Assembly: GCA_010015675.1 (NCBI GenBank)
Contig: ML977001.1
Coordinates: 246,263 to 310,262, forward strand
Direction: 5' to 3'
Source of the DNA: Byssothecium circinans
Lineage: Eukaryota; Ascomycota; Dothideomycetes; Pleosporales; Massarinaceae
DNA length: 64,000 nucleotides
Shown here piece after piece: positions 1 to 64,000 of the stretch. A program made the translations under genes and the position numbers. Numbering within the stretch: position 1 is the stretch's first letter; each line of letters begins with the position of its first letter. The notes beneath the pieces are model-generated. The model was not told where the DNA came from, did no database searches, and worked only from the letters and a program-made list of their open reading frames with translations.

Positions 1-1889
1 ACACAGCCTTCATCAGCTCACTCAACTGCATCCACCCCAAGAACAGAATCGAGAAGAATGCAGCGCCGCCTCTGCTGAAAGCCCCAGACGTGTTCAAGCT
101 CTCACCATAGAACAGACTACCAACGATGAGTCCATTGCTGATAATGATGAAGAACTTGGTGAATAGTGTCGTCTTGTCGCCCCACGTGAGCCAGAATTCT
201 CGCTGTGTGCATGCCCACACTTGGCTGACGAAACTGATTGTGAAAGGCGACTTTTTGGAGACGGTCTTCGATTTGCTTTCAAGAACGGCGCCTTCAAACT
301 CCTTTGCGTCTTCGTAGTTGGTCTGCCTGAGTTCATGTTCGTACTGTTCGGTGTCTTGCTGCACGCGTCTATAATTCTCGGAATTCCTGAACGCCGCTTC
401 AAGCTCCTCGGGTGTCTTCGGTGCACTCGCTTCATAGCCTTGGCGGAATTGTCGTTCTGTCGGGTCGGTGACAGCGGTCAAGAAATCGGCTGTAGTTTGC
501 CGATCGGGGCAGTGGAAGCCCAGGTCGATGAAGTACTGCTTCGCCTCTTTCGCGGGACCTTCGTAGATACAGTGTCCTTGATCAATCAGCAGGACTTTGT
601 CCATGAGCTCGTAGATGCCTTCACCCGCCTGATACAAAGTGACGAAAGTTGTTCGATTGCTTATGTCGGTCATGATGCGTAGTGACTTTGCGTAGTCTAG
701 GGCTGTGGAGGCATCCAGGCCGCGGGTAGAGTTGTCCCAACAGACGACGGTCGACTTCGTGGCAAGAGTCTCGGCTATGGATACCTATTCCGTGTCAGTC
801 GTTTTCTACAAAGTATAGAGGATCAGAGCTCACTCTTTTGCGCTCGCCGCCACTGACACCACGTACGAACTCATCACCAACCAACGTGTATTTAGTATGA
901 GAAATTCCGAACATCCCCAACAAGGCGTCTAAGATCACCGGAATTGTATCCTTCTCCTTCTTCTTCGTCTTGTTCAGCAACGCAAAGTAGAGTGTCTGCC
1001 ACACGTTCAAGTTGGCAAAATGTGTATCATCTTCAGGGTTGTAGTTGACTTCGCCGCGAAAACGTTTCTTTTGTTTCTCGGCCAAAATGCCTCCATAGGA
1101 GACTTCGCCTTGGGCCGAAGCGTAGCTCTCGCGATTATTGGCGATGGCCTTGAGGAATGTTGAGCACCCTGAGCCCGGTCGTCCCAGGACAAGCATCATC
1201 TGCCCATCTTTTAGATTGCCGGAGAAGTCGTGAATCAATGTTCGGGTTTGCGAGTGGCGGCCTAGTCGCAGCGCCGGAATGAAGCCAGAAATGATCTTGT
1301 AGAGATCGGGGCCAAAAGTACCGAGGATCGCATCTGGAAGTGTTCGCACGAACTTTGTTGTCGAACCCACACCCTGGACAGTAAGATGCTTCCAGACGAC
1401 ACCAACCTTCTTAGCGGACTTGCCATCTCTCCTCTTCTCGAAGTGACCCTCCTTCATAAACTTGCTCAATTCGAAGTCGCCGTCTTTTTCAGCAGCCGCG
1501 GCGCCGATATCCCCCGGCTCATCATCCACACTCCCATCCGTCTGAGCATTCGACCTCCACCGTTGAAAACCAGTTTTTGTACTTCGCCTGCTAATTTTTC
1601 GCATTAAACCGTCCGATTGCTCAGGTTCTGTATGTGATTTCGTTCTTGAGATCGAACTCAACGTCTGCTTGAGTGCATCGAAGTCCTCGAGCGCTGCTCG
1701 CGTGCTGAAGTGCCCAGCATCTCGCTCTCCCCATGTCCCGCTCGTACCGTCCCTATCACCGTCATCGCCGCTATCTCTGCCTGAAACTTTGGGGGAACTC
1801 GCTTCGGGTGGAATCTCTGGTTCGTTATGCCATGGATTGCGTCTTCTCTCCTCCTCGTTCTGCGAGTGTGGTAGATTGGAGTACCACAT
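1..1889 (-). CDS. PDR-type (ABC-G) ABC transporter, 5' part, cut by window edge
   Basis: This is a plasma-membrane ATP-driven efflux pump of the fungal pleiotropic drug resistance family, here only its first ~613 residues. Exon 1 is 1889..834 and exon 2 is 784..1 (open at the edge); the 49-nt intron 785..833 splits the ABC signature, joining GGERKR to VSIAE. Visible are a long acidic N-terminal extension, a PDR N-terminal segment, Walker A GRPGSGCSTFLK, signature VSGGERKRV, and the deviant Walker B region CWDNSTRGLDAS typical of nucleotide-binding domain 1 in fungal PDR proteins. The start of the first membrane domain (FSRGGAAFFSILFLGWMQL) is visible near the edge. The open frame extends to 1913, but that codon is GTG, so I chose the ATG at 1889. 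Substrate cannot be read from the sequence. The second half (NBD2-TMD2) lies outside the window. Confidence 0.93.
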
Positions 1890-3458
1890 GTTGAGTACGA
1901 AAGGTACGAACACAACACAAAAGACGGGAAAGACGTCAAGCCGATGGTGACGGTGTCGTAGGGAAAGCGTGACGCTGATGAGGAAAGATAGGAAGGAAGG
2001 CAGGACAAGAGTCCAAGTGGGATGTGAAGAGTCTCAAACTTGCGAAGGCCCTCGCGATAGCAAAATCTCAGCAAATAGACCAACAACCACACTCCGCAAA
2101 ACTCATCCAAAGGTGATCCAGTCCCTTGTCCTCCCCCTAATTGCAGAATTTTAGCAGTCACGCGGGTTCTGATAGCTTATTTCCCGAGTTTGTCTTTCGC
2201 GAGAGTGAGGGAAAGGGACAGCACCCAGAGCGGAACGAGTAAATACATGCAGCACACGGCATCGATGGCACAATCTCGCGCCTTACAAATGCACGCACGG
2301 CGCCAACGGAGTTAGCCTCAACGTTTCGTCATTGGAATTAATGGTCTTCCCAAGTGGATCGCCGCTTCTCTATCGAGCCGAATCCATCTTCACAATCTGT
2401 CACCGCCAAAGCCATCCTACTGCAACTCTAAGCCGGCATTCGCCAATCAGCTATCATCTCTTTCCCCGGGCAACACATTTTGCGGCGGGAGATCGACAAG
2501 CTATTGAGATGAAATCTTTCAGTTTCGGCTGGTGGCGGTGATTGGCGGAGATAGACTGACGTCAAGGCAGATAGCTGGACCCTTTTCGTGGCGTATCTCC
2601 GTTTGGGCTGTGCGGAGTGAAAAGTCTGGTTTGCTTAGTTCTCCTTTTTGCTGGGCGGTGGGTGCGGTGCGGGTCTGTGATTTGTGCATGGCTCGTTGTT
2701 TGATCCCGTGGGCGATTACGCTTGAAGGAGTGGTTTGTCCGAAAATCTTCGGGTTGGATTCGCCAAGTGCGAGTATCCATTTGCCTTTTTCCAGGCTCCC
2801 AAAAGCGTCAGTGAGATATCTCTCACACTCAAGCAGGGACAGAGAGGACAGACGGAAGTACAGTATTCGTGCGAGAGGTGGCACTGATTATTAATATTCG
2901 GAGCGGACCCACAGGGCCCGATCCCAGTTGAGTTTTGCTCACGTGTGTGCGAGGTTCCTTTGTTATCGTCAAGTAAAGACACCTCAGAATGGGTAGAAAG
3001 ATAGAGAGCTAACTAGGCATTACATTGAGTAATGCCTGCTTGCTGTTACTGTGGTAGTAGCTTCGAGAAAACTACGCAATCCCCACTATGTTAAGGAAAT
3101 TTCTAAGCTCATACGTGAGTGAACTTCATCTGGTCTTTCACAGGAATAAACGATAGCACATTCAGTGTGGAAGGGGAGATGTAGTCCTAGTATTCCTCAT
3201 GGACGAGGAAGACACGGTGCGGATTCAGTAAGCCGAACCAGTCAGCTCGGAACCTTGAAGTGTAGCCGAGGATTGATGACGATTCACACGACCTTCGCAA
3301 CTTACTAATGTACCAAACCCATCCTTCTTCACCAAATAAAGAGGAGCACAACCAAAAATATTGCCAACGGGTGAAGAATTCCCAGACAAAAATTGAAGAC
3401 CAAAGCCTCGCCTATAGATTCAGCAAGACATAGCCAAAGAAAGCAAGAAACCATCATC
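1890..3458. other. Intergenic, no gene seen
   Basis: About 1.6 kb between the start of the minus-strand ABC transporter and the plus-strand nitronate monooxygenase, so it should hold both promoters. Open frames of 60-120 codons occur on both strands, but none shows a recognisable domain or convincing splice structure. Confidence 0.6.
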
Positions 3459-4600
3459 ATGGAAGATATCCAGAAACTAAAAAGAGACTACCCATGGATC
3501 AAAACACCACTCATAATCGGAGCACCAATGCGCCTGATCGCTCTCGCCGATCTCGCCGTCGAAATCACAAAAGCCGGTAGCCACTCTCCATCTCCCCTCA
3601 CCCGCTCTTCCCTTCCATCCCATCCCACCCCACCCATCAAAACCACACTAACAACGCGATCACAGGAGGCATAGGCTTCATCGGCTCAGGAACCGACACC
3701 CGAGACCTCTCCACCCATCTCGCCACCGCCCATGACCTCCTTCAACACTCATCCTCATCCACCCTCCCCATAGGCGTAGGTTTCATCAACTGGGGCGCGT
3801 CCCTCCCCACCGCCCTCGCCGCGCTGCAAAAACACCCTCCGGCGGCGGTATGGTTCTTCGCGCCCTCTTCCCTAATCTCCCTTGAAGAATGGACACAGGG
3901 CGTCCGGCAAGCCTCCCCAGCCACGAAAATCTGGGTCCAGATCGGCAGTGTGAAGGAAGCTGTTGATGTCGTGAGAGTTGCGCGTCCGGATGTGCTTGTT
4001 GTGCAGGGTACGGATGCTGGAGGGCATGGTTTGGCGCAGGGCGCGGGGTTGGTTTCCTTGTTTCCCGAAGTTGCTGATGCTGTGGAGAGGTTGGGGGAAG
4101 AGGAGGGGATGGAGAGGCCTGTCTTAGTGGCAGCTGGTGGGATTGTGGAAGCTAGGGGTGCGGCTGCGGCGTTCGCGCTTGGGGCTTCGGGGGTTGTTAT
4201 GGGTACGAGGTTTCTTGCTTCAAAGGAAGCTGTGCTGCCTAAAGGGTATCAGGATGAAGTTCTCCGCGCTGGTGATGGCGGACAGACCACGGTGCGTACG
4301 AAGGTGTATGATCATTGTCGTGGGACTACGGGTTGGGCTGAGACGCATAATGCTCGCGGAGTTGTTAATAAGACGTATGTGGATTCTTTGGCGGGATTGT
4401 CGCATGAGGAGAACAAGAAGTTGTATGAGGAGGAAATGAAGAAGGGAGATGCTGGATGGGGTGTTGAAGGGAGAATGACTACGTATGTGGGGAGTGCGGT
4501 GGGGCTTGTGAGGGAGGTGAAGGGTGCCAGGGAGATCGTGGAGGAGGTTAGGGAGGGGGCGAAGGGAGTTCTGGAGAGACTGAGTAGTGCTGCCATGTAG
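3459..4600 (+). CDS. Nitronate monooxygenase (2-nitropropane dioxygenase family)
   Basis: FMN-dependent enzyme that oxidises alkyl nitronates to carbonyl compounds and nitrite, a detoxification role. Two exons, 3459..3576 and 3666..4600, with an 89-nt intron; 350 residues, normal for the family. The N-terminus has the TIM-barrel entry (TPLIIGAPM) and, across the splice site, AGGIGFIGSG. Further on come the FMN-phosphate motif QGTDAGGHG at about residue 180, AAGGI, and GVVMGTRFLAS. These are hallmark NMO motifs. The physiological substrate in fungi (for example propionate-3-nitronate) is known only for some members and is not deduced here. It converges with the DAP3 gene, whose stop lies about 100 bp away. 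Confidence 0.92.
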
Positions 4601-4704
4601 GGAAAGCTGTAAGTTCCTCAGCGATCCTATACACATTTTACATACCGAGTGTATTGTACAAGAGTTCTACTATGATACACCCCACTCAAATCATACAACC
4701 AAAT

Positions 4705-6208
4705 CTATATTCTCAGCCTAACACTGGCGCGCTCTAGCTCTCCAATGTTGCCCATACCAGCAAGACTCCACTTCTCGCTCACGAAACCGTCATCGACTTT
4801 GTGGCGAAGCATACCGCTCTCTGCGTAGTATTCCATGATACTCCTCGCCTCATCCTTGCTCAAACCGCCGACCTTGATGACATCTAGGCCGGTCTTCTTG
4901 GGGTCTTGAAGTTCCTTTAGAGCCTCCATGACCCGCGAGTCGACATTCTTGTACAAATCCCAGCGCGGGAGGTTGTCGGGGTGCTTCTGTAGAGCTTCAG
5001 CGACCTTGATGGAGTGGTCAAGTGCGGTCGATGTAGGAGCGTTGGACTGAGATGTTGCGGCGAGAATAATACCGCCATTGGCAAGCGACTTCTGTCCGGC
5101 TAGATGTTCGACGAACAAGCGTATTAGAGTCAAGTCGTGGGCGTGGATGGGCTTCACTTCCGCAGACATGTACTCGGATTCGCGCATGATGTGTGATAGC
5201 CCATCGATTGCGAACATAATTGGTGGACGGCCGGGTTGTGAGAGTTCCTGCCAGAGCGCAGTGAAGACGGGCCAAGAGGCTTCTGGGTTGACCATGCCCA
5301 ATTCGACAAGCTGCTTCAGTGTAGATCTTGCCGGGAGTGGTAGGGGAAGTGTAGGGTTGCTGGTAACATTGATGCGTTCGAGAATAGCTCCGTTGGCTTT
5401 GAGTATTTGTCGGAGAAGGTTGGCAGTGTACATATCTTGAGTATATTGGGTCGGGTTAGAGCCGGGAAGAGGGCCGTATTCGGTGTGTGCGTTGACAATG
5501 TCTTGCGCTGCATTCTGTATTAGCTTCTCTCTACTCTTGAGGGATGAATTGCAGACCATCAGGCAGGTTGATGACGACCCACTCCCTCAGGTTCGCCATA
5601 GCCAGTCCTTGAAGCAGCAACGTGCTCTTCCCGCTCATCTTATCTCCACTCAGCACGCGCCGGGTCGTCTTGCCCTGCTTTCCATCCTTTGCATCCTCCA
5701 CCTCGTTCATCAGTCTAGCTAATTGTATCGTCTCCTTTCGCATCAGCGCTGCCGGTCTCCTGAATAGACTCCATCCCTGTGTTGGCTTGAACGCTTCCAC
5801 CGCCCTCAGCGCATCGACAACCTCTTCCGGAAAGCCCATGACCTTGCCCTCGTTCGTCTCGCTTAATGCATTTGCCTTGTTTAGATTTCTCAGAGATGCG
5901 ACTTCTAATGCATTGTCGTTGGTCAAAACGATGCGCTTGCGCTGAGCTTTCCGCTCTCCTTGCGCCGGTCGCTTGCCCGAGTCCTGGCCCGGGCCGTTTC
6001 TGCCCTTCTTGACATTGAGTGTCCTTGTTCCTCTCTTCGGCGGTGCGACCATGCCCTTCTTCTTTGGCGGCGGAGGGGCAAATCGCCCAGCCGACGTAGA
6101 AAAGCATGCTATTTGGGGAGTGAGCAGCGATCGGGACGTGAGCGAGGTGTGGACGCTCTTATCGAGGGAGAGCTGGGAGAAGCTCCTCAGACATGCTGAT
6201 GATGGCAT
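4705..6208 (-). CDS. Mitochondrial small-subunit ribosomal protein DAP3/mS29 (Rsm23-like)
   Basis: GTP-binding protein of the mitochondrial ribosomal small subunit. Exons 6208..5557 and 5507..4705 encode 484 residues. The 49-nt intron (5508..5556) has a GTCTGC donor and a CTAAT branch-like site; splicing joins INLPD to AQDIVNAHTEYG, which matches the conserved fungal DAP3 core much better than the unspliced frame. The N-terminus is basic and Ser/Thr-rich, as for mitochondrial import. The P-loop is GDKMSGKSTLLLQ, and DGLSHIM probably corresponds to the Walker B region. The frame runs upstream to a GTG at 6307, but the first ATG is at 6208. It is divergent from RRS1 across 225 bp. Confidence 0.9.
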
Positions 6209-6433
6209 TGTGATAGTTGAGTGAGGCACCGAGCCTCTACAATGGCGTGCTGGCTGAGTTGTCGCGGTGATGGATGAAGTCGAGATGGCATCAAAAACGC
6301 GGACCACCGAGTCTATACCGAAAGCGGCCTAGCTTCACTGTCCCGCAGAAAATAATTCAACAAGTGCTCAGTGCTGCGACCGCCCACCACTGTCATTTGT
6401 CATTGCAAACGTCTAAAGCTCAAATATCGCAAA
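6209..6433. promoter_or_regulatory. Divergent spacer between DAP3/mS29 and RRS1
   Basis: Only 225 bp separate the two start codons of divergently transcribed genes, so both promoters and both 5' UTRs must lie here or overlap. No TATA box stands out. That one promoter coordinates both genes is inference. Confidence 0.5.
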
Positions 6434-7180
6434 ATGACAGACACTGAAATGGACGGTGGAGTTGTAATTGCCGATCAGGCGCAACAGCTTGCTGCTCAGA
6501 CCGATGCGATGAATATCCAGTCGCCGCCGAATGCAGCACCTTCAATGACGGAGTCGACGCTCACGAGCCGAAGGTATGCTTTCACTCCACCCCACCCCAC
6601 TCCCTCACTTTCACTGACCACGATTAGACCTATTACAGTCGACAAGCCCACACCCTTCACCTTCGATCTCGGCAACCTACTCGCCAACGACCCCAATCCT
6701 GTCAACATCTCCGATCCCGACAACCTCGAAGAAGCCCTCTCGGCCAACGCACGCGATGCTGCCCAAGCCCTCATAAACCAGCTCCTCTCGACCTGCGAAA
6801 TCAAGTCCTCTGCCGATGGCGTACACCTCGTGCTCCCCGCGCCCACAACCCCACTTCCACGCGAAAAGCCCATTCCCGAAGAGAAAGCGCCTACGAAGTG
6901 GGAGCTCTTTGCCAAGAAGAAGGGTATTACCCAGAAGAAGCGCGACGGCAAGCTGGTATATGACGAGGCGAGCGGAGAGTGGGTTCCCAAGTGGGGATAC
7001 AAGGGGAAGAACAAGGAGGGAGACAATGAATGGCTCGTTGAGGTGGATGAGAAGAAGGAGAAAGAGACGGGAGAGGCGCATGATGCTAGAGCGGACAGTA
7101 GGCGCGAGCGGAAGGAGAAGGTTAGGAGGAATGAGCGGAAGCAGCGCGCGAACGACCGGAATTCTCGAAAGAGTGGTTAG
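6434..7180 (+). CDS. RRS1: Ribosome biogenesis regulatory protein RRS1
   Basis: Nucleolar assembly factor of the 60S subunit; in yeast it works with Rpf2 to bring the 5S RNP into pre-60S particles. Exons 6434..6573 and 6628..7180 give 230 residues, close to yeast Rrs1. The core FTFDLGNLLANDPNP and the motif APTKWELFAKKKGI followed by KKRDGKLVYDEASGEWVPKWGYK are diagnostic. The C-terminus is a highly basic tail, consistent with nucleolar location. The 54-nt intron (6574..6627) is a multiple of three and has no stop, so it reads through in frame; removing it restores the expected ...RPITVDKP... entry. The ATG at 6434 is used because the upstream in-frame codon at 6371 is GTG. Confidence 0.94.
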   Translation: MTDTEMDGGVVIADQAQQLAAQTDAMNIQSPPNAAPSMTESTLTSRRYAFTPPHPTPSLSLTTIRPITVDKPTPFTFDLGNLLANDPNPVNISDPDNLEEALSANARDAAQALINQLLSTCEIKSSADGVHLVLPAPTTPLPREKPIPEEKAPTKWELFAKKKGITQKKRDGKLVYDEASGEWVPKWGYKGKNKEGDNEWLVEVDEKKEKETGEAHDARADSRRERKEKVRRNERKQRANDRNSRKSG

Positions 7181-8268
7181 TGGGCTAGAGAGGATGAGGT
7201 TGGAAGAGGACGAGTGGGAGAGCGAAGATTCCTCATAATAATGGATGCATTGGGTGGCGTTTTGGGCGGTGCAATATGGATATCAGATGTGGTCTATAAA
7301 AGGCGTTAACAAGTATAGTGGCATGCACCAACAAGCTTCAAAATGATTAGATTCTCAAAAACAGCGGTCGTTCCAGAAGGTTGAGGCTTTTACATCGAGG
7401 GTGTTGTATTAGGCTCACACCCTTTGGCATTTTCCACCACAACTGTGTAGTTTGCCTCCCGCTGTGCAGAGATCACGGGCCGTGGATGTAGCCGCACAGC
7501 ATCCTAGTCCAGGGGTGCGTGATAAGTGAAGACTCAGCCAGCGTTTTCTTGCTTATTGATATTCCAATTGCTGATTTTCGTGACAACTGGATGCACAATC
7601 GAGGTGAGATCTGGCAGTAAACGTGATGCAGGTTGTGAGATTAACCCAACCCTTAGCCCGTTTTACGAACTCTGTAACGAACTTTTGAAAGCACTAGAAG
7701 CGCTTTTCAGGGCTTCAATGGATACCGGTATGCCTAGTGCAGTGATCCCTTATTGATTTATATATTCCTCTGAAAAGAACCGCAATGCGCAATATTCCCT
7801 TCTGATCATAAGGTCTGCTCGACACTGACGAACAGCTACACAAAAAATGCGCTCCACTGTCAACAACTACAGCCAAAGTTCTTTACAAGAACTTGCATCC
7901 GCTTTCCCAGCTTGCAATAACATCTTTCGTTAAGATACTTCAAGCAGAACTAAGCATGCATGGATGAGCATCTCTCCCTTCCCGAAACACAAGAAAAGCA
8001 CGCAAAGTATTGCTTGGATTTATATACAACAAAGGAGCATTATTTAAGAATAAGAAAGCAAAGAAGCATCAAACAACGCATACCAAGAAAAAACCGATCT
8101 TCCCATCCAGTCACACCTAGCGTCCCACAACCCAAGCTCCCCTAAATAAGGTAGTAACCAGTAACCTCCCCCCACCGCCCAATCAATCCATCCCAAAGCT
8201 CCACAGCCCCTCCCTTTAGTCTTCTATCCCCCTCCCCCCTCCCACACACCCATTTCCAATAATTAACC
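7181..8268. other. Intergenic, no protein gene seen
   Basis: About 1.1 kb downstream of RRS1 and upstream of the tRNA gene. The 76-codon frame at 7526 with a signal-peptide-like start begins with GTG, not ATG. The 61-codon ATG frame at 7960 has no recognisable features. The stretch is pyrimidine-rich toward 8150-8260. Confidence 0.5.
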
Positions 8269-8269
8269 T

Positions 8270-8278
8270 TATATATAA
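8270..8278 (+). promoter_or_regulatory. TATA-like element upstream of tRNA-Gln
   Basis: TATATATAA-type run (within ttatatataaac, 8269-8280) ending about 39 nt before the first tRNA base. Upstream TATA boxes assist TFIIIB placement at Pol III genes in several fungi. It could matter more than usual here because the internal B box is interrupted. Function is inferred from position only. Confidence 0.45.
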
Positions 8279-8353
8279 ACTATTTAATCCACGAAAAGCA
8301 ACAAAATTGCAGCAAAGGTTGTGTAGTGTAGCGGTTATCACTCCGGATTCTGA

Positions 8354-8372
8354 TTTGCCTCTTTTCAGAGTC
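8354..8372 (+). other. Canonical tRNA intron (anticodon loop)
   Basis: Nineteen-nucleotide insert directly 3' of tRNA position 37, the universal site of eukaryotic tRNA introns. It contains CAGA, complementary to the anticodon region TCTG, which would give the usual anticodon-intron helix recognised by tRNA splicing endonuclease. Confidence 0.85.
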
Positions 8373-8391
8373 TTCCGGCAACCCCGGTTCG

Positions 8392-8464
8392 GTAAGTTTT
8401 AACGTAGCTGCGAGCGGCGGTTCGAGCTGTAAATGTGTCCCACAATAGCTGACTATTGTGACAG
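8392..8464 (+). other. Spliceosomal-type intron inside the tRNA T-loop
   Basis: Seventy-three nucleotides beginning GTAAGT and ending ACAG, with the branch consensus GCTGAC 12 nt before the end. Removing exactly this segment regenerates the B box GGTTCGATTCC and a perfect T-arm. The 3' part is a perfect 8-bp hairpin (8441-8448 with 8453-8460) whose four-base loop CTGA contains the presumed branch adenosine. A B-box-like string GGTTCGAGC lies inside the insert at 8419. The splicing machinery is inferred from the signals alone. Confidence 0.7.
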
Positions 8465-8496
8465 ATTCCGGGCACGACCTCAAGGGTTAAGCTATC

Positions 8497-8519
8497 TTTT
8501 TGTAGGCTTTTTTTTTTTT
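8497..8519 (+). terminator. RNA polymerase III terminator (T5 then T12)
   Basis: A run of five T (8497-8501) begins 17 nt after the discriminator base, and a run of twelve T (8508-8519) follows. Both are sufficient for Pol III termination, supporting Pol III transcription across the interrupted tRNA gene. Confidence 0.8.
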
Positions 8520-8520
8520 G

Positions 8521-8845
8521 GAGGGAGGAGGAGGGGCGATGGTGGGATGGGGGTGACGTGTGTAGTCAGGGGTAGGTAAGCGACGGAGAACATTGTATTT
8601 TCCCCCTCTTTTTGCTTTGCATGGTGGGCGGGAGCTTAACTTTGATATTTGTGCTTTTAAGCGTCTGGGCGGAGTATGTGGTGATTTTTGTATTTTTTTA
8701 ATAGGTGTGATTTTTACGTCGCGCGGTACACTGACTGCGTCAACCGATCCAATTCTTCATCCAATCCCCAAATCTCATGAAATCATTCTAGAACTTATGA
8801 TACATTCATAATACAGACAATCAACAACATCTCCCATCATCCACC
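8521..8845. other. Intergenic, no gene seen
   Basis: Spacer between the tRNA terminator and the 3' end of the minus-strand SDR gene; G-rich at first, then T-rich. No feature recognised. Confidence 0.5.
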
Positions 8846-9810
8846 CTACAGCTTCTTATTCCCTCCCGCATGAGCATCCCGTTTCGCTACCACCCTCTTG
8901 CCCACCTCCCTTATCCTCACACTCTCAGGCAACCACTCCAAAAGCCCCAACTGTATACTATGCCTCCAATACGGCACCACAACACTCATACTCCTCCTCA
9001 CACTCGCACCCACACGCTCCAGCATCGCCTTGGCATATACCTCCGCAGTCGGACTCCCCTCATCCATCCCGAGTGTATTGTTCATCGTCCGCACGTCGCC
9101 CGGCACAATTGCCAGGACATCAATTGGAATCCCGTCGAAGCGGAATTCGAAGTTATTAGAGGCGGACAGGCCGATGATGTAGGCTTTGGTGGCGGAGTAG
9201 AGGGCCAAGTAAGGGAGGCCCATGTGCGCCGCCGAGGAGATGTTGAGGACGAGAGAACGGGGGGAAGCGTTGGCTTTGAGGTAGGGAATCATGAGGCGAG
9301 TGAGATTCGTCATGAACTTCGCATTGAGGGAGATAGTATAATCGATTCCGGACACGGGATCGAAGTCGGCGAAGGGACGCACGCCGGGGTGCGTCTGAGG
9401 CAGACCTCCCACGTTGTTGACGAGGATGGTGACGCGCAGGTCTTTGGCTTTCTGGAATAGGTTCTCGATGTCGGAGACGGAGGCTGTCATGCAGTTGAAG
9501 TTGAAGGCTTTGATGTTGCGTTGGGATAGTCTTTTCGGAGTTGCGCTTCTGCTTCTTCGATGTGTTCGTTTGCGAGGATTATGACGCCGAAGTTGAGGGA
9601 GAGGAGGTGCCGGGCCGTTTCGAAGCCGATGCCCCCGCTAGATCCGGTGATCAGAGCCCATGATGTTTCTGAGGGGTGTTTGTAGGTGTGTAGGGGCCTG
9701 GCTGGCGCGGTGAAGTAGAATACGTAGAAGCTGAAGATACGATAGACTGGGTAAAAGATGGAACTCGCGAGGATTGCGAGGCCGATGTTGGAGAGAATGG
9801 TAAGGGCCAT
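8846..9810 (-). pseudogene. Short-chain dehydrogenase (3-ketoacyl-CoA reductase/17-beta-HSD type) with one frame break
   Basis: The family holds membrane-anchored NADPH reductases of the endoplasmic reticulum, including the 3-ketosteroid and very-long-chain 3-ketoacyl-CoA reductases. The first frame (9810 down to about 9524) gives a hydrophobic N-terminal anchor and the Rossmann motif TGSSGGIG. The second (from about 9522 down) gives LVNNVGG, the catalytic SSAAHMG segment and YSATKAY. The frames differ by one base and meet at a run of three C on the minus strand (9523-9525). One extra C there would join them into a ~321-residue protein of normal length. No intron fits, because no sequence would be lost. 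So this is either a very recent pseudogene or a single-base sequence error; everything else looks functional. Confidence 0.75.
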
Positions 9811-10248
9811 AATGGGAACAGCGACTAGATTTCGATATCAGTTGTGATGAAAGAGGAGTGAGCGATGGTTATAACTTGTAAGTATGTATGGATGTGGGCC
9901 TTCCGGAGGCACCGGTGAGAGCTAGCACTGCAGGCCCTCTCGCGAGGCCACTAAGCACCAGCAATTAATACCTTCAGAGGTACGGGAGGTGCTACAATGG
10001 ATATAGGGCCGGTGGTCAATACGCATGAATACGGCCAATACGGCCGATAGTATGTAAGGCTAGTAGCCGGACGAGTGCCGGCTTTCAATCCTCCGCGGGA
10101 CTCGCGTTGCCAAGAATGATTCTGAAACCTGAAAAGTGACCGGGTCACCGAGATGCCATTGTCTACGACTAGTGTAACAATGTAAGCGCATGAAAATTAC
10201 CCCAATTGATACCTCAGACTTGTACTGTACAACTCATTCCTAGTCTGA
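9811..10248. other. Intergenic, no gene seen
   Basis: About 440 bp between the SDR start and the 3' end of the aldo-keto reductase, both on the minus strand, so probably the SDR promoter. Nothing else recognised. Confidence 0.5.
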
Positions 10249-11203
10249 CTACCCGGTGGGCGAATTGTCCACAAGTTGCACAATCGAGCCACCGTTTGGA
10301 CCTCGATCAAGGCCATCCAGCTTCTCCATATCTTCGTCATCCAACTCAAAGCCGTAGACATCAGCATTACTGATAATCCGTTCCCTTTTATCGCTCTTTG
10401 GCAGGGGCACCCAACCATGCTGCAAACTCCAGCGGATGAGGATCTGGTTCGGCGGCCGCTTGTGCTTTTCAGAGATGCTAACGAGGGTCTTGTCATGCGC
10501 TTTCTGATTACGAACGAGCGGGCAGTAGGCTTCGATGACAATCATATTGTCTTCGCAGTAGTCGACAATCTCGGGCTGCTGGCACCATGGATGAAGCTGT
10601 GACCGTAAGTTTGGCGGTCTTGCGCTTTTATGCAACACGTACCTCGATCTGATTGACGACAGGCCAGAGCTTGCTAAACTTCTTGATCTCCTCAATGTGC
10701 CCGATGCCGTAATTGCTGACTCCGATATCCCTCACGAGTCCAGCGTCCCTTGCCTTCTCCAGCGCAAGCCACATGGCCCTCCTGGACATCGGACCACCGT
10801 TGGGACTGTGTATCAAGAACAAATCAACATAGCCGTCCTCGCGATCATCCAGTTTCTTCACACTTTCTTTAATTGTCTGGAGCGTCGTGTCGATATCCTT
10901 GCCTGGCGATAGTATCTTGGTGGTGATGAAGATCTCAGAACGAGGTATACCAGAGTCCCTAATAGCGCGGCCAACTGAGGCTTCGTTGGCGTAGTATTGT
11001 GCAGTGTCGATGTGACGGTAGCCTGCTTTCAGGGCGCATAAACATGACTTTACGCAGTCTGGGGGTTTCGATAAATAGACGCCGAAACCGAGCTGTGGCA
11101 TTCGGTACCCAGAGGTTGCCAATTTGAGACTAGATGAGATGCTGAGCGGGTGCTCAATGGTGGGTTCAGCGGACCATTTGTGCCCAAGAGCTGCTAAAGC
11201 CAT
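10249..11203 (-). CDS. Aldo-keto reductase
   Basis: Cytosolic NADPH-dependent carbonyl reductase of the AKR superfamily. Exons 11203..10643 and 10596..10249 encode 302 residues; the 46-nt intron has a GTACGT donor and CACAG acceptor and joins NQIE to LHPWCQQ, the standard AKR core. The catalytic tetrad is visible: Asp and Tyr in HIDTAQYYANE, Lys in FITTKI, His in LFLIHSPNGG. IGVSNYG and the cofactor region LPKSDKRERI follow the family pattern. The frame continues upstream to a GTG at 11254; the first ATG is 11203, giving about 34 residues before MPQLGFGVYL. The substrate cannot be told. Confidence 0.9.
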
Positions 11204-11720
11204 GACCAATCGAAAAGCTGCTGAGGATGAGGATGAAGGAAACAGAGGAGACACGGAAAGCGATGGACGTGTTGAGAAGAAAGAGCTGGGAGCATGGATT
11301 GCGCTATAAAAAGGGTGGTTTGCATTCCCTAGTCGTTACTTCTTTGCATGCCATTTCCCATTCTTCTGGTCGTGATGTCAGTGTTTGGTGGAGGAAGAGC
11401 TAGTTTGAGCTCAAAGTTACTGCAACACACCTTTCACTAACGGAGTTGCATATGGAAATGGAACAGCGAGCCTCTTGTTGTGCATATGAATGCACTGCAG
11501 AAAATAATAATTTATTTTCTGGAGATGCGCAGAACAACAGGAGAGTTGTTGGAAGTGATGGTATTGCCCCTTCAGCTCTTTGGATTCCGTGCCATCCCTG
11601 CAAGATGCACAGGTCCCGCCTTCACGTGTTGTGGCGTCAGCTCGAATTGGGCAATCAATCATTGCAACCCAACTTTTTCTTCAACCTCAAACTTTTCTAT
11701 TCGCTCGCCAGTTTTCCAAG
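11204..11720. other. Divergent intergenic region AKR / MRI1
   Basis: 517 bp separating two divergent start codons. The MRI1 frame stays open upstream to 11580, but the codon there is TTG and no ATG precedes 11721 in that frame. No other gene seen. Confidence 0.5.
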
Positions 11721-12945
11721 ATGGTACTCCAGGCCATCAAGTACTCCAGAGGTCAGCTAGAGATCCTGGATCAGCTGAAGCTCCCGCACCAGGAGGAGTA
11801 CAACCATGTCTACTCAAGCACCGATGCATGGCATGCAATTAAGGAAATGCGAACGCGAGGGGCACCTGCGATTGCCATAGTGGCAGCTTTGGCTCTGGCA
11901 GTCGAGTTAGTCAATATGAAGCTTCCTCCGGTTGCTGAAGAGGTACAAGTCTTCATCCTCGAAAAGCTGGACTATCTGGTGACGAGCCGACCAACTGCCG
12001 TCAATCTTGCTGATGCTGCCCGGAAGCTCAAGAAGACGACGGAAGAAGCAGCTGCCAAGCAAGGTGCAGATGGCGGCTCTGTCAGAGAGGCATATGTGGC
12101 GGCAGCGGAGAAGATGCTGGTTGACGATGTGAGCGACAATGAAAACATCGGTAAGCATGGTGCGGAGTGGATAGTGAAGAACACCGAGGCCGGGACGAAG
12201 GGCAAGGTCAGCATGGTGACGCATTGCAACACCGGGTGAGATATCTTTCAGACGCAGCGAGAGTCTACTAAACTGAATTAGGTCTCTTGCTACAGCAGGG
12301 TACGGCACAGCACTAGGTGTAATTAGGTCACTGCATGCTCAAGGGGCATTGAAGCACGCTTTCTGCACCGAGACCCGGCCTTACAATCAGGGCTCGCGGT
12401 TGACAGCTTTTGAGCTAGTCCATGACCATATACCCGCTACCCTGGTGACGGACTCGATGGCTGCTGCGCTTCTTCGGCTCAAAGGCGAGACCGAGAACAT
12501 TGCAGGCATAGTCGTCGGCGCGGACCGAGTGGCGGCGAACGGAGACACGGCGAACAAGATCGGGACCTACTCGTTGGCTATTCTCGCCAAGCATCACGGA
12601 GTCAAGTTTCTCGTCGCTGCACCGCGGACCACCATTGATCTCAGCACCAAGTCTGGAAACGACATCGTGATTGAGGAGCGACCCGGAAGAGAAGTTACCT
12701 TAGTCAAGGGACCCAGGCATGATGGCGCGACGCTGGATCTTGCCGTCGTCGAGACGGTGAGCATCGCTGCCAACGGCATTGGCGTCTGGAATCCTGCTTT
12801 TGATGTGACTCCCGCGGAATTGATTGATGGCATCATCACCGAGGTGGGCGTGGTAGAGAAGGATAGTGATGGCGTTTTCCACTTGCAACACGTCTTCGAG
12901 GTGGACGGCGTCAAGGGAAAGCCATCGACGATTGGAGGTATCTAG
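11721..12945 (+). CDS. MRI1: Methylthioribose-1-phosphate isomerase
   Basis: Enzyme of the methionine salvage pathway, converting 5-methylthioribose-1-phosphate to 5-methylthioribulose-1-phosphate in the cytosol; it belongs to the eIF2B-alpha-like fold. Exons 11721..12235 and 12282..12945 (46-nt intron) give 392 residues, standard length. Family signatures are [19 protein letters not shown] at the start, [11 protein letters not shown], the catalytic-cysteine motif THCNTG directly before the intron, [14 protein letters not shown], and the catalytic-aspartate region [20 protein letters not shown]. The C-terminus has [12 protein letters not shown]. The only other salvage or methionine candidate would have to lie outside this window. 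Confidence 0.96.
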
Positions 12946-13125
12946 ACGAGTCTGGGATGCAGATTCTCCCTCAAAATACGCCTCTAATGACAATATACCC
13001 TCATGTAGATGTCGTAAGCCTTCTCATAGCCCAAACGCCGGTCTTGTAGCCTTCTAAATGCCCTTCTTAATGATCGTGTGCTGTGATGTTCGCGGGTCGG
13101 TTGTCGTTGCAGGGGGGCAGAGGCA

Positions 13126-13426
13126 TCATGAGGCGCTCTTGCCTGTGTCGCTCGAGGAAGGCGTCTCTGCTGACGTCTCCGGCCGAGCTTTCAGATTCTT
13201 TTCATCTTCGTCTGCCTTTGCTAACAATTCTTCGATTTTCTTCTCTAGCGAGTCGAGGTGGTTCTCCAGAGCTGCCGCAGCGCGTTCCCCTCGAGCAAGC
13301 TCTTGGAAGGCCTGCGCAACTGTGAGCACGGATTCGGCGTGAGAGAGGCGGGCCAATTACCTTTGCAAAGTCAGGCTCGGCGTGAGTGTCGCTGCTGTCG
13401 CCGTTCTGTTCGCTCGCCATCGCCAT
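13126..13426 (-). CDS. Small coiled-coil protein, function unknown
   Basis: Two short exons, 13426..13361 and 13311..13126, join in frame across a 49-nt intron (GTAATT...GCGCAG) into an 83-residue acidic protein. A polar N-terminus is followed by DFAKAFQELARGERAAAA, then a heptad-like stretch (LENHLDSLEKKIEELLAKA) that should form a coiled coil, and a Ser/Thr/Glu tail. I do not recognise the family with confidence; small conserved fungal proteins of this shape exist. The splice is supported because it joins two frames into one amphipathic helix. There are two nearby ATGs (13426 and 13420); the first is used. It lies head to head with PAN1. Confidence 0.6.
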
Positions 13427-13677
13427 GGTGGGTTGGTGGTTGTGGTTGAGGGAAGCTTAAGCCAACTGGATGACGAGCATGGATTGGAAGCTGTATCACG
13501 CTAAACACCCACACGTACCCTCCACCGTCTGCGCCCAACCCAACACGACTTACGACACCTTGCCCATTCACCCAGCTCCTTGTCTCTTCTCCGCACATTC
13601 CTACTCCTACCCACTCCCTCGCGACTGATGCGCATCGCCTGAACTCGAGCAGCAACCCCGCGAACACCGCGTCCACC
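13427..13677. promoter_or_regulatory. Divergent spacer between small coiled-coil gene and PAN1
   Basis: 251 bp between two divergent start codons, rich in C and T on the plus strand ahead of PAN1, as in many fungal promoters. Shared control is inferred from distance only. Confidence 0.4.
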
Positions 13678-16600
13678 ATGTTCTCTGGGTCCAACTCGTA
13701 CTTAGGGGGCGGCAACAGCGCCCGACCGGGGCAGCCTCAGTATGGCCAGCAGCAGCAATCGTTCGGCCAGCAGCCCGGCGGCTTTCAGGGAGGATTGGGT
13801 CCTCAGCCGACTGGATTTGGTGGAGGCCCTTTGCAGCCTCAATTTACTGCTTTCCCGGGGCAGCCGCAGCCGCAGCCGCAAAACAACTTCCAGCAGCCAC
13901 AGCAACAGCAGCAGCAGCAACAACCCCAATTCACAGGCTATCCGGGCCAGCAAGGCCAGTCGTTCCAGCAAGCTCCGCAGCAGCAGCCCTTCCAGACGGG
14001 CGCCCCTCCTCAGCATCCGCAGCCACCTCCGCAGCCCCAGCGACCACAGCCCACGGGCATGACCTCGTCGCAAATGGCAGACTCGTTCAGAGGCCCAGGC
14101 TCGTCTCAAATTCCGCCTCCCCCGCCCGCCAAATCGAGCAAGATTCCGAACATCAGACTCTCCTTCATAACTGCGACGGACCAGGCCAAGTTCGAGCAGC
14201 TGTTCAAGTCAGCAGTGGGCAATGCGCAGGCCATGTCAGGAGACCAAGCGCGGGACATTCTTATGCGGTCGAAGCTGCCAGGGGATGCTTTGGGCCATAT
14301 CTGGTAGGGCCTACCTATGCTACAAGCAGACGAAAGCTAACTTACTTAGGACTTTGGCAGACACTACCAAATCTGGTCAACTCCTCTTCCCCGAATTCGC
14401 CCTCGCCATGTACCTGTGCAACTTGAAAATGACCGGCAAGGACATGCCTAATAGCCTCCCCGAACGCATCAGGAATGAAGTATCGAGCATGGTCGATATC
14501 ATCTCCTTTGGTGTGGTCGACGAGCAGCCAAGCCGTCCACCACCTGCGAGCAATGCACCGAGGTTTGACGAGCCAATAAATCAAAGCTCACAGAATGTCC
14601 CTAGTATTCAGCAGCCGCAACCTCAGCAATCTAACAGTGCACTACTGTCTTCTCTGGCATCTCAGCCCACGGGATTTGGCCAAATGGGTCTGCAACCTCA
14701 GCCTACAGGATTCGGACAGGCTCCGGGAGTTTATAATGGCCCTCGACCTCCTATGCCGCCGATGCCTACAGGTTTCGGCAACTCGGGTGGTCTACAGCCC
14801 AACCCGACTGGATTTGCACCATTGAATGCGCAGCCCACAGGAGTGGCAGGTCAATGGGGGCTAGTGAACACTCCTGCCACAGGTCTCCCTAATATCGAGG
14901 CTCTTGCTCAGCGCATGTTGCCACAGACAGGTCGGGATGGTGGTAATTTCACTACCGCTGGACTCAGCGGAAACGCAACTATTCCATGGGCCATCACGAA
15001 GGGTGAAAAGAAAATCTACGACGATACATTCAAGGCTTGGGATGGGCTGAGCAAGGGCTACATTAGTGGTGAGCAGGCGCTCGAGATATTCGGCCAGAGT
15101 GGACTTGCAAAACCTGATCTTGAACGCATTTGGACACTCGCCGACTCCGCTGACCGTGGCCGTCTGAACTTGGATGAATTTGCTGTTGCAATGCATCTCA
15201 TCTACCGTAAGTTGAATGGATATCCGGTGCCAAATCGCTTGCCTGCGGAGCTGATTCCCCCATCCACACGCAATCTCAACGCTTCTATTGGCGCGATGAA
15301 GTCGCTGCTGTCGCGTGATGCGGAAGACCGAAAGAATTCCGGTGCTTTCTTGCAGCCTCAGCGAACGGGTGTTAGCTACCTCAAGTCGCACTCTTTCCGT
15401 TCTGGAAGCCCAGCAGCTGGCGGTCGTAAAGACGCCACCGTCTTCCGTAACAACGACGACAATGCTGGCTATCGCTCCAGTGCACGGCATCGCGTTGGGG
15501 CGGGTGGACGCTCACCTTCTCCAGCATCAACCACTGGTTCTTCCCGTTCAGATGAATTGTCCATAGATCAGCTCAAGAAGATGGTCCGAGAGAAGCAGAT
15601 TCTCTTGGATGCTATTGACACTCGCGACGAAAATGCTGCTGACGAGGACGACGCTTTGGACCATAGGGACAGGCGAGAAGCAGACGATTTGTACCGCCGC
15701 ATTCGCAGGATACAAGAAGACATCGATGCTCACCCACAAGCATCGCTTAGAGGGAACGACTCGGATGCGGAACGTCGTGCTCTGAAGCGCCAACTCCAAA
15801 ACTTGACGGACCGCCTACCTGAGCTAGCTTCCAATGTTCGCCGGACAGAGCGCGAAATTGCTGATGCTCAGCTTGAGCTGTTTAGACTCAAAGACGCCAA
15901 AGCCTTTCCGGGGTCTGCATCATCTATCGTTGGTACAGGTCCGGGCGGGTCTATTACCGAGTCCGATAAGCTGAAAGCTCGCGCCAAAGCTATGATGCAG
16001 GCGCGCTCTGCTGCTCTTACCGGCAAGCCTGCACCAGCTTCTGGTGATACAGGCGCGGCTGCAGAACGCCTCGAGAAGGAAACATCTCGAATTCGCTCCG
16101 AGCGCGAGAACAACGAACACATGATCCGTGACGTAGAGGACAGTGTCAGAGAGTACACGAAAGGACTAGAAGCAAGCCTGAAAGAAGGTGGCCATGATAG
16201 CACTAGCGAACACGAGCGGCGCAGATGGGAGGATGGTTTGGGCGTGGAAGATGAAGTGAAGGACTTCATCTTCGATATCCAGCGGAGTAGCCGATCGGCT
16301 CGCATTCGAAAGGAGGATACCCCTCGCGGCGACCGATACCAAGCGTCGTCTCGTGCAGAGGAGATTAAGCGTCCAGCCTCGGCTGCCAGGTACGAAAGTC
16401 CAGCTCGTGGCGTCGAGCCTACTCCTCGTCCATCTTCAACTGCTCCGGGAGGCGGAACGTACTCTTCCTACAAGACTCCGGAGGAGCGCGCGGCGTTCAT
16501 CAAACAACAGGCTGAGGCACGCATGGCCGAACGTCTGGCCGCTCTTGGTCTACGCCCACCGGTCAAGGGAGCCGAGACTGCACAACAACGTCAGGAGAGG

Positions 16601-18031
16601 GAAAAGAAGGAGATGGAGGAGAAGCGTCGTCAAGCTGAAGAGGAGGACGCCCGTCGCGAGGAAGAGAGGCAAAAACGCCTGAACGAGGAGTCTGCCGCTC
16701 CCCCTGCGCCGACGAAAGCCAGCGGCAAGAAGCCGCCTCCTCCACCAGCTTCGAGGAAGAACAAGGATGTCGCCCAGCATGACGCCAAACAGGCTGAAGC
16801 TGAAGCTAAGAGAGCCGAGAATGAAATTGCTGAGAAGGCCCTTCGCGAACAGCAAGAGGCTCAAGCGGCAGAGCGAGAGCGTCTAGAGTAAGTATCATCA
16901 CGAAGCTACTTTCAACGTGAAACTAATGTCATGTCTAGGGAAGAAGAGCGACAACAACAGGAAGAGATTGCTAAAAGCGAAGAAGAGGCACAAGCTAGGG
17001 TGCGTGCTTTGGAAGAACAGGTCCGACAAGGCAAAATCCAGAAGCAAGAAGCAAAGAAGCGCAAGGAAGCTGCCAGGACCGAGGCGAAAGATAGAGAAGC
17101 GAAGCTCGCTGCAGAACGCGCAAGGATTGAGGCTATCCGTGAGCAGGAGCGACGACTCCAGCTGCAACTGGAAAGTCTCGACGACGAGGACTCATCCTCG
17201 GACGATGAAGGTCCACAGAACATTACTCCGCAGGGTACAACGCCTACGGCTAGCCAGGAGCTACCGCAAGAAACCGCTCCAGCAGCACCTCCACCTCCGC
17301 CGCCAATGCCTCAAGCTGCTCCACCACTCCCCCATCAGGCCAGCACACCGCCATCATCCATGGCAAGCCCTCCAGCTTCTTCTCTCACTAGCCCTCACCC
17401 TGGCTTTGGCGACACCGAGACAAAGAATCCGTTCCTCAAGAAAATGGCCATGTCCAACCAGGAGAATCAGGCAATCGCAACACCTCCGCCGCCACCGAGC
17501 ACCACCAGCGAGGTGTCTACGAATCCATTCCATCGCCTCACGCAGGAGAATGCCAATAAGGCTCCTTCATTCAGCGAACCGTCTGCTCCCCCCGCGCGGA
17601 TGCGAGGCAGACAAGAAGAGGATGATTGGTCAGTCGTTGATTCAGACGACTCGTCTTCGGATGAAGACGATGCTCCTCAGGGCGGTGCTAAACAGCTAGC
17701 CTCACTTTTGTTCGGAAACATGGCTCCTCCACGCCCACTCTCCGCCATGGATAACAAGAGCCCTCGCGCTGAGAGTCCCGCGGTATCTTCACCACCTACC
17801 GGGATCCCACCGCCTCCGCCGATGCCCACAAGTGGTGCACCACCTCCCCCTCCAGGTCCCCCACCACCACCTGCCGGAGGCCCTCCTCCCCCTCCCCCAA
17901 TGCCTGCAGGCCCGCCTGCTGGAGCAGCTGATCGTGGCGCTTTGTTGAGCCAAATCCAGTCGGGCAGGGGTTTGAGGAAGGTTGAGACCAAGGACCGGAG
18001 CACAGCTTCAACTGCTGGTAGGGTGTTGTAG
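13678..18031 (+). CDS. PAN1: Actin cytoskeleton-regulatory protein PAN1
   Basis: Scaffold of the endocytic coat that binds NPF-motif cargo adaptors and activates Arp2/3 at cortical actin patches. Exons 13678..14303, 14350..16887 and 16939..18031 give 1418 residues, the usual Pan1 size. Order: a Gln/Pro-rich N-terminus; EH domain 1 (~165-255) split by intron 1 within HIWTLADTT; a region rich in PTG motifs; EH domain 2 (~424-514, with [14 protein letters not shown]); central coiled coils; a long charged Glu/Arg/Lys helix; then a proline-rich tail with poly-Pro runs and a C-terminal WH2-like motif [14 protein letters not shown]. Several LxxQxTG-type motifs ([35 protein letters not shown]) match the consensus of the Prk1/Ark1 kinases that release Pan1 in yeast. 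Confidence 0.96.
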
Positions 18032-18663
18032 AGTAAATGCTTTTGTTAGGCAAATTTAGGATTGGATGTACCATTAGGCTCGTGAATAGATTGCTTTAGT
18101 GATGCCATATTTGATTCCAGACCTTCGCTCTTACACACATTGATGATTGCATCTGTGACAAAGCAGTGAAGTTAGTGAAGGCCGAAGTAGACGGGATTTT
18201 TGCGAGTCCTCTTGTCGAGTGGTGGATTGATTCGAGCTCCATGTAAATTTGAATGACAAGGTGAGGGTCATTTACAGAGCTTTGCCGGTATCAAACACTT
18301 GTAGATTGCGTGAATTGTGGTCGAGGTGAAGCTAAGATAAGCTATTCCTAATTGCGGGAGCGGCAGGTGTCCCCGGAGAGGTGAGCGATCGTGGACCGTG
18401 CACAAAGAATTGCGCGCCGAAGTGGACTTTCACGTCTGCCCTCTCTGCTGCCTTCCACCTTCTCTTTCTCCTCCCTCAACCCCCCACCACTCGCTCCCGC
18501 CCTCGCCCTCGCCCTCGCCCATCCCCTCTTTAATCCTCCCCCAATCCGTCTTCTTCACTCGACTCTACGATCGACGCTGCCCGTTGTGAACCATATTATT
18601 ACCACATTCATATAGCAACACCAACCCTCGTCGAACGAGAAAAACCATTTAATAAGAATCATC
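18032..18663. other. Intergenic, pyrimidine-rich RPB11 promoter
   Basis: About 630 bp. The last 200 bp before RPB11 are strongly C/T-rich with a short CCCTCG-type tandem run near 18497-18520. No gene seen. Confidence 0.5.
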
Positions 18664-19562
18664 ATGAACGCGCCAGACAGGTACGTCAAAACTCCCGCTA
18701 AGGCTTGTTGTGTGCAGTTCGGTAGTCCCACGATGAGCTGTCCATATCTGTCCCCCCAACTGCGCGCGCATACGACAAACGACAAACGCCTCACGCATCA
18801 ACATCACGACTCCGCCGACCTCTGCCAAAGCGCCTCGCTTTGCTAGCCCGCAAAAAACCCTGCGCACGGTCCGCAGCAATCGCCCGCACCCGCTACAAAA
18901 TGCGCCTCCATACACGGTGCTCACCACGTATAACTCGCTGCTCGCAACGCAAGTCGACCACTGCCTCTACCTTCACGATACATAGCTGTCGCCGCCGCCG
19001 CTACCGCCGCATCTGCAACCGCCAATATGCCGAACAAGATTGGACAGCTCATCGAGGACAACCCGAACTGCACTCAACGCGACCACATGAAGGGCAACTT
19101 TCGCATTGGATACAAACCTGACGATGTGCCTAACAGGTTCGAGCTCTTCGTGCTTGACGATAACCAGAAAAAGATTGAGACCAAGGAGGAGACGCGTACG
19201 TGACACCTCCCCGCACCCCGCACCCACTCCACTAACAGCCATGCGCAGAGGTTCCGAACACGACCGTCTTCACCTTTAACAAGGAAGACCACACGCTCGG
19301 CAACATGCTTTCGCAGCGCCTCCTCACGTACCCCAACGTCATCTTCTCCGCATACAAGGTGCCCCACCCGCTCTTCGCCACGTTCGAGCTGCGCGTCTCG
19401 ACCGACGGCACCATCACCCCCAAGGAGGCCGTGACCAAGTGTTGCGCCGACATCATCAAGGACCTAGAAGTCCTGAACCGCAGCTTCCAGACCGAGTGGT
19501 TGGGCAAGCGTATCGTCAGCGAGGGCGATGCCGAGCGCGCCGCGCGTGAACAGGCCTTTTAG
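18664..19562 (+). CDS. RPB11: RNA polymerase II subunit RPB11
   Basis: Alpha-like small subunit that pairs with Rpb3 in the Pol II core. Exons 18664..18680, 19137..19195 and 19249..19562 give 129 residues (yeast 120). The tiny first exon encodes MNAPDR and joins FELF across the splice, the conserved Rpb11 N-terminus. NKEDHTLGNMLSQRLL, AYKVPHPLFATFELRVSTDG and NRSFQTEW follow. Intron 1 is unusually long for this window (456 nt) and has a good GTACGT donor and CTGAC branch site. An open frame with an ATG at 19027 runs in phase into exon 2, so an alternative start inside intron 1 is possible. Intron 2 is 53 nt. Confidence 0.94.
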
Positions 19563-21213
19563 GTTTGTCACAGGATGATGGTCAAGGAGGGCGCACAAGG
19601 TGGTAAATGAGACAAAGGAAATGCATGCATATACGGTGTTTAGGCTTTGGCGGTACAATGGCTTCGGCTCGGTCTTTTGAGAGGGTTTGAAAGCATGGCG
19701 CACGGGTACGGATAGGCTGTATTATATGCCTACCTCTTTTTGTGCACACCGCATCTACGGACGGAAAGGTGTTGCTAAGTCTCAATATATCATGAAATGT
19801 TCAGAATTATGCGTTGCCCTATACTGGTGTAAGTGAACGTGTCGTAATATATCAAAGGCTCGGTTTGAGATTTAGAGTGCTTAGAGGGTGGGGTTTGTTG
19901 ACGATGTTGACGACGCAAGTCGGATTTCTTGGACATCATAATACATGCAGGTGCTGAGTTAACGTAATAATCCGGAGCGGAGCTCTCTTCCTTTTACTTC
20001 CCCACCCTCAATCTCCCTTACTTCCTGGCTCGCTCTCATCCGTCTGTTTCCACGACCAACATTCATGCTCCGCAAGGTCGCAAGGCGCGATTTGGGGTTC
20101 TTCTTACACAACTTCCTCCGGAACGGACGGGGAGAGGAGACGCACAGAATCCGTCTACCTCTTCGTCTCCGTCTCCTCCCATCCTTCTCTTTTTAAGGCA
20201 AGCCTGTCTCGACCCATGCACAGATATTGCTGGTATCTCTTGCAGTGACAATTTCTGGGCAAATCTAGCGGGGGACGTGGAAGGTTGAAGAGATACGATG
20301 GTTCAGGGGGATGTTGTAGTAGCGGGGTAGGGAGAGGTTGGTTGTTATGGATGAAGGTGAGGGTTTAGTCTGGGCGGGGGGCGGGGAGGGAGTTGACGGT
20401 GAACGGGAGCAGTCTTCAATGACGGTGCTAACAGGCCTGTGTGTGCGATCGTGATGGAGGAGTTGGCGGCTTTTCTCACTTTGTTCAACTTTATCACATG
20501 AGTGCTACCACGCCCGGCGATAGTAAAGGGAGGGATTGGCATGCGGGTAGTGTGGGGTATGGTCTGTGCATAAGCTGCCGTCTTTTTATTAGAAGATAGA
20601 ACTCATCGACGACATGTCTCCTTCGTCCCATCTCACTTCGACGCATTTTCGCCAGCAAGCATCGAAATGCGCCAGAAGAGATTGCAGCTTGTGCGGCCAC
20701 ACCATGGGGTAAAGCAATGACGGTCCGGCCAGAAATCGAAATGGGGGACTCAGTTCCAGCTGCGGTACGCCATGTCGACGCCAGCGATAGCAACGATAAT
20801 CCCAAGAAGCTATGGGGTGAGGGAAGTACTTAATATATGAACTAATGGTTCATTCTTGCATGGATTACTCAGATTTGTACTGTACGCATGCATACGCATC
20901 TCCAAAGTGAAATGTCCAGGTGAGGGGAATTTCACGTGCGCGTACAATCTCGCGGCCCTCGCCTGCATCTTTTTGTTCACTTTCTTCTATCTCCCTTTGT
21001 CATTGCTGCTGTCTACTTCCCATCTTGTGTGCGATTGTTCAGCCCATCGCGAGGACCGTGCTGTCATTGTTTGCTGCGCAACTGGGTGCAGCGCGTCTCC
21101 TTGACAACAACAAAATCTCGCGATTTCGATACGTCCCTGGATACCGCGCCCGCGATAACCCCCACCTACACGAGGCTGCGCGCCTCTCTACCGTACTTCC
21201 AACACGCGCAGTC
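19563..21213. other. Intergenic, no gene seen
   Basis: About 1.65 kb. Small frames occur on both strands, without recognisable domains. The frame of the next gene is open back to 20920, but no in-frame ATG occurs before 21214, so this part is promoter or 5' UTR. Confidence 0.5.
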
Positions 21214-23403
21214 ATGCCGCCGTTCGGTCTTTGGACTGTGCCCCGGCATCATGTGTACGGCGGCCAGATGAAGCGTTCCAGCTTCAACTCCAACGAGTTT
21301 GCGGTTGCAGACGAAACAGTCACACCGGTCGATACCTCCAATGATACTACTGCGACACTGGACGACGCGTCGGACCCGCAAATAGTGGACGAGCGGGAGA
21401 AGAAGAAGAAAGAGAAGGAGAGAAAGAAGAAGCACAAGCACTCAATCAGCCATAGTGAGGACACGAAGGCCAATGGCGCAGAAGCTACGGCAGCGACTCC
21501 GCATACCGTCAAGTCGGAGGTCAAGCGCAAGAAGAAGGATAAGCAAAAGATCGCGGACACTCCAGAGCAGCATCCTAGGAGGAAGACAAAAGATGAGGAA
21601 CACGCAGCAAACATCGACCAAGATGAGCCGCGATCGTCGAAAAAAAAGCGCAAGAGAAACAGCGAAATTGCTACTGCGCCCATCACCCCGCACATTGCTC
21701 CGGCTGTCGTGAACTTCCCTATTGGCCAGCATTGGGCGGACGATGTATGGGCTGCTATCAACGGCCGCGACCCGCTAGATTCTCAATCAATTGAGGTCCA
21801 ACACGAGTCTGAGAAGCCGAAGAAGAAAAAGAAGAAGAGCAGGACCAGCTCAGAACCTCAGCCGGAGGAACCGAATGAGCCTACGCCTGGTCCTAGGGTC
21901 GCAGTCGATGGGGACACGCCGCGCTCATCGAAGAAGTCGAAGAAGAAGCACCGGAAAAGCGGTGATGTCACGAACGATGACAACGAAGTGCATGCTCCCA
22001 CACCACCTGAGGCTCCTGTCCCTAAGTTGGTTGCTCCCACTCTCGCCAGCTCTAACAAGACTCCGAATCCAAATGCTAGCCCTAGGAAGCCTCGCGCCGC
22101 CGATGTTAGCCCTAAGACGGAGGTAACCAAAGCTGGTCCCAGGAAGACACCGATTCCACTGCCGCAATCATTCCCATTGCCTGCATCACCTGAACCTGCT
22201 AGCAACGCGGAGATCTTGGTCCCGGAGACGCCGCCCTCTAAGACATATCGGGTGCCGTCAAACTTCTCTTCAACTTCTGTGCCATTTAAACTGACACAAA
22301 AGACCCCCGTGGCTTCTACTGGACTTAGGCTGACCAAACTAGAGCGTCCGGCACCATCCAGCTCAACTCCAATTGCCAGCCGAAACAGTTCTACGCCTAA
22401 ATCAGCCCCTCCGATGACTGCGAGATCAAAGACTCCTATTCCGCTACCTACTGTACCGAATGCACTGACCGACGCCAATCTCACCAAGCATACGCAGCCA
22501 TTGAACGCCAAGAGCAAGCCGAAACGCCGTTCAAAGAGTGCACCGTCTAATTCAGAGTCGGCAGGATCTAATAGCATCAAAGAGATGTTTGCCCGTGCCG
22601 GAAAACGTAAAGAAGACCCGATCGTCGACACCAATATGGACATGCCCCAGCACAAGAAGCAGGAAGAACCATCCACGAGAGTCTTTGATCAAAAATTTCG
22701 CGATCTTCAGGACACGGTCATTTTCTCCGAAGAGCTCAAACATCTCGAAGACTACCTCATATGGATCGTAGAAAATGATGCTGTTCCGCCCTGCTTGGGC
22801 AACGCCACTGGTTGTACTGCAAAGAGGGAAGAGTTGCTGCGCCTTGGGAAGGAAGAGAATATGAACATCCACAAGTTCATGGACTTCGAAGGTGCCGACC
22901 TCAACGTTGTCATTGAAGCTACAAACCGCGCTCGCCACGCCGAGGAGCTTCTCATGCTGTCTCTAAAAGCCGAAATCCCTGTTCCTATCGGCCAAGTCGG
23001 AGGCACCTGGACACTTTACTGTCCTAAGTATGCCGAGACCCATTTCGACAGGTTTGGCCACGGTCAACGCACGCTCACTATCAACCCGATCGCCGGCTTC
23101 AAGCACCGCAACTCGTACACGGCTCGCCTCAACATCCCTCCCCGTACCATGGCTTATACGATCCTCACGTTTGCGACACCGCCGCATGCTTCGTTCCGCA
23201 CCACCACGATCAAGACTGCTGCTGAGGGATATGCTATGGACGTTCTCTTTCTGGGCAACGGATACCTGCAATTGCGTGTTGATCTGAAGCTGCTGCTCAA
23301 GGGAAAGGCGACAGAGGAAGTGGAGGGCAAGAAGATGCTTATGGAGTTTATCGGTGTGCATGAGCAGGCAGTGCAATGGTGGGAGAAAAAGGGTTCGGCT
23401 TGA
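21214..23403 (+). CDS. Lysine-rich probable nuclear protein with a conserved C-terminal domain, function unknown
   Basis: A 729-residue protein without introns. The first two-thirds is low-complexity: repeated Lys/Arg clusters (KKKKEKERKKKHKH, KKKRKR, KKSKKKHRK) that resemble nuclear or nucleolar localisation signals, then Pro/Ser/Thr-rich disorder. A globular part begins near residue 495 (VFDQKFRDLQDTVIFSEEL). The last ~80 residues contain TFATPPHAS, FLGNGYLQLRV and KKMLMEFIGV, which align with the C-terminus of the convergent gene at 25399-26379. I do not recognise this domain. The start at 21214 is the first ATG of the frame. The role might be chromatin- or nucleolus-related by composition, but that is a guess. 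Confidence 0.75.
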   Translation: MPPFGLWTVPRHHVYGGQMKRSSFNSNEFAVADETVTPVDTSNDTTATLDDASDPQIVDEREKKKKEKERKKKHKHSISHSEDTKANGAEATAATPHTVKSEVKRKKKDKQKIADTPEQHPRRKTKDEEHAANIDQDEPRSSKKKRKRNSEIATAPITPHIAPAVVNFPIGQHWADDVWAAINGRDPLDSQSIEVQHESEKPKKKKKKSRTSSEPQPEEPNEPTPGPRVAVDGDTPRSSKKSKKKHRKSGDVTNDDNEVHAPTPPEAPVPKLVAPTLASSNKTPNPNASPRKPRAADVSPKTEVTKAGPRKTPIPLPQSFPLPASPEPASNAEILVPETPPSKTYRVPSNFSSTSVPFKLTQKTPVASTGLRLTKLERPAPSSSTPIASRNSSTPKSAPPMTARSKTPIPLPTVPNALTDANLTKHTQPLNAKSKPKRRSKSAPSNSESAGSNSIKEMFARAGKRKEDPIVDTNMDMPQHKKQEEPSTRVFDQKFRDLQDTVIFSEELKHLEDYLIWIVENDAVPPCLGNATGCTAKREELLRLGKEENMNIHKFMDFEGADLNVVIEATNRARHAEELLMLSLKAEIPVPIGQVGGTWTLYCPKYAETHFDRFGHGQRTLTINPIAGFKHRNSYTARLNIPPRTMAYTILTFATPPHASFRTTTIKTAAEGYAMDVLFLGNGYLQLRVDLKLLLKGKATEEVEGKKMLMEFIGVHEQAVQWWEKKGSA

Positions 23404-24090
23404 TGGGACGAGAAAGATGCGGGTGCGGAGTGACATGTTCTGTGGGTGAGATGGAGAGTGAGTGTGCGATAAGGCGTTCGCTTCTTGCATGTATCTTTAT
23501 TAACCTCACACGCATCGTCTGCGGTGTGAAGAATTTTGCCGCCAAGCGATGCATCAGTTTGGATCCACATTCAAGCAGTACGTACGTATATTGGGCTATT
23601 CTCAAGTGCAAGATGCAATTGTCGACGAGCCAGAGTTTAGATCATGCCGTAGGTCTTTCACTTCTATCACTGTCTATTTCCAAAACAGTCTTCCTTTCAC
23701 CATTCCGAATCTTCCCTGTGTGAGATGAGCTATGCAGGTTCTACGCAGGTCTTCTGTTGCCACCGTTGATGCCGCATATGTGTTTCAAGAACGCTCCATT
23801 CTCGGAGCCATTTCCTTTCTACCAATGACGCGACCGCATCCTAATAGGTAAATGCCAAGGTCATATTTTTCTCTTCTACACATGAACACACAGCCTCCTT
23901 CAGGAAGAAATTTGGGGGCCAACAAATCCAATGACGAGTAACGCATAATGCCTACCCAAGGATTCGTTTTCTTTTAGCAACAGTAATTGCCCCGCAATAG
24001 TTTATAACAGCCTTCAGACTTCCCGCGCCCACTTCTACTTCGACAGTCTCGATTCTCTCACTCCACCACTCATCAAGCACCTCACTCACC
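23404..24090. other. Intergenic, no gene seen
   Basis: About 690 bp between two plus-strand genes; holds the 3' end of one and the promoter of the next. Nothing further recognised. Confidence 0.5.
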
Positions 24091-25131
24091 ATGCCACTCC
24101 CACCCACCCTCTCCCTCCCCACCCTAATCCTCGTCGCCGTCCTCACCCTCCTCACAACCGCCCAAACAGGCGGCTCCCGCCTCGACTCCGGCCAATGCCC
24201 TCCCGACGCCGAGGCCCAACTAGTGTACTCACCCTTCCAACCCTACTTCACCTGGTACCCCAACAACACCAAAAACAAATGCTGGACAGCCGCCGACTGC
24301 CTCTTCGAAGCAGCCGGCGAATCCCGAAAGCAGCAATTCGCCGCCACGGCACTCGTCATGGGCCTCATCCCCCTCACCCTCAAAGACATCGCCTGGCCCG
24401 AACGCCGCCTCATCCACATAACCTCGCGCCTCGCCTTCCCCCTGGAACTCCTAGTCCTCGCGCTGGGCCTCGTGCCGCTGGAGACAGGAAGCAGGGCGGA
24501 AACGAGGGCGAGGAGTCGCGAGAACAATATGCTTGCTAGGAAAGCGTGGCGCATGGGGAGGGGGCGCATTGTGGGGGTTATTGCGGCGTGTGGTGTGGGT
24601 GTTGTGGCGAGTTATGTGGGGTTAGTGTGCATGGAGGTTTATAGTAAGAGGAGTGCGTTGGGCTGTCCGTTTCCGGCGTTTGTGGCTTGTTGGTATGTTG
24701 TTGCGCTTGTGCCGGCGGGGATTCATGCCGTGTTTGCGGCGCTGCGGCGCCGTCGGCAGGCGAATCGGCCGGTTGGGACGCGTTCAAGCGCGAAATCGGA
24801 TCATGAGGCGGGTTTTGTCGTTGCGCCGTTGAGGGCTGAGGTGGAGCGCGATGAGGAAGATGTGGAGAAGAAGAAGAATAAGAAGACGATTGTTTCGGCG
24901 GTGCAGGGCGCGGATGAGGATTGGCCGGTCCAGATGGCGTGGGGCGTGTATTATATTGCGGGAACGCTGGTTTTTACGAGTATTATGGCGGTTACAGTCG
25001 TGGAGCTTGTGTGCTGGGTTGGTCTAGGGTTTGCGGTTACGGGGTGGAGTAAGGTGTTAGCGTTCTTCTTGTGTTTGGTGTTTGAGGAGACGGGAAGGAG
25101 GGGGGAGGTGGTGGATGAGATGAATGAGTGA
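24091..25131 (+). CDS. Multi-pass membrane protein with signal peptide, function unknown
   Basis: A 346-residue single-exon protein. The N-terminus is a hydrophobic signal sequence (LILVAVLTLLTTAQTGG), followed by a short extracytoplasmic segment with several cysteines, aromatic residues and one NNT glycosylation motif. Hydrophobic segments suggest about five further membrane spans: ALVMGLIPLTL, LAFPLELLVLALGLVPL, IVGVIAACGVGVVASYVGL, FVACWYVVALVPAGIHAVF and the C-terminal pair. A charged loop lies before the last pair. No family is recognised; it looks like a fungal-specific membrane protein. It sits between the two genes that share a C-terminal domain. GC content is high in the first half, with many CTC/GCC codons. 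Confidence 0.75.
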   Translation: MPLPPTLSLPTLILVAVLTLLTTAQTGGSRLDSGQCPPDAEAQLVYSPFQPYFTWYPNNTKNKCWTAADCLFEAAGESRKQQFAATALVMGLIPLTLKDIAWPERRLIHITSRLAFPLELLVLALGLVPLETGSRAETRARSRENNMLARKAWRMGRGRIVGVIAACGVGVVASYVGLVCMEVYSKRSALGCPFPAFVACWYVVALVPAGIHAVFAALRRRRQANRPVGTRSSAKSDHEAGFVVAPLRAEVERDEEDVEKKKNKKTIVSAVQGADEDWPVQMAWGVYYIAGTLVFTSIMAVTVVELVCWVGLGFAVTGWSKVLAFFLCLVFEETGRRGEVVDEMNE

Positions 25132-25398
25132 TGAAGAGAGGTTTATGATTCTGAAGGGTTTTATGTTTGATTGGGCGGTATGATGCACCTGAGGGTAGTT
25201 GGGGAAAGGTATCCTGACTTATGGTACGGTATTGTACTGTGTCTATCCTACACTCCTTGGTGGTGACCTAGAGAGATGGTTCTTCTTTTTTCATCCCATT
25301 CTTCATGACTTCCTCCTTTGCCTATCCCTCCCCTTCCTCTTCGGGGGCAAATTCTTTCGTCACCACCACCTTCTGCCCTTCTCGTCACTATCTTGTTC

Positions 25399-26379
25399 TC
25401 AAGCATCTCCAACCACGCTAACACCGAACTGCACGCCGATAAACTCCATAAAAGTCCTCTTCCCCGCCATTTCAATACCCAAGGCATTCTCAACCATTAC
25501 CGCAGGCACTCGTAGCTTCAAACACCCCATTCCCAAGAACACAAACTCTGCATCGAACGCGTCTACACCTTCTGACATCATTGTTGCTTGCACCACCTCC
25601 GTGGAAGCGTGTTTCGGAACAAAGAAGGTATCTGTTTCGAGCTCTGCGTCTCCAATGGCGATACCAGCAGCGAAGGTTTGTCGAGACCGACGGCGCCCAT
25701 CAACCTGGTTCTCCCGCTTAAAAAAGAGCCCTGGTGATTGCAGTCGGTCCAGAGCTTTAGCTGTCTGGGAGAGTTCGTTATAGTCGTGGGAGTAGAGGTC
25801 CCAAGGGCGCTTCTCTAACTTTCGAATACGCTTCAGCTTGCCTCGGGAGATTCGCTGTTCGGCGGTTGTGGCTAGGGTCATAGCTGTTGTGACTCTCTCT
25901 GCCGCGGCCAAGATGTCGGGATGTTTAATTTCTGGAAGGGGAGGCTCGCTGCTCCTGACGGCGGGCGGTGGCGAGCCGTGTACACTGCTGTGGCAGTCGT
26001 GAAAAGATTCCTCCTCGCTCGCAGGCGATCCAAGATCTTCAATTGACGTCGATACCTCATTGTCACTATGACGTTCGTCCGGGATATCACCTGACTCTTG
26101 CACCGCAGAGTTGTCATCCATAGCTTCTCCTTCCACATGCGCTTCTCCCTTCACAGCATTTCCTTCGTTCCCTTTTGCGTCGGTTAGGGACGTCACATGC
26201 AGCTTCTTCTGACGCTCTTTTTCCAGTTCTTCCGTCAGCTTCCAGACCTTGTTCTTCAGGGATAGTGCATGTGCCGTCTTTCTCCTCCTCTTAATCTGGC
26301 TCTGCGACAGTCGCTTTGATGCAGTCTGCGCGGTGGGTAAATCGGGTGGTCCGCGCTTCTTCTCCGTCTTCGAGCGCAT
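25399..26379 (-). CDS. Basic probable nuclear protein, C-terminal domain shared with the 21.2-23.4 kb gene
   Basis: A 326-residue single-exon protein. A basic N-terminus (SKRLSQSQIKRRRKTAHAL) suggests nuclear import and is followed by a short predicted coiled coil (LKNKVWKLTEELEKERQKK), an acidic disordered region, and a second basic stretch (RGKLKRIRKLEKRPWDLY). The last ~75 residues (TFFVPKHAS, FVFLGMGCLKLRV, GKRTFMEFIGV) match the C-terminal domain of the convergent gene ending at 23403. The two genes look like diverged paralogs or domain-sharing neighbours. The family is unknown to me. The start is the ATG at 26379. Confidence 0.75.
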   Translation of the reverse strand: MRSKTEKKRGPPDLPTAQTASKRLSQSQIKRRRKTAHALSLKNKVWKLTEELEKERQKKLHVTSLTDAKGNEGNAVKGEAHVEGEAMDDNSAVQESGDIPDERHSDNEVSTSIEDLGSPASEEESFHDCHSSVHGSPPPAVRSSEPPLPEIKHPDILAAAERVTTAMTLATTAEQRISRGKLKRIRKLEKRPWDLYSHDYNELSQTAKALDRLQSPGLFFKRENQVDGRRRSRQTFAAGIAIGDAELETDTFFVPKHASTEVVQATMMSEGVDAFDAEFVFLGMGCLKLRVPAVMVENALGIEMAGKRTFMEFIGVQFGVSVVGDA

Positions 26380-28172
26380 CTTGGCTGGATTGTTTTGCGT
26401 AGAGATGAATTGTTTTGCAATGAGGTTATGTAAGAAGATGAGTACTCGCCGTTGTCGTGTTGATGTTTATGGCGTTAGCGGCTTGGCGATCCTGTGAGGC
26501 AGGAGCGGTTGGAGTCACTTTGAAATACAATAACTTGTCGTTATAGCTAAAGCCATACGTTATCACATAGATGAATAAATAAAGCAATGTCTAGAAGAAC
26601 AACAACAATTTCAAAACCGGTGTAAGAAGTGTCACTTGTCTATTGAACTTTCATGCCCTATTCCCCTACAGAGGACCGCGAACTTTAAAGCAATTACCCC
26701 CCCCCCCCCCCCAAGGTTTACCATACGTTTCCGCTTTTCTATTCCTCTCGTTTCATGGAAACACTTACCTTAGACTTCCTAACAGTTGAGTCAATCCCCC
26801 CTTGCGTGTTACTTTAATCATGCTTCTGTTAGGTAGAAACGTTCTTTTCAAATGCTCAAGTACCCGGCTTAATATCTGCTCTGTAGCAAGAGATATAAGA
26901 ATAGTCGCATAAAACAATGGACGTTCTCTCCTTTTTTAACCTGTATGTAATTGTATAATGCACCAGACAGGTGCAACTTCTTTTGATGGAGGCAGTGAAT
27001 CGCAAACCACTTTCTTAGATCTACAGATGCACTAAATATTCGTAATCTCATGAGCGGTTCAGTGACATACTCATCAATATCTCGACCAACTTTTTAATGC
27101 AATAGTAATGCGGGGTATTATGATTCGCAGGTTATTGTTTGCCTACATTTACCTACGATGCCAGCATCAAAGATACCATATGGTAGGCATGGTTAAGCCG
27201 GACTTATTGCTGTAGCAAAAGTTCGAATTATTAAGGTATATAGCAATTACGACCTCAAACTTTCATATCCTCTTCACCCTCGTTCAGTCTTCATGCTACC
27301 TGAAGATCGCTGGCCGCTGGGTATCGTCGACTTTCGCTAAACGTTAAATTCGGACCAGCGTTCCGACCGACCGAGTCTTCTGGCTGAGACTGAGTGGTTT
27401 AATTCTCACACCTGTTGTTTACGCTCATTCAATACTTAAATTGCTCTTAGTAGTTTTTCGTTAGTTTTTTCTTTTACTGAGGCTGTAAGCTTCCCTTAGA
27501 ATTTTAAGTTCAAAGGTTATAATAGACCGCGCTTTCAACCACCATGTTACTTGTAAACAGTACTAACAGAACCTTGTATGAATTTATGTACATAGTAAAA
27601 ATGTAATCATATCATTCTTTTGTTCCAAATTTATGACGAAGTTTTGACTTAGTTTATATCTCAGCTGTGATATTCTTGCCGCATAGCTACAGCAATCCCG
27701 TGCTATCCAATGTTACACGGTATCCATATCCATGGATATCTATAGCTCCGCCTTTATGTTAAGGTAGTCTTCTTCCACTCCATGGTAACAACGCTCATTT
27801 CCCTCAGCAACCTTGATACGAGGTTTGCGGATTTAGTTTAGAATAAGTGCCTTAGTGCTCAAACACTTTGCTCCCCAACGATGACAGCTGGTTGAGAATC
27901 AGGCCAGCACTTCGTTGTAAAGCCGGTACATGCAGTCTTCAAACCCATTTGCCGGCTATGATTGCTGAGTGGCGTTCCCGCTAGCTCACTTCGGGGTGAG
28001 ATCAATATATATCCTTGCCCACCGGGTGTAACATGGCGTATACCATGGGCAAGCGATGGCGATCCTCGTTCGCCTACCAGGTGGCAGGAACCTACAAAAG
28101 CCCTCGATCTACCGCGTCGGTATCACAACCAACCTCCGATTAACATTCAAAAGCAGGATTTGGCTTGTTAAC
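26380..28172. other. AT-rich gene-free island
   Basis: About 1.8 kb clearly richer in A and T than the flanks, with stops in all frames and no convincing frame above 60 codons. It contains a run of 16 C (26697-26712) and a short palindrome around 27730 (ATATCCATGGATAT). It may be an old transposon altered by RIP or simply a long spacer; no terminal repeats or transposase remnant could be recognised. Confidence 0.5.
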
Positions 28173-29176
28173 ATGTCTGCGATCGGCAATTGGACCTTCA
28201 CTTCCCTCATTACCTCGTTCCCCTCCACGATCTTCCCGAACCTGGGATTTTGGAACGCGTCAAATGGAACGTGGGAATATCAGATTGAAGTTGCATGGCC
28301 ACTGAACTGGACCTCTCGCGATGAACACGGCGTAGTCGAAACCCTGTAAGGACACACCATCCTCCAATACTAGTTACACCACCTTTCCATACCTGACAAC
28401 CACAAAGCTACGTTCTCGACGGCAACGCCAATGGCCACAGCGCCATCGAAGCAGTCCGCCGTCGCAAACCCGTCGAATTCAACCAACCCGACACCATAGT
28501 TGTCAGTCTCGGCTACCCTACCCAAATTCCCGATGGACCGTACAGTACTGGTAGATACTACGACTACCAACTTCCTGTATGCGCGAACTGCACTCCACCT
28601 GCTGAGCCTGGCGTCCCTTCCAACGCCGACAATTTCATTGCGTTTATCGACACTGAGCTCAGGCCCTGGATCCAAAGTACCTTATTCCCCAACACAAAGT
28701 TCTCTCGAGATGCGCTACACGGCCATTCATTCGGCGGTTTGTTTGTATTGTACGCCATGATCTCTCGACCAGACCTTTTCGACACTTTCCTCAGCGCTTC
28801 ACCAGCACTATGGTGGAATAATAACTACATCTTCGATCATCTCAATCCTCTTACCGATCCCTCCTCACCATCCTCCTTGCGGAACTCCAGCACCAAGCCC
28901 GCCTTCCAGCTCAGTTTCGGTCACTTAGAACAGTACCAAGTCCGGCGCCGTATCGAGACTGACGAAGAATGGGAATTCCGGCGGAGTTTCTTGACGTTTT
29001 CAAATATGAGCGATAACTGTAAGAGATTGTATGGCTTGCTGAAAAATAGTACGAGGTTGAGGGATGTAGAGTTACATGAGTATCCGTTCAGTGACCATGC
29101 GGCTCTGGCAGCGGTTTCGATTAGTGATGGGTTGGATTACTTTTACGATTGGCTGCCTAGGATTGCTGGGAGTTGA
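28173..29176 (+). CDS. Alpha/beta hydrolase of the siderophore-esterase (IroE/BesA-like) type
   Basis: Predicted serine esterase; relatives hydrolyse ester bonds of iron-loaded siderophores, including triacetylfusarinine C in fungi. Exons 28173..28345 and 28408..29176 (62-nt intron) give 313 residues. Family features are YVLDGNAN just after the splice site, the cyclic-ester-hydrolase-type segment IVVSLGYP, the nucleophile elbow HGHSFGG near residue 163, SPALWW, and a late histidine in PFSDHAAL. There is no clear signal peptide, which suits an intracellular enzyme. Substrate assignment is by family resemblance only; a general esterase is possible. No siderophore synthetase or transporter is next to it. 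Confidence 0.8.
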
Positions 29177-30192
29177 GGATATCAACGGGCCTACGTATCA
29201 TACATGTCTTGAAAGTTTGGCGATGATTTACGGCTCTGAGCTCAAGCTTGGCGATTTGTATTGAGCGATTTGCTTCTGTATTGGGTTGGGTGATGTATTT
29301 GGTTGGCGCTTAGTGATTTATCCTCGAGAATGTAGAAGATGTGCGGCCATGGATGCTATGGTTCGGATCGCGCTTGAGGTGAGGAGATACCTCATATTAG
29401 AGACAAAATAACAGCAATCACAACGCCTCAAAATCCGTCTATCCCAGTCCCACCATTACCCGGGCTGCAATGATACCTGATCACAAGCCAGGATGGCCAG
29501 CGTTCTTCAAATGCAGAGTCGGTCACAGGTCAGTTGTATCATGGCCGAGTGAGCAATGAAAGTAAAACATATGCAGCATTGGTCGCGAGTCGTCTCCACT
29601 ATCACAGCGATAGGTATCGTTTCCGTGGCTCCTTTCATGGGATGATGCCGGTTTCCCAAGTTTCAATGCAGGGAGGCGCGCGTGTTTACACTAGCAGGTT
29701 CGCTACAAATATATTAAGCCATGGGAATAAAAGTAAGAACACAGCTGGACATGGGCCGCTCAAAGTTTTTCGTGCCTCTTATTTGTTCATGCAGTGTGGT
29801 CTGTGAGGTTGAAAAGCTTGTCGCAGCCGAGCACTCCTGGGCGTCGTGGCTCTCCCTGTTATCCCACCAGGGTGGCTTGAGCAAGTACCTTGGCAGATAC
29901 TTCGGAAGTTGTTTCTGAGGCTTTCGTCCTTTGAAGTTTGAGAAACAGGTGACGAGAAAGAGATAAAAAATCCCATCCTGTCCGGTGAACACGCTCACAG
30001 CGATGTCATAGGTGCAGCAAATCGGTGGAGCGTCGGCGTCATGGTGGGCCCATCGTCACCAGTCGCTCCACCGCGGCCGACTTTGTACCCTCTCGAAAAC
30101 TCTGAAAATGCTCAAGAGAGCCACATACAAAGCAAGCTGTCGACGACGACTACTCAATATTGACAATTAATTCAATCAAAACACATACCAAC
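29177..30192. other. Intergenic, no gene seen
   Basis: About 1 kb. Small frames on both strands lack recognisable features. Probably the 3' region of the esterase and the promoter of the SDR. Confidence 0.5.
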
Positions 30193-31242
30193 ATGGACAC
30201 ACCAGGCTCGACGCTCGGTTTTCTTTCAACGCCGTTGGCGACCCACCGCCTGCAAGGTAAAGTCGCTATCATCACTGGAGGGGGTGGAAAGATCGGGATT
30301 GAGACAGCCGGACGGTTCCTTCGTGAGGCTGCGAATGTTGTGTTGGTTGACATTTCCCCTCTCGCGTTGGATGCGGCGGTCGAGATTTTGAAGGGCGCGC
30401 TTGTTACTGGAGAAGTAGTACGTGAACTCCTTTGGATAACTGGCGGCAAGCGCAAAGTTCTGCGACAACATGCCAATGCAATAGACGATGCGTACTCTGA
30501 CTCCTTTTCGCGAACTTCGCTAACATTGTTTTCTCCGAGTAGGTGACGTCACGCATTCACTGCATAGTAGCAGACGTCGCAACCGAAGCGGGCGTCAAAC
30601 ATTATGTTCAATCCACTGTCCGAATATTCAACAGACTAGACGTCGCATTCCTGAATGCAGGCGTAGGCATGCCAGAGACAAGTATTCTTGAAACGACCGA
30701 GGAGGACTTCGACAGTGTAATGCGGATTAATGTTAAGTCAGGTAAGTGCAGCCGAGATTGCGACAAAGGATGACTTCTGCGCGTCCCAGCCTCCTCTCCT
30801 TCTTACTGTTTTCCGATATGCTTATTCTTTTCGACGTTTAGCTTTCGTCGGCCTCAAGCATGTAGCCAGCGCGATGAAAAATCTTGGAAACGGAGGGTCA
30901 ATCATCATCACATCGTCCATCGCAGGACTCCAGGGATCGCCTGGGCTCAGTGTGTACTCGGGATCGAAGTTTGCGCTGAGAGGCCTTGCGCTCTCAGCCG
31001 CGATGGAGTTGGGCGAGTTTGGCATCAGGGTGAACACAATCCATCCTTCTGGCGTCGACACAGCCTTGTTCAGGAGCGCCAGGAGTGAGGAGAAGCTGGA
31101 GGAGCTGAAGGATGAGATGCCGCTCGGACGATTTGCGCGGGTGGACGATGTTGCGAGCGTGGTCGGCTTTTTGGCGAGCGAGGATTCAAAGTTCATGACA
31201 GGCGGGTTCCTGAAGATTGATGGTGGATGTGTGCATTTTTGA
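30193..31242 (+). CDS. Classical short-chain dehydrogenase/reductase
   Basis: NAD(P)-dependent oxidoreductase, 274 residues, the usual classical SDR size. Exons 30193..30417, 30543..30741 and 30842..31242; introns of 125 and 100 nt, longer than most here, with GTACGT and GTAAGT donors. Motifs are the nucleotide-binding TGGGGKIG, the acidic VDIS after strand 2 (suggesting NAD preference), LNAGVG, the catalytic Ser in TSSIAG and YSGSK, then the DGG-type C-terminal end. The donor of intron 1 could be placed three bases earlier, changing one residue. The open frame runs back to a TTG at 30160; the ATG at 30193 is used. Substrate unknown. Confidence 0.88.
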
Positions 31243-31966
31243 GCGTTTTCATTTATGAGACGATATCGAGCTGCTAGCTTGCGATACATGGTAGAGATTC
31301 GGGATTCGATTATCCACATAGACGGTCAGTGCCTCCTCTCATATAGGATTTATCAAAGGCCTGTAAGCGTCATATTAGACGTACATATTCTACGCCCAAT
31401 TTCCGATGCAACAAGGCAGATGCTGCCATTGTTGCTGAATGTGGCTCTTGATCCATATGAAGTGCACAATTCAAGACTACTCCAGTCACACATTGCGAGA
31501 CAAATTTCGCTCAGAAGCAAGATACGATTTCTAGTCGTTAACATTGCAAGAATCTAATTGACGGATTATGGATGGGATAAGTAGGTAAGGTTGGAAGACT
31601 GTAAAAGAGACGGGGAATGAAGAAAGCTGGCCAGCCTAGGTTACGATAGCAGGAGCGAAGAAGTCGATCGAGAACCTACCGGCTCACCTTTAGAAGCCGC
31701 TGCAGTCGACAGTGCAAGAAACTGTATCATAGACTTCGTTTCTTCTTGCGGTGTTCTCGCATTGCTTTCACTACACCTACTAACGAGTTGGTTAGAGTGG
31801 GTCCTTAGTTCCATCAATAGGCTTCAGTGACGTAGCCGATTGTATGTCCACCGCTAACATCCGAGTATCAAGATGGAACAGAAGATTTTCCGTACTTTCG
31901 TTCTTCATCTAACTCTATCTAGGCGACGCATTTTTCTCGATTCAGACAATCATTACCCCCGCCAAA
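31243..31966. other. Intergenic, no gene seen
   Basis: About 720 bp. A 100-codon plus frame at 31255 has no recognisable domain. Confidence 0.5.
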
Positions 31967-33198
31967 ATGTCGCATGGGCACGCCACCCACCACCGCGCCA
32001 AATTCGCAGACCACAAACCCGAAAAAGATGCCTACAACTATGAAATGGACATCTACCACAAAATCCTCTCCTACGAGCGTCCGCCTCTTACATTCCAAGC
32101 CACTGAATGGCAGCACCTTGACTGCGAGCGCATGTCCTCTGAGTCCAAAGGCTACGTCTACGGCTCCGCCGGGTCCGCGAAACTGACGATAAGAATAAAG
32201 CCGCCTTCAAGAAATGGTCCATCGTTCCTAACCGCTTGACTGGATATAAAATGTTTCCCGATCTGACTACGGAAATCCTAGGCGAGAAGTTACAAGTCCC
32301 CTTTGCAATGGCACCAGTCGGTGTCCTTAGAATATTCAATCCGGAGGGAGAAATTGCGGCTACGAAAGCTGCAGCTAAGACATGTGTTCCGTATATCTTA
32401 AGTACGGCATCGAGCACCTCTACTGAAGATGTCGCACAAGCGAACGGTGAAGATGGTCAGCGCTGGTACCAATTATACTGGCCGAATCGCGAAAACGACG
32501 CCATCACCATCTCTTTACTCAAAAGAGCCAAGAAAGCCGGCTTCACGACACTCTTCGTAACACTGGACACGTATCTTCTCGGCTGGCGGCCGTCGGATAT
32601 GGATAATGGGTACAATCCATTCTTGCGCGCTGACCAGATTGGCGCAGCGCTAGGGTTTTCGGATCCGGTGTTTAGAAGGCAGTACAAGGAGGGAAATGGC
32701 ATCGAAGTGGAAGAGGATATGGGGAAAGCGGCAGCTGAGTGGATGAAGATTGTCTTTAATGGCTTCAGTCACTCTTGGAAAGACGTTAAATTCTTACAAG
32801 AACATTGGGATGGTCCGATCGTTTTGAAAGGTATCCAAACAGTGGCCGATGCGGAACGCTGCGTTGATATTGGCGTTCAGGGTATCGTTGTTAGTAACCA
32901 TGGTGGACGACAGCAAGATGGTGGGAATAGTAGTTTGGGAATGCTTCCGCATATTGTAGATGCTGTCGGTCAGAAATTAACTGTTTTATTTGATAGTGGG
33001 GTTAGATGTGGAGCGGATATCGCGAAGGCACTTGCCTTAGGGGCGGAATGTGTTTTGATTGGTCGGCCCTACGTGTATGGTCTTACACTCAGAGGTGAGG
33101 GTGGGGTAGAGCATGTGTTGAAGAGTTTGATTGGAGACTTGGAGTTGACGTTGCACCTGGCGGGTATACCGAGTGGGGGTAAGAAGGATTTGAATTGA
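31967..33198 (+). pseudogene. FMN-dependent alpha-hydroxyacid dehydrogenase with one frame break
   Basis: Relative of L-lactate dehydrogenase (cytochrome), glycolate oxidase and fungal lactate monooxygenases, which oxidise L-2-hydroxy acids with FMN. The first frame (from the ATG at 31967) carries the N-terminus to YVYGSAGS. The rest (AAFKKWSIVPNRL onward, including YQLYWPNREN, the active-site SNHGGRQQDGG, and DSGVRCGADIAKALALGAE) is in the frame +1. The break lies near 32171-32180 in gggtccgcga; one extra G would restore GS-GET-type family sequence and a 410-residue product. All catalytic residues are otherwise intact. No intron explains it. Very recent inactivation and a one-base sequence error are both possible. 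Confidence 0.78.
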
Positions 33199-33293
33199 GA
33201 CTGCTTGGTCAGAGAAAATGATCTGTTCGAAGGGGTCAACGGAATCAGAATCCATTAGTCGCGTGGCTGTTTGGTATATAACTAGCCATCTCA

Positions 33294-35054
33294 TCACTCC
33301 AGCTCCTGATAGAACTTCCACTTGCTTTCCACATCCCGATCGAGCTCCTGCTCTTTGATCAACGCCCGGAATAGCTCAACAGGCATCTGGTTCGCTTTCA
33401 GAAACCGGTCATGGAACTCCTTCTCGCCGATCTGACCTTCGAGGTCTCCCACAATTTCCTTCCTCAAAGCCCAGATTTGCAATCCCCCAAGCATATACCC
33501 AGCCTGATAGAGTGGCCCATAGTTGCCCATAACGCTTCGCCTGACCTCCCCTTCGGCAGTCGCCCTCTCGTGACCAACCCAGTCAACGAGAAGCTCTACG
33601 GCTTCTTGCGCACTCATCTCGCCCAAGTGGTACTTCAGAGAGAACACAATGCGTGCGCACCGATGCATGCGCCAGAATAACATGCCGATTCGGTTTTCGG
33701 GTGTCTTAGGCCACGATGGAGAATCATAAAGGACCACTTCCCAATAGAACGCCCAGCCTTCGATGCAAAACGGCGTGGAAAACATTTGACGATAGGGGCG
33801 GTGTCGGGACGTGTAATGCCCGTGGAGGTGATGTCCTGGGATCATTTCGTGAAAGACAGTGGCTCGAGCGAAGTGAATGTTGTTTCCACGCATACTCATT
33901 AGCTTCTGCTCATGGCTCATTGTACTCGTTGGGTACGACACTATGATCGAATCGCCGCCCAGGAAGAACGGATTCATCTTTTGGGCTTGCGGACTCATCA
34001 TAAAGGTCCGGATCGTTTCCTCGCAAATGAAAGGGACAGTGGCAAGGTCATGCTTCTTAACGTATGCTGTCGCTTCTTTGGTGAGATCGCGGACGAGTTG
34101 CGGCTGCCTGCCTGGCTCAACATATAGCTGCTTGACGTGCTCTAACGCACTACGCCAGTCCTGAAACCCGAGTTCGGACGCGGCCTTTTTCATTTCTTGC
34201 TCGCACCAGGCATATTCCTTCTTCCCAATTTCGATGAGCTCTTCGGGAGTGTAGGGAATCATCTCGGTTTGAAGCGCATCCAGGACTGCAGCCCGTCCGA
34301 TCGGCTCGCCGATAATGGTCTCGGTGTCATCGGGTTCTATGCCGACAGCTACCCTCTTGATAGTGTCAATCAAGTCTTGAAGCACTTTATCGATCTTGGA
34401 GTAAGGATCCGCAGTCCAATAAGTGAACCATGGGTCGTAGTCTTTGTAAAAGGCAAACCACTCTTTAAGATGATCCTTTAGTTCCGCCAAAGTTTCCGTG
34501 GCCCGCAAAGCAACCACGGGGTCGGCTTTTTCGTTCCCTTCCACGATCCTCTTCTTCACCATGGCAATATGCTCCATGACTTCGACTAGCCAAGATGCGG
34601 CTTGTTTCCCGTCCGCATCATCGACCTGCTGCCTCAATTCGATCATCCGGGCCAATCTCACAGGGAAATATCCCCCGAGAAACGACAAGACCTTCGAGTC
34701 TTGCTCCGCATCGTGGCGCAACTGGCCGAGCTGGTATCGAAGATAGTTCCTTAGTAGAATGTAGTCTATTTTGCCTTCTTGGTCGAGATCATCGAACGGG
34801 GCGTCTTTCAGTGCTGCGATTTCGGTTTCAAAGAATGTTTGGAGTCGCTGATACCGCGTTGGTGATGAGCGGACCTTGTAGTAGTCTTCGAGGTTGGATT
34901 GATCCTCTCTGATCTTAGTAATCCTGTCGGAAATGAACTCGTTTTCCGCATTCTTCTTAGTCGAACCAACTTTGGTCGTGGTTTCGCGGTTTCGAGCTTG
35001 TGGGGGCTCGGCCTGAGGTCGGTATTCCCCGCTATACACTACTGGGTCACGCAT
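33294..35054 (-). CDS. DUF885 family protein, putative zinc metallopeptidase
   Basis: Single exon, 586 residues. The family signature HEMIPGHH (HExxPGHH) lies near residue 402, the zinc-ligand type motif of gluzincin-like peptidases; FCIEGWAFYWE further on supplies a conserved Glu, and MGNYGPLYQAGYMLGGLQIW near the C-terminus is also typical. DUF885 proteins are widespread in bacteria and fungi, and few are characterised. No signal peptide is visible from the ATG at 35054; the frame continues only to a TTG at 35072. Peptidase activity is inferred from the motif. It converges with the FMN dehydrogenase, with stops 95 bp apart. Confidence 0.85.
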   Translation of the reverse strand: MRDPVVYSGEYRPQAEPPQARNRETTTKVGSTKKNAENEFISDRITKIREDQSNLEDYYKVRSSPTRYQRLQTFFETEIAALKDAPFDDLDQEGKIDYILLRNYLRYQLGQLRHDAEQDSKVLSFLGGYFPVRLARMIELRQQVDDADGKQAASWLVEVMEHIAMVKKRIVEGNEKADPVVALRATETLAELKDHLKEWFAFYKDYDPWFTYWTADPYSKIDKVLQDLIDTIKRVAVGIEPDDTETIIGEPIGRAAVLDALQTEMIPYTPEELIEIGKKEYAWCEQEMKKAASELGFQDWRSALEHVKQLYVEPGRQPQLVRDLTKEATAYVKKHDLATVPFICEETIRTFMMSPQAQKMNPFFLGGDSIIVSYPTSTMSHEQKLMSMRGNNIHFARATVFHEMIPGHHLHGHYTSRHRPYRQMFSTPFCIEGWAFYWEVVLYDSPSWPKTPENRIGMLFWRMHRCARIVFSLKYHLGEMSAQEAVELLVDWVGHERATAEGEVRRSVMGNYGPLYQAGYMLGGLQIWALRKEIVGDLEGQIGEKEFHDRFLKANQMPVELFRALIKEQELDRDVESKWKFYQELE

Positions 35055-35677
35055 AGTGACTTGGGGTTGCAATGAACTTCTAGGGCATGAAAGTCAGCCC
35101 TAAGATGAGATTCGCTGAAGTCGTTTGGTGGCGACTCTGTGAGTGGGAGCGTGGGTATTCGTGAGCTCGAGTATTCTGGCGGAGATAACAATTACCCACA
35201 TGGGTGGAGATAACAGATATCAATAATAAATAAGTGACCGTTTGAGGCACCTTCCTGTTAAGCAAGGGCTAGCCTAGTCAGGAGTAGCTCGAAAGCGGGG
35301 TCAAGGCTTGTGCTTGATGCAGATCACCAGCCTCAGCACATCGTCGACAACACCATACCTGCATCATCATCAAGGATCAAAGTTCGTCACGAGTATCAGA
35401 GTCAACCATTGCCAGACCCGGTTTCTAAGAAGATGATGGATTCATTGGCTCGTGTACCGCCACAAAGGACACTACAACCCCGTCCGTATATACAGGCTTC
35501 TCCTGGGTCTAATATGTACGTTTGAAGGTGGTGAGGGGGAACAGGATGGACAAAGATATCGAAATAGGAAAGTGGACGTGTTACCAAAGACAAGGATTAC
35601 CAAAGAAAAGGAAACGAATGATAGCTGGGATCGGCATTGATGGAGGAGACGAGCGAGCGCCTTGATGGCTAATTCGC
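35055..35677. other. Intergenic, no gene seen
   Basis: About 620 bp between two minus-strand genes. A frame with a hydrophobic start at 35265 uses TTG and was not accepted as an upstream exon. Confidence 0.5.
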
Positions 35678-37631
35678 CTAAACGACGAAGCGGCGGTAGT
35701 GCGGGATCGGACCAGCCTTGTTGTACTCCTCGATGTCTCTCTTTTGAGCAGTGCCGTCCGCCCATGCTGATGCGAGGGCTGCTTCCACCTGCGCGAGCTC
35801 GCTATACGGCTGTTGGCGCGCAATCTCCTGGATGCGGTCATTGATGGACTGTACAGTGAAAGGACCAGATCTTGCGTTTAGATCTGTCTGAGTGAAGGGT
35901 CTTGCAGACCAGCGAGGGTCTTCGGGGTCTGAGAAGTCAGTCGTCTCGTTGTAGCCCAGTTCTTGAAGTTGGGTGACGTTGAAGGCTGCCATCATGTCGT
36001 GATCCTCGTGGATGAGGTTGTGGCAGTGAAACATGTACACACCATTCCACGGAGCGTAGTGGGCCTCGACTTTGACGACCTCGTTTTTTCCAAGCCATAC
36101 CACGTCCTTGAGGCCTGCAGATTCGTATGGTTCTACACCTCGTCCGTTACGGGAGAGGACCTTAAAGTCAACGAGGTGGACATGGATGGGATGAGTCCAA
36201 CCGCCGGACGAGTTCTCGAGCTCCCAGATTTCGACCTTGCCACGGGGAACGCTTGCGAGAACACGGTTGGCAGCATCCGCGAAGCCAACGCCATTGATGC
36301 GCCACTCGCTGTTCGTTCGGTGGAAGCGGAAGTGATGGTCGATGCCCGAGCTAGTAGGTGGAAAGGGGACAGTGCGCAAAGCTGTGGGAACCCTCGATGG
36401 ATCGGTCACTGCAGTTCCGCTGACGACGAACTTCATCACTTTATCGGTGTTGTCGTACTCGTCATCAGTAGCAATGCCGCCGGCATCTTGGTCATTGCGG
36501 AGCTCAATGCTCTGGCCTGCGTATTGCGAGAAGTCGAAGACAATCTCATAACGCTCGGCAACAGCATTCTTGAGATCAGTGACCTGGATGGGACGCTCTA
36601 GCAAACCTGCGTCCGAGGCGATGACCTGGAAAGGAAGCCGTGTATTGGTAGCGGAAGACCTGACGAAGAAAAAGTCGAAGTTGCGCGAAAGCGCAGCATC
36701 CAAGAATCGGAAACGGTACTTGCGAGGCTCCACATTGAAGAAGGGCCACGGTTCACCGTTGACGTGAATTACATCGCCCCACAGACTGTCATCTTCGCCC
36801 TGGCTGGACTTCAAAGTACCATCCTCGTTGTAGTACTTGGAAGAGAGGATGAGCGGGATGTCATATTTTCCATACCCTGAAGGCAGGCCGAGAGCATCCT
36901 CCGCAGGGTCGGTAATGAGATAGGCGCCCGCTTGACCAAAGTGCGCATTCTCAGCGGTCTACAAGTTGATTAGTGAAAAATCAGAGATATTGTGGGTTTA
37001 TCTTACCCAGCCAAGAGCATGGTCATGATACCACAAGAGGCGTCCAGACTGGTAGTTAGGATAATAGTAGTCCTTGTACTGTCCCCGGAAAATTTGATCA
37101 GCAGCCCACCCATCAAAAGGAGCTCGCGAAGGAGACCCATGGAGATGGACTGAGCTCTGTCTATCCCCGTTGTTGACAAAACGGACCACCGTCTCCTGCC
37201 CTTTCGGCACGATGATTGTTGGGCCTGGAGACGTGCCGTTGTATCCTACAAGACGGGTGGCTCTGAGGTTTGGGTAGACCTGCTGAGTGAATGGCTTGAT
37301 CTCGAGCTCGTAGTACCAGATGTCCTTTCCGGTGACTGGGTTGGTGATTATCCTTTGCATGGTCAGTCAAATCCACAGAAACACCAGAGTTTCGAGCCAC
37401 TTACTGCTTCACCTCTGCGGGAGGCGGGACTGGGAGGGCCTTCCGGTAGAGTTGTAGAGTAGGGCTCTCTCCACCTTTCCGTTGAGGACTTGCTGGAGGG
37501 GCATCATCCTCGACGACCTGCGCAAGAGCAGAAGCTTCCGCCGCAGGTATGTCGGAGAAGAAACGGTCCTGCCCAAGACAATGGGTGGCAAAAGAAAGTG
37601 CCAGTGTGACACGAGCAATCTTGGACAACAT
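35678..37631 (-). CDS. Secreted multicopper oxidase (bilirubin oxidase/CotA-like)
   Basis: Extracellular copper enzyme coupling oxidation of phenolic or tetrapyrrole-type substrates to reduction of oxygen to water. Exons 37631..37405, 37352..37007 and 36958..35678, introns of 52 and 48 nt, 617 residues. A signal peptide (MLSKIARVTLALSFATHCLG) starts at the first ATG. All four copper-ligand motifs are visible: SVHLHGSPS, WYHDHALG, HPIHVHLVDF and HCHNLIHEDHDMM. The methionine after the last His suggests a Met-coordinated type-1 copper as in bilirubin oxidase and CotA, not the Leu/Phe axial position of high-potential laccases. Substrate and a role in pigment or heme-breakdown chemistry are not deducible here. 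Confidence 0.92.
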
Positions 37632-40600
37632 GATGATAAATATGTACAAGGTAAGATAATGAATGAGTGAGTCGAGTGCTGAGCAACCCCTTTGCTGGCT
37701 GATGGTCGTCTATCGTGGGTATCGTGCAAGTATTTGTATTCTAGGCATTGACCAAAAGCACAGGACCTACATGATGCCTTCAACGTCTAGATGCCGTTCG
37801 GTCTCCTCGCATGGCAATGCTCCGGGGCAATAGCCATGTGAGGATACATTCACACCGCGTTGTACTATCGATTCTGCGTGGCGTTGCTGTGATAGCACAC
37901 ATGCCTCCGCGCGTGCAGTCCGACAAGCTCCTAGCAAGCATCCCCTTACCCTCTCCTCCTGACTCACAGACTTTTTCCTTCGCTGATTGGAGAAGAGCTT
38001 GAGAGTGCGAAGCGCCTCGCGGCGTTCAAAGAAGTCGCCTCAACGGCCGGTACACTGTCCTCGCGTACTCCTACCATTATTCTACAAATGGGCATCCAGA
38101 CACCACAAGCCACTGCGGACAGCCTAATGCTAGCCCAAGCCACGGTGGAAGTTACAGAGGACTATTGCCGCATGTCTCAGTATTTCCGGCAGGGGGCGAT
38201 GTTGCTAAATGAGGAGGTATGGCATTTCCTCGTCCACGCTCGACTTCTGGACAGACCATCGATGATACTTAGTATCAGCACGATCCAACAAGCGAACTGT
38301 ACCACTCAATCGGAGCAGCCACAGTTACACAATCACGTAATATCCTCAACGATATACGTAGAAGAAGCTTCACGGCGAACTCGTATAAGCTTAACCCAGC
38401 TCGACGGACGAACGAATAGCACGCCCAGCTTTCTTGTTAGCCTTGGCCCGTGTCTGGATGGGCATCTGCCTCACGGCCAAGACATTGAGGCATTGCCATT
38501 CCCAGCTGGTCGGAGCAGAGGTCGGGAGAACATGCTGCTCAGTACGGGCCGCCTTGGGACTACTTCTAGAGTCCCACGCCATTTCTACACGGATCGCACA
38601 TTCCCGTAGTCGAAGTGGTGTGCAGGTGCGGGCTTGGAACTTGAGATTGCAAAGAGTAGGAAGGTCTACTCGGCCTTATTTGCGAATCACGGCCGTGTAC
38701 ACCGCCTAGAGAGCTGTTCTTGCGGTGCTGGGAAGTTGGTAGACTCTCGGTATAGAGAACCGAATCCGTGGCCTAACTCCGATTCTATCTACTTCCGAAT
38801 TTTGATAGTAATGTGTGTGAGATACCTACTAGGTAATGGTCATCTTCTTGTATGGTCCTATGTTTTGGAACTCCTATTGTGACACCTGACTTATTTATCT
38901 TTTCTCGCAGGACGAGGGGTCATAGTGGTGGTTTAAAACGCTTCAGCTGAAAAGACCCTCTGTTTCATCGTGTTCGCAACAAGCGATCTAAACTCCTTGC
39001 GTATCTTAAAGCATAGCGGAAGACCCAGAAACGACTCAGCCAATTACGGATTTCGAACCGATCACACGGACCTGCCAAAAATCAATAACTACAAGGATAC
39101 ACCTCAAGCATATGAAAGTTTTGAAGGATCAACACACGCCCCGCATGATCCCTTAGAACTTGTAATCTGGGAATAATAGGAACGGCCCGCTGCCGGCAAC
39201 CTATTTGGGTTCACTGGCCGGTAGTGCGGCAAGGTCGCGGCTACAGGCACCTGCAGGGCACGCTCAGTGATTCCAAGGTGCATTTCTTCTAGTATGATCA
39301 AGAGCGGGGTTACCATGGTACATGCAACGGCTGTAGGGAACCCTTGATTATCAAGCATTCTATCACAACCGTAATTCGCAATTATCGGGACTTTTCGGGA
39401 TGGGGGTTATTGACATATAATTAGCATAGGCATTCCTTCCCGCTTGGACTGTTCCTGAAATGCAAAGGGGGATTCAGGATACGGTCGCATGACTTCTACA
39501 CTCAGCCGCATGGCAGCAGCCTCGTGTGGAGTCCACGTTCTCAAAAGTACTGCGTAGCGAACAGTACATTGTAAGCGTAGACGAGACCGCCACGCGGAAA
39601 CCACCAACAATGATCGTTTAAGCTCAAATGCCATACCAGAGGACGCCACAATCTCGTATCACACGTCACGTCCGGTGACACGCGTTCCACCCTGCTTCCT
39701 GCACCCACCCCATTCAACCCCATCACACGAACCCGCACACCCCAGAAAAGGATTTTCTTGGCATACTAAATCGCGGAACCCGTGCCCGCGGATGCATACT
39801 CAAATCCTGCGGACCGAATCCTCGGAGGCGAGTAATACCTTCCTTAAGCGAAAGCGAACTGCATAGGAGAAAGACTGCCGAGCGGGTCGGAGAAAACCTT
39901 CAGGGTGGGATGGATTGCTATTCTTGGATCTACTCATCGGCAGGTCAGGCTACCACGTGGGAAGGTCGACTAAAGCTTGTTAGGGGGATCTATAGCGAAC
40001 ACGATATATGCGGTGTTGTTCGGGGCTGTATGACATCAGCGTGTGCGGACTTGGGAGCCGCTCAGGGAATGGGCTTCCGTTCTTACTTAGGTAGGTAGAA
40101 TGGAGTATGTATGCATGCCATGACTAGTGGGACCGAACTCGGGCCCGAGTACTGGATATGTATGTGCAGATGAATGGTGATGAGTGGTGATGAGCGTTGA
40201 GTGCTAGAGCTTAGCAATCACTGAATAATGAGGTTGAAGTGCGCTGTCTGAGATTATGTGACTGAGTATGATGACGCTCTTCCAGCCCGTACTTGCGTAC
40301 GGTGTCTAAGCCTCAAGCCACCAGACTCGTGATGGTCTTTTTTCTGCTTCTCGGCATGGGTGCAGTCTTTGAACGTGACGATCTTTTCCCTCTACGTATC
40401 GTATGTCTACGTCCGCAGACGTTCTGGTCACGGCCGAAACATGTCCGTATTCTCTAGTATATACGGCAGTACTGTCGATCCCATCGCGGTCGATGTTTAT
40501 GGAATGCTTGACCGAGGTCGGGAGCGCGAAGTGTCTAGGCAGCACAGGTGGCAGCAGTTCGCAGAGTAGATTTCTCTGCAACCTTGAATCTGTATTCTCT

Positions 40601-40639
40601 AGTTAATAAACCATGTATTACTCCCTTTGATGGTAGTGC
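37632..40639. other. Long gene-poor stretch, no gene supported
   Basis: About 3 kb between the multicopper oxidase and the P450 relic. The longest ATG frame (38088-38609, 173 codons, plus) has no recognisable domain and sits among frames of similar quality. Short imperfect GATGAGT-type repeats occur near 40160-40205. The stretch may be decayed accessory DNA. Confidence 0.45.
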
Positions 40640-42075
40640 AGTCGATCGAAGTATGGGGTCTGGGGATGGTGTCGCTTTGCCTGCCACATATTATAGTAAA
40701 GGGAATACAGTGTCGGCATCTTTGAAATTCGACGGAAAATGTTTTCCAATATCTACTGTACGCGTGAACATAGCTTTGCGATGGTGGCACGAAGAACGCG
40801 TTGCTGGCCAGCCACTGATTGCTAACATGTTGGTAGCAGAATTCTGGGGATGTTTCGTGCGGAAGAAAATGAGGAGTGGGTGGGCACAAGCGAAGGGATT
40901 CGTTGAGACAGGCGCGGAGGTAAGGGGGATGCTTCACCTTATCATAGGCAAGAACACCGCTCTCATCCTCGTCTTCATCGTCCCCTAGCGCTGCGTCGAT
41001 CTCCTCCACAGCCTTCTTTCTTATCACTGGATTCTTGATGAGCTGGTAGAGTACGTTTGCCATGGAAATGGCAGTCGTAGCTGAGCCGCTATTCATCATG
41101 ATGCTCACTTCAGCAACGATCTTGCCCCACTCCGGGTTGTTTGGGTGCCCGTTCTTACCCTCAGTGAGCGCCTGGAAGAGGTCGTCAAGCTTCTCGCCCA
41201 CACGGTATCCTTGAATTCGATGGTGCAAGAGCTCCACTGGTATACTGTCCTAGTCGCGCGCAAACTGCCTCATGCGGCCGTAGAAGGGGATAATGTTCGA
41301 GATCTTGTTGATGAAATGGTACCATATTTGTACGGCCCGATGAGAAGCGATTCCTTGCGAGCGTTCTGGTACAACGAATCGCGAAGGTTTCGGTCGTATA
41401 TCGTGCCATCGAGTCCACGTCCAGTAATACGATCCTAGCCATTATCGAGGAAGCCCAAAAGTCCAATGTCGGCAATGGCGTCGAGAGTGAAGAAGTTGGT
41501 CCATTTTCGGTAATCAAGCTTGATATTTTCCGGATTGACGGCTTCTCCAGGCTTCAAAGGGGTGGTGCAGCACTTATCCATGTCCTTCAAGAGCTTTTCG
41601 GTCTTGTCGGCCACCTTGTGCTCCCACCCTTCGAGGTTCTTGAGCATGGTCGTGCTTGTCGACAATATCGGCGAGATAAAAGTGCGATCCAGAGGGATGT
41701 CATAAGACCTATCCTTAGTACATTGTGTGTTGTAGGCATAGATACTCTCGATGGCACGAAGTCACCGTAGGAGAGGGATTTTGGGCCTGTTCGGATCACA
41801 GGGTGTTTCTGGTGGAGTTTTTGTGAGGTATGTTGATCGAGAGCCACTATGGGCTAAAACCATGAATGGATTGGCTGATATGCCCGACAAAAGGGTGCAT
41901 GTTTGGAAAGCGACGAAGTCCTAAGCAAATCAGTTCAGACCTTCCGTAGGACGTTGCGGAATAAGCTTACCATTTACATCGCGGAAGTAAACGATGACCG
42001 GGTATACAACAAATACACGAAAACACATGTGCCGAATACTACTGCGTACGGTAGCGAAGTAGTTGGAGAAGTCAT
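40640..42075 (-). pseudogene. Cytochrome P450 pseudogene
   Basis: A degraded fungal P450 read on the minus strand in several frames. In order: an ATG at 42075 with a hydrophobic anchor (PYAVVFGTCVFVYLLYT); a segment with a plausible intron leading to LRRFPNMHPFVG; QKHPVIRTGPKSLSYGD; KLDYRKWTNFFTLDAIADIG; GEKLDDLFQAL; the I-helix region VSIMMNSGSATTAISMANVL; and the K-helix ExxR in CLNESLRLCPP. After that the frame shifts again and only NFKDADTVF is traceable; the heme-binding FxxGxRxC loop is absent. Frame changes and internal stops show it is not functional. The damage looks like indels more than C-to-T RIP. Confidence 0.85.
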
Positions 42076-42570
42076 AATGTAGAGAGGTATTGTTGCTTTG
42101 GGGTGGGTGTTAATCGTCTTCTGTTTCCCTGAATGCAAGGGCATGCCGCTTGAGGCTGTCCGTGATGTTTTTGTGGATGGCTTTGTTGTGAGGTATGCCG
42201 ATCAGTGTCAGAAAGAGAATAAGGAGTTTGCGAAGATGAATACGGTGCAGAGCTTTGCTCACTAGGGGAAAAAGGGCGAGTGTCATAAGGAAGACACTTT
42301 TATATACACCTTCTCGTTTTGCGGCTGCATCCACTGTTCATAGAGTAGTTTGACCAATATTTGAAGATATTCGCCTATGTTCATTTTGAATCGCCCCTCC
42401 TAACTTGAAGGTCTGGAACTATGGAAGCAAAAACTTGTTCGTATAGATAATGCGGATTCTCCTCGGCAATGCAATCAGGACGGCCCAAGATCTCAGGTCC
42501 AGATATCCTGTTGTAACACTCCCGGCGGAGATATTTACCCCCTATCACCATTGACTTTTTCACATCGCAA

Positions 42571-44708
42571 TCAAACAATCGCAAAATGATGACTGCCAAA
42601 ACACTCCTGACTAACGCTCCTCACATCCACCCTCCTCTTCCCCTCATCCTGCCGTCTCTGCACCTCTTCCAATAAATCCGCCGTAGCCTTAGCATTTGTT
42701 GCAATACTCTCCAAACCCCTAATACTTTCAATAATCCACCTCCTCTCCTCCACGCTTTCTTCCTCACATCCCCACATCAGCAACGGCCATAGCAAGTTCA
42801 CCGGAAGCGATTCATCAGTCTCCGCCATGAGGTGAGCCAGCTTTTTAATATTGGAAATCGCGTTGTTAACATCTTTGGTCTTGGGGTACTGGACATAGGC
42901 TACACGGTGGAGATGGAGGAATGAGGCGAAATAGTTGGCAAGATAGGTTCGGAAACTCCGCGTTAGTGCGCCAGCAAGCGGTTTGGCGAGGTGCTTTTCT
43001 GTGAGATTGCCGGCGATGGCGTGGTCCATTAATGCAGGTCTCTGGCCATACAATGCGTGTAGATCCTTTGATATCTGTGCCGCTAATGCCATGACTTCAG
43101 TCTCATCCTGTACCGTCCCGCGAGTTCGATGCCATGGATCAATTCGTGTGATCCGGCCCACGAAGGACTGCACTTTCTGGTAGAAAACAATGCCGGGATG
43201 ATATAAGACGTCGAAGAGAATCTCTTCGATCTCAGTGTCGGTGTTGAGGGATTCAGGTTCTTCGGAGGTAGGGTTTGCGGCTGGTGAGGCGTCGAATAGC
43301 GTTTCATCTGGATCGGCGAGAAAGAGGCCTTCGCCTCCAGCTGTGGAGACTGCGCGTGCGTCAAGAAGGCGAAGCCAGGAGATGAGTCGTCTCTCAGGGA
43401 TGGAGAAATTGGATTTTGAGTCGCGTTGGATGAGGGTGTATGCTTCGCGCAAATTTGCGTGGGCACGCGGAAGGGTTTCGGTGAGGAGCTGGAGGGTGTC
43501 AGTGAGCTCAAAGTGATTATCATACAATTGGCTCTCGAGGGCCTAGCAACACCTCTACAACATGGATATAGAGAGGTATTGCAGTACTCCTAGCCTAATA
43601 CTGTGGCCTCTTTTTGACAAGAACGTGGCTCAGAGCGACTTACATCAGTATACGTCAGCAAGAAGATGGAAGCCAGTATAAACTTCAAGCTCTCCTTTCC
43701 GCCATCCTCCAATTTTCTCCTCTTCGCCAGCGCACTCGACAACTGTCTAGAAGCGCTATCATACAGCGGTCTCCAATCCCTCTTCAATTCATTCCCCAGC
43801 CCACTTCTCTGCATCTGCATAGCCGCAAACGCCATGATCGCCGACCTCACCATTGTTGACTCTGCTGCCATAGAGCCAAAAAATGCACGAGTCGAAGCCC
43901 ATTTAGGGCCGATCTCAACAGGAGTAAGAATAGGCGGCATTAGCATTTGCAAGAATGTGCTGACTAAGTACTCGTCATCGCCCGAGGTGTGCGGTTGGCC
44001 TTCTGTTGAAAAGGGCGACGTGGAATTTGGGTCGGCTTGAGGTGCTGTTCGCTCAGCCGTCGAGCTTATACTCCCATGTCCACCATGGCTCCTTGCAGAT
44101 GGTACATGTGGCGTTGAGAAGGGCTGACGAAGTGGCATTTGATGAATAGGCTGAGGTATAATCTCCATATGCGAAGTCGAGCCAGCCATATCTGAAGGCC
44201 AGGAGTTCGGACTGAGCAACATAGCTTCATCCCATGTGCCCATACCAAGCGGGCCGGAGAAGTCGAAGAAACCATTTGCGAACCCGTCGAATGGTGGGAG
44301 ACCATGATTGTAGTGCGGGTGAACTGCACTTTGAGGGCTTACGGTCGCTTGTGAATAAGGTTGCGACTGTGACGGTGAAGCCGTGTGGTTGCGAACTGCT
44401 AATGGACGGTTCCACGTACAGTCGAGATTCAGTCGTTCACAGTGACCGCATCGCGGTCGCCGTTCGTTGCATCGGACTTTCCTTCTTCTATTTTCCATCA
44501 GAACATGGTTTATCTAATGGTTCGCCTCTCAATTGACTTCAACCCACCGACAAGCATTACACCCATTCTTCGATCTCGCAGGTCTCGGGGCGGCGGGCTG
44601 TTCTTCCGCCGGCGTCGCAGATGGCCGCTGTTGCTCTTGTTGATGGTGTTGCTGTTGTAGCGGCGGCGCCGGCTGCTGCGATTCTTGAGGCGCGGTTTGT
44701 GATGACAT
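42571..44708 (-). CDS. Zn2Cys6 fungal transcription factor
   Basis: Nuclear DNA-binding regulator. Exons 44708..44548, 44487..43644 and 43542..42571 give 658 residues. Intron 1 (60 nt) lies inside the zinc cluster: splicing joins GCNACR to RKVRCNERRPRCGHC, completing the six-cysteine pattern with LNLDCTW. Before it is a 45-residue Gln/Pro-rich start. The middle is Pro/Ser-rich; the second half (LVSTFLQMLMPP, AIMAFAAMQMQ, LKFILASIFLLTYTD) resembles the fungal-specific regulatory region. Intron 2 (101 nt) has a GTAAGT donor and joins TYTD to ALESQLYDNHFEL. It lies 1.7 kb from the aldolase and 3.6 kb from the sugar transporter, so it may regulate them; this is inference. Confidence 0.85.
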
Positions 44709-45228
44709 GGGAAGCTATTTGGTTTGGTAAGCACGTGTTGTATACAAGAACTCGTGAACCATTGGAAAGCCAACAAGGGGGGTGATCTGTCGCCTGTGGG
44801 GATGGAGACAGAAATCCAATATTCGATGGAGGTGGAGAACTCCGCAACGCGTTTAAAGCAATCATGGAGTCGGATGATGAAATGCGGGGACTCAACCCTC
44901 GGAACACTCCATGGGGTTAGAGTGAACTAGGTGGGACCGTTTTCGGACCGTCTTCCACAACTGTGCTGAGAACTTCGCGTGTTCTGGTGAGATCTCAAAG
45001 ATGTGCAATATAGGATAAGAGACATAGGGGTTTAAATGGATCGAATACTATGTAAAATCGCTGTTCTATGTTCGTGCTCCCCAATCCACTAGATGGATTC
45101 ACATTATTAATATTTGACTGTCGTGGCTTGTGTATGGATTTGTACACCCAGTCGAACATTAATAAACCCACTTTACAAAAGCTGACCCACAACTTTGCGA
45201 GCTATCTCAATGGTGTACTTGATCATTT
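44709..45228. other. Intergenic, no gene seen
   Basis: About 520 bp upstream of the Zn2Cys6 gene, presumably its promoter. Confidence 0.45.
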
Positions 45229-45810
45229 CAAGTTGGACAATTCATTCCATCCACTGCTCCTTCAGGTCGGCAATGACCTTGCCCGTTCTCCACCCGATGA
45301 CCTTTTGCAACGACTTCAAGTACTCCACACAAGCCTCTTGTTCCTCACGATCCGTCACATACGCTCCACGAGCACTCAAAATATGGTTTCTCTGAAAAAT
45401 ACTAGAAGATAGTCAGCATATGTCTCGTACGCTTTCCGAATCTAGACGTTACTTACGCGTTCCGCAATGAGAGTTCGAAACCCCAAAGTCAATCACAATG
45501 CGTATTTGCTTTCGAATAACAGCATCCCTAGCTTTACGAGCCCGGCTGCCAGAAATGCCGATAAGCGAAGCGTTTGGTGAATATATTATGGGCAGAATCT
45601 TGCAGAGATGATAACACTAAAGACCAACCGCAACAACGCCTCAAGCGGTGGGAAGAACAGGCCACGATCCTCCAAACCTAGCACCAGCGTCAGGGTCAGA
45701 GTAAAGACATGACAAGGACCGCAGCTTAGTTCGGTACCATTCCTCTGCATTAGCGTCTCGTTCGTTCCATCTGTCGCGCGTAAGCGAATTAGAGCTCCTG
45801 TCATCTTCAA
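45229..45810 (-). pseudogene. Probable C-terminal relic of a fungal transcription factor
   Basis: Minus-strand pieces in different frames: LVLGLEDRGLFFPPLEALL at the upstream end, then LPIIYSPNASLIGISGSRA, then after an intron-like segment (GTAAGT donor near 45458) EEQEACVEYLKSLQKVIGW and a stop near 45229. The last piece resembles the Trp-containing C-terminal helices of many Zn2Cys6 regulators. The pieces do not join cleanly in one frame, and no zinc cluster is present. Family assignment is weak; it could be a remnant of something else. Confidence 0.3.
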
Positions 45811-45864
45811 AGACGTGTTGTAGTATGTTCGGAAACTGAAAGATAATACGGTTGCTCCAATCGG

Positions 45865-46198
45865 AATACGGCGGAGCGTCGGTAGTTATCGAGACTGAGG
45901 CTGATCGGTTGCTGTTTGAGCCCGCAGAGCTGCCATGGTAGTGGGTGGACTATTACTCCGGCGCGGGGATCACGAGAGAGATGCCGCCGCATTATTATGG
46001 CAGGTTTGAGATGGCATTTGTGAGGGAGGCGAATGAGTTTACAGCTGCGTATTTGGATGGGGCCGAGTTGCTGATGCGGTTGGAGAATACGGTTAGGACT
46101 GTGGAGATTGGTGATGGTTGCAGGAGGCGCTTATTACGGGGACGCAGATTCATTTTGACGAGGGTGGGAAGAGGATTGAGAGGTCGAGCTTGTAGGTA
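45865..46198 (+). pseudogene. Gfo/Idh/MocA dehydrogenase relic (C-terminal fragment)
   Basis: Plus-strand remnant: ASVVIETEADRLLFEPAELP, then an in-frame TAG near 45938, then WVDYYSGAGITREMPPHYYG, EMAFVREANEFTAAYLDG and ENTVRTVEIG, a one-base frame change, and ALITGTQIHFDEGGKRIE before a stop at 46196. This is the C-terminal part of fungal Gfo/Idh/MocA oxidoreductases (inositol or sugar dehydrogenase, or dihydrodiol dehydrogenase type). The NAD-binding N-terminal domain is missing. A stop plus a frameshift plus truncation show a dead gene. Confidence 0.7.
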
Positions 46199-46449
46199 GT
46201 GAGGTTGGGGGCGTGTATGGTTGATTCGCTGTGTGGAACGAAAAGCTGAGATCAATCATGTTTATTCTGGCATCGTTTTATCGAGTTCGGAATACAGAGT
46301 GTGCGTACAAATCTCGGCTTTCATATTGGAAGTTGTGTTATGTACCTACCTGTCTATAGTATCTAGAAATCGTAACTCGTTTTTTATACCCCTATGCCGT
46401 AAATGCTCAAAGATGCTTGCTGGTCTCACTCTCCTGTTACACTTCCGCC

Positions 46450-47484
46450 CTACAACGAAGCCTCGATCTCATCCAACCCTGATACCTGGTTGACGACCCA
46501 CTTCCTCTTCTCCTCGTCAGAGTATTTAGGGTATGGCCTCCTGCAGTCTGCGCTCGTCTCCGAGTATCCTCTCTTGTGCGCAACGACGTACTTGGTGCCG
46601 TTGATGCCGCTCTTTCCGAATCCCCACTCAGTAACAGAGAGCTTGATCTGGAGGGCTGATGCCTCAGCGTGCTTTCCGGCTTGGTAGAGGTTGTACATCT
46701 CGACGCAAGTCTAAACCAAGTTAGCGAATGGGTGTTTAGAACAATGGAGGATGGCAAGAAGGCGTACCTTGGGATACAAGTTCGCCACACCGGTAATCGT
46801 TCCCACACCACCCACACTCAGTGCCGGAATAAGCCAATCGCTCTGACCCGCCAACGCAACGAACTCGCTCTTCTTGAAGCTCGCCGATATCCTTGCCACC
46901 TTAGCAATACCACCGCACGTGAGCTTCACAGCGACGATGTTCTTGTGCTTGCCGAGGATATCTAGCATTTCCGAGTTGACGTCCAGACCTGCAACGACGC
47001 CAGGGAAGTTGTAGATAATGATTGGAATTGGTGATGCATCAGCAAGCTCTTGATAGTAGGCGACGATAGCGTCTTGGTTCATGGCGAAGTGGAAGTATGA
47101 AGGAGTGAGAGCTAGGTAGGCCGATGCGCCCGCGTTTTTGGCCTCGATAGTTTGTGCGATGGCATCGCGTGTGCAGCCTGCTACACCTCCAATGGCGATG
47201 GGGAGATCACCGCGACCCAGTCTTTGTGCAGTCTTGCGAGCAGTATGAACCAGCTTCGTTTTCTCGGCAGAGGACAGGGTAGCGGCTTCACCATTTGTAC
47301 CAGCAATCACGATTCCGTGTAGGCCATTTGAGATCAGGAAGTCGAAGTGCTTCTCTTGTGTTTCCCAGTCGATTGACTGCTCTTTGTCGTTTGCGAAGAA
47401 TGTGAGGGAAGGGACGTGGATGCCGGGTGGAAAGGAGTATTCAGAGGCAGCGGTGCCGTTTGAGATGGTCTTGTTAGAAGGCAT
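46450..47484 (-). CDS. DHDPS/NAL-family aldolase (2-keto-3-deoxy sugar acid or hydroxy-oxoglutarate type)
   Basis: Class I aldolase with the dihydrodipicolinate-synthase fold. Fungal members cleave 2-keto-3-deoxy acids, for example L-threo-3-deoxyhexulosonate in galacturonate breakdown, to pyruvate and an aldehyde. Exons 47484..46768 and 46710..46450 (57-nt intron) give 325 residues. GTNGEAATLS is the substrate carboxylate-binding motif, IIIYNFPG carries the catalytic tyrosine and VAVKLTCGG the Schiff-base lysine; GGVGTITGVANLYPK ends exon 1. Filamentous fungi have an alpha-aminoadipate lysine pathway, so true DHDPS activity is unlikely. It is divergent from the sugar transporter across 831 bp, which supports a catabolic role. 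Confidence 0.88.
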
Positions 47485-48315
47485 TCTGAAAGATACTAAG
47501 ATGGAAGGTGAACGTGTTGAGAGTTAGATGTGTGCCTAAGGAAGTGGCAGCACCATCTGTTTTGAGCTCCTTCATCCCATCGCTCCACGCGTTCCGACTC
47601 CAGATTCCGACAAGGCGGACGTGTGGGGTGCTGTTCCGAACCGCCACATCATGTGCTCCTCGATGCGAAAGTGTTTTAGCGTTGCCGATATGTTAGGGCT
47701 GCAGGTGTTTGCGAGGTGAAAACGACGTCAAAAAAGCCGGCAGTAGCAACACCAGTCTCGCCCTCAAAATTCTATCATTCGTTAACTGACTTCAAATTGG
47801 TCTTAGATATGACAAAGGCGACTTTAACTCGCTGCTCCGGCGTCGATATGCAATTCGTCTAAAAACACTGGTCGGCTGCATCGCTTCATCGGCAGCCGTA
47901 GCAGCCCCTCGCTTTGAAGCCTGCCGCAGAGTAGCGCTGCCGACGCGATCCACCTCGAGGCGAGCGCATGCACTCCACAAATCATCCCATCCTACGAGAG
48001 GTTCTGCGCTCCACGGGGTAGATGACGCCACACAGAGTCCCCATGGGCAATTTCTCACGCGTCACAAGGAGTTACACGCTCGGAAAAGCGTCGCCTCTTC
48101 CCTAGCGAACCTAGTTTGACTCGTATTCCCTGCCCCGAATATCGACCGCTCGGTTGGGACGAATCACTACGGCTTCCAGAAGACCGGTTTTCCTGGAGTA
48201 TGTCCCCTGTCCAGGAACATGTTTATAAAGACGTTCCCCCGGGGTTGAGCATCGTGAAGATTATTTTTTTCCGAACGTCAACGCCCAATACTTGAGGAAC
48301 GCTATACACATCAAG
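47485..48315. promoter_or_regulatory. Divergent region between aldolase and sugar transporter
   Basis: 831 bp between two divergent start codons and no gene inside. It probably contains both promoters. Specific binding sites were not identified. Confidence 0.45.
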
Positions 48316-50215
48316 ATGACAGGTTTCGCTCGGGCAAAGGAAGATAGGCCGACGCCTCCAGAAGTCGTAAGTCGCTTGGTGCCACCGACAGTGCATGTAT
48401 ACTGATAGTTGAAGTACAACTGGAGGGTCTATGCCTCTGCGCTCGTTATTTCCATGGGTGTGCTCGCATACGGGTACGTTACTCCACGAAAACTACAGCA
48501 AACATTTCGCAGCTCCAAGACCAAAAAAATCTTATTGACGACGTACACCGCCCCTGAATGACTTTTTCTGACTTTATCCCCATTTCCAGATATGACTCCG
48601 CGTTCATCGGTACCACGATCACCCAGAAGAGCTTCCTACGCGACTTCGGCATGAACGTGATGAGCAAGAAGGAAGTGGCCAACATATCGAGCAACCTCAC
48701 TTCGATTTGTAAGTGGACCTGTACATTTCCTACGCAACTTTAAGCGATGCTACTCCCTTGAAATGTCGAAAGGTTGCCGTTTTAACGCGTAGCTGTATAC
48801 CTTGCTGATGGACTTCGCTAACAAGTATTCCAGACTCAGCCGGTGGCTTTTTCGGTGCGCTCTTCATGTACTTCTCGCTCGAACTTCTCGGCCGTCGCAT
48901 GACCGTTATCCTCTCTGACGCCATCTTCATCATTGGAGCCGTCTTCTGCACAGTTGGTACAACATCTGGAAAATCACTCGGGCTGATCTACACCGGACGT
49001 CTTTTGACTGGCCTCGGTGTCGGGGGAATTGCCGCCGTGAGCCCAATCTACATCGCCGAGCTGTCACCTCCTGCGATTCGAGGACGGCTGACAGGGTTTT
49101 TTGAGTCCTTCTACCAGGTCGGAGCAGTCATAGGATTTTGGATAAATTATGGAATTGTCCATAACATCGACACTAATAGCTCGACAGCATGGAGGATTCC
49201 GATGGCGGTTCAACTCATTCCTGCTGGCTTGCTGGCTTTGATGATCCCCATCCTGAAAGAGTCTCCCACGTGGCTCCTCAAGCGTGGTCGCGATGATGAT
49301 GCTTACAAGGTCTACAGCTTCATTCGCATGCTTCCGGAGGACCATCCCTATATTGCTGAGGACGTCCATTTCATCAAGGAGCAGATTGCCGGAGAGCGTG
49401 CTGCGCTGACGGGATCCGAGAATGCTACTTTGGGCCAACTGATGAAGGCTGCGGCCAAGGAAGCATCAACCAAAGGGATGCGCAACCGCTTCCTACTGGT
49501 CTTCATCATGTTCATGTGGCAGGCTTGGTCGGGAGCGGCGGCCATCAACTACTACTCTCCCACCATCTTCACGTCGATTGGTCTCACCGATGTCACTCTC
49601 TGGACCGGTATCTACGGTGTGATCAAGGCCGTCGGATCCATCATTTTCTTTACCTTCTTCATCGACGCCTTTGGGCGTAAATGGCCTTGGATCGTCTCCT
49701 CGCTCGCTTGCGCTTTCTGCCAGTATTACCTCGCCGTGTATATTGCGGTTGGCCATCCAAAACCGGGCGTACAGCAATCCGCATCCACCATCGCGGGCGG
49801 CAAGGGTGCGACTGCTATGATCATGATCTTTGGAGCGACGTGGTCTTTCGGTGCGAATGGTCTGCCATGGATCATCAGTGCCGAAATCTTCCCATCATCG
49901 CTGCGCTCCATCTCCGGTCCCTTTGCGGGTATGAGTGTATGGTTGTGGACATACGTGGTAACTCGGGCTCTCCCTCAGATGTTTACGTCTATGCAGTGGG
50001 GCGTCTACGTCTTCTTCGCGTCCTGCTTGGTCTGCGCCAGCATCTACGCATACTTCTTCATCCATGAGACGAAAGGTCTGCGCGTTGACCAGATGGACGA
50101 GCTGTTTGGATATGAGAGGCAGCAGCACCTTCCTGGTCCGGGCGTCAAGGGTGACGCGGAGAGTGATCTTAGGAAAGAAACGCATACGGTGGAGGTGCAG
50201 AAGGAGTATGCATAG
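48316..50215 (+). CDS. MFS sugar porter (hexose/quinate-type)
   Basis: Plasma-membrane 12-span sugar or sugar-acid permease. Four exons: 48316..48366, 48415..48473, 48590..48708 and 48834..50215 (introns 48, 116 and 125 nt), 536 residues. Sugar-porter signatures are YDSAFIGTTI after span 1, LLGRRMTVILSDAIF (the RxGRR-type loop), GRLLTGLGVGGIAAVSPIYI with AELSPPAIRGRL, ESPTWLLKRGR, AFGRKWPW, and the C-terminal HETKGL (PETKG variant). First-exon placement rests on in-frame splicing of three short exons, each with good donor sites. The divergent aldolase suggests that the substrate is a sugar acid or related compound. Confidence 0.92.
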
Positions 50216-50984
50216 GTATTAGAATTGAGTTGGGTTAGCTGGGAGATAGATTTTTCTAGCATTGTCTGACAATCAATAGCTTTTCCTAAACTTTTGGGGC
50301 TGTTATCCTTCCCTCTTAAATGCTGCCCTGGGTAGTCTCACTGCTTCAACGTTATCCTCTACACCGCACCCTCCGCTTTCTCACTTCTTGCGTCTGAACA
50401 CCAACAACATCACTCAGTCCTATCCTTAGCAATGGTTGAACGTATTGCACTGTCCATGTTGTTTTCCGTTTATGCTAAAGCAACCGTTTTGATCTACTAT
50501 AGTGTTACCATGCTTATGCAATGATACTACGACATCTAAGCTCTCTAGTTAAATAGAGAATAGAAATTAATGATTAGACGATGAGACTTATGTTCTCACT
50601 TTTTAATAGCAGATGTGCTTTTAAACCTTTTCAAAGTAGATATAGTACCTAGTACACTACCCGTAAGACAATCTTCGACAATCTTCCACAGCCTTCGCGT
50701 TCTTCAGGGTCATCTTTCCACAAGAAACAGTGCAAACGGCATGTCAAACTTATGTCAACAAACGCGCAGCAAGCAACGTCATAAAAGCAACGCTAAAAAA
50801 AGTCAGTCTACATAACTCTCGCTGCGATTAAATAAGCGCACTCTCGCCTCCATCCCACTCTTGCATTACAACAACAACAACAACAATCATCGCATTTGAC
50901 GGCTTCAAACACTAACAACAGAACTAGCACCCCAGAAATTCTCCCAACTTCTACCTTTCCCCGCTATCCCCCAACACTCCAGCC
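50216..50984. other. Intergenic, no gene seen
   Basis: About 770 bp, AT-richer than the flanking genes, with a CAA-type run near 50868-50886 in the likely 5' UTR of the next gene. Confidence 0.5.
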
Positions 50985-52394
50985 ATGGAGCCTCCACCCC
51001 CTCCTCCATCCAAACCAACCAATACTGCGCCGTCCAAAAAGCGCAATCGAACCGAGCAAGAGCAGGAAGACCAATCCATAAGCCAGCTGATCGACCGCGC
51101 CGCCAGTAGGACAGAAGCCGACATTGGACGACAAAACCACGCCATGCTATCCAACGCGCAAGTTCTGTCCCGAAATACACAGAACCAAGCGAGCCAGAGA
51201 GATACAGCTCCGATCCGGCAACGTCAACAAGATCCCGACGGTAACTTCGTGCAGTCTCTGAAGAAGAGCTATGTCCCACTCAAGAATTGGCCAAAGAGTA
51301 CAGGACCAAACTCTACAGGACGTGGGGATAACGACGGCAACTCTGTCCGGCCTCTGCAGAGTCATCCGATGCAGAGAGATGCAAACCCTGAACGAAATAA
51401 GCATCGCAACAACACCTCTGCCCGGCCTCTGCAGGGCAAACCTCACGGACCCCAGAAAGAGCACGATACAAAGAGCCATGCGACCCAAAAAGATCCGAAA
51501 CTGGACAATATGAGGCTCGCAGCGGCGAACGTGCGCGACCTCTTCAGCGCACCCACCAACGCTATACACACCACCTATCGCCCACCCCAAAATCCAACCC
51601 GCCATTCGCCCTACTCCCACGTATCCTACGGCCGCCCACCAACCCCTCTTCCTCCTCCCCAACAACCAAGCCCCCATAACGCGTCAACACACCACCTCAT
51701 CCCCGTGCATCTCCTCTCCTTCTCCGGCCCCTACAGCCCCTACGACGCAAACTCCGCATACAACAGATACATGTACGGTCGCCCACAGTTCCTAAACAAC
51801 AATAGCAGCAATGGACTCCCCGTTTTGTACATGAACAATCCGGCTTTTCCAGCTCCTCTAGCGGCGCTACAGCAACCGCAGCAGGGACTGCAGGGACAGC
51901 AGGGACCCATCATACCGTGGTCAAGGGCACGTCCAATACACCTCCAACCCTCCCTCAATCTCAATCTCAATCCACGGACCTACAACCCACCACCCAACCC
52001 ACCACCCCCCTTCCAACGCCCTACATTCGCATATACAGCCGCATCCGCATCCGCATCCGCATCCGCGCCCCACGAAACGGCAGCCCTCCCACCCCCACCT
52101 CCACCCCTAACCCGCGAAGAGGAATTCGCCCGGGACGTCAAGACCCTCCAACTCTTCCTCGAGCGCAAGATAGCTGCGCGGAAGGAAAAAGTAGGAAAGG
52201 GAGGGGCATATATCACGGACGAGGACATGCGTGAGGAGTTGAAGAGACAGTTTTACGATGAAGGGGGGGTTTATAGGAGGTTGATGGGGCGGGAGCGGGT
52301 GAGGGAGAGGCTGGCGAGGACAGCGAGGGCGGTTTTTGGGGAGATGGTTGCGAGGGGGGAGGAGCGGGGAGAGAAGAGGGGGAAGGAGAGGTGA
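50985..52394 (+). CDS. Intrinsically disordered hypothetical protein with a charged C-terminal helix
   Basis: A single-exon protein of 469 residues beginning MEPPPPPPSKP. It is dominated by Pro, Gln, Asn, Ser and Arg. A short region (DNMRLAAANVRDLFSAP, about residues 173-190) and the last ~90 residues (LTREEEFARDVKTLQLFLE to RTARAVFGEMVARGEE) look helical and may be the conserved parts. A (GCATCC)4 microsatellite at 52041-52064 encodes the Ser-Ala repeat. No known domain. The many polar repeats suggest an RNA- or condensate-related protein, but that is only composition. The long open frame and ATG context support a real gene. Confidence 0.6.
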   Translation: MEPPPPPPSKPTNTAPSKKRNRTEQEQEDQSISQLIDRAASRTEADIGRQNHAMLSNAQVLSRNTQNQASQRDTAPIRQRQQDPDGNFVQSLKKSYVPLKNWPKSTGPNSTGRGDNDGNSVRPLQSHPMQRDANPERNKHRNNTSARPLQGKPHGPQKEHDTKSHATQKDPKLDNMRLAAANVRDLFSAPTNAIHTTYRPPQNPTRHSPYSHVSYGRPPTPLPPPQQPSPHNASTHHLIPVHLLSFSGPYSPYDANSAYNRYMYGRPQFLNNNSSNGLPVLYMNNPAFPAPLAALQQPQQGLQGQQGPIIPWSRARPIHLQPSLNLNLNPRTYNPPPNPPPPFQRPTFAYTAASASASASAPHETAALPPPPPPLTREEEFARDVKTLQLFLERKIAARKEKVGKGGAYITDEDMREELKRQFYDEGGVYRRLMGRERVRERLARTARAVFGEMVARGEERGEKRGKER

Positions 52395-53174
52395 GGGCGA
52401 GGGTGAGGGGAGGGGGGATTGAGTGGTATGCGGGTTATGGAGGTTGTTGTTTAAGATGGTATCGACGTCTTCGTAACTTAGTCCTGGCGGCTGTGATTTT
52501 AGCAGGACGAGATAATAGCACTAGCGTGCTTTAATTGGAGACGTGTTCCCGGAAGAAGTATATGAGTTAACAGTGAGAAACCGCGCGTGGTGGAGTATCG
52601 TGTTTAAGTATTGAGGTGGATAGGGATATGTATAATCGGAAGAGAGGCTGTTGGAGAGACTTGAGCAAACTGCTAACAAGGCAGTGCAAGCACGCGATCT
52701 TGAGAACTCTCGCGAAGAGCTTGATAGAACGAGACCATGCCCGTCACTTGCAAGTATCTCAATAACTACGAACAATACAACTCAGCTCACATCAAGGGCG
52801 CACAATAATTGGAACTCCTCAACTTCATTCTCGTTCAGAGCTGCGCGTAGTGCGCCTTACTACCTTCCACAGGACCACCACCGAAAGGAAACTTTTGAGA
52901 GCGAAGATGTGCTTCCCATAAACAGGACCCAGCGACGACATCCAATGAGCCCTCCTTTGGGTCTTCCGTTCCTCCAACATGCGTCTATCATCTAGGTTGA
53001 AATAAAACCAAACCAAACGCCACGCTGAGAACGCAGCTCTATATACAATATTAAAACAAGACTAGAAGGTATAAGGAAACATCATTAAGAAGACCGTCGC
53101 ACTTTGGGTATAAGATTACAATCATGTAGTGTAGCAAGTACTGTTCGTACGTAGGAGTGTCGAGAAAAAGGCAT
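52395..53174. other. Intergenic, no gene seen
   Basis: About 780 bp between two convergent genes. A 114-codon plus frame at 52651 begins with TTG and has no recognisable domain. Confidence 0.5.
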
Positions 53175-55041
53175 TTAGGCGGCACCCATCTGGATGTCCT
53201 TGCCCTTCATGCTCTTCCACTGGACCACCGACGCTCCGAGAATCGACAGCGCGGCCGTGGCAACGCTAACGTAGAAGGTCTGGGTAAGGGTCTTGTTGTA
53301 TGCGACCAAGACACCGCCCAGGAACTGCTGAGGGACCACGGACTTTATACCAGTTGCGCCGGCGGAGAGGACGAGCTGCGGGTTCATATCGGGTACGACG
53401 GACGCCAGGTTCTTGATGAGCTGGTTTGTGAACACGTTCTGGCCAACGGAGATGAACAGGGCACCGCCGAGTGTCTGACAAAACATCATGAGGGCGGTAC
53501 CGATGGGAATATCGTCCTTGGGAAGCGCAGTCTGTACAGCGACGAGGGTTTGTTGCATACCGAAACCCACACCGGCTCCGAAGATGAATTGGTAACCGAT
53601 CCATTTGGAGTGACCAGTGTTGGTCTCAAAGGTTGTAAGGAGTCCGGCGCCGATCGACATCAGAATGGAGCTGACGAGCATAAATGGGGTGTAGTAGCCG
53701 ATGGCGGTGACAGCTCCTCCGGAGGCCATGGAGACGATGACGAGACCGAGAATGGCGGGCAAGTTCATGATACCAGACTTGGTGGCGGAAGCACCCTTGA
53801 TGGCTTGAAACCACAGCGCTGGCGTATATTAGCTGTGAACTGTGCAATGATGGTGCACGAGAACTTACGCAGATAGTAGACGAGGATAAAAAAAGCGGCG
53901 CCCAGCATGGCGCCGAACCATGCCGAACCCCACACGTTGCGATTCTTGAAGATCCTAGGTGGTACGGTAGCATCCTCCTGCTTCCAGAACTGCACGCCAA
54001 TGAATCCAGCCATGAGAACAACGGCCAAGACGAGTAGAGCGATAACAGGGCCGCTATTCCAGGCGTACTTGCTGCCACCCCATTGTAGGGCGAGAAGCAG
54101 GCAGATGATGGCTGGGAGAAAGAGGGCGGTGCCGTACAAGTCGAACTTGGCGGCCTGCTGCTTCCAGGTGAGGGTCTGCTTGGCGTCGTGGCGGCGCTTG
54201 ATAGAAAAAAAGAAAATAATAAAGACTGCTGTGATGGCTCCAAAGGGAAGGTTGATGTAGAAGCACCAGCGCCATGTCAGCTTATCGGTGAAGACCCCGC
54301 CGAGACTATGGATATGTTAGGTGATGTTAGACGGTGAGACGTGGATGTGAGCACTTACAGCGGCCCGGCGACGGAAGCGATGCCATACATGCCACCAAGG
54401 AATCCCATGTAGGTCGGCCGTTGTCTTAGAGGTACAGAGTTTGCGATGATGAGGATAGCGCCGCTGAAAATGCCAGCAGATCCCACACCAGCAATGGCGC
54501 GTCCAATGATCAAGGCCGTGGAGTTGGGTGCAACACCGCAGATCAGGGAGCCAACCTCGAAAATGAAGAGCGCAGAGAGGTAGACCCATTTGATCGAGTA
54601 GAAGGTGTAGATCTTCCCGTAGATGAGCTGGGTCGCGCAGGTGGTGAGCAGGTAGGAACTGCCGTACCATCCTACGTCGTTTAATGCTTTGAACTGATCC
54701 GTGATGCGGGGGATAGCGGTCGCAATGATGGTGTTGTCCAGAGCCATGCAGAAGACGGACAGACAAAGGGCAATGGTGATGACGGCGAGTTTCCACGAGG
54801 TGGGATATTCGTGATCGCCCATGTCCTCTCCCGATGTGTTTCCCACGTCCTGTTTCTGCTCTTGCGTCGATGGTTCGGGGGAGATTCCGCGGGCCGAGGG
54901 CGCATTGGAAGGCATTGTGCTCTCGATGGGTTGCTTTTCGGCGTCGGTCACGGAGGGCGCTGCGGTCGGCGCAACCGTCGTGGTGTCTGAGTTGGCCATA
55001 CTGCCTGGCCGAAGGCTTGTTTGGTGTTGCTGATCACTCAT
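53175..55041 (-). CDS. MFS multidrug/toxin efflux transporter, DHA2 (14-span) family, copy 1
   Basis: Proton-coupled drug exporter of the plasma membrane. Exons 55041..54359, 54305..53869 and 53818..53175 (introns 53 and 50 nt) give 587 residues. A cytosolic Ser/Pro/Thr-rich N-terminus of about 90 residues precedes span 1. DHA2 motifs are [13 protein letters not shown] at the end of span 1, [34 protein letters not shown], and, after intron 1, [15 protein letters not shown]. Intron 2 joins YYL to [17 protein letters not shown], the conserved span 7-8 region. The frame continues upstream to a TTG; the ATG at 55041 is used. Relatives include aflatoxin-cluster and HC-toxin exporters, but no biosynthetic cluster is visible here, so general drug resistance is as likely. 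Confidence 0.92.
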
Positions 55042-56515
55042 TTGCCTAGGGTTGTTTTGCTTTTGTGAGAGTTGAAACGGGAAGCAAGGAGGCAACAAGG
55101 GCTAGGTATGCTGGTGGTGAAAGTGCCGGTGTGATGGAGAGGAAGGAAAGAAGGACTGCCTCAGGGGACTACACGATTAAGTATCCATTGTCTACGGCAA
55201 TAAGGAGCCAGTAGGGCTGAGGGCCAGCGTGAGTGATGATGACGGTTCCGCGCAATTTGGTCCATGACGGGTGCTATTCCTCGTCGGTGGAAACAGGAGC
55301 AGAAGGCTATTCTTTGTTGGAAAGTCGGTGTCTCGTTTAGCCGTCGTCCGCGTCCCGACAGATGCGAGATCCCGAGGCTCGCTTGCGGCGGAGCTTGCCT
55401 GGAATTAGTTAGCGCTGATCCGGGAGCAGTTAGCGCGCCGAGCCCAATCTCGTCTGGCGACCGCCAAGCGGGCTTGAGAAGTCTTGAAGGAACGCCTCAA
55501 GCCTCGAGCCCCACCATATGACTGGACTGCCTGACTGTATGACTGTATGACTGTCCGCCCTTTTGCAGCGTCGACGGCGCGTTGCAGTGTTGTTGCTTAC
55601 GTAGGACGTGCATGAGGCCGGGTAGGCCAAGGGTTGATGCGTGATGAGTCGAAACCACCAAGATGGCGTCGGAGAGTGGTGATGTCAATTTCAGCCATGC
55701 AATCCGACACTGTCTACCTGCACGCGGGGAAGAAAAGCAAGCTAGAAGGAGCATGTGGTTGCGCACAACTTGGCGATAATGAGCGTGGCCATGTTGCTGC
55801 CTAGACTGCTGCTGTCTATCGGACCTCGCACTCGAAGTTGGCTCCGACCCGACATGGAAATTGAATCCGGCGAGAAAGCATTGCGCGGAATGCGCGAATC
55901 CTAGTCGACATGTCGCACTACACAGACCTTCAGGCATCCACACTGTTGCTGCCACGGATAGGTGTTATGTGCTGGGGGTAAAGTTCGGACGAAATTGTGC
56001 AGGGGGGGCCGATGTGCAAGAGAGAATTCCAGAGTCCAGACCACGAGCCCTGGAAGATCTGTCCGCATCCCACGGGGCGTCTGGCTCGTGAATCGTCGCT
56101 TGGAGACTATGCACGCGGCGACTTGTTGTTGCAACGCTGCAAGAAGTCGCCGCTTCAACTCACACTGAGTCGGACGCAAGCAGCTTCTCACTCGCACTGC
56201 ACGCTTACGCTGGCCGAAAGGGGGAATCGGTAGTACCTCCGCACAGCAAACGAGGAAGATGTTGGCGTTCCGAAAATCGCCTTGGTTCGGATGTAAACTC
56301 CAAGTCTTTTATTATTACCGCCGGTGGAGGTCGGAGCTGAGCTCACGCTGTACTTGGCTCATAGTCAGCAAGCACACACACAACTCCTCAAAGCAGTAGC
56401 TCGGCATAGACGAAATTGTACTACGCTCCCACACCGCAAAGGGCTGAGTCGTCCGTGACACACGGCCACAGGAGATTCAGCTCTTTGTCGAAAAAAATTC
56501 CTCCTGCTAGCACAC
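55042..56515. other. Intergenic, no gene seen
   Basis: About 1.5 kb between two same-strand DHA2 genes. A short tandem run of ACTGTATG-like units lies near 55530-55553. The 152-codon minus frame at 55497 has no recognisable domain. Confidence 0.5.
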
Positions 56516-58484
56516 TCAAGCACTTGGAGCTACCTTCTCTTTCCTCAACCCAGTCACCGTCTCCGTATGCTCACTCCCCAAATGCGCCTTCTCCACAAAC
56601 ACACTCGCCACAACCCCCAGGAACGCAAAGACCGTGTACGTAATCCACATATTCCTCGTCGCATAGGCGAATGATTGCTTCGTCGCCAGCTCCCACGCCG
56701 GATTCTCCAATGTGCTTGGCAGCATCACGTTTGCCATTGCACTCTCGCCGGACAGCTGTTTTAGCAGGTCTGAAGGCAGTCCAGCAGCGCGAAGGAAAGA
56801 TTGCTGACCGTCCATGGAGTTCTGGAAGATGGTTCCGCCGATGACGACAGAGATGGTAAGTGCTATGTTGCGAATGAAGGATAGTGTGGAAGTCGCTGTG
56901 GCGACATCTGATTGCTCGACTTGCGACTGAATGGCGATAAGGGGTGCTTCGAAAAGGATCCCAGAACCCACACCTCCGATCATGAGGAAGCCGACTGTAC
57001 GGGCAATGGTTGTGTATGCGTTGAAACTGATGAACAGTCCGAACCCCAAACACAGCAGCACGGTGCCCACCCAGATGATCGGCCGGAAGTGGCCTGTACG
57101 GTGAATAATCACCCCGCAAAGCACGCCACCTACAGCACCCGTTACGATGAATGGCAGGAGCAGTAATCCTGACTTCAACGGATTAAGCTCTAGAACCGAC
57201 TGCAAGAACAGTGGCAGATAGTACTCGGCCGCGATGAAGACGAAGCCGTGGAAGAAGGCGACAGACAATGCGGCGATATTCGTTCGCTTCTTAAACAACG
57301 CCATGGGTATCAAGGGATACTTTGCGACCTTTGCTTCGCTGTATATGAAAGCGAAGACCATAAGACCGCCTACAACGAGTAGGGCAATCACCTTAGCGCT
57401 ATCCCAGGGGAACATTGCGCCGCCGAAGTTTAATCCGAGAAGGACAGTCAAGGTGAAGCCGAGGAAAGTAATGATTCCAGTCCAATCGATGGCCCGGATA
57501 CCGTCGATGAAGGAGGTCGGCTCATGCTGGATGTCGAGGAAGAGCAGAATGAGAACAGCCGCTATTCCGCTGATGGGGAGGTTGATGTAAACTTTATACG
57601 CCGTCAGTGACATGACAACCATCACCCCTCCAACTAAAACTTACAACACCACCTCCACGACACCAGCGACGCGAACACGCCACCAAGAATCGGACCCACA
57701 CCCCCAGCAAGCGCCCAAATCCCCTCCGTAAACCCCATCATAAGACTCCGCTGTCTAAACCACAAGTCAGCCGAGTCCACACCAAACTCCCCGTCCCCCT
57801 CCCGTCTCCACGGAGAAACTCACCTCAAACTAAACAAATCACTCATGCAGACATGCACCAACAAAATCAACCCCCCGCTCGCTGCGCCCTGAAACGCCCT
57901 CCCCACAATCAAAACCTTCATAGTCTCCGCCGTCGCGCACACCGCCGAACTCGCAAAGAACACAGCGAGCGCTGACAACACAATCAGCTTCCGGCCCCAG
58001 ATATCGGAGAGCTTGACCCAGATGGGTCCTGAGGCGGCGTTGGCGAGGAGGAAGGCGGCGCCAATCCAGGTGTAGCCAGCCGCGGAGTTGAGGTCCCGGG
58101 AGATGGTGGGCGCGGCAGTGGCTACGATAGTAGCGTCGAGGGCGGCGACGAAGAGGGAGAGCTGGGGGATGGGTTAGTTTGGGGGGTGACGTGGTGTGGT
58201 TAGGGGAGGGGGAAGTTTCGTATGGGGAGGTTGGTTGGGGTAGTGGTGTAGTGTACATGTAGAAGTAGAAGTAGGTGGATACGTACGAAAAGCGCAAAGA
58301 CAATAGCCGCAAGTCTGAAGCTGCTCCTCTCCTTCTGATCACCCGCGACAGACACTCTCCTCCCATTCTCCAGTCCATCTCGAGCTTCACCACTCATATC
58401 TTTCGGATTCCACGGCCCATTGACCGTGTTGTGTGTCAGTTGTGTAGTGGGTACAGTATCCACCATTTCAATCTCGCGCTCCAT
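56516..58484 (-). CDS. MFS multidrug/toxin efflux transporter, DHA2 (14-span) family, copy 2
   Basis: Second DHA2 exporter in the same orientation. Exons 58484..58287, 58161..57824, 57754..57645 and 57591..56516 (introns 125, 69 and 53 nt) give 573 residues. Splices are supported by the protein: FALF joins LSLFVAALDATIVATAAPTI; DLFSLR joins QRSLMMGFTEGIWALAGGVG; WRWC joins FYINLPISG. Other motifs are GRAFQGAASGGLILL and a long C-terminal half with EYYLPLFLQSVLELNPLKSG. It differs in exon structure and sequence from copy 1, so it is not a recent duplicate. A 33-bp tandem duplication abuts the start codon. Substrate unknown. Confidence 0.92.
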
Positions 58485-58555
58485 GTTGGTTGTCTTTGCT
58501 CTCAGTCTATTATCAAGGTTGGTTGTCTTTGCTCGCAGTCTATTACCAAGGTTGG
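58485..58555. repeat. 33-bp tandem duplication abutting the DHA2 copy 2 start
   Basis: Two head-to-tail units, 58485..58517 and 58518..58550, differ at only two positions (core TTGTCTTTGCTC, then CAGTCTATTA), with five further bases of a third unit. The repeat touches the first codon on its upstream side, so it lies in the 5' UTR or core promoter. Confidence 0.85.
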
Positions 58556-59080
58556 AAGTACGAATTCAGTCAGTAGATAGACTAGTTATAGTCGACAAGC
58601 GAATGGAGGGTTTATGAGTGAATAGAGGAGTCATAAGTCAATGGAGGAGTCATGAGTGGATGGAGAGTCATAGGTGAGTGCAGTAGTAAGCTAGGTTGAC
58701 GTCTTTGACGCAGAGGGGAAAAAAGCGGTCAGAAGCACTAATGCACCTATCAGAAGCGGAGGTGGCCGCTTTCCGCGCGAGACTAGCCGAATGAACTCAG
58801 CATGGGTTTGGCTGCAGTCATGCTCACTACAAAAAACTCTAGCCCCGACCTCTTTGACACACGAGGGTGCAAAAATTTATGGTGCAACCCAATTGATCCA
58901 GTTATGATACAACACCAAGTATGCCGTAACCCAACCTAACCTACCCAGTGAACCCAGAGGGAAAAACAAAGGGTAACTTCCAAAAAGATCAACCCTGCCC
59001 AGTAAGAATACAGATGGTATTGCCATTGTCCGAGCCCTGTCTCATTCAGACGTCCAAGGCATCTCCAAATCCTCGCCTGG
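58556..59080. other. Intergenic, no gene seen
   Basis: Remaining ~525 bp between the DHA2 promoter repeat and the DGAT2 stop. Near 58605-58680 are loosely repeated GGAGTCATGAGT-type units. No gene seen. Confidence 0.5.
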
Positions 59081-60660
59081 CTACTCAATAATCTTCAGTT
59101 CCTCGGTCCTCCGTGGGGCAAACTCGTCCTTGTGCTGATCCCACAAACGCAAAAGTTCATCAATGTATTCTTGATGCACCTTGTCCACATATGCCTTATC
59201 CGGGTTCTTGATCTGTTGAACCTTGATGGGACGGCCGACAACAATGTGCATGGGTCGACGATACGGCATCACGCCGACGTCATAGTTGAAGACACCGCGA
59301 GCATGGAAAATAGGCACTGTCCAGCCCATGAGGCTCTTGACGAGCATCTGCAATCGGTAGATCCAGGGGTGCGCGTGCGGATCCAACTGTTCGTAGATGT
59401 CGTTTTCGCCGAACCCAACGACGGGCACCAGATCGGCCCCGTTGCGTATGGCGAGCTTTACGAAGCCTTGACGGCGATTCAAGACGAGATGCATGGTGCC
59501 CGGCCTCGCCTCGAGTGATTCGCGTGCACCGCCAACGACTATAGTGATGGCGCGGCCCATGCCCTCGCCGTTTCGACCGCCCTTGGAGAGAATGTTTTCG
59601 CACGACTCACGGGACACGGAAGCCAATCCCATGCGCAGGGCATACTCACGGTAGAGGGGCAGCTTGAAGTTGCCCTCTAATGTCAAGAGTGTGTTCGTGA
59701 TGCCCGGAAACAGCTGAGAGAATCCGAGAGCTTCGGTAGCAAAGGCTGCGAATGCGCCGTGAGAGATGATGCCGTGCGGGTGGTAGCCGAAGATGTACTT
59801 GCGCGTGGGCTCCAGGACCTCGGAGCGGTGCAGACGCGCGGGGAAGTATGAGGCAAAGAGCGACCACACCCGTGAGCTGCGGCACCATTCATTGCGATAC
59901 GATAGCTCGCCAGAGGTGCCAGCGTTGGAAAAGAGCACGAAGAGGGTGTACGGAAGAAGGATTGGCCACAGGATGGGGATTGCGCAGAGGAAGAAGAAGA
60001 TACTAACGGTACCCGCAATGCTCATCGTGTGCATAAGGACGGAAAGTGTCTGTAGACGGCGCTGTAGCGGTACGTTGAGAGGGGCAAATCGCATTCTGCT
60101 CCTGTTAGTGTATACTTTTACATTGCGAGTAGCATCACGTACTTGCTCTTGGCCCAGCCTGCACCAGCCTGTCGTCCAGACTTGAGCTCCGAGTATCTGC
60201 GCTTTGCGTTGCGTGTGTCTTTTTCGTCGTCGTCATGCGGCTTTACGCTCGTCACGCCATGGCGATTGCCCTCTTCATGCTTCTCGTAGACTTCGTACTC
60301 GTCGCCGATGACCTCGCCATGTTTTTGGCCGATAGAGCCATTTGGCTTGAAAGTCTGTATATTGCCATTGGCCTTGGTCTTGACGTTCAACCTCTTGGGT
60401 TTAGGGATCGCATCGTGGGCGTCATTGGCTTGGGGGTCATCGGGGCCCTCTTCGGTGGCTGCGGCATAGCTCTTCGGTGGGAGATGGTGGGCAGCGCGTT
60501 CGTTGGGTTTAGAGGGCTCTTCGTTCAGCCCAGAATTGTGGCTTTCCTGTTCACGTGAAGGCTGCTCGAGGGCTTCTTCAGCGGCTTCCGCGTACGACTT
60601 GGGCGCAAGATGGTGCTGAGCACGCTCTTCCGGCTGCGAGGGCTCTGCGTTCAACGACAT
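59081..60660 (-). CDS. Diacylglycerol O-acyltransferase 2 (DGAT2)
   Basis: Acyl-CoA-dependent enzyme making triacylglycerol from diacylglycerol in the endoplasmic reticulum and on lipid droplets. Exons 60660..60143 and 60095..59081 (47-nt intron) give 510 residues. The catalytic motif YHPHGIISHGAF lies near residue 276; ITIVVGGARESLEARPG and RQGFVKLAIRNGADLVPVVGFGEN are the other conserved blocks. A hydrophobic hairpin (IAGTVSIFFFLCAIPILWP) precedes the catalytic part. The ~170-residue N-terminal extension is hydrophilic and contains an internal duplication (SQPEERAQHHLAPKSYAEA and SKPNERAAHHLPPKSYAAA). The extension precedes the intron and is not part of the core enzyme. Confidence 0.94.
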
Positions 60661-61275
60661 AGTGAGCGGCGACTATGCGGTGCGTATGGGTGGAAGAAGG
60701 AAGCTATAGAGCGAGGGACATGGTGGTTTTGTTGGGCGATAATAAGGAGCTTGCTGCTAGTGCACGGTCAAGCTTGCCAGACGTTCGGGAGGGGAAGGGC
60801 AAATGACGTCTGTCGACCCATCGCACCCAATGCCGGAGCTGCATTCGTTCCAGGTGCCGCAGGTAATGAAGCCGTGCAGCTCAACGTTGGAATAAACGTG
60901 CAGTAATAGGTACCTGATAGAGGTCAAGAAGATGGCGAAATCGAGCTGCATCACGTAGTGGTGCGTGACAGTCTGCTTTCACATGCGAATCCGCCGATAT
61001 GAATTAGATCTCCAAAGACCATTGTGACGGTTAGCGTGTGGCGCTGTGGCGAGTGAGCCGAGGCTTCCCTCTAAGAGCCGCATCGTCCACTTTCCGTCTC
61101 AACACCATGACTGCATCGCGATTCGTCATATCTAGAGCATGCACAACCGCGGATGAAATGATTTACTTCACTTTCGACTCCAGGCTGAGACCACGGATCA
61201 AAGCATCTCTAGCGCCCGGTTGAACGTCCACCACAGTTTCTTTCTCCCACTTCACCACCTATACTTCAACCGAAC
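60661..61275. other. Divergent intergenic region DGAT2 / STK19-like
   Basis: 615 bp between two divergent start codons. No gene seen inside. Confidence 0.5.
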
Positions 61276-62502
61276 ATGACATTCCAAGCTACTGCGGCGC
61301 GGTCATCGCGTATAACGAAGTCGAGAAAACAAAGTGCTGCAGCAGCCATGGGTCTAAGGCGCTCTGTATCCTCCCCATCATCAGCCAGTCCTCGAAGAAA
61401 ATCATCATCGACACCCAAGCCGACTGCCATCGACGACGATGAGAAGCTCAACGACACAGGCGTCATAGCCTCACTTGCTTCTGATCTCAACTTCCGTGAC
61501 GTGCCACAGTACATGGAGCACATTCGGATCAAAATGTTTGACGATATACCGGAAAAGAGCTCGGGGATGAACTCGACTCGTATAGCTGAGGTCTTGAATT
61601 TCCGGAAAACACTGCCACCTATTGTCACCATTGCGCATGTCGATGCTTTGACCTCGTCGCCTACTAAGACGGAAAGGGAAATTGTCGAGCTATCACAAGC
61701 CGGCGTCCTTCGAAGAGTGACTATTCCCCATCGAGGAGTTGGACCGGCTGCGGTAGGTGATGGCATTGCATCCGTTCAAGAGTGGGAAACACGCCTACAG
61801 TCACATCCTGGCCTTGACCAAGCTTTACAGTGTAAGTACCTTAACCTCTTTACAACACCAATCTGACCAGAAACAGTGAAGTATATGTCTACGCTTCATG
61901 CCAATCCAACATCAACGGCCATCGCAAGCACAGCATTCACGCCCTCTGAGATCTCTACCCTCACTGGTGCCGGCTTCCTCACCTCCACAACCTCTCAAGA
62001 CACCCGCTCATCCGTCTTCGCGTCCCTGGGAGCCGGGAGTCTATCATCGCTTTCTACCGCGGGTTCGCGACACGCTGCAGGTTCTCTCGACGCCGTCGGT
62101 GGCAAGTCCGCTTTGCAACACATTCCAGGTGGCATCACAGGACAACGATCACCACCGACAGTCGCACACTACAACTTCTCCCTCCCAAATACCGGATCGC
62201 ACATAAAACTACTCATCGAAGCCCGTGCACACTTCCTCGGCCTGTTGAAGAAAACCAAGCACAAAGAGGCGCCACTCAATGTACTACGCGAACGATGGGA
62301 TGGCGGTGTGTTCAGTAAAGACGACATTGCGGAGAAGAAGAAGGCAAGGGGCGAGTTCGTGGGGATCCTGCCGGGAAGAACGAAAAAATGGAAGCAGTTC
62401 TATGGGTTGAGATTTGAGTGGATTCTGGAAGAGTGTTTAGGCGCTGGGCTGGTAGAGCTTTTCGAGACGGGCAGTGTAGGGAAAGCAGTGCGGATGACTT
62501 AA
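61276..62502 (+). CDS. STK19 (G11) family winged-helix protein
   Basis: Member of the Stk19 family. The human protein was named serine/threonine kinase 19, but later work describes it as a winged-helix DNA-binding protein that acts in transcription-coupled repair. Exons 61276..61831 and 61877..62502 (45-nt intron) give 393 residues. The N-terminus is basic and Ser-rich with RRSVSSPSSASPRRKSSS. The family core begins near residue 95 (NSTRIAEVLNFRKTLPPIV), with TKTEREIVELSQAGVLRRV, and ends with the helical segment WKQFYGLRFEWILEECLGAG near the C-terminus. No kinase motifs are visible. A role in DNA repair is transferred from the human family member. Confidence 0.82.
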
Positions 62503-62844
62503 TAAGTAATAAGATTATGTGTTATAGTTGTTCTGCTATTTATTGGATGCCTTTGTTAGATAGAAATGTGGTCATTACAAAAAGGTTGAGGCGGATACAA
62601 TACCAGACCAGGGGTTTGTATTCCGACTTTGACACATGATTGTATTCCATATCTATAGTGCCTGTTCTTGAATGGCATGATACCTATTCTAATCCCATGG
62701 CCAACTAATTCAGCTAACTCAAGGATGCCGTCCGATTTTACCTTACAACTAGAGCTGGAGTCTGTGAAAATCCTGTCTAGACTTCTGACACATGCTCATC
62801 TTTCCACCCCACACTGCCGATTCTTCAACAGCACGACAGTTGTT
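62503..62844. other. Convergent intergenic region, no gene seen
   Basis: 342 bp between the stops of the STK19-like gene and GPD1; AT-rich, presumably two 3' UTRs. Confidence 0.5.
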
Positions 62845-64000
62845 CTAAGTCCTTGGCTCAATCAATTCAGGGATATCCTCTGGTTTCGCCTTACCCTCGA
62901 GGATTTTGTAGACAGCCGTGAAAAGCGGAAAGTCGGCCTCTTGACCTTGCTGCTTCAGGAACTCATTGACCTCGTAAGCGGTGCTCGTTCCTTGCAGTTT
63001 CTGCCCATTAAGCACCTCCTGCTCGATCTCGAACACAGTCTTCCCCCTTTCGATGGCCATCTTCGCGCACCTGAAGTTCCTGCCTCCCATGCAGCTCGTC
63101 ACTACGTCAGCCACACCACAGCTCTCTTCGGTAAAGGTAGTCGATTTGGAGCTATCCGGAAAATAGTTCTTGCCGAACTTGACCATCTCGAGGATACCGA
63201 CACGCATGACTGCCGCTTTGGCGTTGTCACCCCAGCCAAGGCCGTCGACGAAACCTGCACCGAGCGCGATGATGTTCTTGAGGGCTCCACCGAGAGAAAC
63301 ACCAGCAACGTCGTCAACAATGCGGACGTGGAAGTAGGGACGGTGGAAAAGCTTGCGGATGTTGGCGTGGGAGAGCGCTGGATAGTCATTGGGGAGCGCT
63401 TGCAGCCTTGCCGAGCGGGCACCGGGGACCGGTTTGCTGGGAGAGATGAGGTCAACCTGTGAGGCATTTGGTGAGCCGGAGGGGGTGGGAGCCCTCGAGT
63501 CCATAGGCGGAGGATCGTATGCGACACTAAGCGGGTATGAAGTTAGCAAAACTCGTCTAAGAACGTTCCAATACATGTCTTCTCGGACTACACATCGTCG
63601 CTAGGCTATTGCCAATAAAAGTTAGGGTTCTAGAAAACGTACGTGGTCTCAGAGTACTTCTCCTGCGCGATTTCAGAGGCAATGTTGGCTCCAGAGAGGG
63701 CACCGCAATAAATGTTCAGTCTCATGCCAATAGCCTCCGACATGAGCCTAACTCCCTTCTCACTGACGTCTATTCCCTTGGTACAACAAATGGCCCGCGC
63801 ATACGGCACAATCTTCCCTGCCAGCTGGTCGCACACCCTGGGGATGAACTGATGTGGCAGCACAAAGATCAGAATAGTCGAGTCTCTGCATGAGTCCACG
63901 ACATCCGGGTTCGCAACGACGTTGGACGGGACAGTGATGTTGGGCAGGTACTTGACGTTTTCGTGGATCTTGTTGAAGAGCTCCGAGAGCTTCTGCGGCT
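62845..64000 (-). CDS. GPD1: Glycerol-3-phosphate dehydrogenase (NAD+), 3' part, cut by window edge
   Basis: Cytosolic enzyme reducing dihydroxyacetone phosphate to glycerol-3-phosphate, the precursor of glycerol (osmolyte) and glycerolipids. The upstream exon runs from the window edge to 63643 ([38 protein letters not shown]). The last exon is 63526..62845; the intron is 116 nt (63527..63642) and joins SETT to VAYDPPP. Visible are a Ser/Pro-rich insertion (~40 residues after VAYDPPP) known in filamentous-fungal enzymes, then [58 protein letters not shown] and [15 protein letters not shown]. The NAD-binding N-terminus lies beyond the window. It is 3' to 3' with the STK19-like gene. DGAT2 nearby also uses the glycerolipid backbone, but the pairing is probably chance. 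Confidence 0.94.

Follow-up and report, generated by a model that had tools for sequence, protein, structure and literature searches.

The window analyzed here is a stretch of 64,000 nucleotides (G000:C25:246263-310262) from a host assembly of 48.4 Mb in 109 contigs. On its forward strand lies a tRNA-Gln(CUG) gene, downstream of an RRS1 gene whose top named-protein matches come from Massarina eburnea (82%, with 89% of the query covered) and Lentithecium fluviatile (73%). Because these are the best matches of RRS1, the host is placed in the Pleosporales near both species. Exact-pattern scans of viral contigs and of genome contigs for relatives of the locus returned no match. The gene and its surroundings are laid out as follows, in window coordinates.

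8270..8279, forward strand: TATA-like element TATATATAAA, 38-47 nt upstream of the tRNA
8317-8480, forward strand: tRNA-Gln(CUG) gene, in five pieces, read directly
8317..8353, forward strand: tRNA-Gln(CUG) exon, positions 1-37
8324..8334, forward strand: A box TAGTGTAGCGG
8354..8372, forward strand: canonical tRNA intron of 19 nt, after position 37, read directly
8373..8391, forward strand: tRNA-Gln(CUG) exon, positions 38-57
8392..8464, forward strand: putative U2-type (GT-AG) intron of 73 nt, between T-loop G57 and A58
8392..8397, forward strand: predicted 5' splice site GTAAGT
8419..8429, forward strand: B-box-like sequence GGTTCGAGCTG inside the 73-nt intron, which splits the gene's own B box, GGTTCG/ATTCC
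8441..8460, forward strand: perfect 8-bp hairpin CACAATAG-CTGA-CTATTGTG, with the branch-site bases CTGA, including the branch A, as its loop
8448..8453, forward strand: predicted branch site GCTGAC, branch A at 8452, 12 nt from the intron end
8461..8464, forward strand: predicted 3' splice site ACAG
8465..8480, forward strand: tRNA-Gln(CUG) exon, positions 58-73
8497..8519, forward strand: T5 and T12 runs, resembling a Pol III terminator

The acceptor stem, GGTTGTG/CACGACC, is paired at 7/7 positions with one G-U, and a 4-nt stretch of the 19-nt intron pairs with the anticodon loop at 4/4. Taking out the 73-nt insert leaves the T-arm CCCGG-TTCGATT-CCGGG and, with the paired acceptor stem, a full tRNA. 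The fold of the insert itself is unremarkable (z -1.3). ARAGORN, and Rfam at gathering scores, report no tRNA in the unspliced window, and Rfam with a permissive threshold returns two weak lncRNA matches at the locus and nothing else.

Among all possible GT..AG removals 38-120 nt long in the region 8151-8560, one alone gave a tRNA, Gln(CTG), namely that of 8392-8464; when GC donors are also permitted, ARAGORN takes one additional removal, of 39 nt. With no splice-site rule at all, in a test of excisions of 48-98 nt that start in the first 80 positions of the gene after prior removal of the 19-nt intron, 8392-8464 alone tops the scores, in two equivalent registers of which one is GT..AG. The chance control used overlapping 411-nt chunks on both strands (510 planned, the five over the tRNA-Gln(CUG) locus skipped), and its 127,904 GT/GC..AG removals elsewhere in the window yielded 0 tRNAs. 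The earlier note had described, in a tRNA-Gln(CUG) gene, an intron of 19 nt after position 37 and a T-loop insert of 73 nt marked by GTAAGT, GCTGAC and ACAG, removal of the insert restoring the T-arm and a paired acceptor stem. Direct reading, the unique GT..AG removal and the control confirm this description. Internal duplication was rejected as the origin of this intron, its likeness to its own flanks being within that of shuffles.

The same genome holds one tRNA-Gln(CUG) gene that is uninterrupted and differs in its body (L012, C31:375432-375517, reverse strand), and the idea that the window gene is the sole tRNA-Gln(CUG) was accordingly rejected. Because L012 exists, the window copy need not work and may be dispensable.

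Introns of mRNA type occur 20 times in the genome, in 19 tRNA genes and at about ten sites of the tRNA; this recurrence, with the same signals each time but for the exceptions given below, is directly observed. By tally, 55 tRNA genes were identified, 19 with an mRNA-type intron and 36 without, in an inventory that is incomplete (Met, Phe, Tyr, Trp, Val(AAC) and Val(UAC) genes are without confident identification) and in which L047, L071/L105, L094, L095, L099/L149, L124 and L125 are not counted as tRNAs. The introns are distributed over the tRNA as follows.

Site 57/58 (G57/A58): Gln-CUG, Lys-UUU and one Lys-CUU
Site 52/53: two Lys-CUU, His and two Asn
Site 50/51: Thr-UGU
Site 18/19: Thr-AGU, Arg-CCG and Arg-UCU, the Arg-UCU intron being GC-AG
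Site 26/27: second mRNA-type intron of Arg-UCU
Other D-loop sites: Arg-CCU, Val-CAC and Ala-CGC
Site 3/4: Pro-CGG and Thr-CGU
Site 4/5: Arg-ACG
Variable arm: Ser-GCU

The set was drawn from all 50 tRNA matches of the genome search and then from the loci of GGTTCGANTCC, GGTTCGANCCC and GGTTCAANTCC. For GGTTCGANTCC, 100 sites with 75 new loci gave four tRNA calls seen only after splicing, one of which was accepted (L104); for GGTTCGANCCC, 50 sites with 40 loci gave three such calls, all accepted; and for GGTTCAANTCC, 63 of 66 sites were covered, with 60 loci and one call, also accepted. Spliced-only ARAGORN calls at L055, L062, L121 and L124 were rejected by eye, as they offered no credible mature tRNA or donor.

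A genome-wide pattern for a GT-AG intron in the T-loop returned five matches at four places, as many as the five of the reversed control, but at two of these places lie weak tRNA matches of the genome search that proved to be tRNA-Lys(UUU) and tRNA-Lys(CUU) genes with the intron at G57/A58. The pattern required +5 G, +6 T and CTRAC, and a difference of one base in spacing kept it from matching the intron of the window gene. Two of the three T-loop introns, both in Lys genes, thus came from a pattern containing motifs that were counted afterwards.

BLAST-type searches with the spliced sequences found interrupted genes for Asn in 2/2 cases, for Lys(CUU) in 3/3 and for Lys(UUU) in 1/1. The direct outcome is that no uninterrupted Lys or Asn gene was found by these searches, and none was recognized among the 50 tRNA matches. 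Uninterrupted copies do exist for His (L003), Thr-AGU (L005) and Arg-ACG (L018). As Lys and Asn tRNAs are indispensable, either removal of the introns takes place, or the searches overlooked intact copies or the assembly lacks them. Two pairs of paralogs show no difference in exon 2 and differ in exon 1 solely inside the canonical intron; identity is 70% and 61% for their mRNA-type introns and 48-60% for the flanks. Conservation of exon over intron is thus seen directly in these pairs, and is consistent with exons that are kept and introns that drift save for donor, branch and acceptor.

Several further loci of the collection may be described here. The tRNA-Arg(UCU) gene L165 (G000:C18:86739-87149, reverse strand) appears to have three introns, a GC-AG intron in the D-loop, a GT-AG intron at 26/27 and, after position 37, a canonical intron; this reading was made by eye, and ARAGORN gives a different isotype. 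L071 and L105 are similar genes with a sound acceptor stem (GCCAGCG..CGCTGGC), D-arm and T-arm and an unreadable anticodon region, and are perhaps further split tRNAs. L049-L051, L056, L057, L059 and L060 are scattered tRNA-like repeats (GGTGGGATGGCTCAGTGGTAGAGTGCTGCAGCC...) whose 3' tails are related, and are probably tRNA-derived SINEs; L055, a more distant tRNA-like sequence, resembles them and was rejected as a split tRNA. In the tRNA-like genes L031 and L048, possibly tRNA-derived elements, ARAGORN reads a 4-base anticodon (tcac).

Splice signals were counted across the whole set. Nineteen of the 20 introns have G at +5 (shuffled mean 3.0; 0/20,000 shuffles reach 19), and 19 of 20 have a CTRAY whose A lies 8-13 nt from the intron end, at 9-12 nt as observed (shuffled mean 0.67; 0/20,000). 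The 3' end is CAG or TAG in 20/20, AG being a search condition; because GT/GC and AG ends were conditions of the search, they are not counted as evidence. Leaving out the two Lys loci that were found by motif, both +5 G and CTRAY stand at 17/18. The exceptions are the Arg-ACG intron, which is without a CTRAY site, and the Arg-CCU intron, which is without +5 G in the register chosen and would have it in a GC-AG register. The tRNA introns are 48-73 nt long, and their lengths and commonest donors resemble those of ten candidate mRNA introns in coding genes of the window, which are mostly 45-57 nt with a branch-to-end distance of 9-13 nt in 9/10. Because those ten were picked by +5 G, CTRAY and the joining of open frames, only their lengths and branch distances are informative. 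Pairs of the two motifs are not commoner across the whole window than in its reversed sequence (53 vs 72), with a distance of 10 standing out (13 vs 6). By its donor, branch and acceptor, the 73-nt insert is filed as a putative U2-type spliceosomal intron.

Individual calls and boundaries differ in how firmly they are placed. Excision produces an ARAGORN tRNA in 19/19 genes and the expected isotype in 15/19; the remaining four (L046, L104, L165 and L178) were assigned by eye from the anticodon loop. Five of the 19 genes yield an ARAGORN tRNA call even unspliced, with the wrong isotype in four of the five. At most sibling loci ARAGORN also accepts alternative removals, and the sibling boundaries therefore rest on structure together with motif. 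When structure alone was used to score the excisions of 15 introns, nine had a single best product that a GT..AG cut can yield: the window gene, the three Lys-CUU genes, Lys-UUU, His, Thr-UGU, Thr-CGU and Arg-ACG. For the two Asn genes, Thr-AGU, Arg-CCG, Arg-CCU and Val-CAC, other excisions score equal or better. Most of these six lie in the D-loop, where many cuts fold equally well and where structure leaves several boundaries free.

On these sequence features, we consider it highly likely that the tRNA-Gln(CUG) gene of the window is a working Pol III gene and that its 73-nt insert is a spliceosomal intron of U2 type. Points against this include the uninterrupted L012 and the position of the branch A of the window intron, in the loop of the 8-bp hairpin. 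A rival explanation is that the window copy is a pseudogene carrying an intron-like insertion, the intact L012 doing the work of a CUG gene. The worry had been raised by the earlier note in calling for other tRNA-Gln(CUG) copies, and it is borne out in part, for one uninterrupted copy was indeed found, but the window copy is undecayed: its acceptor and T stems pair, its 37/38 intron pairs with the anticodon loop, and a terminator and a TATA element are in place. Sibling introns, moreover, occupy genes for which no uninterrupted copy was found. The pseudogene is thus an unlikely explanation. A spliceosomal-type intron, as the earlier note proposed, is favored over a pseudogene insertion because of the recurrence in 19 genes, the U2-type donor and branch motifs, the absence of a strict bulge-helix-bulge in 18 introns and the failure of the searches to find an uninterrupted Lys or Asn gene.

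Alternatively, the inserts could be archaeal-type non-canonical tRNA introns, of the kind known from Crenarchaeota, Cyanidioschyzon merolae and nucleomorphs, cut by the tRNA-splicing endonuclease, with GT..AG ends that are incidental. The sites have parallels, as a section of PMC4090602 places archaeal introns at the non-canonical positions 3/4, 20/21, 25/26, 53/54 and 56/57 and reports D- and T-arm introns in nucleomorphs, and many nucleomorph tRNA introns are without a defined bulge-helix-bulge according to a passage of PMC3978253. The endonuclease is presumably present, since canonical introns are common in this genome; four of eight checked pair with the anticodon loop at 4/4, the others at 2 or 3. 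Yet a bulge-helix-bulge of the strict form, with a complete 4-bp central helix and 3-bp outer helices, was found in 0/18 introns tested, and the junction pairing of these 18 totals 71 against 65 expected from shuffles, in a test modelled on the strict form as distinct from the relaxed hBH and HBh' forms. Moreover, +5 G and a CTRAY at 9-12 nt, each in 19/20 introns, are of no known use to the endonuclease. We regard endonuclease cleavage of the inserts as very improbable.

That the inserts are copies of a recently scattered mobile introner-like element, a kind reported for fungi (van der Burgt et al. 2012), is hardly credible: the Arg-CCG intron is an 85% copy (41/48) of its own 5' flank, but no second genomic copy of the window intron was found (search counts being lower bounds), a single pair among the first 18 introns compared all against all (Lys-CUU-c/Asn-GUU-b) reached even the weak score of 14 in a comparison made without a shuffle control, and none of the 18 except Arg-CCG beat its 200 shuffles in likeness to its own flanks, so that the many near-identical copies and strong cross-gene likeness of such elements are not seen. 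The Arg-CCG case is a separate observation: in L086 (G000:C8:948658-949068, reverse strand), the D-loop intron matches the stretch just upstream of the gene, and a copied 5' flank is a possible route of intron gain there.

If the spliceosomal reading is right, the genes must be transcribed with their introns in place, and the promoter and terminator signals bear on this. A TATAWA is present within 90 nt upstream in 14/19 intron-bearing genes, the window gene included, at distances of 15-73 nt. T runs of at least five occur inside 0/19 genes and within 40 nt downstream of 19/19. Unspliced, 18 of the 19 genes contain an A box, the exception being Arg-CCU, and all 19 contain a B-box core. For introns at site 18/19, the donor G replaces G19 and completes the A box; for those at 52/53, the acceptor G replaces G52 and completes the B box. 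All three introns at 57/58 carry GTTCRA (1/20,000 shuffles), two of them in the form GTTCGAATC, and GTTCRA is found in 5/20 tRNA introns overall (7/20,000 shuffles), the two beyond the T-loop being the T-stem introns of Thr-UGU and His. In the intron-borne B box of the window gene, the GGTTCGA core alone matches, and the last bases, GCTG, are off consensus. These arrangements suggest that the Pol III boxes stay usable in the unspliced intron-bearing genes.

The U6 gene of this genome, L196 (G000:C14:277621-277720, forward strand), was also located. It is the one full-length U6 match, of 100 nt, with two partial U6-like copies within 1.4 kb, and is intron-free; a TATA element precedes it, and GTTCGAATC follows its T run. 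Yeast SNR6 is arranged in a like manner.

For the window gene, the following course of events may be proposed. The TATA-like element and the internal boxes would recruit Pol III, with transcription beginning some 40 nt past the TATA-like element. TFIIIC would bind the A box and the intron-borne B-box copy, the use of the latter being proposed since the gene's own B box is interrupted by the intron. Pol III would stop at the T runs, leaving a primary transcript that retains both introns. The spliceosome would take out 8392-8464 by way of GTAAGT, GCTGAC and ACAG. Removal of the 19-nt intron would fall to the tRNA endonuclease and ligase. The T-loop intron is probably removed first, because it would hinder folding of the tRNA. 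We infer all three elements of this scheme, Pol III transcription, spliceosomal removal and the order of the two reactions, from the arrangement of signals.

More generally, the mRNA-type introns in tRNA genes are probably removed, and the making of tRNA in this fungus probably needs the spliceosome besides the usual tRNA-splicing enzymes. Taken as a whole, it is likely that about a third of the identified tRNA genes yield their product by way of the spliceosome; that all Lys and Asn isoacceptors, and probably several single-gene Arg, Thr, Pro, Val, Ala and Ser isoacceptors, depend on it; that Pol III precursors cross two unrelated splicing systems; and that intron positions have been shaped so that a donor G, an acceptor G or an intron-borne B box preserves the internal promoter.

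Textbooks separate tRNA splicing, by endonuclease and ligase, from mRNA splicing, by the spliceosome. If the reading is true, essential tRNAs as substrates of the spliceosome would break this divide and couple translation to spliceosome activity, U2-type splicing would be seen to work on many short Pol III transcripts, and the genome would offer about twenty natural tests of intron entry into genes with internal promoters. Annotation of eukaryotic tRNAs may miss intron-bearing genes of this type; the description of tRNAscan-SE 2.0 in a section of PMC8450103 gives its non-canonical intron search for archaeal mode. In the full-text literature searched, to which most subscription papers do not belong, we found no report of spliceosomal introns in nuclear tRNA genes; the earlier note had likewise known of no nuclear tRNA with a GT-AG intron in its T-loop. 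Words beginning with spliceosom- are absent from the main text of the tRNA reviews PMC4090602 and PMC4033280, and tRNA splicing is placed among the spliceosome-independent kinds in a portion of a 2026 review (PMC13149111). The insert would thus be a known kind of intron in a class of gene for which we found no record of such introns.

Each known system compared resembles the present one in part. Canonical eukaryotic tRNA introns are matched by the 19-nt intron of the window gene, which fits position 37/38, and not by the 73-nt intron, which follows position 57. Non-canonical tRNA introns are described for archaea, Cyanidioschyzon merolae (C. merolae) and nucleomorphs in sections of PMC4090602, and for archaea in a portion of PMC4033280. 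Like those here, they lie in acceptor, D and T arms, may number several per gene and occur alongside the 37/38 intron (parts of PMC4090602); unlike them, they are recognized by structure, the bulge-helix-bulge and its relatives, with no GT..branch..AG described, and the strict form of that structure is missing from the introns tested here. Ascomycete nuclear rDNA has spliceosomal introns (a passage of PMC11889510, citing Cubero 2000 and Bhattacharya 2000), which share with the present ones GT-AG ends and a non-coding RNA gene as host, but that host is an rRNA and not a tRNA with an internal promoter. A passage of PMC5832005 describes spliceosomal introns in fungal U3 and U6 genes and names U3 and U6 as the sole small structured RNAs in which introns were so far known to be frequent. 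The U3 snoRNA introns likewise interrupt a small structured RNA and are ordinary spliceosomal introns, although almost all of them lie in one 5' stem-loop, whereas the tRNA introns here occupy about ten sites. U6 genes with mRNA-type introns, in Schizosaccharomyces and other fungi, differ in having an snRNA and not a tRNA as host, and the U6 of the present genome is uninterrupted; they agree in that a gene transcribed by Pol III carries an intron of U2 type. The fission-yeast U6 intron is reported to carry a match to the B box (Frendewey et al. 1990), as do the three T-loop introns, and would be their closest precedent.
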